Below are positions 1 through 34,707 of a stretch of 34,707 bases of DNA, in pieces. The notes beneath the pieces were generated by a model. That model did no database searches. It saw only the letters and a list, made by a program, of their open reading frames with translations, and was not told the DNA's origin. The DNA is taken from assembly GCA_009778035.1 (NCBI GenBank), contig WRKP01000027.1, forward strand, positions 1 to 34,707, written 5' to 3'. The position numbers and the translations under genes were made by a program. Position 1 is the stretch's first letter, and each line of letters opens with the position of its first letter. Origin of the DNA: Planctomycetaceae bacterium. Its GTDB lineage: Bacteria; Planctomycetota; Planctomycetia; Pirellulales; Thermoguttaceae.

Positions 1-1
1 G

Positions 2-580
2 CATAGTCCTTCCAAGTTTGCCGATGCACGTTTGATTCGATTTGCAGATGATTTCGTCATTATGGCGAGAGACATTGATGATCGAATGATCAAGTGGGTT
101 GAGGAAAAGATCGAAGGGTGGATGGGACTTTCCATCAACCGAGAAAAGACGAAAGTGATTATGGCGGAGCAACACGGGACGACTTTGGATTTTCTAGGAT
201 ATTCATTTCGATATGACCAAAGTTTGCGAAGCAAACAAGGTCGGTACTGGAACAGAATACCCTCGAAAAAGTCTCTCAAACGCTTTTGTGCTAGGATACA
301 TGAGATCACGTCGAATGATTTTAGTCCGATTGGAGTCGTCATCATCCGCTTGAATCGTTTTATGCGAGGCTGGTCAAACTACTACGGTACGGGCTATCCT
401 AGTCGGACGTTCAACGCCCTGAATCACTACGTCAGACGGATATGGAAATTTCTACGACATCTGAGTCAGCGTCCTTTCAAACCACCTGAGGGGATGAGTT
501 GGTATGAGTTCATCTACAAGAAATTCAAGTTGTATCAGGTGAAACCCAAACCCAAGACTTGCGTGCAAGCCTTGCGGTGA
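2..580 (+). CDS. Group II intron reverse transcriptase/maturase, C-terminal part (5' end outside window)
   Basis: The frame is open to the left edge, so this is the last ~192 codons of a longer protein (family usual length 400-600 aa). It begins just before the catalytic FADD box (variant of YADD; ARLIRFADDFVIM), continues through the RT thumb, and ends with the group II maturase domain (RLNRFMRGWSNYYGTG). The family reverse-transcribes the intron and helps it splice. An intron RNA domain V follows immediately, which is the expected order for an intron-encoded protein. The TTG near base 32 is only an internal codon. Whether the whole element is intact cannot be judged from this window. Confidence 0.93.
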   Translation, partial: HSPSKFADARLIRFADDFVIMARDIDDRMIKWVEEKIEGWMGLSINREKTKVIMAEQHGTTLDFLGYSFRYDQSLRSKQGRYWNRIPSKKSLKRFCARIHEITSNDFSPIGVVIIRLNRFMRGWSNYYGTGYPSRTFNALNHYVRRIWKFLRHLSQRPFKPPEGMSWYEFIYKKFKLYQVKPKPKTCVQALR

Positions 581-741
581 GTGCATTCACGTCCGCCGGA
601 TGGGGGAAATCCACATGTCCGGTGGGAGGAGGGGCGAGGCGGCAGAGCGAAATGGTATGCGGCTAGTGAGACATGGAAGGGGAAACCCGGAAACAGAGTT
701 ATGCCGAAACCGTCAATCACGCTGTCCCTTGCCTACTCGAC
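581..741 (+). ncRNA. Group II intron 3' end (domains V and VI)
   Basis: Domain V is recognisable at 593-625. An 8-bp stem CCGCCGGA (593-600) pairs with TCCGGTGG (618-625), with the usual TG bulge, a short inner stem and a GAAA loop at 606-609. This is the catalytic hairpin of group II introns. Domain VI and the 3' splice site should lie downstream. I place the boundary near the CTACTCGAC motif ending at 741, but that is a guess from pattern. The panD promoter starts about 47 bases later, so the intron has inserted just upstream of it. Confidence 0.8.
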
Positions 742-787
742 AGTGGTGCTCCAACACTCCCGCCGGGCCGCTGCGCCTCCTCCAGAA

Positions 788-816
788 TTGACAACCGCAC
801 CCCTTTTTTATAGAAT
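788..816 (+). promoter_or_regulatory. Sigma-70 type promoter of panD, probably leaderless
   Basis: TTGACA (788-793), a 17-bp spacer and TAGAAT (811-816) form a near-consensus promoter. Transcription should begin 6-7 bases after the -10 box, at or within a base of the panD ATG at 823, leaving no room for a ribosome binding site. Confidence 0.75.
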
Positions 817-822
817 GGCACT

Positions 823-1176
823 ATGCAACGTATAATGCTCAAATCGAAAATTCACCGTGCCGTCCTGACCGGGACCGATCTGAACTACGAAGGAAGTATT
901 GCGATCGATTCGGCCTTGCTCGAAGCAGCCGATATTCTGCCAAATGAACAAGTCCAAGTTCTCAATGTGAATACGGGCACCCGAATTACAACATATGCGA
1001 TTGCTGCCGAACGGGGATCCGGTACTGTGATGCTCAACGGCCCCGCCGCACGGTCGGGAATCGTCGGCGATGTCCTCGTTATCCTGACATTTGTCAACCT
1101 CGATGCCAGCGAACTGGCCGGATACAGTCCAAAAATTGTTCACGTTGATGGCAACAATGGAGCCCCTCGGGTGTAA
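823..1176 (+). CDS. panD: Aspartate 1-decarboxylase proenzyme
   Basis: 117 aa, full length for the family. PanD makes beta-alanine from L-aspartate for pantothenate and coenzyme A synthesis, in the cytoplasm. The start MQRIMLKSKIHRA is typical. The self-cleavage site is visible as YEGSIAID, where the Gly-Ser bond (Ser25) is processed to give the catalytic pyruvoyl group. The family motif GTRITTYAI and the core LNGPAARSG are also present. It is a single-gene unit with its own strong promoter. A palindromic repeat sits 22 bases after the stop, between panD and the convergent acetyltransferase gene, where it could end both transcripts. Confidence 0.97.
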   Translation: MQRIMLKSKIHRAVLTGTDLNYEGSIAIDSALLEAADILPNEQVQVLNVNTGTRITTYAIAAERGSGTVMLNGPAARSGIVGDVLVILTFVNLDASELAGYSPKIVHVDGNNGAPRV

Positions 1177-1198
1177 ATCGCGTTGTAAAACTAAATTC

Positions 1199-1346
1199 GG
1201 AGCGTATTTCAATTTACTCTGGACAAAAAACCGTCATTCCGGCGCACGCCGGAATCCAGCCGAGCGACGTGCTCCCCGTTTCCCTGGATCCCGGCCTACG
1301 CCGGGATGACGAAAGAGCGTCCTGGCCAAATTGAAACACGCTCTAG
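1199..1346. repeat. Palindromic intergenic repeat, copy A
   Basis: A ~148-bp near-palindrome. The outer arms (GAGCGTATTTCAATTTACTC on the left; its imperfect inverse ending ACACGCTCTAG on the right) enclose two inner hairpins, GTCATTCCGGCG..CGCCGGAATCCAG and CTGGATCCCGGC..GCCGGGATGAC. The same architecture recurs at 2123, 5350 and 7023. It lies between the convergent 3' ends of panD and the GNAT gene and could act as a two-way terminator. Confidence 0.85.
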
Positions 1347-1393
1347 ATGGCAAATCCCGAGCCGTCGGTTGGCCTTTGGAACGAGGCTTGAAA

Positions 1394-2020
1394 TCAGCGG
1401 TCAACCCAAAAAGCAAGGCGGTTGGCAACCGTTTTAACACTGCCATCTGCTTGAACAGTCGGCCAATCAAACGAAACTGCAATATCGGTTTTCTCAAAGC
1501 CAAATTTCTGAAAAATCATCTCCGAGTCAACATAGCCAACAGGCCGTCGCACATCGTTCGGCTCCCTGTCAACGGCGAGAAAACAGAAACGAGAACAACC
1601 TTGTTCCTTGCCCGCATTTTTCAGCGTTTTAAGCGTTTGCCTGCCGAGGCCTTTGTTGCGGTATTCAGGCACGAAAATCATCTCGCCGAAATAGAAAAAC
1701 TGCTCCGGCACGATGCCATAGCGATACAGTTGTTCGCTGGCTTGACGGAGGATTTCCTGTTCATAGGAAAGCATTGTGCCAATGGCAATGCCGACAATTT
1801 CACCGTCGGCATCCATATCCCGTACAAGGATCAAGCGTGCGGTTGGGTCGGCGATGTATCTTGCAATGTATTTCTGCTCCGCATCGTATTTTTGCACATG
1901 CTCTTCCATCCCGGCATAGAGATAGGGATATTCCCGAAAGTATCGCAGTCGAAATTCGGATAGTTTTCCAATTTCGGCAGCCAGGCTTTCGCCGTGATGT
2001 GTTTGGATGTCAATGTTCAT
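1394..2020 (-). CDS. GNAT-family N-acetyltransferase
   Basis: 208 aa, reading leftward from an ATG at 2020. GNAT enzymes move an acetyl group from acetyl-CoA to an amine. The acetyl-CoA binding motif A is clear at about residues 115-135 (FVPEYRNKGLGRQTLKTL, containing the R/Q-x-x-G-x-G/A signature). It is followed by a beta strand CSRFCFLAVD and a C-terminal GFEKTDIAVSF typical of the fold. The substrate cannot be told. It stands alone between two copies of the palindromic repeat, convergent with panD and in tandem with the large membrane protein upstream. Confidence 0.8.
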   Translation of the reverse strand: MNIDIQTHHGESLAAEIGKLSEFRLRYFREYPYLYAGMEEHVQKYDAEQKYIARYIADPTARLILVRDMDADGEIVGIAIGTMLSYEQEILRQASEQLYRYGIVPEQFFYFGEMIFVPEYRNKGLGRQTLKTLKNAGKEQGCSRFCFLAVDREPNDVRRPVGYVDSEMIFQKFGFEKTDIAVSFDWPTVQADGSVKTVANRLAFWVDR

Positions 2021-2122
2021 TGCAGGAAATTGTCAGGGAAAATTTATTTTGTTCCGATTTTGCTATGAGGCTTCTCTGGAAACCGCCATCCATCGCACAC
2101 ATTATCATCCTGGCGCACACAC

Positions 2123-2237
2123 TGTCATCCCGGCGCACGCCGGAATCCAGCCACTGCGTGCGATGCCGATTCCTCTGGATTCCGGCTTTCGCCGGAATGA
2201 CGAAAACGCGTCCAGAGCAATTTGAAACCTGTTCTAA
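2123..2237. repeat. Palindromic intergenic repeat, copy B
   Basis: Both inner hairpins and the full right outer arm (ending TTTGAAACCTGTTCTAA) are present; the left outer arm is lost. The spacer between the two hairpins (GCGTGCGATGCCGATTCCTC) is nearly the same as in copy D at 7023, so these two copies are closely related. The right arm ends 3 bases before the stop codon of the next gene. Confidence 0.85.
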
Positions 2238-2240
2238 CGT

Positions 2241-4478
2241 TTAGTACGCATCCATCGCATCGGGCTGATTTATCCAACGGAAGCCGGTTCGCGCTCGAAT
2301 TTCGTCCAACCAAGCCTCATAAGCCTCAACAAACACATCCGTCTGGCCCGCCGCTTGATACTGCCAAGGCGGCATCAGTTGGAACTGCTCCCATAACGCA
2401 TCCGCCGACGGAGAACTGCTCGTCAATCGAACCACAAATACCAACGTCTGCGGCTGATTAAACACAGTGCCTGTCTCGCCGACCTGCAAGGAATAGACCG
2501 TCGTCATAAAATCCGCTCCCGGCGCAATAATCAAGCGATTGTCAAACGACGCATCGCCCTCCGCAACCCCTAACTCGCGAACTTCGCCCAACATCGGCGG
2601 AATTCGTTGCAACACGGCCGCAAAAGGCGAAAGACTCCCATACGATTTCCACGTAAAAGGCTCCGTCGCAACGACCGGCAAATCGCTTCGATCTGCAAAA
2701 GCCTCGACAAGGGATTGATCCGACGTTTTTGCCTCGTTTGCGAGTTCCTGTGCCTTTTGCAAGGCTAATTTTCTCGCTTCGACCTCTTTCCAACGCTGAA
2801 CGGCGAAATCCCGAACTTCGGCCAAGCGTTCCGGCTTCAACTCGGGATTATGGCCGGTAACCCACAATAATACGACATTTTGGTCGCCGACGAAGGTTTC
2901 GATCTGAAAAAGCAACGGCTCACTGTGGAACATGCGCACGAGATGTTGCCGTTCTTGCAGTCCCCGAGCCAGGCCGGTTTGCATCGCTGCATAGATATTT
3001 CCCATCGGGACGGTAACAAGTTCGAGGCCGAGTTCCGCGGCGAAAGCCGATAAATCCGGCATCGGCGGGGGCTGGCGGCCTTGGTAATAATGCTCTAAAT
3101 AGATGCCGGAGTATTCCGTCATCTTTTCCTGGACCAGCGACAGGGCGTCGATTGCCTTACGCTCGGCCAAGGTTTCGCGGATTTGCTCTTTGACCTCATC
3201 GAACGGACGGTACAGAACACTCAAATCGACCGGGACGTCGGCAGATTCGCTTGCAGACTCCTCGTTGGCCGATTCGGATTCCGTGATTTCATCATCGTTC
3301 TGATAAGAAACCAGCCGCGTTGTGACGTTTCTCTCCGTCATTGCGTTGCCATCCAGTCCGGGCTCTGTTTCGCCGGGCTCTGTTTCGCTGGGCTCGGTTT
3401 CCGTTGGTTCATCCTCTTGGCCCGGCCCAACAGTCGGCGGCTCGACAGTCGGCGTGATGACATTACCCGGCGTGGGGAACGGAGCCGTCCCCGTCCCTGC
3501 ACCCGGCAGAGTCGGGAAAATACCGCCGGAGCCGGGAAAACGCGGCGATTCCAGCAGCGGTGAGACCGGTCGGCGGAACTCAATGTCCTTGTTCTCCTCG
3601 TAATAGGCCAAAATTTCCTCGTCGGTAATCGAATCCAGCAACATCTGCGTCGGTTCGGCAATGATGTACTGGAATGCCAACTCGACCGGCACAATAAAGC
3701 CGACTTCGGACGATAGCGGATTGTGCCTTTGTGTTTTATGGGCGTCGAAAAATGCGTTGAGTTGCCTGTCCGTCGGTTCGCCGACTTGATTGACAAATTG
3801 AGCGACGGGAACGGCGGCGGCTTCGACGGCGACTTGCCGATTCAGCCGTTGAAACCAGTCCCAATGCGTCACGGGCGAGATGGCGGTGGTTGACAAAGAA
3901 AAACGCTCAAACGATTTTTCCCATCGGATTTGACGGATGAGGAGTTGCTCTAATGCTTGGTGCGACAGGCCGGAAAGCCGAAGGGCATCGCGGTAAATTT
4001 CATCGGAAAGCAGGTTGCCGGAGAGTTGCGAGAGGAGATGCGAGACATCATTCCAATCCGGTGTAAGTCCTTCGTGTTGTGCGTGTTGAGTAACGAGCCA
4101 AACGTTGACCAGTTGTTCGGGACTACGGAGTTGTGCAAGTCGGACGATATAGGATTCCAGGGGCCTGAGGGTTTGCATTCGCTCAAATCGGTTATCGGCA
4201 TCGGCTTCGTCGTCGAGGAGTTGTCGGTAGAGCACTTCGAGGAATCGCCTTAGGGCATCGTGATTTTCTTGGAACCGATAGAGTTCAGCTTCGGTAACGC
4301 GGCCGAACTGTCGGGATTCGGCGATGGTAAGGATTTGCGAGCCGGGCCCTCCTCGTCCTCCGCCGACGAGGTCGAGTATTGCGGGCAGGAAGATGAAGGA
4401 GATGATAGCGAGGAGAGTGAGTCCTGCCATCCAACCGGTTTTATTTCGTTGAAAAGACCTAAAGGGGTGAAATGCCAT
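2241..4478 (-). CDS. Membrane-anchored PpiD/SurA-like periplasmic protein
   Basis: 745 aa. A short basic N-terminus is followed by one membrane helix at about residues 16-37 (GWMAGLTLLAIISFIFLPAI); the rest should be outside the membrane. The helical region after the anchor, with LTPDWNDVSHLLSQL and ITDEEILAYYEENKDIEF, resembles the SurA_N/PpiD chaperone domain, whose members hold unfolded exported proteins. A disordered stretch near residues 320-385 contains Pro/Gly-rich sequence and repeated ET-EP-SE-TEPGETEPG acidic units. I cannot see a clear parvulin active site, so isomerase activity is not claimed. The C-terminal ~150 residues (SLQVGETGTVFNQP) look like a degenerate PpiD tail. It is a single-gene unit; copy B of the repeat lies at its 3' end. 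Confidence 0.6.
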   Translation of the reverse strand: MAFHPFRSFQRNKTGWMAGLTLLAIISFIFLPAILDLVGGGRGGPGSQILTIAESRQFGRVTEAELYRFQENHDALRRFLEVLYRQLLDDEADADNRFERMQTLRPLESYIVRLAQLRSPEQLVNVWLVTQHAQHEGLTPDWNDVSHLLSQLSGNLLSDEIYRDALRLSGLSHQALEQLLIRQIRWEKSFERFSLSTTAISPVTHWDWFQRLNRQVAVEAAAVPVAQFVNQVGEPTDRQLNAFFDAHKTQRHNPLSSEVGFIVPVELAFQYIIAEPTQMLLDSITDEEILAYYEENKDIEFRRPVSPLLESPRFPGSGGIFPTLPGAGTGTAPFPTPGNVITPTVEPPTVGPGQEDEPTETEPSETEPGETEPGLDGNAMTERNVTTRLVSYQNDDEITESESANEESASESADVPVDLSVLYRPFDEVKEQIRETLAERKAIDALSLVQEKMTEYSGIYLEHYYQGRQPPPMPDLSAFAAELGLELVTVPMGNIYAAMQTGLARGLQERQHLVRMFHSEPLLFQIETFVGDQNVVLLWVTGHNPELKPERLAEVRDFAVQRWKEVEARKLALQKAQELANEAKTSDQSLVEAFADRSDLPVVATEPFTWKSYGSLSPFAAVLQRIPPMLGEVRELGVAEGDASFDNRLIIAPGADFMTTVYSLQVGETGTVFNQPQTLVFVVRLTSSSPSADALWEQFQLMPPWQYQAAGQTDVFVEAYEAWLDEIRARTGFRWINQPDAMDAY

Positions 4479-4565
4479 AGAATGGGTATCCTTACTGAAA
4501 CTGAATTGTCTAAAGTCCGCTTTCCCCGCTCATTGTACCATAAATGCAGTCCGTCGGCAAGATTG

Positions 4566-4727
4566 GGGTGTGTCAGACCCTTTTTTGATTGGATGTTCGT
4601 AAGTCATGATGGGACATTGACTTATGAATGCAACATGAAATTTGGAAGCGATGTGCAGACTTGATAAAGTGTGTCAAAGACACTCTTTATTAAGGAGTTT
4701 CACAATGACTTATGCTAGAAAGCAGCT
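4566..4727 (+). mobile_element. Probable remnant of a REP-associated (IS200-like, RAYT) transposase
   Basis: This gap (4479-4802) holds no intact gene. At 4566-4586 there is GGGT..ACCC followed by six T. At 4665-4689 there is an 11-bp hairpin (TAAAGTGTGTC..GACACTCTTTA, one mismatch). A good ribosome binding site AAGGAG (4692-4697) sits 7 bases before an ATG at 4705 that encodes MTYARKQL. From memory this resembles the start of RAYT transposases, which normally continue towards a PYYHCxSRCVRRAF box. Here the similarity stops after eight residues and the frame runs into the 3' end of the neighbouring gene. I read it as a deleted element; the evidence is short. Confidence 0.4.
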
Positions 4728-4802
4728 TCCCAAGTACTGCCAGCAGTTCATTAGCGGCTGGTCTCAAGATGTCTTCAACATGCGGCTCTGCAATATCGAT
4801 CA

Positions 4803-5258
4803 CTACCCAAAGAGTTCCTCGCTTCCGATGGGCAGTATGTTCCTTCCCTGCAACATTTCGATGGCGGCGTCCGGATTATCAAATCGGAAAACAATGATCG
4901 CACCGTCCTTTATTTCGCTTCGACATTCATCGAGTTTGATACGTTGCGAAAAGCCGTACATGTACTCGATATTCAGTCCAGATTCGTCGATCACATCGAG
5001 AATATCGGCCAAGCCGCCAGGCCGGTGTCCCACGATAAGAGCAACGACCTCGGACACGCGGACGATGACGCCGTTAGTTTCAAACACCTCTTTGGCACGC
5101 TCCCAATCTTTAACTAAAATCCGCAATATACCGAACTGTTCCGTGTCGGCAAGGGCCATCGTTTCGATGTTGATACCGTTATCAGCAAGCGTTCGGCAGG
5201 CTGTCCGAACGTTGCCCGGCTTGTTTTCCAAAAACAGGGAAAGTTGCTTAAGTTTCAT
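4803..5258 (-). CDS. Tandem ACT-domain protein
   Basis: 151 aa made of two ACT domains (about residues 1-67 and 68-140). ACT domains bind amino acids and regulate metabolic enzymes. The first reads KQLSLFLENKPGNVRTACRT then GINIETMALADT, the usual beta-alpha-beta start. The second reads VVALIVGHRPGGLADILDVI then GLNIEYMYGF. There is no enzymatic domain, so it is a small ligand-binding regulator; which amino acid and which partner are unknown. Free-standing proteins like this are often next to phenylacetate-CoA ligase genes, but no such gene is in this window. It has its own promoter and diverges from the riboswitch/DUF1559 unit. Confidence 0.85.
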   Translation of the reverse strand: MKLKQLSLFLENKPGNVRTACRTLADNGINIETMALADTEQFGILRILVKDWERAKEVFETNGVIVRVSEVVALIVGHRPGGLADILDVIDESGLNIEYMYGFSQRIKLDECRSEIKDGAIIVFRFDNPDAAIEMLQGRNILPIGSEELFG

Positions 5259-5297
5259 ACTACACCGACTTCGTTATGGCCTAACCGCCTCTCATGT

Positions 5298-5326
5298 ATT
5301 CTAGCAAGTGCCGATAAAATTTGCAA
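5298..5326 (-). promoter_or_regulatory. Promoter of the ACT-domain gene
   Basis: On the minus strand TTGCAA (5326-5321), a 17-bp spacer and TAGAAT (5303-5298). It leaves a 5' leader of roughly 30-35 bases before the ATG at 5258. Confidence 0.6.
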
Positions 5327-5349
5327 TGCGTGCCTGTTTGAACGGCGGC

Positions 5350-5497
5350 TAGAGCGAGTTTCAAATTGCTCTGAACGCGTTTTCGTCATCCCGGCGCAAG
5401 CCGGGAACCAGGGAAGCGGTATGTACACTGTTTGGCTGGATTCCGGCGTGCGCCGGAATGACGATTTTTTGTCCAAAGCAATTTGAAATATGCTCTA
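5350..5497. repeat. Palindromic intergenic repeat, copy C (most complete)
   Basis: A 148-bp element with both outer arms intact: TAGAGCGAGTTTCAAATTGC on the left, and TTTGAAATATGCTCTA on the right. The inner hairpins are GTCATCCCGGCG..CCGGGAACCAG and CTGGATTCCGGC..GCCGGAATGAC. It lies between two divergent units, just behind the ACT promoter and 70 bases ahead of the riboswitch. Confidence 0.87.
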
Positions 5498-5566
5498 ACG
5501 TTTATCGCAACAAAGTTTGACACCCGCTTGCACAAATCAAACGATCTGCTAAAATGACCCCAGTTT

Positions 5567-5768
5567 GGTAACGGTGCTGTCCTTCGCCTGCGTTGAAGGA
5601 CAACAACAGGGAATCCAGTGAAAGGCTTTGTTCATCCAACATCGCCCCAGTCTGGAACGGTCCTCGCCGCTGTAACCGGCATAAAAACATTCATTCTTTA
5701 AGCCATTGACCAATATAGGTCGAGAAGGCGAAATGTTTTGCCGGAAGTCAGAAGACCTACCGATTGCC
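5567..5768 (+). promoter_or_regulatory. Cobalamin riboswitch upstream of the DUF1559 gene
   Basis: Conserved blocks of the cobalamin (B12) aptamer occur in the right order. GGGAATCCAGTGAAA (5609-5623) is followed by CTGG (5652-5655), which pairs with CCAG. Next come CGCCGCTGTAACCGG (5665-5679), the AAGCCATTGACC..GGTCGAGAAGGCGAAA segment (from 5700), and the B12 box AGTCAGAAGACCTACC (5746-5761). The closing stem P1 forms between GGTAACGGT (5567-5575) and ACCGATTGCC (5759-5768) with one bulged base. Downstream, AGGGAAAT (5797-5804) can pair with ATTCTCCCT (5819-5827), ending 4 bases before the ATG at 5832 where the ribosome must bind, and no U-run follows. Control of translation is therefore more likely than termination. 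Confidence 0.88.
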
Positions 5769-5831
5769 GTAAGAGTATTTCCTCAAGCGATGGACAAGGG
5801 AAATGCAAATCATCGTAAATTCTCCCTACTT

Positions 5832-6740
5832 ATGTCACGTAAACCGTATGCGTTCACACTGGTTGAACTTCTCGTCGTCATTGCTGTCATCGGCATGCTC
5901 ATCGCCCTACTGCTTCCGGCCATTCAAGCCGCCCGCGAAGCCGCCCGGCGGATGTCCTGCTCCAATAATCTCCGCCAAATCGGCATTGCTGTACACAATT
6001 ATCATGACGTCTATCAGCAAATCCCGCCCGGAAGGGAAAACCAAACGATGTTCGGTTGGGGAGCACTGATCCTGCCCTACGTCGAGCAGGGAAACCTGCA
6101 ATCACTCATCAATTTCAATGAAAAAATGTACAACGAACCCAACCGCACGACGGGGCAAACGCTCATCCCCCTTTTTCTCTGCCCGAGCAACCAAGAACGC
6201 ACCGTTCGGGATACGGAATTTTACAATCCCGACAGGGGTTGGGCGATGGAAATACTCCCGTTGGCACCGAGTCATTACGGCGGCATTCTGTCGGAAAGAA
6301 TTACTCCCTTCGGTGCCGCCTTGGAAGCGGACGGTTGGACTCTGAAAAATGATGAACTCGGCTGTATTTTAATGAATCGGCGGATTGGTTTTGCGGCAAT
6401 CACGAGCGGGCTGTCCAATACGGCAATGATTGCGGAGGCCTCGTCCTACGAAACCATTGATCCGCCGGTCTATGCCAATGGCAGTTGGATTAGCGGAACG
6501 AACATTTTCCGAAAGACGACCGCTCCGATCAATTACAGGCCGCGGTGTGAGCATTTTAATACATCGGAACCCTGGCATTGCTCGGAATGTTCGGCATATC
6601 AATATGAGGTGCGTAGTTTTCATCCTTCGGGAGCGTTTTTTTTGTACGCAGACGGTTCGGTGCATTTTTTGGCGACCGCGACGGCGATCGAAGTGCTCGG
6701 TGCGTTGTGTAACCGAATGGGAGGACTGGATTCGTGGTAG
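5832..6740 (+). CDS. DUF1559 prepilin-type protein under a cobalamin riboswitch
   Basis: 302 aa from the ATG at 5832. The frame is open further up (another ATG at 5790), but 5832 starts right at the leader MSRKPYAFTLVELLVV, a class III prepilin signal cleaved before Phe by a prepilin peptidase. A hydrophobic helix follows, then the DUF1559 hallmark AAREAARRMSCSNNLRQIG. The globular part contains the family's SGLSNTAMIAEAS and ends with FHPSGAFFLYADGSVHFL, the usual H-x(n)-DGSV motif. Planctomycetes carry dozens to hundreds of such genes; their function is not established, but they are thought to be pilin-like surface or secretion proteins. Its own 5' leader carries the B12 riboswitch, which is unexpected for this family and suggests that expression falls when cobalamin is plentiful. 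Confidence 0.93.
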   Translation: MSRKPYAFTLVELLVVIAVIGMLIALLLPAIQAAREAARRMSCSNNLRQIGIAVHNYHDVYQQIPPGRENQTMFGWGALILPYVEQGNLQSLINFNEKMYNEPNRTTGQTLIPLFLCPSNQERTVRDTEFYNPDRGWAMEILPLAPSHYGGILSERITPFGAALEADGWTLKNDELGCILMNRRIGFAAITSGLSNTAMIAEASSYETIDPPVYANGSWISGTNIFRKTTAPINYRPRCEHFNTSEPWHCSECSAYQYEVRSFHPSGAFFLYADGSVHFLATATAIEVLGALCNRMGGLDSW

Positions 6741-6766
6741 GGCACACGAGCGGGAAGGGCTGGGGC

Positions 6767-6794
6767 TTGTCAATGACGCTCTTTTGGTTAAAAT
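6767..6794 (+). promoter_or_regulatory. Promoter of rpmG
   Basis: TTGTCA (6767-6772), a 16-bp spacer and TAAAAT (6789-6794). A leader of about 24 bases follows and carries a GGGAG ribosome binding site before the ATG at 6824. Confidence 0.6.
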
Positions 6795-6823
6795 GAAGGG
6801 CGTACGTTGTCGGGAGATTAATC

Positions 6824-7006
6824 ATGGCAGGCAAAGGAAAAGGGAAAAAAGGCAAGAAAAAGGCAGAAACGGTGTTCCTCGTTTGCGAAGAAACGGGCGA
6901 TTATAATTACGCCGTCCGAAGAAAGCCCGGCGGAGAGAAACTCAAATTGAACAAATACTGCCCAAGACTGCGAAGGCATACCGTCCATAACGAACGGAAA
7001 AAATAG
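6824..7006 (+). CDS. rpmG: 50S ribosomal protein L33
   Basis: 60 aa, with a Lys/Gly-rich start (MAGKGKGKKGKKK) followed by the L33 body VFLVCEETGDYNYAVRRK and LKLNKYCPRLRRHTVHNE. L33 sits near the tRNA exit site of the large subunit. Zinc-binding forms have two CxxC pairs; here only one cysteine of each pair remains (CEET and CPRL), so this is a zinc-free form, the kind often made as the replacement copy under zinc limitation. It is monocistronic, with a visible promoter and ribosome binding site. Repeat copy D follows 16 bases after the stop. Confidence 0.93.
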   Translation: MAGKGKGKKGKKKAETVFLVCEETGDYNYAVRRKPGGEKLKLNKYCPRLRRHTVHNERKK

Positions 7007-7022
7007 GGGGCGGTGCTGATGC

Positions 7023-7150
7023 TAGAGTGTCTAACTCCTCTGGATAAAAAACCGTCATCCCGGCACAAGCCGGGATCCAGACATTGCGTGCGGTGCCGAT
7101 TCCTCTAGATTCTGGCTTATGCCGGAATGACGATTTTCTGTCCAAAGCAA
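7023..7150. repeat. Palindromic intergenic repeat, copy D
   Basis: The left outer arm (TAGAGTGTCTAACTCCTCTG) and both inner hairpins are present. The right arm is cut short at GTCCAAAGCAA, 16 bases before the hemH start. The inner spacer GCGTGCGGTGCCGATTCCTC matches that of copy B with one change. Confidence 0.82.
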
Positions 7151-7166
7151 AAATGGATACGCCCTG

Positions 7167-8114
7167 ATGTCCCGAGCCCTACTCATCCTATCCTACGGTG
7201 CTCCGCAACGGCAAGAAGACGTCCTGCCGTTCCTGCGAAATCTCTTCGCCGGTCGAAATGTTCCCGAAGAGCGAATCAACGCCGCCGTACAAAAATACGA
7301 ACGCGCCGTACAAAAAACAGGCCGATACAGCCCCCTTAACACAGAATGCCAAAATCTTGTCGCCGGGATTCGTCAAATTGATCCCCATCGGCCCATCTAC
7401 TGGGGAAATCTTTTTTGGCATCCGCTGCTTGCCGATACCGTCGCCGAAATGCAGCAAGACGGTATCGAACACGCCGTCTGTTTTGCGACATCGGCATTCG
7501 ATTCGCCGTCCGGTAATCAACGCTATGCCGATGCGTTGACAAAAGCGATGAATGCCCAGCCGCCGATCATCATCGAAAAGTTGCCGTTACCCTTTGCGGA
7601 GCCGTTTTTCATCGAATCGCAGGCCGATCGGCTGCTCGAAACACCGTTCGCCAGCACGCCGGCACCGTATATTTTGTTTTCGGCACACAGCATTCCGCTT
7701 GCCGATGCTGCTCGGTCGCAGTATGTCGAGCAGTTGCAGTTTTCCTGTCGGTTGGTCATTGATCGGCTTGGCAGCGACATCCCCTGGGAGTTGGTGTATC
7801 AAAGCCGGAGCGGCCCGTCGGGGGATTGGCTCGGGCCGGACATTAAGGAACGCATTGAGCAACTGGCCGCAGAGGGACGGTATCGGTCGGTCATCGTATC
7901 GCCGATTGGTTTTTTTTGCGAAAATATGGAAACGCAGTATGATTTGGACATCGAAGTCGGCGAATGTTGTGCAGGATTGGGACTTTTCTATCATCGTGCG
8001 AGGGCGGTCGGCTCGCTGACGAAGGCTTGCCGGATGATTGCTGCATCCCGCATTGCTCCGCCCGGCGGGGTGGTTAAAACCCATAGAGTGGTGTATGATT
8101 CCAAGCAAGATTGA
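7167..8114 (+). CDS. hemH: Ferrochelatase (class I chelatase)
   Basis: 315 aa, the usual length. It inserts Fe2+ into a porphyrin at the end of haem synthesis; whether the substrate is protoporphyrin IX or coproporphyrin III cannot be read from the sequence. The N-terminus MSRALLILSYGAP is the family start. The catalytic histidine is in LFSAHSIP (His174) and the conserved acidic motif is ENMETQYDLD (Glu255), equivalent to the usual H-x-E-T-x-YDLD. The haem product would supply the octaheme cytochrome at 10508-13219. No clear promoter is seen between repeat D and the start. The flippase-domain gene follows 74 bases later on the same strand. Confidence 0.93.
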   Translation: MSRALLILSYGAPQRQEDVLPFLRNLFAGRNVPEERINAAVQKYERAVQKTGRYSPLNTECQNLVAGIRQIDPHRPIYWGNLFWHPLLADTVAEMQQDGIEHAVCFATSAFDSPSGNQRYADALTKAMNAQPPIIIEKLPLPFAEPFFIESQADRLLETPFASTPAPYILFSAHSIPLADAARSQYVEQLQFSCRLVIDRLGSDIPWELVYQSRSGPSGDWLGPDIKERIEQLAAEGRYRSVIVSPIGFFCENMETQYDLDIEVGECCAGLGLFYHRARAVGSLTKACRMIAASRIAPPGGVVKTHRVVYDSKQD

Positions 8115-8188
8115 ATTTTTTTGCCATCTTACGATAGCGGTTCCGTGATCGTTTGCTCTGTAAACATTATCGTTTTTAACTTCATTTA

Positions 8189-9193
8189 ATGAGTCGCTCC
8201 ATAAACATTTTAGTTCAAGTCTTGCTGATTGGCGGTATTTTCGGCTTCCTGTTTTGGAGTGCTTTCAATGCAACAGATTCCGAAGGCAAAAACGTGTTCG
8301 TCATTCTCCTAGAACAACCAAAACGTTACGGATTTCTCGTTGCCGCATTTTGGATTCAGTTCCTGGCCGTCGCACTCGTGATTATTCGCTGGCGTTGGCT
8401 GCTGCGGACGCTCGGATTGCAATGTTCCCGCACCGAAGCGTTTCGATTCGGCTTTTTCGGGATGATGGTCAACCTCGCCCCACTCGGCATCGTCGGCGGT
8501 GATGCGGCCAAAGCCATCCTCATCGCCCAGCGGAATCCCGAATCCCGGTCGCAGGCCGTCGCAAGCGTTTTTATTGATCGACTCATCGGACTGCTGACCA
8601 TGTTTTTGTGCGGTACGGCTTTGCTCTACTACACCGGTTTTTATGCAAGGCCGGATATTATTGCACAAGTATTTACCTATCTCGTCGTTGCCTCCGCGGC
8701 GGCGGGACTGCTGGGAACGGGAATCGTGTTTCTCCCCTTCTTTGCAAAGGGACATATCGAACGGCAAATCGCGAAAATTCCCGTCTGCGGAAAACTGCTC
8801 AGCAAATTTGTCAATGCCTTGCTGATGTATCGAAATCACAAACGCTGCCTGCTGCAATGTGCTTTGCTCACGATTCCAGTGCATTTTCTTTGCGGTTTGT
8901 CGCTCTATTTCACGGCAGTTGCGATTTTTCCGACCGGAGGAGAGGGGGCAGAAGCACTGACGGGCGTTCCTGACTGGATTGAACACGCGATGTTGCATTG
9001 CATCACGAACACAACGACCTTGCTTCCGCTATCGGCGGGGCCTTACGAATTGGTTTTTGAGCAATTTTACCAACTGTATGGGATGACCGTCGGAATGGGC
9101 TTTATTGTCTCCCTGATGTACCGTTTTATCTGCGTTTGCACGGCCATTGCCGGGATGGTGTATTATTATGCGTCAATGTTAGGGCCTCGTTAG
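8189..9193 (+). CDS. Flippase-like (YbhN / LPG synthase TM family, UPF0104) membrane protein
   Basis: 334 aa, integral membrane protein with about eight hydrophobic segments (for example 8-24, 47-65, 91-108, 127-147 and 157-180). Family marks are RWRWLLRTLGL, FFGMMVNLAPLGIVGGDAAK with its conserved Gly-Gly-Asp, and SVFIDRLIGLL. In MprF this domain flips lysyl-phosphatidylglycerol. Stand-alone members are thought to move lipids or prenyl-linked sugars, but no substrate is known here. TTGCTC and TTAACT boxes 17 bp apart lie just before the ATG, a weak near-leaderless promoter. Confidence 0.82.
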   Translation: MSRSINILVQVLLIGGIFGFLFWSAFNATDSEGKNVFVILLEQPKRYGFLVAAFWIQFLAVALVIIRWRWLLRTLGLQCSRTEAFRFGFFGMMVNLAPLGIVGGDAAKAILIAQRNPESRSQAVASVFIDRLIGLLTMFLCGTALLYYTGFYARPDIIAQVFTYLVVASAAAGLLGTGIVFLPFFAKGHIERQIAKIPVCGKLLSKFVNALLMYRNHKRCLLQCALLTIPVHFLCGLSLYFTAVAIFPTGGEGAEALTGVPDWIEHAMLHCITNTTTLLPLSAGPYELVFEQFYQLYGMTVGMGFIVSLMYRFICVCTAIAGMVYYYASMLGPR

Positions 9194-9237
9194 CGTGCCC
9201 CGTACGGGCCATCGCACATGGTGTCCTGCAAATCGAG

Positions 9238-9243
9238 TATAAT
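9238..9243 (+). promoter_or_regulatory. -10 box ahead of nspC
   Basis: A perfect TATAAT with no convincing -35 partner. It would give a leader of about 40 bases before the start at 9293. Confidence 0.4.
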
Positions 9244-9292
9244 GACCCGATTCTGAAGTTCGTGTCGCCAACCTCTAAACCCCTTTTCGTTG

Positions 9293-10486
9293 ATGGAATA
9301 TACCTTCGATTATGCTGCCGTTGACATTGATACGCCTTACTACATTATTGATAGGGCCGCGATTCGCCGAAATATGGAAATACACGCCGACGTCCAACGG
9401 CGAACCGGCTGCAAAATCCTATTAGCAATGAAAGCCTTTTCGACTTGGTGCGTTTTTCGCGATATGGCTCCCTACCTCGCCGGCGTTTCCGCCAGCAGTG
9501 TCAACGAAGTTTTTCTCGGAAAAGAAGAATTCGGCAAAATTATCCAAATGTATTCGCCCGCTTATTCCGAACCGGAACTCCGGGCCGTATTGCCCCTGAT
9601 TGATTACCTGATTTTCAATTCCAGCAACCAATACGAGCAGTTCAAGCCCCTTGTTAAGCAAAGCGACCGAAAAGTCCGCTGCGGCTACCGAATCAATCCT
9701 GAATACTCCGAAGTTCAAACGGAAATCTATAATCCCTGCACGAACCGTTCCCGATTCGGGATGCGGCATGAAATGCTCCAAGAAGCCTCCATGCGGGGAA
9801 TCGACGGCCTGCACTTTCACACAATGTGCCAGCAAGGCTCCGATGTGCTTTTCCGAACGCTGGAAGTCGTCGAAGACTGGTTTGAAAAGTATCTGCACAA
9901 AATCAAATGGATCAATTTCGGCGGCGGACACCACATCACCCGGCAGGGATACGATGTCGACGGCCTCTGCGAAATTATCAATGACTTCAAGAGCCGATAC
10001 GATATGGATGTGTTCCTGGAGCCGGGCGAATCGCATGTTTTGGGAACCGGCTTTCTCGTATCGACGGTATTGGATGTCATCGAAAATCCGACGAGTATTG
10101 ACGTCGTGATTCTCGACACGTCGGCATCGGCTCACATGCCGGATGTGCTCGAAATGCCGTATACGCCGGAGATTTTGCGTGCCCGATGCGTCTTGGAGTC
10201 GGCGGATATTAACATGCCGCTCGAAGAGGGCCGGTACAAATACATTTTGGGCAGCAAGACGTGTTTATCCGGCGACATCATCGGCGAATATATGTTCAAA
10301 AAGCCGCTGAAAGTAGGCGACCGCATCGTGTTTGCGGACATGTCGCAGTACACGATATGCAAAAACACGATGTTCAACGGCTTGCGTTTGCCGAGTATCG
10401 TGACGTGCGACAGCGATACGCCGGACGGCGATATTCGCATTGTCAGGCAATTTCATTACGAAGATTTTAAGGGCAGGTTGTCGTAG
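9293..10486 (+). CDS. nspC: Carboxynorspermidine/carboxyspermidine decarboxylase
   Basis: 397 aa from the ATG at 9293; a TTG one codon earlier is less likely. It removes CO2 from carboxy(nor)spermidine, the last step of the aspartate-semialdehyde route to (nor)spermidine. It is a PLP enzyme of the alanine racemase/ornithine decarboxylase fold. The PLP lysine lies in KILLAMKAFS (Lys47). Family motifs LHFHTMCQQG, INFGGGHHIT, FLEPGESHVLGTG and LDTSASAHMPDVLEMPY are all present. The partner enzyme carboxynorspermidine dehydrogenase, often adjacent, is not in the window. It is convergent with the cytochrome gene, 21 bases apart. Confidence 0.95.
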   Translation: MEYTFDYAAVDIDTPYYIIDRAAIRRNMEIHADVQRRTGCKILLAMKAFSTWCVFRDMAPYLAGVSASSVNEVFLGKEEFGKIIQMYSPAYSEPELRAVLPLIDYLIFNSSNQYEQFKPLVKQSDRKVRCGYRINPEYSEVQTEIYNPCTNRSRFGMRHEMLQEASMRGIDGLHFHTMCQQGSDVLFRTLEVVEDWFEKYLHKIKWINFGGGHHITRQGYDVDGLCEIINDFKSRYDMDVFLEPGESHVLGTGFLVSTVLDVIENPTSIDVVILDTSASAHMPDVLEMPYTPEILRARCVLESADINMPLEEGRYKYILGSKTCLSGDIIGEYMFKKPLKVGDRIVFADMSQYTICKNTMFNGLRLPSIVTCDSDTPDGDIRIVRQFHYEDFKGRLS

Positions 10487-10507
10487 GACAGCCACGGTGA
10501 GCAGGCT

Positions 10508-13219
10508 CTAACGCTCCTGTAAATGCAAAATTGTCAGGACGCGTTGGAAATCGCGGTTATCCGGCTCCATTTTTAAGGCCGATTCCAACTCCCGACGAGC
10601 CTCCGCACGCTTGCCCAACTGCATATAAAGCAATCCCAAATTGTACCGAATGCGAGCATTGCCCGGACGCAGCCGAGCCGCCCTGCTTAACTGCTCGGTT
10701 GCCTCGTCCAGTCGGCCCTGTTCGGCCAGCAACAATCCCAGCGAATACGCCGCATCGCCCTGCTCCGAATCAATCCGCAATACCATCCGAAATTGCTCCT
10801 CCGCTTCCGCCGGCTCGCCCCGGTCATTGTGCAGCATCGCCAAATTGATCCGCGACGGAATGAAATCCGAATCAACCCGCAACGATTGACGATACAATTC
10901 CAACGGCCTCGCCGTCAATCGGCGAATATAATCATTGCGAATGCTTACGGCCTCCTCGAGGTCCACACGGGGAGCGACGCCTCCGGCTCGAGCGTTTATC
11001 TGTGCGGCAAACCAACGCTCCACCTGTTGCCGACGAGCAAATTCGCGGTCATACTCAAATACCGCAAGATTCAAATACGATGCCGCCTGGTCGTTCAAAA
11101 TCCGGTACGATGCCGTATATTCCCGAGCCGCCGACTCAAATGCACGCCTCGTTGCCTCATCGCTCAAGCGATCAGACACACTGGCCAGAACCCGAGCCGA
11201 CTCCAGCCGGATCGCCAAAAGCGGATCGCTTAATTTTTCGGGAAGATGCCGCAATTTAACCTCCGCAGGCTGAAAATACAGCGATTCAACCGCCGCCAAA
11301 CGAACCAACGGACAACGGTCATCGAGCGATTCGAGGAGCAACGCGGACTGGTCGGGCGTCGCAATCCGGCCAAACAGAGACAATGCCGATGCCCGAATGA
11401 TGTCCCGGTGGTCGCGATCCGTTCGGTCTTGGACGACTGCCGACAACAACGGCAACGCTTTCGGGTCGCCTTGCCGTCCCGACGCGATGGCCAACGCATA
11501 ATGCTCCGATGAAATAGGGCTGGCAACGGAATATCCGACAATGTTTGCCGTCCGCATTTCGCCGTACCAATTTTCAACATGTTCGTGCGCCCATTGGAGC
11601 GTTTCGCCCTTTTTCCGGTTTTGATGACACTGTGTGCAAGCGTTCGGCACACCGGCCAGCATTGTCAATTTGGGACTCGGCCTGCGAATGCTGTGATCCC
11701 GACGGGGATCGACAACCATATAGGTCGATTGCGGAAGATGGCATTCGACGCACTGCGTGCCGGGTTTCGACGAATCGGGATGGAAATGGTGCCGCGGAGT
11801 GTCGTACATTGTCGGCAGATGGCACTGCGTGCAGAGGCGATTTCCCGGAGACCGCAAACGCAAGGAATGCGGATCATGGCAATTCGAGCAACTGACGCCT
11901 TTGGAATACATTTTCGACTGCATAAAGGAGCCAATTTCAAAGGCTTCGTCTAGCAGTTGCCCGTCGGGATAGTACAGGGGCCGATCGGGCATATCGGGCA
12001 AGAAAAAATTGAGCAGGGGCTCCAACGGCGGTTTGCTGCCTTCCTGGATCACACGCCGTCTTGTATGGCACGCGGCGCAACTTTCGACATTTTGCCGACT
12101 ATCCAGCCGAGCGAGCATTTCGGTTCCCTTGGGGAGCCCGTCTTGCCAACGCGTTGTGAAATTGTATTTCCGTGCCGTTTCGACGTGTTCGCCGCAGGGA
12201 CCGTGACAGGATTGGCAACCGACGGTCATCTCCGTGAAGGTCGAACGGTAGGTCAGCGTTTCGCTGTCAAAGTTTTTGCGGAAATCGGTCGTATGGCAAT
12301 CGGCACACATCGAGTTCCAATTTTGGAGCGGTTTCGTCCAATGGAGCGGATCATGTTTGGGGATTTGCTCTTTGGGATAAAGATGGAACCAGCGTTGGTC
12401 GATGGAATCCCAGGCGACGGGCAGGCATTGGAGGCGGCCGCCGTCGGTTTCGACGAGATACTGCTGGAGCGGTTGGAAGCCCAGCGTGAAGAGGATTTCA
12501 AATGTTCCATCATCGGTTTCGGCCATAAATTTTTCGCCGTCGCGATAGAAACGGAAGTTCGCGAAATGGCTTGCCGCCACGCCCTGCGGGGCGTTTTGCT
12601 CCCGCAGTCGGCCAACGATTCGCGACTGCGCTGCCGTAATATCGCCGGGCCGATTGACGAGGAGCGATTTTCGGTATTCGGTTTCATCGTCGAATTCCCT
12701 GCGTTGTGCATCATCCATCACGTGGCGTAATTTTTCGGCAATGCTGGGTTTGGCATCAAGGCAGGCGAGGGCGAAGTCTTCAAATCGGGGTTCGAGCGTT
12801 GGCTTGAATTTGGAACCCGGCAGGTTGTATCCAGGAACGGCACTTTGCGGCATTCCCGGCTCTTTAAGCCGGTATTCCCGCATTTCCCAGGGCGGCTGGG
12901 GCGAGTAGAAAATACCGTCGATGAGTTTTTTGAGGGTCGCATCGTCGAAATGGAGCAGGTCATCGAAGCCGATATGAAGAAATCGCACCTCGTCAAAGTT
13001 GCCGAGTACGGAATCATTGTGTGCGTGTTCCATAGAGCGGCGGTGATCGCTTTTTTGCCAATCGTCGCTGGCTTTTTGATGGCATTCGACGCAACTTGCC
13101 GGTTCGGCATAGCGTAGGTCTTGCTGGAGCGATGGCGTCGCGGCAAGGGAAGCGGTTGCCGACAGCATCGCGGCCATGAAGAGAGGCACAGCCGCTCGAT
13201 TTTTGTTCAACACATCCAT
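10508..13219 (-). CDS. Octaheme c-type cytochrome with HEAT-like and TPR repeats
   Basis: 903 aa from the ATG at 13219. The frame stays open for 50 more codons into pgm, but this start gives a signal peptide (NRAAVPLFMAAMLSATASLAAT), as needed for periplasmic haem attachment. Eight CxxCH motifs occur at Cys43, 305, 335, 381, 444, 463, 490 and 528. The ~260-residue gap after the first is unusual, and the other seven are clustered. Residues ~560-700 look like HEAT-type helical repeats (CPLVRLAAVESLYF). Residues ~800-903 are TPR units (DAAYSLGLLLAEQGRLDEATEQL, two more following). The architecture suggests an electron-transfer protein docked to partners through its repeats; an enzymatic role cannot be assigned. 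It starts 17 bases after the pgm stop and is probably co-transcribed with it. Confidence 0.88.
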   Translation of the reverse strand: MDVLNKNRAAVPLFMAAMLSATASLAATPSLQQDLRYAEPASCVECHQKASDDWQKSDHRRSMEHAHNDSVLGNFDEVRFLHIGFDDLLHFDDATLKKLIDGIFYSPQPPWEMREYRLKEPGMPQSAVPGYNLPGSKFKPTLEPRFEDFALACLDAKPSIAEKLRHVMDDAQRREFDDETEYRKSLLVNRPGDITAAQSRIVGRLREQNAPQGVAASHFANFRFYRDGEKFMAETDDGTFEILFTLGFQPLQQYLVETDGGRLQCLPVAWDSIDQRWFHLYPKEQIPKHDPLHWTKPLQNWNSMCADCHTTDFRKNFDSETLTYRSTFTEMTVGCQSCHGPCGEHVETARKYNFTTRWQDGLPKGTEMLARLDSRQNVESCAACHTRRRVIQEGSKPPLEPLLNFFLPDMPDRPLYYPDGQLLDEAFEIGSFMQSKMYSKGVSCSNCHDPHSLRLRSPGNRLCTQCHLPTMYDTPRHHFHPDSSKPGTQCVECHLPQSTYMVVDPRRDHSIRRPSPKLTMLAGVPNACTQCHQNRKKGETLQWAHEHVENWYGEMRTANIVGYSVASPISSEHYALAIASGRQGDPKALPLLSAVVQDRTDRDHRDIIRASALSLFGRIATPDQSALLLESLDDRCPLVRLAAVESLYFQPAEVKLRHLPEKLSDPLLAIRLESARVLASVSDRLSDEATRRAFESAAREYTASYRILNDQAASYLNLAVFEYDREFARRQQVERWFAAQINARAGGVAPRVDLEEAVSIRNDYIRRLTARPLELYRQSLRVDSDFIPSRINLAMLHNDRGEPAEAEEQFRMVLRIDSEQGDAAYSLGLLLAEQGRLDEATEQLSRAARLRPGNARIRYNLGLLYMQLGKRAEARRELESALKMEPDNRDFQRVLTILHLQER

Positions 13220-13236
13220 ATTGTATTTCAAGGCCC

Positions 13237-14895
13237 TTATACCGTCAAAGCCGTATCGACCATTCGGCTTGCTTCGCTTAAAATTTCCTGCAAATGTTCT
13301 TCGCTCTTGAACGATTCTGCATAAATCTTGTAAATGTTTTCCGTGCCCGAAGGACGAGCGGCAAACCAACCGCCAGCCGAAACAACCTTCAATCCGCCAA
13401 TGGACGCCCCATTGCCCGGCGCGTTGATCAACTTCGCCGTAATCGCATCGCCCGCCAATTCCGTTGCCGTTACCCTGTCCGGGGTCAAATTTTTGAATGC
13501 CGACTTCTGCTCCGATGTCGTTGCTCTATCGACCCGAGTGTAATACGACTTGCCGAATTTTTCTTCAATTTCCCGATACAACTCGCCGGGGTCTTTGCCC
13601 GAGCCTTTTAACTTTTCTGTCGCCAAAATTTCCGCCGCCAGCAAGTTCAAAATGATGCCGTCCTTGTCCGTCGTCCAAACAGTCCCGTCTTTGCGGAGGA
13701 AACTCGCGCCCGCACTTTCCTCGCCGCCAAAGCCGAGCGTTCCGCCAAAAAGTCCCTCTACGAACCATTTGAACCCGACGGGCACTTCGACCAATTTCAA
13801 GCCCAAATCCGCAGCGACTTTGTCGATCACCCCGCTCGAAACCAGCGTTTTGCCGACGCCTTTGCCTTTCCAGTCCCGATGCGTAAACAGATATTGGATC
13901 GCAACGGCCAGATAGTGATTCGGGTTCATCAGGCCGACGGACGGGACGACGATTCCGTGGCGATCCGTGTCCGCATCGTTGGCGAAGGCGATGTCGAACT
14001 GGTTTTGTCGATCTGCCGAACAGGGTTCGGCGGCTAACATATCGACCAAGCCCCGCATGGCATACGGACTGGAGCAATCCATTCGGATTTTGCCGTCGTG
14101 ATCGACCCGCATAAAAGAAAACGTCGGATCGACCGACTTGTTCACGACGGTGATGTCGAGTCCGTATTTTTCGGCAATTTGTTCCCAATAGGCAACGGCG
14201 GCACCGCCGAGCGGGTCAACGCCGATTCTGATTTTAGCATCCGCGATGGTTTTCATGTCGATGACGTTTTCGAGGTCGGCAATGTAATCCGTGGCGAAGT
14301 CGGTTGCATCGCCCTGCGGCGCAGAATCGCTAGCCGCCGCACCCTGCCCGGCCAGCAATTCATTGGCTCGATTTTGGATCCAGCCGGTAACGTCGGTATC
14401 GGCGGGGCCACCGTTGGGCGGATTGTACTTGATGCCGCCGTCCCGCGGCGGATTGTGCGAGGGTGTAATCACAATGCCGTCGGCTTGGGTTTCGTTTTTG
14501 GCATTCCAAGTCAAAATCGCTCGGGAAATGACCGGAGTGGGCGTGTAGCCGTCATTTTGTTGATAAACGACATGCACACCGTTTGCGGCGAGGACTTGCA
14601 AGGCCGTTTTTTGGGCGGCATCGGACAGGAAATGCGTGTCTTTTCCGAGATAGAGCGGCCCGGTATAAGATTGTTTTTTTCGGTAATCGCAGACGGCCTG
14701 CGTGATGGCGAGGATGTGTGCTTCGTTGAATGACGCATCGAGGGAACATCCGCGGTGCCCGCTGGTTCCGAATGCCACCTGCTGGTCGGGATGGGCAACA
14801 TCCGGTTTTATTTCGTAGTATGCTCGTTCGAGGGCATTGAGGTCAACGAGAATGTCTGGCGGAGCCGACTTGCCGGCGAGTTCGTGAATCGGCAT
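13237..14895 (-). CDS. pgm: Phosphoglucomutase (alpha-D-glucose phosphate-specific)
   Basis: 552 aa, matching the Pgm family (~545). It interconverts glucose 1-phosphate and glucose 6-phosphate in the cytoplasm. The start contains FGTSGHRG. The phospho-serine loop is [18 protein letters not shown], the metal loop is [13 protein letters not shown] (D-x-D-x-D), the sugar-binding loop is [11 protein letters not shown], and the phosphate-binding loop near the C-terminus is [12 protein letters not shown]. All catalytic parts are present. It is the first gene of a minus-strand pair with the cytochrome and has a strong promoter. Nothing in the sequence links the two functions. Confidence 0.97.
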
Positions 14896-14924
14896 GGTGC
14901 AATGGAATTGGAAAGGATTGGCCC

Positions 14925-14953
14925 ATTATAACAAAATGCAAAAACAAGCGCAA
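14925..14953 (-). promoter_or_regulatory. Promoter of pgm and the cytochrome gene
   Basis: On the minus strand TTGCGC (14953-14948), a 17-bp spacer and a perfect TATAAT (14930-14925), giving a leader of about 23 bases. Confidence 0.7.
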
Positions 14954-15159
14954 GGGGATGACCAATCGTTATATTTTACATAATCCGACCAACCGATACA
15001 GCCGGAGGCGAAAAAGTGCGTTTTTTCTCATTTTATCGCCTTTCGGAATCAATTTTGATACGCCGATTATTCGATAGATAACGGTGAGAGGGAAGGGATT
15101 CCCCTAGGTGCATTTTTGCCTTTTTCGCTAAGGATGGTGAAATCGAACAAGAATGTTTG

Positions 15160-15424
15160 TTAAATCCGGGCAGGGTATGAAAATGCCAGACCGGAAAAGA
15201 CAGCGTTGGACCAAAGCCAACCTATGGACGAGACGGGGATGCTTCGCCCCGAAAACTGGGTTTCTCGGAAATAGTTTCCCTTTTGGTTTCGCTCAACGAA
15301 CCTAAAATGCAAGGATAATAACCGGTTGTGGGAACAAAGACAGGATGTCTGCTGTTTCCCAGCCGGCCTTGTTTAATCGCAACACGCAAAGGGTACATAG
15401 CATGATGTTATGCACCCTTTTTGT
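15160..15424 (+). ncRNA. Candidate structured non-coding RNA
   Basis: The 546-base gap between pgm and birA has no plausible gene, but its second half is packed with hairpins. Stems are GTTGG/CCAAC (15205-15221), CGGGG/CCCCG (15234-15251), GGAAA/TTTCC (15267-15279) and TTTTGGTTTCG/CGAACCTAAAA (15281-15306). GGTTGTGGGAACA/TGTTTCCCAGCC with an inner AGACA/TGTCT (15324-15364) comes next, then the terminator at 15388-15424. A possible promoter (TTGATA, 16 bp, GATAAC) lies upstream near 15055-15082. I compared it by eye with RNase P, tmRNA, SRP and 6S RNA and recognised none. It could instead be the leader of birA. Bases 14954-15050 show nothing I can name. Confidence 0.45.
15388..15424 (+). terminator. 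Rho-independent terminator-like hairpin
   Basis: AAAGGGTACATA and TATGCACCCTTT pair (one mismatch), followed by a short T run. It ends at the first possible birA codon, so it either closes the RNA upstream or attenuates birA. Confidence 0.65.
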
Positions 15425-15441
15425 CTGTATACCGTAAACGG

Positions 15442-16026
15442 GTGAAAACGCAAAAACGACTGATCCAAACAATCGAACATTACGAATCGATCCCATCGAC
15501 CAATGATAGGGTACGAGAACTCCTCCGGCAGGTGGAAAAACCGAAATTGCCCTGCTTGGTCATTGCGAAACGGCAAACGGCCGGACGCGGACGCGGAAAT
15601 AAACGGTGGTGGAGCGGCGAAGGGGCAATTTTAATGTCGCTGGGCCTCGAATTGTCGCCGGATTCTCTCACCCGCGACCAACTGCCTATGCTTTCGGCAA
15701 CGACAGCCCGGGCCGTTATCAAAGTCTTGAAACAGTATTTGCCAGAGCATCAAATTGAATTCAAGCAGCCGAACGACGTCCTCGTCGAGGGGAAAAAAAT
15801 CAGCGGCATTTTGCTGGAATCGCCGACTCCGCTGCACGCGATTCTCGGCATCGGACTGAACGTCAACAATCGCCTTGATAGCATTCCAGAAGAGTTTCGC
15901 GATGAAATATCGGCTCGGTCCATTACATCAATGTGCGAGTTGTTGGGGCACGAAGCGGATACCAACCGGCTCATCGACGAATTGCTGCGGGAATTGACAA
16001 GTGTTCTCGCAAACGGCACACATTGA
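15442..16026 (+). CDS. birA: Biotin--[acetyl-CoA-carboxylase] ligase, monofunctional
   Basis: 194 aa from the GTG at 15442. A TTG at 15421 in the same frame lies inside the terminator hairpin, so I prefer the later start, but neither has a good ribosome binding site. It attaches biotin to carboxylase carrier proteins via biotinyl-AMP. The family core is clear: YESIPSTNDRVREL, then the adenylate loop KRQTAGRGRGNKRWWS, ILMSLGLEL, and KQPNDVLVEGKKISGILLES. The N-terminal DNA-binding domain of E. coli BirA is absent, so it should not repress biotin genes itself. The C-terminal SH3-like domain is short or missing. Confidence 0.9.
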   Translation: MKTQKRLIQTIEHYESIPSTNDRVRELLRQVEKPKLPCLVIAKRQTAGRGRGNKRWWSGEGAILMSLGLELSPDSLTRDQLPMLSATTARAVIKVLKQYLPEHQIEFKQPNDVLVEGKKISGILLESPTPLHAILGIGLNVNNRLDSIPEEFRDEISARSITSMCELLGHEADTNRLIDELLRELTSVLANGTH

Positions 16027-16030
16027 ATTC

Positions 16031-16149
16031 TATTCGGAAATCTCGCTATTCGGCAACCTCGAAATCGTCATTCCGGCGAAAGCGAAAACCAAAAGGAGAG
16101 TGCGTCGCAAAGCGACGCGGCTAACGCCGGAATGACCGTTTCCGAATAA
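16031..16149. repeat. Variant palindromic repeat, copy E
   Basis: The inner arms GTCATTCCGGCG (from 16066) and ACGCCGGAATGAC (to ~16136) match the core of copies A-D, but the outer arms are different (TATTCGGAAA at 16031; inverse TTTCCGAATA near 16139). The centre contains another hairpin, GCGTCGCAAAGCGACGC. It lies between the convergent birA and VOC genes. Confidence 0.65.
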
Positions 16150-16176
16150 GTCTCCGAATAAGTCTCCGAACAAGTC
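16141..16176. repeat. Three tandem 12-bp units
   Basis: TCCGAATAAGTC occurs twice exactly and a third time with one change (TCCGAACAAGTC), ending 18 bases before the VOC stop codon. The first unit overlaps the right arm of repeat E, so it probably arose by slippage there. Confidence 0.85.
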
Positions 16177-16193
16177 GATTGCATCCGCAGGAT

Positions 16194-16505
16194 TTATCCT
16201 GTCTGGCACAGTTCGATGACCGCTCCTTCATGTTCGATGAAGGCGATTCGCATGCCTGGCATCGGGGACATAGGGGCAAGCAAAATGTTCTTGCCGGCAA
16301 CGGCTGCATCGAGATCATCGACACGAAACGCGACGTGCGGTTTCGTGCGGATTGCCTCGTGCATCGGACTGTTCGCATCGCATTTTAGCCATTCGATGCC
16401 GAAGGGGTCAGCCGACGGGTCGGTGATATGAACGCCGAGTTCGGCAACGTAGCCTGCCCACGTTTTTTCGCGCGTAGTGGGAACGCCATAGTGTAAAAAT
16501 TGCAT
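16194..16505 (-). CDS. VOC (glyoxalase/bleomycin-resistance) family protein
   Basis: 103 aa, one VOC module. Visible parts are MQFLHYGVPTTREKTWAG, then FGIEWLKCDANSPMHEAI, PHVAFRVDDLDAAVAG and MRIAFIEHEGAVIELCQ. The HVAF-V-DLDAA strand-helix and the final EHEG-IEL strand, with its conserved Glu, are typical. Members bind metals and act as isomerases, dioxygenases or resistance proteins; the substrate here is unknown. It lies between the convergent birA gene and tRNA-Glu, which is on the same strand upstream. Confidence 0.8.
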   Translation of the reverse strand: MQFLHYGVPTTREKTWAGYVAELGVHITDPSADPFGIEWLKCDANSPMHEAIRTKPHVAFRVDDLDAAVAGKNILLAPMSPMPGMRIAFIEHEGAVIELCQTG

Positions 16506-16601
16506 AGGTTTTCTGTAGGTAAAAGGAAAGGTAAAAAGGGAAGGCGATTAGGAGGGTTGATGTTGCCGGTTTCAGGCATGACATCAAAACCAACTAATCA
16601 T

Positions 16602-16674
16602 TACCCCCTAGGGGAATCGAACCCCTGTTTTCGGACTGAGAACCCGATGTCCTGGGCCACTAGACGAAGGGGGC
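16602..16674 (-). tRNA. tRNA-Glu (CTC)
   Basis: 73-nt cloverleaf on the minus strand. The acceptor stem GCCCCCT pairs with AGGGGGT (first pair G-U). The D arm contains TCTAGTGGCCCAGGA. The anticodon stem TCGGG/TCCGA holds the loop TTCTCAG with anticodon CTC. The T arm AGGGGTTCGATTCCCCT is canonical. CCA is not encoded. Confidence 0.95.
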
Positions 16675-16814
16675 ATTCAATGCACATCGCATTATCCGCT
16701 AGGCGATGTGTTTTGTCAAGCGTGCAGCAGTTGTCCGGTATGCCGTATTTGAAATACAAGGAACCTCCCCAAAACGGCATGCATACTCCCGGTGCAGGAC
16801 ACGGCCGTTTGCGG

Positions 16815-16820
16815 TATACT
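16815..16820 (+). promoter_or_regulatory. -10 box of the phosphotriesterase-family gene
   Basis: TATACT ends 9 bases before the ATG at 16830, so the mRNA would start within about 3 bases of the start codon. No clear -35 box. Confidence 0.45.
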
Positions 16821-16829
16821 TACAACACT

Positions 16830-17786
16830 ATGACACCCTTCATCCGCACCGTAACCGGAGACATCCCGCCGGAGCAACTCGGCATCACCCAGCCGCATGA
16901 ACATATTATCTTGCTGCCCGGCAAAAGTTCGCAGGTCAATGCTGCACTGCTTCTCGACTCGCCGGAATGCGCGATCCTCGAATTGACCGATTACAAAACG
17001 GCCGGTGGTGCGTCGATTGTCGATGCCCAGCCGATATGCGTGGAACGTGCTCCCTTGCTGCTCCAAGATATATCGCTCAAATCCGGCATTCGAGTCGTTG
17101 CCACGTCGGGTTTTCACCGAGCCTGCTTCTATCCCGACGGACATTTTCTGTTTACCGAAACGGCCGAGCAACTGGCGGAGCGAATCATCCAGGAAATCAC
17201 TGTCGGTATGTTTGATTATTCGGCCAACCAGCAGACGTCCATCAAGGCCGGCGTGGTGAAATGGACGAGCGAGTATCATCACATTCCGCCGGTAATGCAG
17301 AAGGCCGCTGAGGCGGCGGCCATTGCACATCATCGAACCGGCGTGCCGATTTTGACGCACACGGAGATGGGAACGTGTGCATTGGAGCAGGTCGAACTGA
17401 TCAAAAAATACGGAGTGAAGCCGTCGGCAATGATTTTGTGCCATGTGGACCGAAATCCCGATAAGTATTTGCACAAAGAGGTTGCTTCGACGGGCGCTCG
17501 GCTGGTGTATGACGGCGTCGCGCGTACGAAATACTGGCCGGATTCTGTGATTATGGATTTGATTCGAGCGATGTGCGAGTCGGGATTTGGCGATCATATT
17601 ATGTTGGCGATGGACAGTGCTTCGCGGACGATTTGGCGTCATTACGGTTACGGGCCGGGTTTGGATTATTTATTGAAGGTATTTGTACCTCGGCTGATGC
17701 GAATTGGTTTTTCCGAGAGTGGCGTTAAGCGGTTATTGGTCAAAAATCCTGCATTGGCACTGTCTTTTTCGTCGGACTGTTGCTAG
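16830..17786 (+). CDS. Phosphotriesterase-family metal-dependent hydrolase
   Basis: 318 aa from the ATG at 16830. The open frame reaches back across tRNA-Glu, which rules out the longer version. It is an amidohydrolase-type TIM barrel with all expected metal ligands: HxH in QPHEHIIL (His23, His25), the lysine that is carbamylated in AGVVKWTSEY (Lys144), His177 in LTHTEMG, His205 in LCHVDRNP, and Asp262 in AMDSASR. Family members include phosphotriesterase homology proteins and lactonases; the substrate is unknown. It is a single-gene unit followed by a GC-rich hairpin. Confidence 0.9.
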   Translation: MTPFIRTVTGDIPPEQLGITQPHEHIILLPGKSSQVNAALLLDSPECAILELTDYKTAGGASIVDAQPICVERAPLLLQDISLKSGIRVVATSGFHRACFYPDGHFLFTETAEQLAERIIQEITVGMFDYSANQQTSIKAGVVKWTSEYHHIPPVMQKAAEAAAIAHHRTGVPILTHTEMGTCALEQVELIKKYGVKPSAMILCHVDRNPDKYLHKEVASTGARLVYDGVARTKYWPDSVIMDLIRAMCESGFGDHIMLAMDSASRTIWRHYGYGPGLDYLLKVFVPRLMRIGFSESGVKRLLVKNPALALSFSSDCC

Positions 17787-17804
17787 AGGGGCTGCTCGCC
17801 CGAG

Positions 17805-17824
17805 CCGGGGGCGTAAGCCCCCGG
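17805..17824 (+). terminator. GC-rich hairpin with GTAA loop after the hydrolase gene
   Basis: CCGGGGGC and GCCCCCGG form a perfect 8-bp stem closed by a GTAA (GNRA-type) loop. No T run follows, so it may act as a 3'-end stabiliser rather than a classical terminator. Similar hairpins occur at 26273 and 28805. Confidence 0.55.
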
Positions 17825-17843
17825 GTGAATCCAAAAAATGCTC

Positions 17844-17872
17844 TTGACGCAGGCCGTTTTATTTGCTAACAT
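17844..17872 (+). promoter_or_regulatory. Promoter of the candidate RNA at 17879
   Basis: TTGACG (17844-17849), a 17-bp spacer and TAACAT (17867-17872). The next protein start on this strand is more than 330 bases away. Confidence 0.55.
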
Positions 17873-17878
17873 TAGAAG

Positions 17879-18125
17879 CGTACAGGAATAAATGCTGTAT
17901 CTTTCAAAATAGGATTTAAGGTGTCGGCTCGATTTTGCCGACTGTATTTACTGTTTGCAAGGTCTGCTTGCAGGTTGCCGATCTTTCTATACGAAAGCAG
18001 TGCGGTCGTTCTGAACCCACTCTGCCGGTTCCTGTTTCGCTAGGTTTTGCTCAGTCGGCCTGCCTAAAGACCGATATTATGTGATTTGGAACGGATGCAA
18101 TCCGCAAACGAAGGGAAAATACAGA
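17879..18125 (+). ncRNA. Candidate structured non-coding RNA or long leader
   Basis: The 423-base gap 17787-18209 has no credible ORF. Behind the promoter, CTGTAT (17895-17900) can pair with ATACAG (18119-18124), closing a ~230-nt domain. Inside are clean hairpins GTCGGC/GCCGAC (17923-17942), TGCAAG/CTTGCA (17956-17972), CTTTC/GAAAG (17983-17997) and CGGAT/ATCCG (18092-18104). No known family was recognised. It could be an independent RNA or the 5' leader of the small protein at 18210. Confidence 0.4.
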
Positions 18126-18209
18126 ACTTGGGTAAAGTATACGGCCTTTTTTGTGGTAATGATGGATTATTACTTTCGGCAAAAGCCTATAACCGTAAAA
18201 TTTTGAGCA

Positions 18210-18431
18210 ATGAAAAACATATTTGATACGCTTTTAGAAATTGGACACGATGAAGATTTCGTTCCCATAGTTACGGAAGATTTTCGTCCGACCGATGCGC
18301 CGGCGGGGTCTCCCACAAAGTTGGAAGTGTTGGCGGAACGTATTAAAAACGGCTTGCCCCTTTGGCATCCCGAAGACCGAGCGGATTTCGTCGGCCTTAC
18401 CGGTACGATTCGGCCAAGGGACAGTACATAG
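18210..18431 (+). CDS. Small conserved-looking protein of unknown function
   Basis: 73 aa, acidic and without membrane segments or cysteines. It begins MKNIFDTLLEIGHDEDFVPI and ends with PEDRADFVGLTGTIRPRDST. The composition is protein-like throughout, and the patterns AGSPTKLEVLAERI and GLPLWHPEDR resemble small planctomycete proteins I have seen unnamed, but that is recollection only. No clear ribosome binding site. It follows the candidate structured RNA and is convergent with feoA. Confidence 0.6.
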   Translation: MKNIFDTLLEIGHDEDFVPIVTEDFRPTDAPAGSPTKLEVLAERIKNGLPLWHPEDRADFVGLTGTIRPRDST

Positions 18432-18482
18432 TTTTTGCCCTGGCAGCACGGGTTGGCAAACCGGCACGCCAAAATACCCGGT

Positions 18483-18710
18483 TTAACATTCGACGAGGAT
18501 CATTTCGGCGATATTTTTGTCGAGGGCGATTCGGGTTTCTCCGACGGCAAGCACCAGCGGGATGCTCGAACCAGGCGTGCAACCCCGCAGGAGTCTGAAA
18601 CGCGTTCCCGTAAAGAGCCCCATCCCCATCAATCTGCCGTGGAGTTCCACGTCGGCGACGATGTCAACGATCGTGCCGACGACGTCGTGCGGAAACTTGC
18701 TCAAATTCAT
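18483..18710 (-). CDS. feoA: FeoA-domain protein
   Basis: 75 aa from the ATG at 18710; in-frame ATGs at 18749 and 18767 would add 13-19 residues without family similarity. FeoA is a small SH3-like cytoplasmic protein that supports the Fe2+ transporter FeoB. The core is visible as GTIVDIVADVELHGRLMGMG, GTRFRLLRG and PLVLAVGETRIALDKNIAEMILVE, where LMGMGL-G-x-x-x and the final RIALD---A-I-V are family marks. No feoB is adjacent. It sits alone between a small unknown gene and flgG. Free-standing FeoA-domain proteins may also have other partners. Confidence 0.8.
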   Translation of the reverse strand: MNLSKFPHDVVGTIVDIVADVELHGRLMGMGLFTGTRFRLLRGCTPGSSIPLVLAVGETRIALDKNIAEMILVEC

Positions 18711-18846
18711 AATCTTTTCAGAACGGGAACGGTAAACTTGTTCGGCAGCCATCGGTTTATGAAGGTTCATTATACACCAAATTCGCAATCCGTGCCGCAC
18801 AGTTTTGTCGGCAATGTGGGGAACTCGAAAGAGCCGTTAAAATCGT

Positions 18847-18874
18847 TAAAGTTTCGCTAAATTGACTCCGATTT
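18847..18874 (+). promoter_or_regulatory. Sigma-28 (FliA)-like promoter of flgG
   Basis: TAAAGTTT (18847-18854), 12 bases, then TCCGATTT (18867-18874), compared with the enterobacterial consensus TAAAGTTT-N11-GCCGATAA. The first box is exact and the second keeps CCGAT. It leaves a leader of about 26 bases. Confidence 0.5.
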
Positions 18875-18905
18875 AGGGAATTAAGACTTTTTACGACACA
18901 ACGCG

Positions 18906-19712
18906 ATGCCCTTTCAAACGATCTACACATCCGGGACGGGAATGATGGGTATGGAGAAAAAACTCAATGTGATCTCCAATAACCTAGCCAATATCGAAAC
19001 GACCGCCTTCAAAAAGCAACGCTGCAATTTCGAGGACCTCTTCTACGATAATCTCCGCTATCCCGGCTCGCAAGACATCAACGGCGAATTCGCCGCAACA
19101 GGTATCGCCGTCGGAGTCGGAACCCGGGTAACGAGCATCCAGTCCGATTTTTCGATGGGTTCGATTACCGCAACCGGTCGAGACCTCGACGTTGCCATCG
19201 CGGGAACCGGATTTTTTCAATGTACCGATCCCTTTACGGGCGACATCTTTTTCACCCGGGCGGGCAATTTTAGCGTTAATCCCGAGGGGACTTTAGTGCT
19301 TGGCAGTTCGCATACGGGCCGACCGGTCGAGCCGGAAATTATGATCCCCGATGGCGTTTCGCATCTGCAAATCGACGACAGCGGAAGGATTTGGGTGTCG
19401 CAAAACGGCGATGTGCAGGCCTTGCAGGAGATCGGGCAGTTGGAATTGGCAACGTTCATCAATCCAGAGGGCTTGCTTCGGGTGGGGGAAAATTTGTATC
19501 GTCAGACGGAGGCGTCGGGCGAGGCGATCATTAACAACCCCGGCGTCAACGGGACGGGAATGCTCAAGGCAGAACACTTGGAAATGTCGAATGTCGCTCC
19601 GGTCGTTGAGTTGATCGATATGATCACATCGCAACGGGCGTACGAATTGAACAGTAAATCGACGCAGACGGGCGACCAAATCCTGCAAGCGGTAATCAGT
19701 ATCAAACGGTAA
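18906..19712 (+). CDS. flgG: Flagellar basal-body rod protein FlgG
   Basis: 268 aa, close to the usual 260. FlgG builds the distal rod of the flagellum, exported through the type III apparatus. The N-terminal rod motif is SGTGMMGMEKKLNVISNNLA, followed by NIETTAFKK. The middle has DLDVAIAGTGFFQ and FFTRAGNFSVNPEG. The C-terminal motif is EMSNVAPVVELIDMITSQRAYELNSK. All FlgG hallmarks are present. Its usual neighbours flgA, flgH, flgI and flgF are missing here. The candidate sigma-28 promoter upstream fits late flagellar expression. Confidence 0.94.
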   Translation: MPFQTIYTSGTGMMGMEKKLNVISNNLANIETTAFKKQRCNFEDLFYDNLRYPGSQDINGEFAATGIAVGVGTRVTSIQSDFSMGSITATGRDLDVAIAGTGFFQCTDPFTGDIFFTRAGNFSVNPEGTLVLGSSHTGRPVEPEIMIPDGVSHLQIDDSGRIWVSQNGDVQALQEIGQLELATFINPEGLLRVGENLYRQTEASGEAIINNPGVNGTGMLKAEHLEMSNVAPVVELIDMITSQRAYELNSKSTQTGDQILQAVISIKR

Positions 19713-19736
19713 CAGACCTGTTTGGAAACTTTCGCG

Positions 19737-20738
19737 TCATTCCAGGCAGTCCAATACCGCCTGCATATCCGTCGGCAGCGGAGCGGAAACCTCCAACTGC
19801 TCCTGCGTAATCGGATGAATAAACGATAACCGAACCGCATGCAATGCCTGTCGGCAAAGCAAGACCGTCCCCTCCGGCTTTTCCTCCGATAACGAAAAAG
19901 GCACTTTGCCCAAAAGTTCTTCCTGCGTTGCCGTCTTGCCGCCGCCGTAAATCCGATCACACAAAATCGGATGGCCAAGATGAGCGAGATGCACCCGAAT
20001 CTGGTGCGTCCTGCCCGTCTTGGGAAAACAACGGACGCTCGACCATTTGCCGTAACGCTTGACGACTTCATAAAAAGTCTGTGCGTGTTTCGCATCGACC
20101 GCATCCGCCGACACAATCCGCATTTTTTCCTTGCTCCGCGGGTGCAGTCCAATCGGCCAGTCCAGCATATCCCTATCAAGATAGGGATTACCCAGCACGA
20201 TGGCGAAGTATTCTTTGTGAATTTGCCGATTTTCAAAGAGCAGAGCCAATTTGCCGTGAATGGCATCCTCTTTGGCAATGAGAATCGCTCCGGTCGTATC
20301 GCGATCAAGCCGATGCACCACGCCGGGACGCACCGAACCGCGAACGTTGCTTAATTCGTTGCCGAAATGAAATGCCAAGGCGGAGACGAGCGTGCCCGAC
20401 CAATGTCCCCGGGAAGGATGCACGACCATATCGGCGGGCTTGTTGATGACGGCGAGATATTGGTCTTCGTATAAAATGTCGAGCGGAATATCTTCGGGAA
20501 TCGGAGCATCGCGTGCAATTTCGGGCAGGGTGAAATGGATGACCTGTCCCGGCTTCAGGCGGAATCCGGGCTTGCCGTTTGAGTAGAAGGCATCGTCTTC
20601 AAGGATTCGGATGCCGCCGTGCATAACGGCATTGCGGATGAGCGTCCGGCTGTATTGCGGCAGGTGATGCGTCAAAAACACATCGAGCCGCCAGCCGGAT
20701 TGATGCGGTTCGACGATAAAGGTGCTGATTTCTGTCAT
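19737..20738 (-). CDS. RluA/RluD-family ribosomal pseudouridine synthase
   Basis: 333 aa. Residues ~10-75 form an S4 RNA-binding domain (WRLDVFLTHHLPQYSRTLI). The catalytic domain holds the family box VHRLDRDTTGAILIAK with the nucleophilic Asp, and later RCFPKTGRTHQIRVHLAHLG. These enzymes isomerise uridines in 23S rRNA or tRNA. S4 plus length points to the RluC/RluD branch, but the exact site cannot be assigned. A short insertion around residues 265-290 (GKTATQEELLGKVPFSLSEE) is common in planctomycete-type members. It is convergent with flgG, 24 bases apart. Confidence 0.93.
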   Translation of the reverse strand: MTEISTFIVEPHQSGWRLDVFLTHHLPQYSRTLIRNAVMHGGIRILEDDAFYSNGKPGFRLKPGQVIHFTLPEIARDAPIPEDIPLDILYEDQYLAVINKPADMVVHPSRGHWSGTLVSALAFHFGNELSNVRGSVRPGVVHRLDRDTTGAILIAKEDAIHGKLALLFENRQIHKEYFAIVLGNPYLDRDMLDWPIGLHPRSKEKMRIVSADAVDAKHAQTFYEVVKRYGKWSSVRCFPKTGRTHQIRVHLAHLGHPILCDRIYGGGKTATQEELLGKVPFSLSEEKPEGTVLLCRQALHAVRLSFIHPITQEQLEVSAPLPTDMQAVLDCLE

Positions 20739-20834
20739 AGGGAGTTTGAAATGGATGTCGGCAGTATGTCTGTTCCGTAACCCGTCATTTCACGCGGGCC
20801 GAAATGCACGGTGCTATATCAACAATGCCCAAAT

Positions 20835-22205
20835 TTAGGCGGTAAACATGCGGTTGAGCAATTCCGTCAGCCGTTTGACGGACTCCGCCCGCTGCGCTTT
20901 GATGCCCAACATCGTCAACACGCCGTCCAACACCGTACGTTCGAGCATCCTGTCCAAAAATTTTGCGGCTTCGTCCGGCAAGTTCACCGAGCCCGTGCCA
21001 TAAGACAGGAGCACCCCATCATCTTCGGCCTGGCCGCGACGGCGAAGAGCCGTCAATATATGGGCCTGCCGGGAAAAAAAATCCGCGAAAACACGCCCGT
21101 CCGACCGCACCCTGACCGACGAATACTTGCTGAGCGAAAAATTATACGAAAGTTTATACGAAATATAAGGCGATACACTGACCCGAACATATGCCGCATG
21201 CCCCTCGGCAGAATGCCGACCGGCAAGTTGCTCCAGGTAATCCCCGTCAGGCCGCACGATGACACTTTGCGGAAAATTCCAAATTTCAAGCAGCCGGTCT
21301 TCCGTCCGTATCGCAAGTTCCGTAACTTTTCGGTAAAATTCCTCCGTTAGCGTATTTATGACGCCCTCTACGTTGCTGCTTTCGATCTGATGTTCTTCCA
21401 GCGACAATTCGGCAACGTCAACGAGCAATTCCGCAATCGCCCGATTGGAATTGTCAATTCGGCGGTTTTCCTTGTACTCCAACGAGCGAATCATCTGGTC
21501 AATGGATGACTTTTGCTCCGGCGTAAAGACTGCATGATTACGAATTTCCGTCAAAAGTTCCACTCCGCCTGCGTAGTCCCGAACGATGGCATCGTAAGGC
21601 CGCGCACAGTGAAATCCGAATGTTTGCAATTTATGCTTCCAAGCCCCGATGTTGTCGTCCGAGCCCGCCGTGAAGTTGAACGCGACGATGACCGGCTTGC
21701 CCGTCGCTTTGAGGATTTCCAATGCCGCCAAGGGGTCGGGACTTTGTTCGGGTGCGTTGCTGACGTCGATGACAAAGAGCGTCAGTTGGGCTTGCTCGAT
21801 GGCGTGCCAGGCTTCCAAATCGTCTTCGTAAGCACCGATTCGCTCCCGCGATGCACCGGAATTGTGGGCTCTCTCCAGAGCATGACGGCAAAATTGAACA
21901 ACCCATTCAATCGGCACGGCAAATGTCTTGTTTTCCTGGCAATACCGGCGGACTTCCTCGAGTCGGTCTTCGCTGTACTGGAATCCCGGCGTGTCCATAA
22001 AGCCGATGTAAATTGCACCGGGCACGTGGGTATGGGCAAGCCCAAAAGTGGCAAATTTTCGTGTTACGCCGGGCCGATTTTCGATTTTGGGTTTGTCGGC
22101 CCCCGACAGTCCGCAGAGCGACGCAATGATCGACGATTTGCCGATATTGGTGGTTCCAATAACGCTGACCAAAGGGGCGGTGGGTGTGTTCATAGGGACT
22201 TTCAT
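20835..22205 (-). CDS. GTPase/DUF3482-like protein
   Basis: 456 aa; a second Met four codons in (22193) is an alternative start. The P-loop is GTTNIGKSS (residues ~17-25), RPGVTR is the switch I-like motif, and DTPGFQ is G3. Where most GTPases have NKxD it reads VAFNFTAGSDD, the same NFT variant that I recall from the GTPase/DUF3482 family of Proteobacteria. The C-terminal ~200 residues are helical and unassigned. Its function is unknown; relatives are usually paired with a DUF2868 membrane protein, which is not present here. It is a single gene between rluA-type and pseudopilin genes on the same strand. Confidence 0.7.
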   Translation of the reverse strand: MKVPMNTPTAPLVSVIGTTNIGKSSIIASLCGLSGADKPKIENRPGVTRKFATFGLAHTHVPGAIYIGFMDTPGFQYSEDRLEEVRRYCQENKTFAVPIEWVVQFCRHALERAHNSGASRERIGAYEDDLEAWHAIEQAQLTLFVIDVSNAPEQSPDPLAALEILKATGKPVIVAFNFTAGSDDNIGAWKHKLQTFGFHCARPYDAIVRDYAGGVELLTEIRNHAVFTPEQKSSIDQMIRSLEYKENRRIDNSNRAIAELLVDVAELSLEEHQIESSNVEGVINTLTEEFYRKVTELAIRTEDRLLEIWNFPQSVIVRPDGDYLEQLAGRHSAEGHAAYVRVSVSPYISYKLSYNFSLSKYSSVRVRSDGRVFADFFSRQAHILTALRRRGQAEDDGVLLSYGTGSVNLPDEAAKFLDRMLERTVLDGVLTMLGIKAQRAESVKRLTELLNRMFTA

Positions 22206-22252
22206 ATCAGGCGTAGCGCAGTCCTTGGATTCGGCGATATATTTTTCAACTA

Positions 22253-23428
22253 TTACATCGGCGGAACACCAAACCCGCCCTGCGGAGGCATTCCCGTAGC
22301 ACCCTGCGGAGGCATTCCCATCATCCCGCCCTGCGGCTGCATCGTTCCGCCCATACCACCCTGCGGTGGCATGCCCATCATCCCGCCTTGCGGAGGCATT
22401 CCCGCACCACCCTGCGGAGGCATCCCCATCATCCCGCCTTGCGGCGGCATTCCCGTACCACCCTGCGGAGGCATTCCCATCATCCCGCCCTGTTGCGGCA
22501 TCCCGAATCCTCCAGCGCCCTGCGTCTGCATCATATTATTCGGCATCATCGTTCCGCCCATCCCTCCGACGCCCATACTGCCATCCATCATTCCGCCCTG
22601 CTGTTGCTGCATTTGCATCTGCCATTGACGTTGCGTCAGCAATTCTTGTGCTTCCTCGGGATCCCAACTGCGAATATCATCGTCGGTATTGTCGATTCCA
22701 TCGGGGCCTGCCGACCAAATTGCGGGATTCACCCGACCCGTAAACTGGTTGACGCCGTAAAATGTCAGCGAACTGTCGTACCGATAGGGGTTCCCCCAAG
22801 GGTCTTGCAATTCCCTTTCGCTCCGAATATAGGGCGTAGGCCGTTGTCGGCGTTGCGTGAACAGTTGTTCGTTATGGATCCAGGCAGTCCATTCGTTTGT
22901 TAAAACAGCCCCTGTAGTCGGCACCGCCCCGCTGTTCAATCCGCCTGCCGGGTTCATGGGATCCATCGTCATTGGATTCATCGGGTCCATCCCGCCTTGT
23001 GCCGGCATATTCATCGGACTCATAGGATTCATGCCAACTCCGCCTGAATTGCCGACGCCCATCGAATTTGGTTGGTTTAAGAGGTCGGGCCCGATGCTTT
23101 GGCTTCCCCCCATCATGGAGGAGTTGTCCATTCCCGGCATCATGTTGCCGGGTTGTTGGATTGCCGGTGTAACGCCTACATTATCGGGAATGAAAAGGAG
23201 GGCAAAGAGTCCTTCGGCATTTGTTGGATATCTGTTGTGGTCGGCATGGTATCGCAGGAGTTCTCCTTGGAGTTTTTCGATGGAGATTCGTGCTTGATCT
23301 GAGCGAAAGCGTTGGTATTGGTTCCAGATACCGGGCAACAGGAGTGCGAAGAGAACCATGATGATGATAACGACGATAAGGATTTCGACGAGGGTGAAAC
23401 CTGCCGTGCGATTGTGCAGAGTGGGCAT
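22253..23428 (-). CDS. GspG-like type II secretion pseudopilin with Met/Pro/Gln/Gly repeats
   Basis: 391 aa, more than twice the usual ~145 for GspG. The leader MPTLHNRTAG is cut before FTLVEILIVV. The core continues KLQGELLRYHADHNRYPTNAEGL, and resumes after an insert with DPWGNPYRYDS and NPAIWSAGPDGIDNTDDDI, the calcium-binding end of major pseudopilins. The insert (about residues 92-170) is rich in Met, Asn, Pro and Gly. The tail (about 270-391) starts with a Gln/Met run and then repeats units of the type MMGMPPQGG and TGMPPQGG. No other gsp genes are nearby. The low-complexity parts are probably extended and surface-exposed on the fibre; their role is unknown. Confidence 0.85.
   Translation of the reverse strand: MPTLHNRTAGFTLVEILIVVIIIMVLFALLLPGIWNQYQRFRSDQARISIEKLQGELLRYHADHNRYPTNAEGLFALLFIPDNVGVTPAIQQPGNMMPGMDNSSMMGGSQSIGPDLLNQPNSMGVGNSGGVGMNPMSPMNMPAQGGMDPMNPMTMDPMNPAGGLNSGAVPTTGAVLTNEWTAWIHNEQLFTQRRQRPTPYIRSERELQDPWGNPYRYDSSLTFYGVNQFTGRVNPAIWSAGPDGIDNTDDDIRSWDPEEAQELLTQRQWQMQMQQQQGGMMDGSMGVGGMGGTMMPNNMMQTQGAGGFGMPQQGGMMGMPPQGGTGMPPQGGMMGMPPQGGAGMPPQGGMMGMPPQGGMGGTMQPQGGMMGMPPQGATGMPPQGGFGVPPM
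22260..22500. repeat. Coding tandem repeats in the pseudopilin tail
   Basis: Degenerate 24-27-bp units encoding MPPQGG(M/T/A)(M)G on the minus strand; on the plus strand they read CCCTGCGGAGGCATTCCC with small changes. They are in frame and should be prone to gain or loss of units. Confidence 0.85.
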
Positions 23429-23533
23429 AGCGGTACTGTTTGGGATAACGGTCTGTTCGGCGACATGGGATAGTCTAGCAGATAATGCGTTTTTAGCAAG
23501 GCGACGTGGCTAATGCACCCGCCGGGGCCGGTC

Positions 23534-23561
23534 TTGAAAATTCCACTACGTTCGGTAATAT
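23534..23561 (+). promoter_or_regulatory. Promoter of the IleRS C-terminal-like gene
   Basis: TTGAAA (23534-23539), a 16-bp spacer and TAATAT (23556-23561). The predicted transcription start is only ~2 bases before the ATG at 23570. Confidence 0.55.
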
Positions 23562-23569
23562 ATCTGACA

Positions 23570-24802
23570 ATGACGACAGCCGAATATACACAACAGGATT
23601 GCGAAACGTCCTCCCACACGACACATCGTACCGGGCTGACTCCCCTCGCAAGCGTACATCTTGCCGCCTATCCCAAGGCAAATGAAGCATTGATAAACCA
23701 TAAGATGTTGAGCGAAATTCAGTTGATGCGGGAACTCGTTTCGCTCGGCCGGGCCGCCCGGTCAACCGGCCAACTTAAAGTCCGCCAACCGCTCGCCGGA
23801 ATGAAAGTGATGTTCTCCAATCCCGAAGTTGCCGGTATTTTTTGGGGCTCCGACGTGATTGACAATGTCCGCGTCATCCAAGACGAGTTAAATATCAAGG
23901 AAATGAAGGTTTTGGAGGACAAAGCCGAATTCGAGGAGTACGTCTCGTTCACGCTGTTGCCGGATTTCAAGAAATTGGGCCCGAAGTTGGGCAAGCAGTT
24001 GCCCAAAGTCAAGGAATACCTTGCCCAGGCCGATGGGGCCGCAATGCTTACGGAATTGGATAAAAACCAAAAAGTGGTGCTCAAATTGTCGGACGGCGAA
24101 GTCGAATTGACGAACGAGGAAATTCAAATCCGACTGACGGCCAAAGAAGGCTGGAAAGCCGCACAGGGGCCGAGTTGCGTGGTCGTGCTGTCGACGGAAC
24201 TTACGGAAGAACTTTTAGCGGAAGGCCGGGCCCGGGAAGTTGTCCGGCTCATACAGGATCGCCGCAAGGAGTTGAATCTCAATTATACCGACCGCATTTT
24301 GGTCGGCATTCAAACACCGTCGCAGTTGATCGGGCAGGCATTGCATAAGCACATTGAGTACATCAAGGGGGAGACGTTGGCCTTGGATTTGAAAAAGGGC
24401 CGAGTGGCCAATTCGGAGCCTTTTGAACACACGGTCGACGGCGAGGAATTGACCCTGTACGTCGCGTCTGCGGAGACTGCCGCAAAAGCAGCGACGGAAA
24501 CAGAAATAGCGACAGAACCGGAACCTGCGGAGGAACTCCCATCGGAAAGCCGGGCGCGGGAAATTATCCGCCTCATACAGAATCGCCGCAAGGAGTTGGC
24601 TTTGAACGCGACGGATCGTATTTTGGTCGGCATTCAGACGCCGTCGCGGATTATTGGCCAAACCTTGTACGAACATATAGAATACATCAAGAAAGAGACG
24701 TTGGCTTTGGATTTGAAGAAGGGCCGAACGGCAAATTCGGAGCCGTTCGAGCACACGGTGGACGGCGAAGAGTTGACGTTGTCCATCGCGGCTGCGGAAT
24801 AG
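23570..24802 (+). CDS. Stand-alone C-terminal region of isoleucyl-tRNA synthetase with duplicated end domain
   Basis: 410 aa from the ATG at 23570. The catalytic domain, HIGH, KMSKS and editing domain of IleRS are all absent. The similarity begins in the anticodon-binding domain (SVHLAAYP, LVSLGRAARSTGQLKVRQPL, VIQDELNIKEMKVLED). It continues into the end domain (DUF5915-type): LAEGRAREVVRLIQDRRKEL, then TDRILVGIQTPS and HIEYIKGETLALDLKKGR. This end domain is repeated a second time (about 24541-24795) after an acidic linker ETEIATEPEPAEE; the copies are very similar in DNA as well as protein. The upstream DNA is the divergent pseudopilin start, so the synthetase body is not merely frameshifted nearby. 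An open frame of 410 codons and a promoter argue for a working gene. It may bind tRNA or assist IleRS, or be a recent fragment. Confidence 0.8.
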   Translation: MTTAEYTQQDCETSSHTTHRTGLTPLASVHLAAYPKANEALINHKMLSEIQLMRELVSLGRAARSTGQLKVRQPLAGMKVMFSNPEVAGIFWGSDVIDNVRVIQDELNIKEMKVLEDKAEFEEYVSFTLLPDFKKLGPKLGKQLPKVKEYLAQADGAAMLTELDKNQKVVLKLSDGEVELTNEEIQIRLTAKEGWKAAQGPSCVVVLSTELTEELLAEGRAREVVRLIQDRRKELNLNYTDRILVGIQTPSQLIGQALHKHIEYIKGETLALDLKKGRVANSEPFEHTVDGEELTLYVASAETAAKAATETEIATEPEPAEELPSESRAREIIRLIQNRRKELALNATDRILVGIQTPSRIIGQTLYEHIEYIKKETLALDLKKGRTANSEPFEHTVDGEELTLSIAAAE

Positions 24803-24825
24803 ACATCGGAGCCGCAAGTTTTCGA

Positions 24826-24854
24826 TTGCGGAAATATCCAGATTCGTGTAGAAT
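24826..24854 (+). promoter_or_regulatory. Promoter of the kinase gene
   Basis: TTGCGG (24826-24831), a 17-bp spacer and TAGAAT (24849-24854). Transcription should start at about 24861, exactly where a stem TCCGGGG/CCCCGGA (24861-24881) begins, so the mRNA would carry a hairpin at its very 5' end. Confidence 0.6.
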
Positions 24855-24902
24855 GGCAAATCCGGGGTGTTCATCCCCGGAAATTCATTCAGATTACACA
24901 CC

Positions 24903-25766
24903 ATGAGTTTAGGATTAGGATACATTGGCCCGTTTCGCTTGCTGGAAGTGGTCAACCGCGGGCAGTCTTGCTGTCTTTGGAAGGCCTACGATGATGACAA
25001 ACGGGAATACGTTGGGATAAAAACACTGCTTGAATCGACCGCGAAACAACGTAGCCAACGAAAACTGCTTGAACACGAATACAAGGTTGCATCCAAATTT
25101 TCCCATCCGAATTTGATTACAATTTTCCTCTATGATTGGTATAATCGCGTGCCCTATATCGCGATGGAATGGTTTTCGACCGCGAATTTGAAAATGTGGG
25201 TCAATCGCGGATATGAGACCTACTGTGAACATCTTCCGCAGATATTTCTGCAATCTGCAAAAGCACTTGCCTATCAACATGGGTTGGGTTGGACACATCG
25301 CGACGTCAAGCCGGATAACTTTCTTTTCGCTCCCGATGTCGTTACGGTCAAAATGATTGACTTTGCTCTTGCCAGAAGGAAATCGGCCGACTTTATGAAA
25401 TGGTTCACGCTTAAGGGAAAAATCCAAGGGACGGCAAGTTATATGTCGCCGGAGCAAATTCGCGGATTGCCGGCCGCGCCCAGTTCGGATATTTACGGGC
25501 TCGGCTGCACGTTTTATGAATTGCTGACCAACCGGCTCGTTTTTACGGGCGATTCGCTCAACGATTTGCTCACCAAACATTTGTCCGCCACACCGCCGCC
25601 AGTCATCCAAAAAAACAAAAATGTTACACCGGAATTTGCGGAAGTGTTGAGAATGATGCTGGCGAAAAGGCCAAAAGATAGGCCAAAAGATACGCCGGAA
25701 CTGATTCGGCTATTGCAAACGACGCGTCCCTTTCGCCGTCCGCCCTCCAAGGCCGATCTGCAGTAA
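24903..25766 (+). CDS. Cytoplasmic Ser/Thr protein kinase
   Basis: 287 aa from the ATG at 24903, little more than one Hanks-type kinase domain and without membrane helix or sensor domain. The ATP lysine is Lys40 (VGIKTLL). The catalytic loop is HRDVKPDN (Asp134), and GTASYMSPEQIRG follows at the activation segment's end, then SSDIYGLGCTFYELL. Two departures from the norm: the glycine loop reads VVNRGQSCCLW rather than GxGxxG, and the magnesium loop is DFA (153-155) instead of DFG. The essential Lys, Asp and Asp remain, so activity is plausible but altered. Its target is unknown; no phosphatase is adjacent. Confidence 0.92.
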   Translation: MSLGLGYIGPFRLLEVVNRGQSCCLWKAYDDDKREYVGIKTLLESTAKQRSQRKLLEHEYKVASKFSHPNLITIFLYDWYNRVPYIAMEWFSTANLKMWVNRGYETYCEHLPQIFLQSAKALAYQHGLGWTHRDVKPDNFLFAPDVVTVKMIDFALARRKSADFMKWFTLKGKIQGTASYMSPEQIRGLPAAPSSDIYGLGCTFYELLTNRLVFTGDSLNDLLTKHLSATPPPVIQKNKNVTPEFAEVLRMMLAKRPKDRPKDTPELIRLLQTTRPFRRPPSKADLQ

Positions 25767-25941
25767 GGTTCCCCTTGCCGGTCGCTGCCTCCAAATGTCA
25801 AAATAGGCAAATTAACAAATCCGTTCTGATAGAATGAGTAAATGGGATTAAAAGAGTAAATCGGGGAGTGCGGTCGACTCTTATCTTACAGAACCGCTAT
25901 GGCCGATACATTCAGCAGACCTTGATAAAAGCAATACTGCG

Positions 25942-26097
25942 ATGAACAACATAGCGGAACGACTATTGGAATTGGATGCTCGGCATTGTGAACTGTTGGA
26001 TAAATTGACATTGCTCGATCAGCAGATCGACGATGTTCTCAAAGAATGGACGGCTCCGAGAGAAGTCCAGCCCGAAAATACGGCATCTTTACCGTAG
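25942..26097 (+). CDS. Small coiled-coil protein (51 aa)
   Basis: Begins MNNIAERLLELDARHCELLD and continues with regularly spaced leucines (KLTLLDQQIDDVLKEW), predicting one amphipathic helix or coiled coil. The end, APREVQPENTASLP, is flexible. Codon use and heptad pattern suggest a real gene, but no strong ribosome binding site is seen before the ATG. It lies between the kinase gene and tRNA-Ser; partner unknown. Confidence 0.5.
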   Translation: MNNIAERLLELDARHCELLDKLTLLDQQIDDVLKEWTAPREVQPENTASLP

Positions 26098-26120
26098 GAT
26101 TCCCGGCGCGATGAAGAAAA

Positions 26121-26207
26121 CGGAGAGGACAGGATTCGAACCTGCGGAACTCATACAAGTTCACGGATTTAGCAAACCCGCGCAATAGACCACTCTGCCA
26201 CCTCTCC
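26121..26207 (-). tRNA. tRNA-Ser (GCT)
   Basis: 87-nt type II tRNA on the minus strand. The acceptor stem is GGAGAGG/CCTCTCC, the D arm contains GGCAGAGTGGTCTATTGC, and the anticodon stem CGGGT/ATCCG holds loop TTGCTAA with anticodon GCT. A long variable arm (GAACTTGTATGAGTTC) follows, then the T arm CAGGTTCGAATCCTG. CCA is not encoded. Confidence 0.96.
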
Positions 26208-26272
26208 GGTCGGCGTCCATTGTACACAATTCGCAGCGTGTGTCAATTACCGTCTGCATTTGAGCGCAGGAG

Positions 26273-26316
26273 CGGGGGGCGTGAGCCCCCCGGTGAGCCC
26301 CCCGGTGAGCCCCCCG
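26273..26316. repeat. GC-rich hairpin with three tandem 12-bp 3' arms
   Basis: CGGGGGGC (26273-26280) can pair with GCCCCCCG through a GTGA loop. The unit GTGAGCCCCCCG is present three times in a row (26281, 26293, 26305), so one 5' arm has three possible partners. Same hairpin type as 17805 and 28805. Confidence 0.85.
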
Positions 26317-26355
26317 GCGGTCGGCAACCTACCTATTTGAGGGGCCGCCTCACCG

Positions 26356-26383
26356 TTGTCCGGCACAAAATCTTTGCTATAAT
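26356..26383 (+). promoter_or_regulatory. Promoter of the FAD oxidoreductase gene
   Basis: TTGTCC (26356-26361), a 16-bp spacer and a perfect TATAAT (26378-26383), giving a ~15-base leader. Confidence 0.6.
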
Positions 26384-26404
26384 GGACGCGAAGGTCACAT
26401 CGCC

Positions 26405-27790
26405 ATGGCATACGACACCGTCATCATCGGAGCAGGCATGTCAGGATTGGCAGCCGGAATTCGGCTCGCACACTACAACCAACGCGTCTGCATCCTCGAA
26501 CAACATCACGCCATCGGAGGACTCAACTCCTTCTATCGCCAACGTGGAAGAACCCTTGACGTCGGACTGCACGCCATGACCAATTATGTCCCAAAAGGCA
26601 CCAAATCCGGCCCGCTTTCCCGACTTCTCCGACACCTCCGGCTGACCTGGGATGAACTCGCACTCGTCCCCCAAATCGGCTCGACCATCGCCTTTCCCGA
26701 CGTTCGGCTCAATTTCAATAACCATTTCGAACTTTTCGTCTCCGAAGTCCGAAAACACTTTCCCAAACAAGTCGATGGACTGATGCGGCTCGCCAACGAG
26801 TTGCTCGGGTACGACCAACTCGGGCTCGGTGTCTCCGGCGGGTCCGCCCGGGAATTCGTGAATCGACATATTACCGATCCGGTGCTGACCGAAATGATTT
26901 TTTGCCCCCTGCTCTATTACGGCGGAGCCAAAGAACGCGATATGGAATTCGGGCAGTTCAGCATTATGTTCCGCTCCATTTTTTTGGAAGGCTTTGCCAG
27001 ACCCTTCGACGGCGTGCGGCTGATATTGAAGAAAATGCTCAACAAGTTCAAAACGTTGGGCGGCGAATTGCGGCTGCGGACGGGCGTGCAGCGGATTTGC
27101 TCCAAAGATCAGCGTGTCGATAAAATCGCCCTGAGTGATGGTTCCGAAATCGAAGCCAAAAACGTCCTTTCCTCCGCAGGCTGGCAGGAAACGATGCAAC
27201 TGTGCGATGTGCTCGAAACGAAAGACCAGCATTTGCTCGGGACGGGCCAACTCGGTTTCATCGAAACGATTTCGGTTTTGGATCGCGAGCCCAAACAGTT
27301 CGGACATGACCGGACGATTATCTTTTTCAATGATTCGGAGCGTTTTTGTTACGAAAAACCGGAATGTTTGGTGGATTTGCGGAGCGGCGTGATTTGTTCG
27401 CCGAACAATTTTGATTACGCGGAGGCGATGAGTGAGGGCATGATTCGCATCACGGCTTTGGCGAATTTTGACCGATGGAAGGGGCTTTCGCCGGAAGAGT
27501 ATCAGGAGCAAAAGCGTCTTTGGTACGAAAAAATCCAAGAATCGGCAATCCGTTTCATGCCGGATTTCCGCCGGCATGTGATAGATACGGATATGTTTAC
27601 GCCGACGACGGTGCAGCGTTTTACGGGCAAGGAAAACGGGGCGATTTATGGTGCACCGGACAAAAAATACGATGGCCGAACGCATTTGGATAATTTGTAT
27701 GTTTGCGGAACGGACCAGGGGATGGTCGGCATCGTTGGAGCGATCGTCAGCGGCATTACGATTGCCAATCGGTATCTTTTGTCGGAGTGA
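26405..27790 (+). CDS. FAD-dependent oxidoreductase, phytoene desaturase/carotenoid isomerase-like
   Basis: 461 aa. The N-terminal Rossmann motif VIIGAGMSGLAAGIRLA (GxGxxG) binds the ADP part of FAD, followed by VCILEQHHAIGGLNSF, the second FAD motif of this superfamily. The C-terminus has the matching FAD segment LYVCGTDQGMVGIVGAIVSG. Between them YGGAKERDMEFGQFSIMF and VLSSAGWQ are in the places seen in CrtI/CrtISO/amine-oxidase-like proteins. These enzymes desaturate or isomerise carotenoids and related lipids; the substrate here is not known, and no phytoene/squalene synthase gene is adjacent. It is convergent with the anti-sigma-like gene, 8 bases apart. Confidence 0.85.
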   Translation: MAYDTVIIGAGMSGLAAGIRLAHYNQRVCILEQHHAIGGLNSFYRQRGRTLDVGLHAMTNYVPKGTKSGPLSRLLRHLRLTWDELALVPQIGSTIAFPDVRLNFNNHFELFVSEVRKHFPKQVDGLMRLANELLGYDQLGLGVSGGSAREFVNRHITDPVLTEMIFCPLLYYGGAKERDMEFGQFSIMFRSIFLEGFARPFDGVRLILKKMLNKFKTLGGELRLRTGVQRICSKDQRVDKIALSDGSEIEAKNVLSSAGWQETMQLCDVLETKDQHLLGTGQLGFIETISVLDREPKQFGHDRTIIFFNDSERFCYEKPECLVDLRSGVICSPNNFDYAEAMSEGMIRITALANFDRWKGLSPEEYQEQKRLWYEKIQESAIRFMPDFRRHVIDTDMFTPTTVQRFTGKENGAIYGAPDKKYDGRTHLDNLYVCGTDQGMVGIVGAIVSGITIANRYLLSE

Positions 27791-27798
27791 TTGCGGCC

Positions 27799-28782
27799 TC
27801 ATTGCAGCCGTCTGAGTTCATCAATCATCAAAATAGGTCCTTCGTTCAGGAGTCGCTCCTGATGTTCCAAGGGGAGTTCGGCAAGGATTGCGGCAAGCCG
27901 TCGGCTTTCTTCGATGCCGACGACTTCGGAAGGCAGCCAAATGCCCGTTTCCGGCGACAAACCATCAAGACGAGTCTTCAATTCGACAATATCCGATACC
28001 CTTTCCGATAACGGCTTCGGTTGACGGAGTGCGATTTTCTCGTATGATTGCAAGGATTGACGCCAATGATAATAGTTTTGCAATGTTAAGAGCAATTCGG
28101 CCTGCCGCGGGGAGGCTTCGATATTGCGGTGCAGCGTTCGGATTTGCGACCTCTTTTCCCGCGATAATAATCGGTACGGCTGGAGGTTTCTGTAAAAAAG
28201 TTGATTCAATTCCGTATCCGCACCATTCCAAAAACTTCCCGTCGACCGGTTCCAGGCATTGGACATTCTGATACGGAAACTGGGTTTGAATTCGCTGGCA
28301 TCCGGCAATTCCGCATCGGGCAGTGCGGGCAAAAACACGCGTTTTGCCGTTAATTTCTGCAAAAGTTCAAGCCCATCGTCATCGTTGGTGATTGCAAGAT
28401 ACATATCGAGCCGTTCTAGTTTGCGGCGAAAAGAAGGATCGTCAAAAGAAGTCCGCAGGCCGACTTGCAGGAATATAAAAAAAATTGCCAGGCCGACGAT
28501 CGCAAAAACGGCCCATTGCTTCGCCGGTTTTTTTTGCAATGCAGGAACATGTGCAATCGACAGGGAAAGAGCGACGGTTTTCAGCGTTGTTTCAATTTGA
28601 ACGGCATCGGCATCTTCCTTTTCGAGCAGTTCGAGGTAGTTCCAGGTTTCTCCCAGGAGTGTTAATTTTTCCTGCAATTCCGGCTCCTCTGCAAGCCGCT
28701 GTTCGAGGGCTTCCCTATCCTGCGGCGTGATTTCTCCGTCTAAATAGGCAATCAGCAGGGCTTCATCCGGGGTCGGCTCCAT
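27799..28782 (-). CDS. Anti-sigma-factor-like membrane protein
   Basis: 327 aa from the ATG at 28782; the 15 codons upstream run into a repeat hairpin. Residues 1-50 (DEALLIAYLDGEITPQDREA, then LEQRLAEEPELQEKLTLL) resemble the helical N-terminal domain of planctomycete anti-sigma proteins, but without the zinc-binding His-Cys-Cys set. A single membrane helix follows at about 90-108 (WAVFAIVGLAIFFIFLQVGL). The outer ~215 residues are mostly helical and unrecognised. No ECF sigma gene is adjacent, so the partner is unknown and the role is inferred. Confidence 0.6.
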   Translation of the reverse strand: MEPTPDEALLIAYLDGEITPQDREALEQRLAEEPELQEKLTLLGETWNYLELLEKEDADAVQIETTLKTVALSLSIAHVPALQKKPAKQWAVFAIVGLAIFFIFLQVGLRTSFDDPSFRRKLERLDMYLAITNDDDGLELLQKLTAKRVFLPALPDAELPDASEFKPSFRIRMSNAWNRSTGSFWNGADTELNQLFYRNLQPYRLLSREKRSQIRTLHRNIEASPRQAELLLTLQNYYHWRQSLQSYEKIALRQPKPLSERVSDIVELKTRLDGLSPETGIWLPSEVVGIEESRRLAAILAELPLEHQERLLNEGPILMIDELRRLQ

Positions 28783-28804
28783 ACCGGTATTATACCGTGC
28801 AAGC

Positions 28805-28827
28805 GTGCGGGGCGTTAGCCCCCGCAC
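28805..28827. repeat. GC-rich hairpin with GTTA loop
   Basis: GTGCGGGGC and GCCCCCGCAC form a 9-bp stem with one bulged C, closed by GTTA. It lies between the divergent anti-sigma-like and hisN genes. Third member of the GGGGC-GTNA-GCCCC hairpin set in the window. Confidence 0.75.
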
Positions 28828-28833
28828 TTGCGA

Positions 28834-28862
28834 TTGCGAAAAACGCGGCTAAACGCTAGAAT
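28834..28862 (+). promoter_or_regulatory. Promoter of the hisN-like gene
   Basis: TTGCGA (28834-28839), a 17-bp spacer and TAGAAT (28857-28862), giving a ~30-base leader. Confidence 0.6.
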
Positions 28863-28898
28863 ACCAACTGCTTAAACGATTCCACACTTCCTTCCGCG

Positions 28899-29753
28899 AT
28901 GCAGCAACGGCTTGAGTTTGCACGAAAAATCGCCTACCAGGCGGGAGAACTGACGCTCCGGTATTTCTACGCAAATTGCGATGGAACGCAAAAACTGTCC
29001 GTCGAAAACAAAAACGATGAGTCGCCCGTTACGGCAGCCGACCGCGAAACCGAACAATTCCTGCGTCGGCAAATTGCCGAATCCTTCCCCGACGATGCCG
29101 TCTTCGGCGAAGAATTCCCCTGTACCGAAGGAACCAACGGCTATCGCTGGTTAATCGACCCGATTGACGGCACGAAATCCTTCATCCACGGCGTGCCGCT
29201 TTACAGCACGCTTATCGGCCTGGAAAAAGACGGCCGTTGCATCGGCGGAGTGATTGCCTTGCCGGCATTGGGTGAACTCGTTTGGGCCGGCGTCGGGCTC
29301 GGGACCTGGCACGAAACGCAACGGGGCGGGGCAAAGCAGAGCGAGCCGAAACGGTGCAGGGTTTCGGACTGTGCCGATTTAGCCGATGCGACGTTCGTCG
29401 TCAGCGAAGTATTGACATTTGACAAGGTCAATCGGCAGGATGCCTATAAAAATTTGGAAAAGAGAGTGCGGTTGACGCGGACTTGGGGCGACGGTTTTGG
29501 ATATGTTTTGGTCGCGACGGGCCGGGCTGAAATTATGCTTGACCCTTTGATGTCCGATTGGGATGCCGCACCGCTTTTGGTCATTCTCGAGGAGGCTGGC
29601 GGACGTTTTACCGACTGGCGGGGAAATGCAACGATTTTCGGCAAGGAAGGCGTCGGAACCAACGGAATTCTGCACGAGAAAGTGCTGGCGGCCCTTTCAG
29701 AAACGGAAGTAGGAACGTGCAAGAGCCTTGCATGCCCTGCCAATTCAATGTAA
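28899..29753 (+). CDS. hisN: Inositol monophosphatase-family phosphatase, HisN-like histidinol-phosphatase
   Basis: 284 aa. The metal-dependent phosphatase motifs are present: SPVTAADRETE, FGEEFP (catalytic Glu), WLIDPIDGTKSFIHGVP (the family signature) and DPLMSDWDAAPLLVILEEAGG at the C-terminus. The spacing and the SFIHGVPLYSTLIGL segment match the HisN branch, which removes phosphate from histidinol phosphate in histidine synthesis. Inositol-1-phosphatase or a nucleotide (CysQ-like) role cannot be excluded. No other his genes are nearby. The flavoprotein gene follows after 32 bases on the same strand and may share its mRNA. Confidence 0.85.
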   Translation: MQQRLEFARKIAYQAGELTLRYFYANCDGTQKLSVENKNDESPVTAADRETEQFLRRQIAESFPDDAVFGEEFPCTEGTNGYRWLIDPIDGTKSFIHGVPLYSTLIGLEKDGRCIGGVIALPALGELVWAGVGLGTWHETQRGGAKQSEPKRCRVSDCADLADATFVVSEVLTFDKVNRQDAYKNLEKRVRLTRTWGDGFGYVLVATGRAEIMLDPLMSDWDAAPLLVILEEAGGRFTDWRGNATIFGKEGVGTNGILHEKVLAALSETEVGTCKSLACPANSM

Positions 29754-29785
29754 ATTCATTTCCATCTTGCCATCCGATATTCACT

Positions 29786-30361
29786 ATGAAAATCTTAATC
29801 ATTCTGGGCCATCCGAAGCCAAACAGCCTCAATCATGCAATCGCCGAAGCCTGCGTTTCGGCCTTGAAAAAACAGGGACATGACATCATATTTCACGATC
29901 TCTACCAGGAAGCGTTCGATCCGGTATTGCCCGTCGGCGAAGAACTCTTGCCCGAAGGCGAACTGCCCGACGTGATACAAAATCATCTTCGCAATTTCAA
30001 GGAAGCCGAGGGCGTGATCTTCATTCACCCGAATTGGTGGGGCGGGCCGCCGGCCATCCTGCGGGGTTGGATTGACCGCGTCCTCCGCACCGATTCGTGC
30101 TATAATTTTACGAAAGACGGCGTCGTTTCCCATGTCGGCGGGAAAATTGTACAGGTCTTTTCGACGTCTAATACGCCGCGAGACGTCGAAATCAAGGTTT
30201 TCAGCGATCCGATTGAAAACTTTTGGAAGGTCATCGTATTTGGTCTGCTCGGCTCGAAATCCTTTGAACGCCGTAATTTTGAGTCCGTCGTGTTGAGCAC
30301 GCCCGAAGACCGGCAAGGTTGGCTCGCCGAAGTTGAATCCATTATCGCACGCCGGTTTTAA
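29786..30361 (+). CDS. NAD(P)H oxidoreductase of the flavodoxin-2 (NQO1/KefF-like) family
   Basis: 191 aa from the ATG at 29786; the frame is open further up but only inside hisN. The start MKILIILGHPKPNSLNHAI is the FMN/FAD phosphate-binding loop. HPNWWGGPPAILRGWIDRVL is the conserved flavin-binding segment of NQO1-type quinone reductases, and GGKIVQVFSTSNTPRD follows. Such proteins reduce quinones or electrophiles with two electrons, or serve as ancillary subunits of Kef potassium channels; no kef gene is present. Probably co-transcribed with hisN. Confidence 0.88.
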   Translation: MKILIILGHPKPNSLNHAIAEACVSALKKQGHDIIFHDLYQEAFDPVLPVGEELLPEGELPDVIQNHLRNFKEAEGVIFIHPNWWGGPPAILRGWIDRVLRTDSCYNFTKDGVVSHVGGKIVQVFSTSNTPRDVEIKVFSDPIENFWKVIVFGLLGSKSFERRNFESVVLSTPEDRQGWLAEVESIIARRF

Positions 30362-30395
30362 CCCCCTCACCCCCACCACATTCCCCCATCCAGCC

Positions 30396-32762
30396 ATGAA
30401 TCCCACGCTCACCCTATTCCGCAAAGAGTTCCGCCAGCACGGTGCCTTCGCACTGGCAATGGTCTTCCTATGCCTCTGCTTTCAAATTGCATACCAGATG
30501 GGCGAAAGGCTCGCCGACTACACCTCGCACAGCGACGCGTTCTTCTACATCGCCCTCGTCGTGACCGCTTTTTACGCCGGAACGGCCGCCGCTCTCGCGT
30601 ATTCCACGGAACATGCCGACAACACCTTTATCTTCCTGCGGAAATTGCCGATTTCGCCCGCGACCATTGCATGCGGGAAAATCGGCTGGGTGCTTTGCGG
30701 CACCCTGTTGGTACTCGTCGGCAACCTCCTCCTCACCGCCGTTTGGCTCGGCGCCGTTTGGACGGGCGGTCATTTTCACAGCGGAATCGCGATTGCCGCC
30801 GGAACCGGAATCATCGAAGCATTCGTCTGGGGAATCTTCTGGTCTACCCGATGCCGAAGCCAAATGAATGCACTCCTTGCGACTTGTTTGTGTGCGTCGG
30901 TTACGCTCATTCTCCTGGGCAACATTTTCCAGCCGAACAACACCGATGTCGTCGATGCGTATATTGCCATTATGCCCCATCGGATCGTGGTCATCCTTGT
31001 CGTCGGTTTTTTTGCCGTCCGCGGTGCGTTACGCTGGTTCGACTTCGCTGCGGCCCAGAGCCCCTGGTGGCGTACGATAGGCAGTCGATCGCGATTCAAA
31101 ACATCACTCGGCAACGCCGACATTGCCGCCCGGCGGTCGGCAATCTGCCTTCTTTTCCGCTATCCGCAACGGGTACAATCTCCGTTCTTCGCCCTTGTGC
31201 ATCAGCATTTGCGACACACCACGCTGCTCTACCCCTTGGGCATCCTCTGTTTCCTGATCCTTGGGGCTGGCTGGCTCTTGCTTTATTCTGACGGCAAAAT
31301 GGGCGACCTTTTTTGGTCGACACTGGGGCACTGCATTTGCATCGGCGGAATCGTGATTTTTTGGGGAAACATTTTTGGGCCCGACCAAAGGAATGATTCC
31401 TACCGTTTTTTGAGCCGGGTTGGGATTCACGAAGGCACCGTCTGGTGGAGCCGTATGTTGCCCGCTCTGCTCCTCTACTCGTTCCCGCTCGCGTGTTTAT
31501 ATTTCTATGCTGCGATGGACAATTTCGCCAGCGGGTGGGATCCTGCTGACACCGAAACTTGGAGAGACATATTTGATTTTGCGGCGATATTCTTCACCAT
31601 TTGGCTGATTCCGGCGGCGTTGGGCGCATTCATTTCCATATCGCTGCGCAGCCAAATCTTGGCGGTAACTCTGACCGTGGCAGCATTGTCCTTGCCCTCT
31701 ATTTGGGTAATATTCACGTTCCATTTTTTCTGGGTATCACCGGCGTGGACGACCGTACCGCTCTGCTTGGCCCTGTTGCTTGCATCTCGAATCCGAGCAG
31801 GATATTGGCTTCGGGAAAAGTTTACCTGGCGAAGCCGATTGATCCCGTTGGTCCCATTTTTCACGGTGCTGCTGGCCATTCTCGTTGCATTGCCCTTTGT
31901 GCGTGTCTATTCCGTGCCTTACGTTTCGTGGGCAGAGGTTGATGCTTTTTTTGACCAGGCGGACTTGGGCGACATGCGGCGAAGCCCGGAAAAACGCAGG
32001 GCTTTGATCGAATACATTGCGAAACACAATGCGGTCCCGCCGGAATATCAATCTCTGTACCTCGATTTTTTCCACATGCTCGAATTGGATCCGCAAGCCT
32101 GCTCGTTCGAGGAATATCTGCTGTTATCCTATTTGCGAGCGAGTGAAATGTCCCGTCATCCTGTGGTTTTTTCTGACGGTCGCCATTTTTTGCGGGGGGA
32201 TTGGGATCGGCAAAACTTAATTTCCTATGTGCCTTGGGAGTCGGTGCGTGCGGACCGGCGTTTGCGGCTGGAACTTGTTGTATGGCTTGTTGATAATGGG
32301 TATCTTCCGAATGAGGGCCGAGCCGCCGCAATGCGTCGTTGGAATGAGGATGGGCGGAATCAGAATGCCATTTTTGATGCAGATGGGTGGACTGTTGCGG
32401 ATGCTTCCATTTTGGATGAGCGGAATTTGTCTTTACGGCCACTTGGTTTGGCATATTCGGCGATTAATAATTGGTATATTGATCAGGGCACATTGCCGTC
32501 GTCGTTGGAGGAATTGGTAGAACGGGAGTATTTGGAGGCAATTCCGTCTCATCCCTTCACGGGCGAGTTGGTGCAGTATCATGAAAATGCTCTGCTACCG
32601 CAAGATGCTCATTTTGCTGGGGCTCTGACGGTTGGTAGGGGTGGTAGTTCGGCTTGGCTTGGCAGGAGTCGTGATTGGTGGAATCAGATGGCGGATGTGG
32701 AGCGGCCGTATGTGCAGTTGGGCAATAACTGCTTGGTGATACGCTTGCCGGAACCGGAGTGA
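30396..32762 (+). CDS. ABC-2-like permease with large C-terminal soluble domain
   Basis: 788 aa from the ATG at 30396, chosen because it opens with MNPTLTLFRKEFRQHGAFAL, the usual first line of ABC-2 exporter permeases. About twelve hydrophobic segments occupy residues 18-525. IFLRKLPISPATIACGK resembles the coupling region after the second helix. From ~530 to 788 the protein is hydrophilic (WAEVDAFFDQADLGDMRRSP onward). A C-terminal segment, LAYSAINNWYIDQGTLPSSLEEL, recalls a pilin-like or GspG-type substrate pattern. No ATPase gene is adjacent, so the partner must be encoded elsewhere. Function unknown. Confidence 0.65.
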   Translation: MNPTLTLFRKEFRQHGAFALAMVFLCLCFQIAYQMGERLADYTSHSDAFFYIALVVTAFYAGTAAALAYSTEHADNTFIFLRKLPISPATIACGKIGWVLCGTLLVLVGNLLLTAVWLGAVWTGGHFHSGIAIAAGTGIIEAFVWGIFWSTRCRSQMNALLATCLCASVTLILLGNIFQPNNTDVVDAYIAIMPHRIVVILVVGFFAVRGALRWFDFAAAQSPWWRTIGSRSRFKTSLGNADIAARRSAICLLFRYPQRVQSPFFALVHQHLRHTTLLYPLGILCFLILGAGWLLLYSDGKMGDLFWSTLGHCICIGGIVIFWGNIFGPDQRNDSYRFLSRVGIHEGTVWWSRMLPALLLYSFPLACLYFYAAMDNFASGWDPADTETWRDIFDFAAIFFTIWLIPAALGAFISISLRSQILAVTLTVAALSLPSIWVIFTFHFFWVSPAWTTVPLCLALLLASRIRAGYWLREKFTWRSRLIPLVPFFTVLLAILVALPFVRVYSVPYVSWAEVDAFFDQADLGDMRRSPEKRRALIEYIAKHNAVPPEYQSLYLDFFHMLELDPQACSFEEYLLLSYLRASEMSRHPVVFSDGRHFLRGDWDRQNLISYVPWESVRADRRLRLELVVWLVDNGYLPNEGRAAAMRRWNEDGRNQNAIFDADGWTVADASILDERNLSLRPLGLAYSAINNWYIDQGTLPSSLEELVEREYLEAIPSHPFTGELVQYHENALLPQDAHFAGALTVGRGGSSAWLGRSRDWWNQMADVERPYVQLGNNCLVIRLPEPE

Positions 32763-32839
32763 TGGCCTCGCAAGCCTGCACAAGAGCCTACAACACAACG
32801 AGCCCCCCGGCTCTAGCAACACATTTTCTGCATTTTCGA

Positions 32840-32845
32840 TATACT
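32840..32845 (+). promoter_or_regulatory. -10 box of mutY
   Basis: TATACT ends 8 bases before the ATG at 32854; no clear -35. A near-leaderless start is predicted. Just upstream (around 32801-32814) is a small GAGCC/GGCTC hairpin. Confidence 0.4.
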
Positions 32846-32853
32846 ACGTCCGA

Positions 32854-33945
32854 ATGCAGCCCTGCCATTTCGCTCCCTTTCGCCGCCGCTTAACCCAATG
32901 GTTTCACAAACACGCCCGATCCCTGCCCTGGCGAAATGTTAATGATCCCTACCTCGTTTGGATCAGCGAAATTATGCTCCAACAAACAACCACTCAAACC
33001 GTTCAAGGCTATTTTGCCCGCTTCATCAATGCCTTTCCTACCATCCAAGCCCTTGCCGAAGCCGATATTGATTCCGTGAACCGTCTCTGGGAAGGACTCG
33101 GATACTATCGGCGATGCTCCCTGCTCCATCAAGCCGCAAACCAAATCGTTGCCCAATTCAACGGCCAGTTTCCCGACAATTTTCAAGACGTCCGCAATCT
33201 GCCCGGCATCGGTCGCTACACCGCCGGCGCAATTCTTTCCATCACCTTTGACCAACGCTTGCCAATTCTCGAAGCCAATACCTTACGCCTGCATGCCCGA
33301 CTGTTGGCGGAGCGCGATAACATCCTGCAAGGTCCGGCCAATGCTCGGCTTTGGCAGTTTGCCGAAGATATTTTGCCTCGCCGCAATTCGGGCAACTTCA
33401 ATCAGGCCCTGATGGAATTAGGCAGCCTCGTTTGCACGCCGAAATTGCCGAAATGCAATGAATGTCCGGCAATCATGTTTTGCGAGTCGGCAAGACAAGG
33501 TTTGCAGCATGAAATACCGACTCCGCAGGCGAAGCCGCAGAAGGAATGCCGAACCGAGGCCGCTTTGCGTGTCCGAAAACGGGGCAAAACGCTGTTAATT
33601 CGTTATCCTCAAGGCTGGCGTTGGGCGGGACTTTGGGACTTTCCCCGTGCCCAAACGCAGGCCGAATCGTGCAAAACGTTTTTTACGGATACGATCCTGC
33701 AAGATCGCCTACTTCAAGACAGACTGTCGGAACTGACGGGCCGACAACTGATTCCGCAAAACTTGATTTGTTCGCTCAAACACACGGTAACGAAGTATCG
33801 CATTACATTATTTTTTTACGACGGAATTGATGCAGGCCGAGCCGATGGCAACCCGCAGTGCGAAACGCGTTGGGTCAGCACATCGGAATTGCAAAAATTG
33901 CCGTTGAACTCGACTGCCCGAAAACTGGTACAACGGGATGATTGA
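32854..33945 (+). CDS. mutY: A/G-specific adenine DNA glycosylase
   Basis: 363 aa, normal length. MutY removes adenine paired with 8-oxoguanine. The N-terminal part has DPYLVWISEIMLQQTTTQTV, whose Glu39 matches the proton donor. The helix-hairpin-helix is NLPGIGRYTAGAIL. The [4Fe-4S] cluster cysteines are Cys194, 201, 204 and 210 (C-x6-C-x2-C-x5-C). The C-terminal NUDIX-like domain that reads 8-oxoG is present (LLIRYPQGWRWAGLWDFPR, SLKHTVTKYRITLFF). One odd point: the catalytic aspartate of the usual ILDGNV motif is replaced by glutamate (PILEANTLRL, Glu140). It is monocistronic. Confidence 0.94.
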   Translation: MQPCHFAPFRRRLTQWFHKHARSLPWRNVNDPYLVWISEIMLQQTTTQTVQGYFARFINAFPTIQALAEADIDSVNRLWEGLGYYRRCSLLHQAANQIVAQFNGQFPDNFQDVRNLPGIGRYTAGAILSITFDQRLPILEANTLRLHARLLAERDNILQGPANARLWQFAEDILPRRNSGNFNQALMELGSLVCTPKLPKCNECPAIMFCESARQGLQHEIPTPQAKPQKECRTEAALRVRKRGKTLLIRYPQGWRWAGLWDFPRAQTQAESCKTFFTDTILQDRLLQDRLSELTGRQLIPQNLICSLKHTVTKYRITLFFYDGIDAGRADGNPQCETRWVSTSELQKLPLNSTARKLVQRDD

Positions 33946-33953
33946 CTTCCATC

Positions 33954-34014
33954 TAGAGCATTTTTCGAATTGGACTGGACTCGTTCTTGTCCTTCCGGCT
34001 TGCCGGAATGACAG
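33954..34014. repeat. Degenerate palindromic repeat, copy F
   Basis: TAGAGCATTTTTCGAATTGG matches the left outer arm of copies A-D, and CTTCCGGCTTGCCGGAATGAC is a shortened inner hairpin. The second half is lost. The rest of 34015-34179 contains no gene that I can support. Confidence 0.6.
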
Positions 34015-34179
34015 GATAGCAAACAATTTGCCATAACTTCCGGCAAACATTAGAGCACAAACGTTTGCATCTTATATTTCGCAGGAAGTTGTCCGTTCAT
34101 CATGCCTTAACTCTTCTCTTTGTCAATTATGTTGTATCATCTTCTTGTACAGGGACTTCCGGCAAAAACAAGACTGTGA

Positions 34180-34557
34180 AAAACGGGCGAATGTCGTTCG
34201 GCAGAATGTTTTGAACAGATTGTCCAGCGGATTGATGCTGAAAATATCAGGACAGTTCAAAATGCACAAGCCCAACTTCAAATAAGCATCACGGGAACAT
34301 TGGCATTAGCATCTCCTACTGCTGTAACTGATTGGATACCATTTCTTTCGGAATTGAGTCAGCGGCTGGAGGCAGAACTAGGGAACAACATGACCGACCT
34401 TGTCGAAGTGAGAAAGAAACTTCAAGAGATTGCAGTCGCAATGAAGTCATTTGAATTGCCAAATAACATGCGAGCAACGTTGCAAAGCATAGATAATTCT
34501 ACTAACCGAGTGCAAGGAACACAAAACCGTGGATTCCGACCACTCTTAACACGATAA
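34180..34557 (+). pseudogene. Open frame of uncertain status, possibly a degraded gene
   Basis: The frame is open from just after a TGA at 34177 to the stop at 34557. It reads protein-like (SAECFEQIVQRIDAENIRTV, then SQRLEAELGNNMTDLVEVRK), helical with one short hydrophobic stretch. No good start exists: the candidates are TTG 34300 or ATG 34390, both in the middle. An ATG at 34129 lies in the same frame but is cut off by the TGA after 16 codons. No family is recognised. It is either a gene with a point stop, a remnant, or one with an unusual start. The stop is 23 bases before the next ATG. Confidence 0.4.
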
Positions 34558-34580
34558 CCTCCTTACACAACATAGAAAAC

Positions 34581-34707
34581 ATGCAAACTTTTACCGAACA
34601 CCCATTTCCACTGGAAGGCTGGATGCCGGAGAGCGAACCGGAATCAGGTTTTGCGTTGTGGAATGATCTTCAATCCTCGCAGTACAACGAACATGTTCAG
34701 CGTGAAT
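34581..34707 (+). CDS. Unknown protein, N-terminal 42 residues (cut by window end)
   Basis: ATG at 34581; the frame stays open to the edge. It begins MQTFTEHPFPLEGWMPESEP and continues ESGFALWNDLQSSQYNEHVQ. Acidic and rich in aromatic residues, with no recognised family. It follows the uncertain ORF closely on the same strand, so the two may have formed one unit. Confidence 0.45.
   Translation, partial: MQTFTEHPFPLEGWMPESEPESGFALWNDLQSSQYNEHVQRE

What the first reader, a model, noticed from the sequence alone, without database searches (positions are those of the whole stretch)
23570..24802. Free-standing IleRS C-terminal protein with a tandemly duplicated end domain
Seen: 410 intact codons covering part of the anticodon-binding domain and two copies of the end domain, with its own promoter and no catalytic part. 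The two copies share long identical stretches such as ETLALDLKKGR and SEPFEHTVDGEELTL. Known: IleRS is normally one chain of ~900-1100 aa with HIGH and KMSKS motifs. Inference: a paralogue turned into a tRNA-binding accessory or regulator, or one half of a split IleRS.
Basis: partly seen in the sequence, partly recalled or inferred. Interest (0 to 1): 0.7.

Follow-up and report, generated by a model that had tools for sequence, protein, structure and literature searches.

The report
Isoleucyl-tRNA synthetase split into two genes
In one uncultured planctomycete the essential enzyme that loads isoleucine onto its tRNA appears to be made as two separate proteins from two distant genes, cut through its tRNA-binding part, with the last tRNA-binding domain doubled, whereas the other 20 members of its genus held here show one ordinary gene.

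Summary
The ORF is real: 410 codons holding the end of the anticodon-binding helical domain, the rest of a type-2 IleRS C-terminal region, and two tandem copies of the end domain (69/86 residues identical, dN/dS about 0.15-0.2). The genome's only IleRS catalytic gene lies on another contig (C4:48466-51299, 944 aa, HPGH and KMSKS). It stops in the same short linker where the window protein begins: Pfam Anticodon_1 positions 1-89 are in one gene and 97-144 in the other. Neither half occurs elsewhere in the genome; ValRS and LeuRS are whole. The 20 congeners carry both halves in one open frame of about 1120-1270 codons and show one end domain. Both halves keep nearly all family-invariant residues and have similar lineage branch lengths. 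Repeat-driven misassembly is disfavoured: the junctions share no repeat over 11 bp, both lie between intact genes, and the cut falls in a length-variable linker. Most likely this is a rearrangement-driven fission giving a two-subunit IleRS that assembles in trans. Not shown: reads across the junctions, expression, assembly, activity. The MAG is only 75% complete. No natural split IleRS was found in the papers searched.

The parts
23570..24802 (+). CDS of the C-terminal half of IleRS, 410 aa, ATG to TAG
   Evidence: only copy in the genome
23570..23647 (+). 26-codon leader, mostly without counterpart in relatives (only the last residues ...PLA resemble their ...PLE linker)
   Evidence: Alignment of the junction
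23648..23827 (+). SVHLAAYP... helices: last part of the anticodon-binding helical domain (Anticodon_1 97-144/148); the first part (1-89) is in the other gene on C4
23828..24217 (+). middle part of the C-terminal region (DUF5915; about the position of SD2 of type-2 IleRS; boundary approximate)
   Evidence: naming after PMC10485003
24218..24475 (+). end domain, copy 1 (residues 217-302), the copy orthologous to the single end domain of relatives
24476..24541 (+). 22-residue Ala/Glu/Thr-rich linker between the two end domains
24542..24799 (+). end domain, copy 2 (residues 325-410); the model fits the C-terminal domains of vertebrate, yeast and P. megaterium type-2 IleRS
23534..23561 (+). weak promoter-like match 9 bases before the ATG (would give a nearly leaderless mRNA); unproven
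22253..23428 (-). intact divergent T2SS protein G-like pseudopilin gene on the other side of the junction; its start is complete against congeners

Best explanation
The ancestral single ileS of this lineage (type 2, about 1200 codons) was broken by a chromosomal rearrangement inside the short variable linker between the first and last parts of the anticodon-binding helical domain. The pieces are now two genes: ileS-N (C4:48466-51299, catalytic, CP1/editing and most of the helical bundle) and ileS-C (this window: rest of the bundle plus the C-terminal tRNA-binding region). The two proteins very likely associate in trans, rebuilding the bundle across the break and giving a heteromeric IleRS. In ileS-C the end domain was also duplicated in tandem. 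The second copy is kept under purifying selection and plausibly adds tRNA contact or stabilises the association. Shown: two complementary genes, single in the assembly, conserved residues, one-gene relatives, selection between the copies. Inferred: the rearrangement, expression, association, activity, and the role of copy 2.
For: The own genome has one IleRS catalytic gene, TIGR00392 positions 4-791, and the window frame takes up at 795. It ends ...LAESFWQRLVCSPHNSEFPA*. All 20 congeners keep both parts in one frame; N maps to about 1-917 and C from residue 26 maps to about 924 on, leaving a gap of a few linker residues. Anticodon_1 1-89 is in N and 97-144 in C. No other C half and no other IleRS; ValRS and LeuRS are uninterrupted. 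Residues invariant in 26 relatives: N keeps 344/350, C keeps 47/49; lost fractions lie within the range of intact congeners. Both halves group with the G002/G003/G015 lineages and have the same branch length, 0.26, against 0.16-0.18 for the nearest sister. Copy 1 vs copy 2: codon-position differences 17/6/32, dN/dS 0.13/0.88 (NG86) or 0.13/0.69 (YN00). Both junctions are mid-contig (83 kb and 34.7 kb), share no exact match over 11 bp, and lie beside genes whose junction-facing ends are complete against congeners. Gene order around ileS is hardly conserved between the congeners seen, so rearrangement there is common.
Against: No reads, expression or protein data. Only one MAG shows it. Completeness is 74.9%, so a full-length ileS could be missing. 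A reciprocal chimeric assembly would also give complementary halves. The own branches are modestly longer than the nearest sister's. The C half folds poorly by itself outside the end domains in a two-sequence prediction (pLDDT about 30), which is uninformative rather than contrary.
Confidence: 0.74

Rival explanations
1. Assembly artefact: one intact ileS was split by a reciprocal misjoin between contigs C4 and C27.
For: Such a misjoin gives exactly complementary halves; MAG assemblies contain chimeras; seen in a single MAG.
Against: No sequence over 11 bp is shared between the two junction regions, 400-1500 bp on each side, and the junction DNA has no long second copy in the genome. The cut is in one of ten length-variable linkers covering 17.5% of the protein, and both partner breakpoints fall in the about 14% non-coding DNA; together about 0.4% for a random break, a rough figure. 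Neighbouring genes have complete ends at the junctions. The N half gains its own stop and the C half its own start.
Confidence: 0.14
2. Free-standing accessory: a full-length ileS sits in the unassembled quarter of the genome, and the window protein is a paralogous tRNA-binding or regulatory factor.
For: 74.9% completeness; stand-alone synthetase-derived proteins are known (PMC9437257).
Against: It needs both a missing full-length gene and an unrelated truncated catalytic gene cut at the same linker. The C half branches with the same relatives as the N half. No congener has an extra C half.
Confidence: 0.07
3. Decaying remnants: the gene was broken recently, isoleucine charging is done by another enzyme, and both pieces are pseudogenes not yet degraded.
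For: Somewhat longer own branches.
Against: 944 + 410 intact codons; 391/399 invariant residues kept; dN/dS between end-domain copies about 0.15-0.2 with dS about 0.7-0.9, so purifying selection has lasted well after the duplication. No replacement enzyme found.
Confidence: 0.05

Closest known systems
Leucyl-tRNA synthetase of Aquifex aeolicus, two subunits (Xu et al. 2002, cited in PMC3436685)
   Same: A class Ia synthetase naturally made as two polypeptides from two genes that assemble
   Different: LeuRS, split inside the CP1 editing insert (own knowledge); here IleRS, split in the anticodon-binding bundle, with a duplicated end domain
Split alanyl-tRNA synthetase of Nanoarchaeum equitans, NEQ 211-547 (PMC3655853)
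   Same: An essential synthetase split into two unlinked genes in one lineage while a relative (Nst1) keeps one gene
   Different: Class II AlaRS, an archaeal symbiont with about ten split genes; here a bacterium, class I IleRS
Artificially split E. coli IleRS (Shiba and Schimmel 1992, PNAS 89:1880; title via PMC12069011, contents from own knowledge)
   Same: IleRS cut in two can assemble into a working enzyme in the cell
   Different: Laboratory constructs of type 1 IleRS; here a natural split of a type 2 IleRS
Type 2 IleRS, Priestia megaterium IleRS2 (8c8v, PMC10485003)
   Same: Sequence and domain order; zinc-free C-terminal SD1-SD3 region
   Different: One chain and one end domain
Vertebrate IARS1 with its appended UNE-I region (7wrs, PMC9643514)
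   Same: End-domain copy 2 model fits residues 980-1074 of 7wrs_B (Z 10.8, rmsd 2.3); extra domains added at the IleRS C-terminus
   Different: UNE-I is a different added part (tandem UBX domains per PMC9643514), not a second end domain

Membership tests
Isoleucyl-tRNA synthetase, type 2 (ileS), as the two genes together | Class I catalytic domain with HIGH and KMSKS motifs, in the IleRS family by curated cut-off | tested here: met
   C4 gene: TIGR00392 705 bits, 792 with its neighbour, cut-off 621.4; PF00133 E 1.5e-108; PHPGH and KMSKS in the translation
Isoleucyl-tRNA synthetase, type 2 (ileS), as the two genes together | Complete anticodon-binding domain | tested here: met
   Only when both genes are added: Anticodon_1 1-89 (C4) plus 97-144 (window, 22.9 bits against a cut-off of 25.1)
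Isoleucyl-tRNA synthetase, type 2 (ileS), as the two genes together | Type 2 C-terminal region | tested here: met
   DUF5915; best PDB hits are P. megaterium IleRS2 and yeast IleRS
Isoleucyl-tRNA synthetase, type 2 (ileS), as the two genes together | Single polypeptide | tested here: not met
   Two genes on two contigs; the 20 congeners have one frame
Isoleucyl-tRNA synthetase, type 2 (ileS), as the two genes together | Charges tRNA-Ile | not testable with these tools
   Needs biochemistry
Naturally split (two-gene) synthetases | Two complementary genes with no full-length copy in the genome | tested here: inconclusive
   Met in the assembly, but the genome is 74.9% complete
Naturally split (two-gene) synthetases | Halves associate and are active together | not testable with these tools
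   No complex prediction or assay available
Split-intein or trans-spliced gene | Intein halves or intron halves flanking the break | tested here: not met
   Only 10 residues follow the N homology and 26 precede the C homology, too short for intein halves; no group I/II intron family in window or L029

The most novel reading that the evidence does not exclude
A naturally occurring two-subunit bacterial IleRS, split inside the anticodon-binding helical domain, in which the small tRNA-binding subunit has doubled its end domain, so that catalytic and anticodon-reading parts are encoded, expressed and able to evolve separately.
Probability: 0.72. Interest if true: 0.68.

Novelty: new variant of a known kind. 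Interest (0 to 1): 0.6.

Why it matters
IleRS is treated as a single-chain enzyme. A natural split would be a rare case of fission of an essential bacterial synthetase, with intact enzymes in sister species for comparison. It would turn a classic laboratory result (cut IleRS reassembles) into an evolutionary observation, and show that the catalytic half and the anticodon-reading half can be inherited and expressed separately. The doubled end domain offers a natural test of what that domain adds.

Tried and rejected
Intein or trans-splicing: rejected, no room and no motif. Synteny with congeners to find the ancestral order of the broken locus: uninformative, ileS neighbours are hardly shared between congeners. 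A second split in the order: short frames checked at contig ends are truncations, and G260 (L066) is a run of frameshifts, not a split; only the about 160 best matches of 367 were listed, so weaker ones were not examined. Repeat-mediated misjoin: no shared repeat at the junctions. GTDB r220 contig scan returned one congener, L032, a Planctomycetaceae MAG, Cf509_bin67. AlphaFold of the C half with a two-row alignment is good only for the two end domains (pLDDT about 50-83), the rest is unreliable. Literature: no paper in the held library reports a natural split IleRS under the terms tried; subscription papers are not covered.

Full report
Observation. The frame at window 23570-24802 (+) is open for 410 codons. 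It has two end-domain copies as reported: 280-nt direct repeat, 79% DNA identity, 69 of 86 residues identical. Pfam sees DUF5915 and only the last third of the anticodon-binding domain. Sequence relatives with solved structures are IleRS chains only. The 'own promoter' is a weak consensus match, not established.

The other half. A search of the window's own genome (G000, 2.46 Mb, 76 contigs, 74.9% complete) with the IleRS family finds one IleRS catalytic gene, on contig C4, covering profile positions 4-791. The window frame takes up at 795. The C4 gene is 944 aa as listed (914 from the likely Met), carries PHPGH and KMSKS, and ends ...LIAPFTPFLAESFWQRLVCSPHNSEFPA*. The window protein is the only C-terminal half in the genome. 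ValRS and LeuRS are single uninterrupted frames of about 1047 and 913 aa, so the break is not a general feature of large synthetases in this assembly.

Relatives. All 20 other genomes of the genus carry both parts in one frame of about 1120-1270 codons, some cut by contig ends. N-half residues 1 to about 905 align to positions up to about 917, and C-half residues from 26 align from about 924. The junction alignment shows the break inside a short, length-variable linker (QRLV-DTKNGGLE-SVHLADYP in most congeners). Relatives have one end domain; the second copy of the window protein matches that same domain again. In a sample of 396 genomes of the order no other split was confirmed among the listed matches. 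Short frames were contig ends, and one, G260, was a chain of frameshifts.

Selection. Of residues invariant in 26 relatives, the N half keeps 344 of 350 and the C half 47 of 49. In a leave-one-out comparison the own halves fall within the range of intact congeners. In trees both halves group with the lineages of G002, G003 and G015, each with a terminal branch of 0.26 against 0.16-0.18 for the nearest sister. That is modest acceleration and the same history for both. The two end domains differ mainly at third codon positions (17/6/32), dN/dS about 0.15 (NG86) or 0.2 (YN00), so both copies have been kept by selection since a duplication that is not very recent.

Artefact check. Both halves lie far from contig ends. 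The two junction regions share no exact match longer than 11 bp, and the junction DNA has no long second copy in the genome, so the usual cause of a reciprocal misjoin is absent. The flanking genes are intact at their junction-facing ends: the 475-aa gene beyond the N half is complete at its C-terminus, and the pseudopilin beyond the C half at its N-terminus, against congeners. A random break would hit a length-variable linker in 17.5% of positions and non-coding DNA on each partner side in about 14%, about 0.4% jointly as a rough figure. Gene order around ileS differs between the congeners examined, so frequent rearrangement is the background. Reads were not available, and this remains the main doubt.

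Structure. The model of the C half is reliable only over the two end domains, each a long helix followed by an alpha/beta unit. The second copy fits residues 980-1074 of chicken IARS1 (Z 10.8, rmsd 2.3 over 88) and 974-1072 of yeast IleRS bound to a tRNA (Z 9.3, rmsd 3.4 over 93). It fits more weakly the C-terminal anticodon-loop domain of ValRS. Type 2 IleRS C-terminal regions consist of SD1-SD3 without zinc in SD3 (PMC10485003). The window protein thus reads as tail of SD1, SD2, SD3, SD3 (domain names by position, inferred).

Mechanism (inferred). The cut goes through the helical anticodon-binding domain, so neither half has a complete one (N 1-89, C 97-144 of Anticodon_1). The simplest working arrangement is association of the halves to rebuild that bundle. 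Artificially split E. coli IleRS is known to assemble (Shiba and Schimmel 1992, title seen via PMC12069011, contents from own knowledge). Natural precedents in other synthetases are the two-subunit LeuRS of Aquifex (cited in PMC3436685) and the split AlaRS of Nanoarchaeum (PMC3655853). The duplicated end domain may strengthen tRNA or partner binding; this is a guess.

Verdict. A probable natural two-gene IleRS with a doubled end domain: a new variant of the known kind 'split synthetase'. It is not established at read, protein or activity level.

Noticed in passing
window 5555-5779 (+): Cobalamin riboswitch (Rfam RF00174, 90.2 bits) before or overlapping the start of the ORF 5706-6740.
   Followed up: no
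window 16601-16675 (-) and 26120-26208 (-): tRNA-Glu(CTC) and tRNA-Ser(GCT) genes.
   Followed up: no
L029:4434-4459 (C4:48433-48458) and window 26266-26316: G+C-rich palindromic GGGGGGCTCACGCCCC-like element just after the ileS-N stop; looser relatives occur on other contigs, and window 26266-26316 holds a GTGAGCCCCCCGG tandem. A possible dispersed repeat that might have served in the rearrangement.
   Followed up: partly
ileS loci of the genus (L033-L052): Gene order around ileS is almost entirely unshared between species of this genus, pointing to unusually frequent rearrangement.
   Followed up: partly
L079 and L082 against window 32740-33942 and L029:3000-4427: In congeners G005 and G018 a homologue of the window gene at 32.7-33.9 kb stands directly before the 475-aa gene that in this genome lies beside ileS-N on C4; the two contigs may hold parts of a once linked region.
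   Followed up: partly
L066 (G260:C7): IleRS of a genome in another family of the order is broken by two frameshifts in adjacent frames, probably sequencing error.
   Followed up: yes
G000 as a whole: The window's genome (2.46 Mb) is smaller than all 20 congeners (2.9-5.5 Mb) despite far fewer contigs; reduction or incompleteness not resolved.
   Followed up: no
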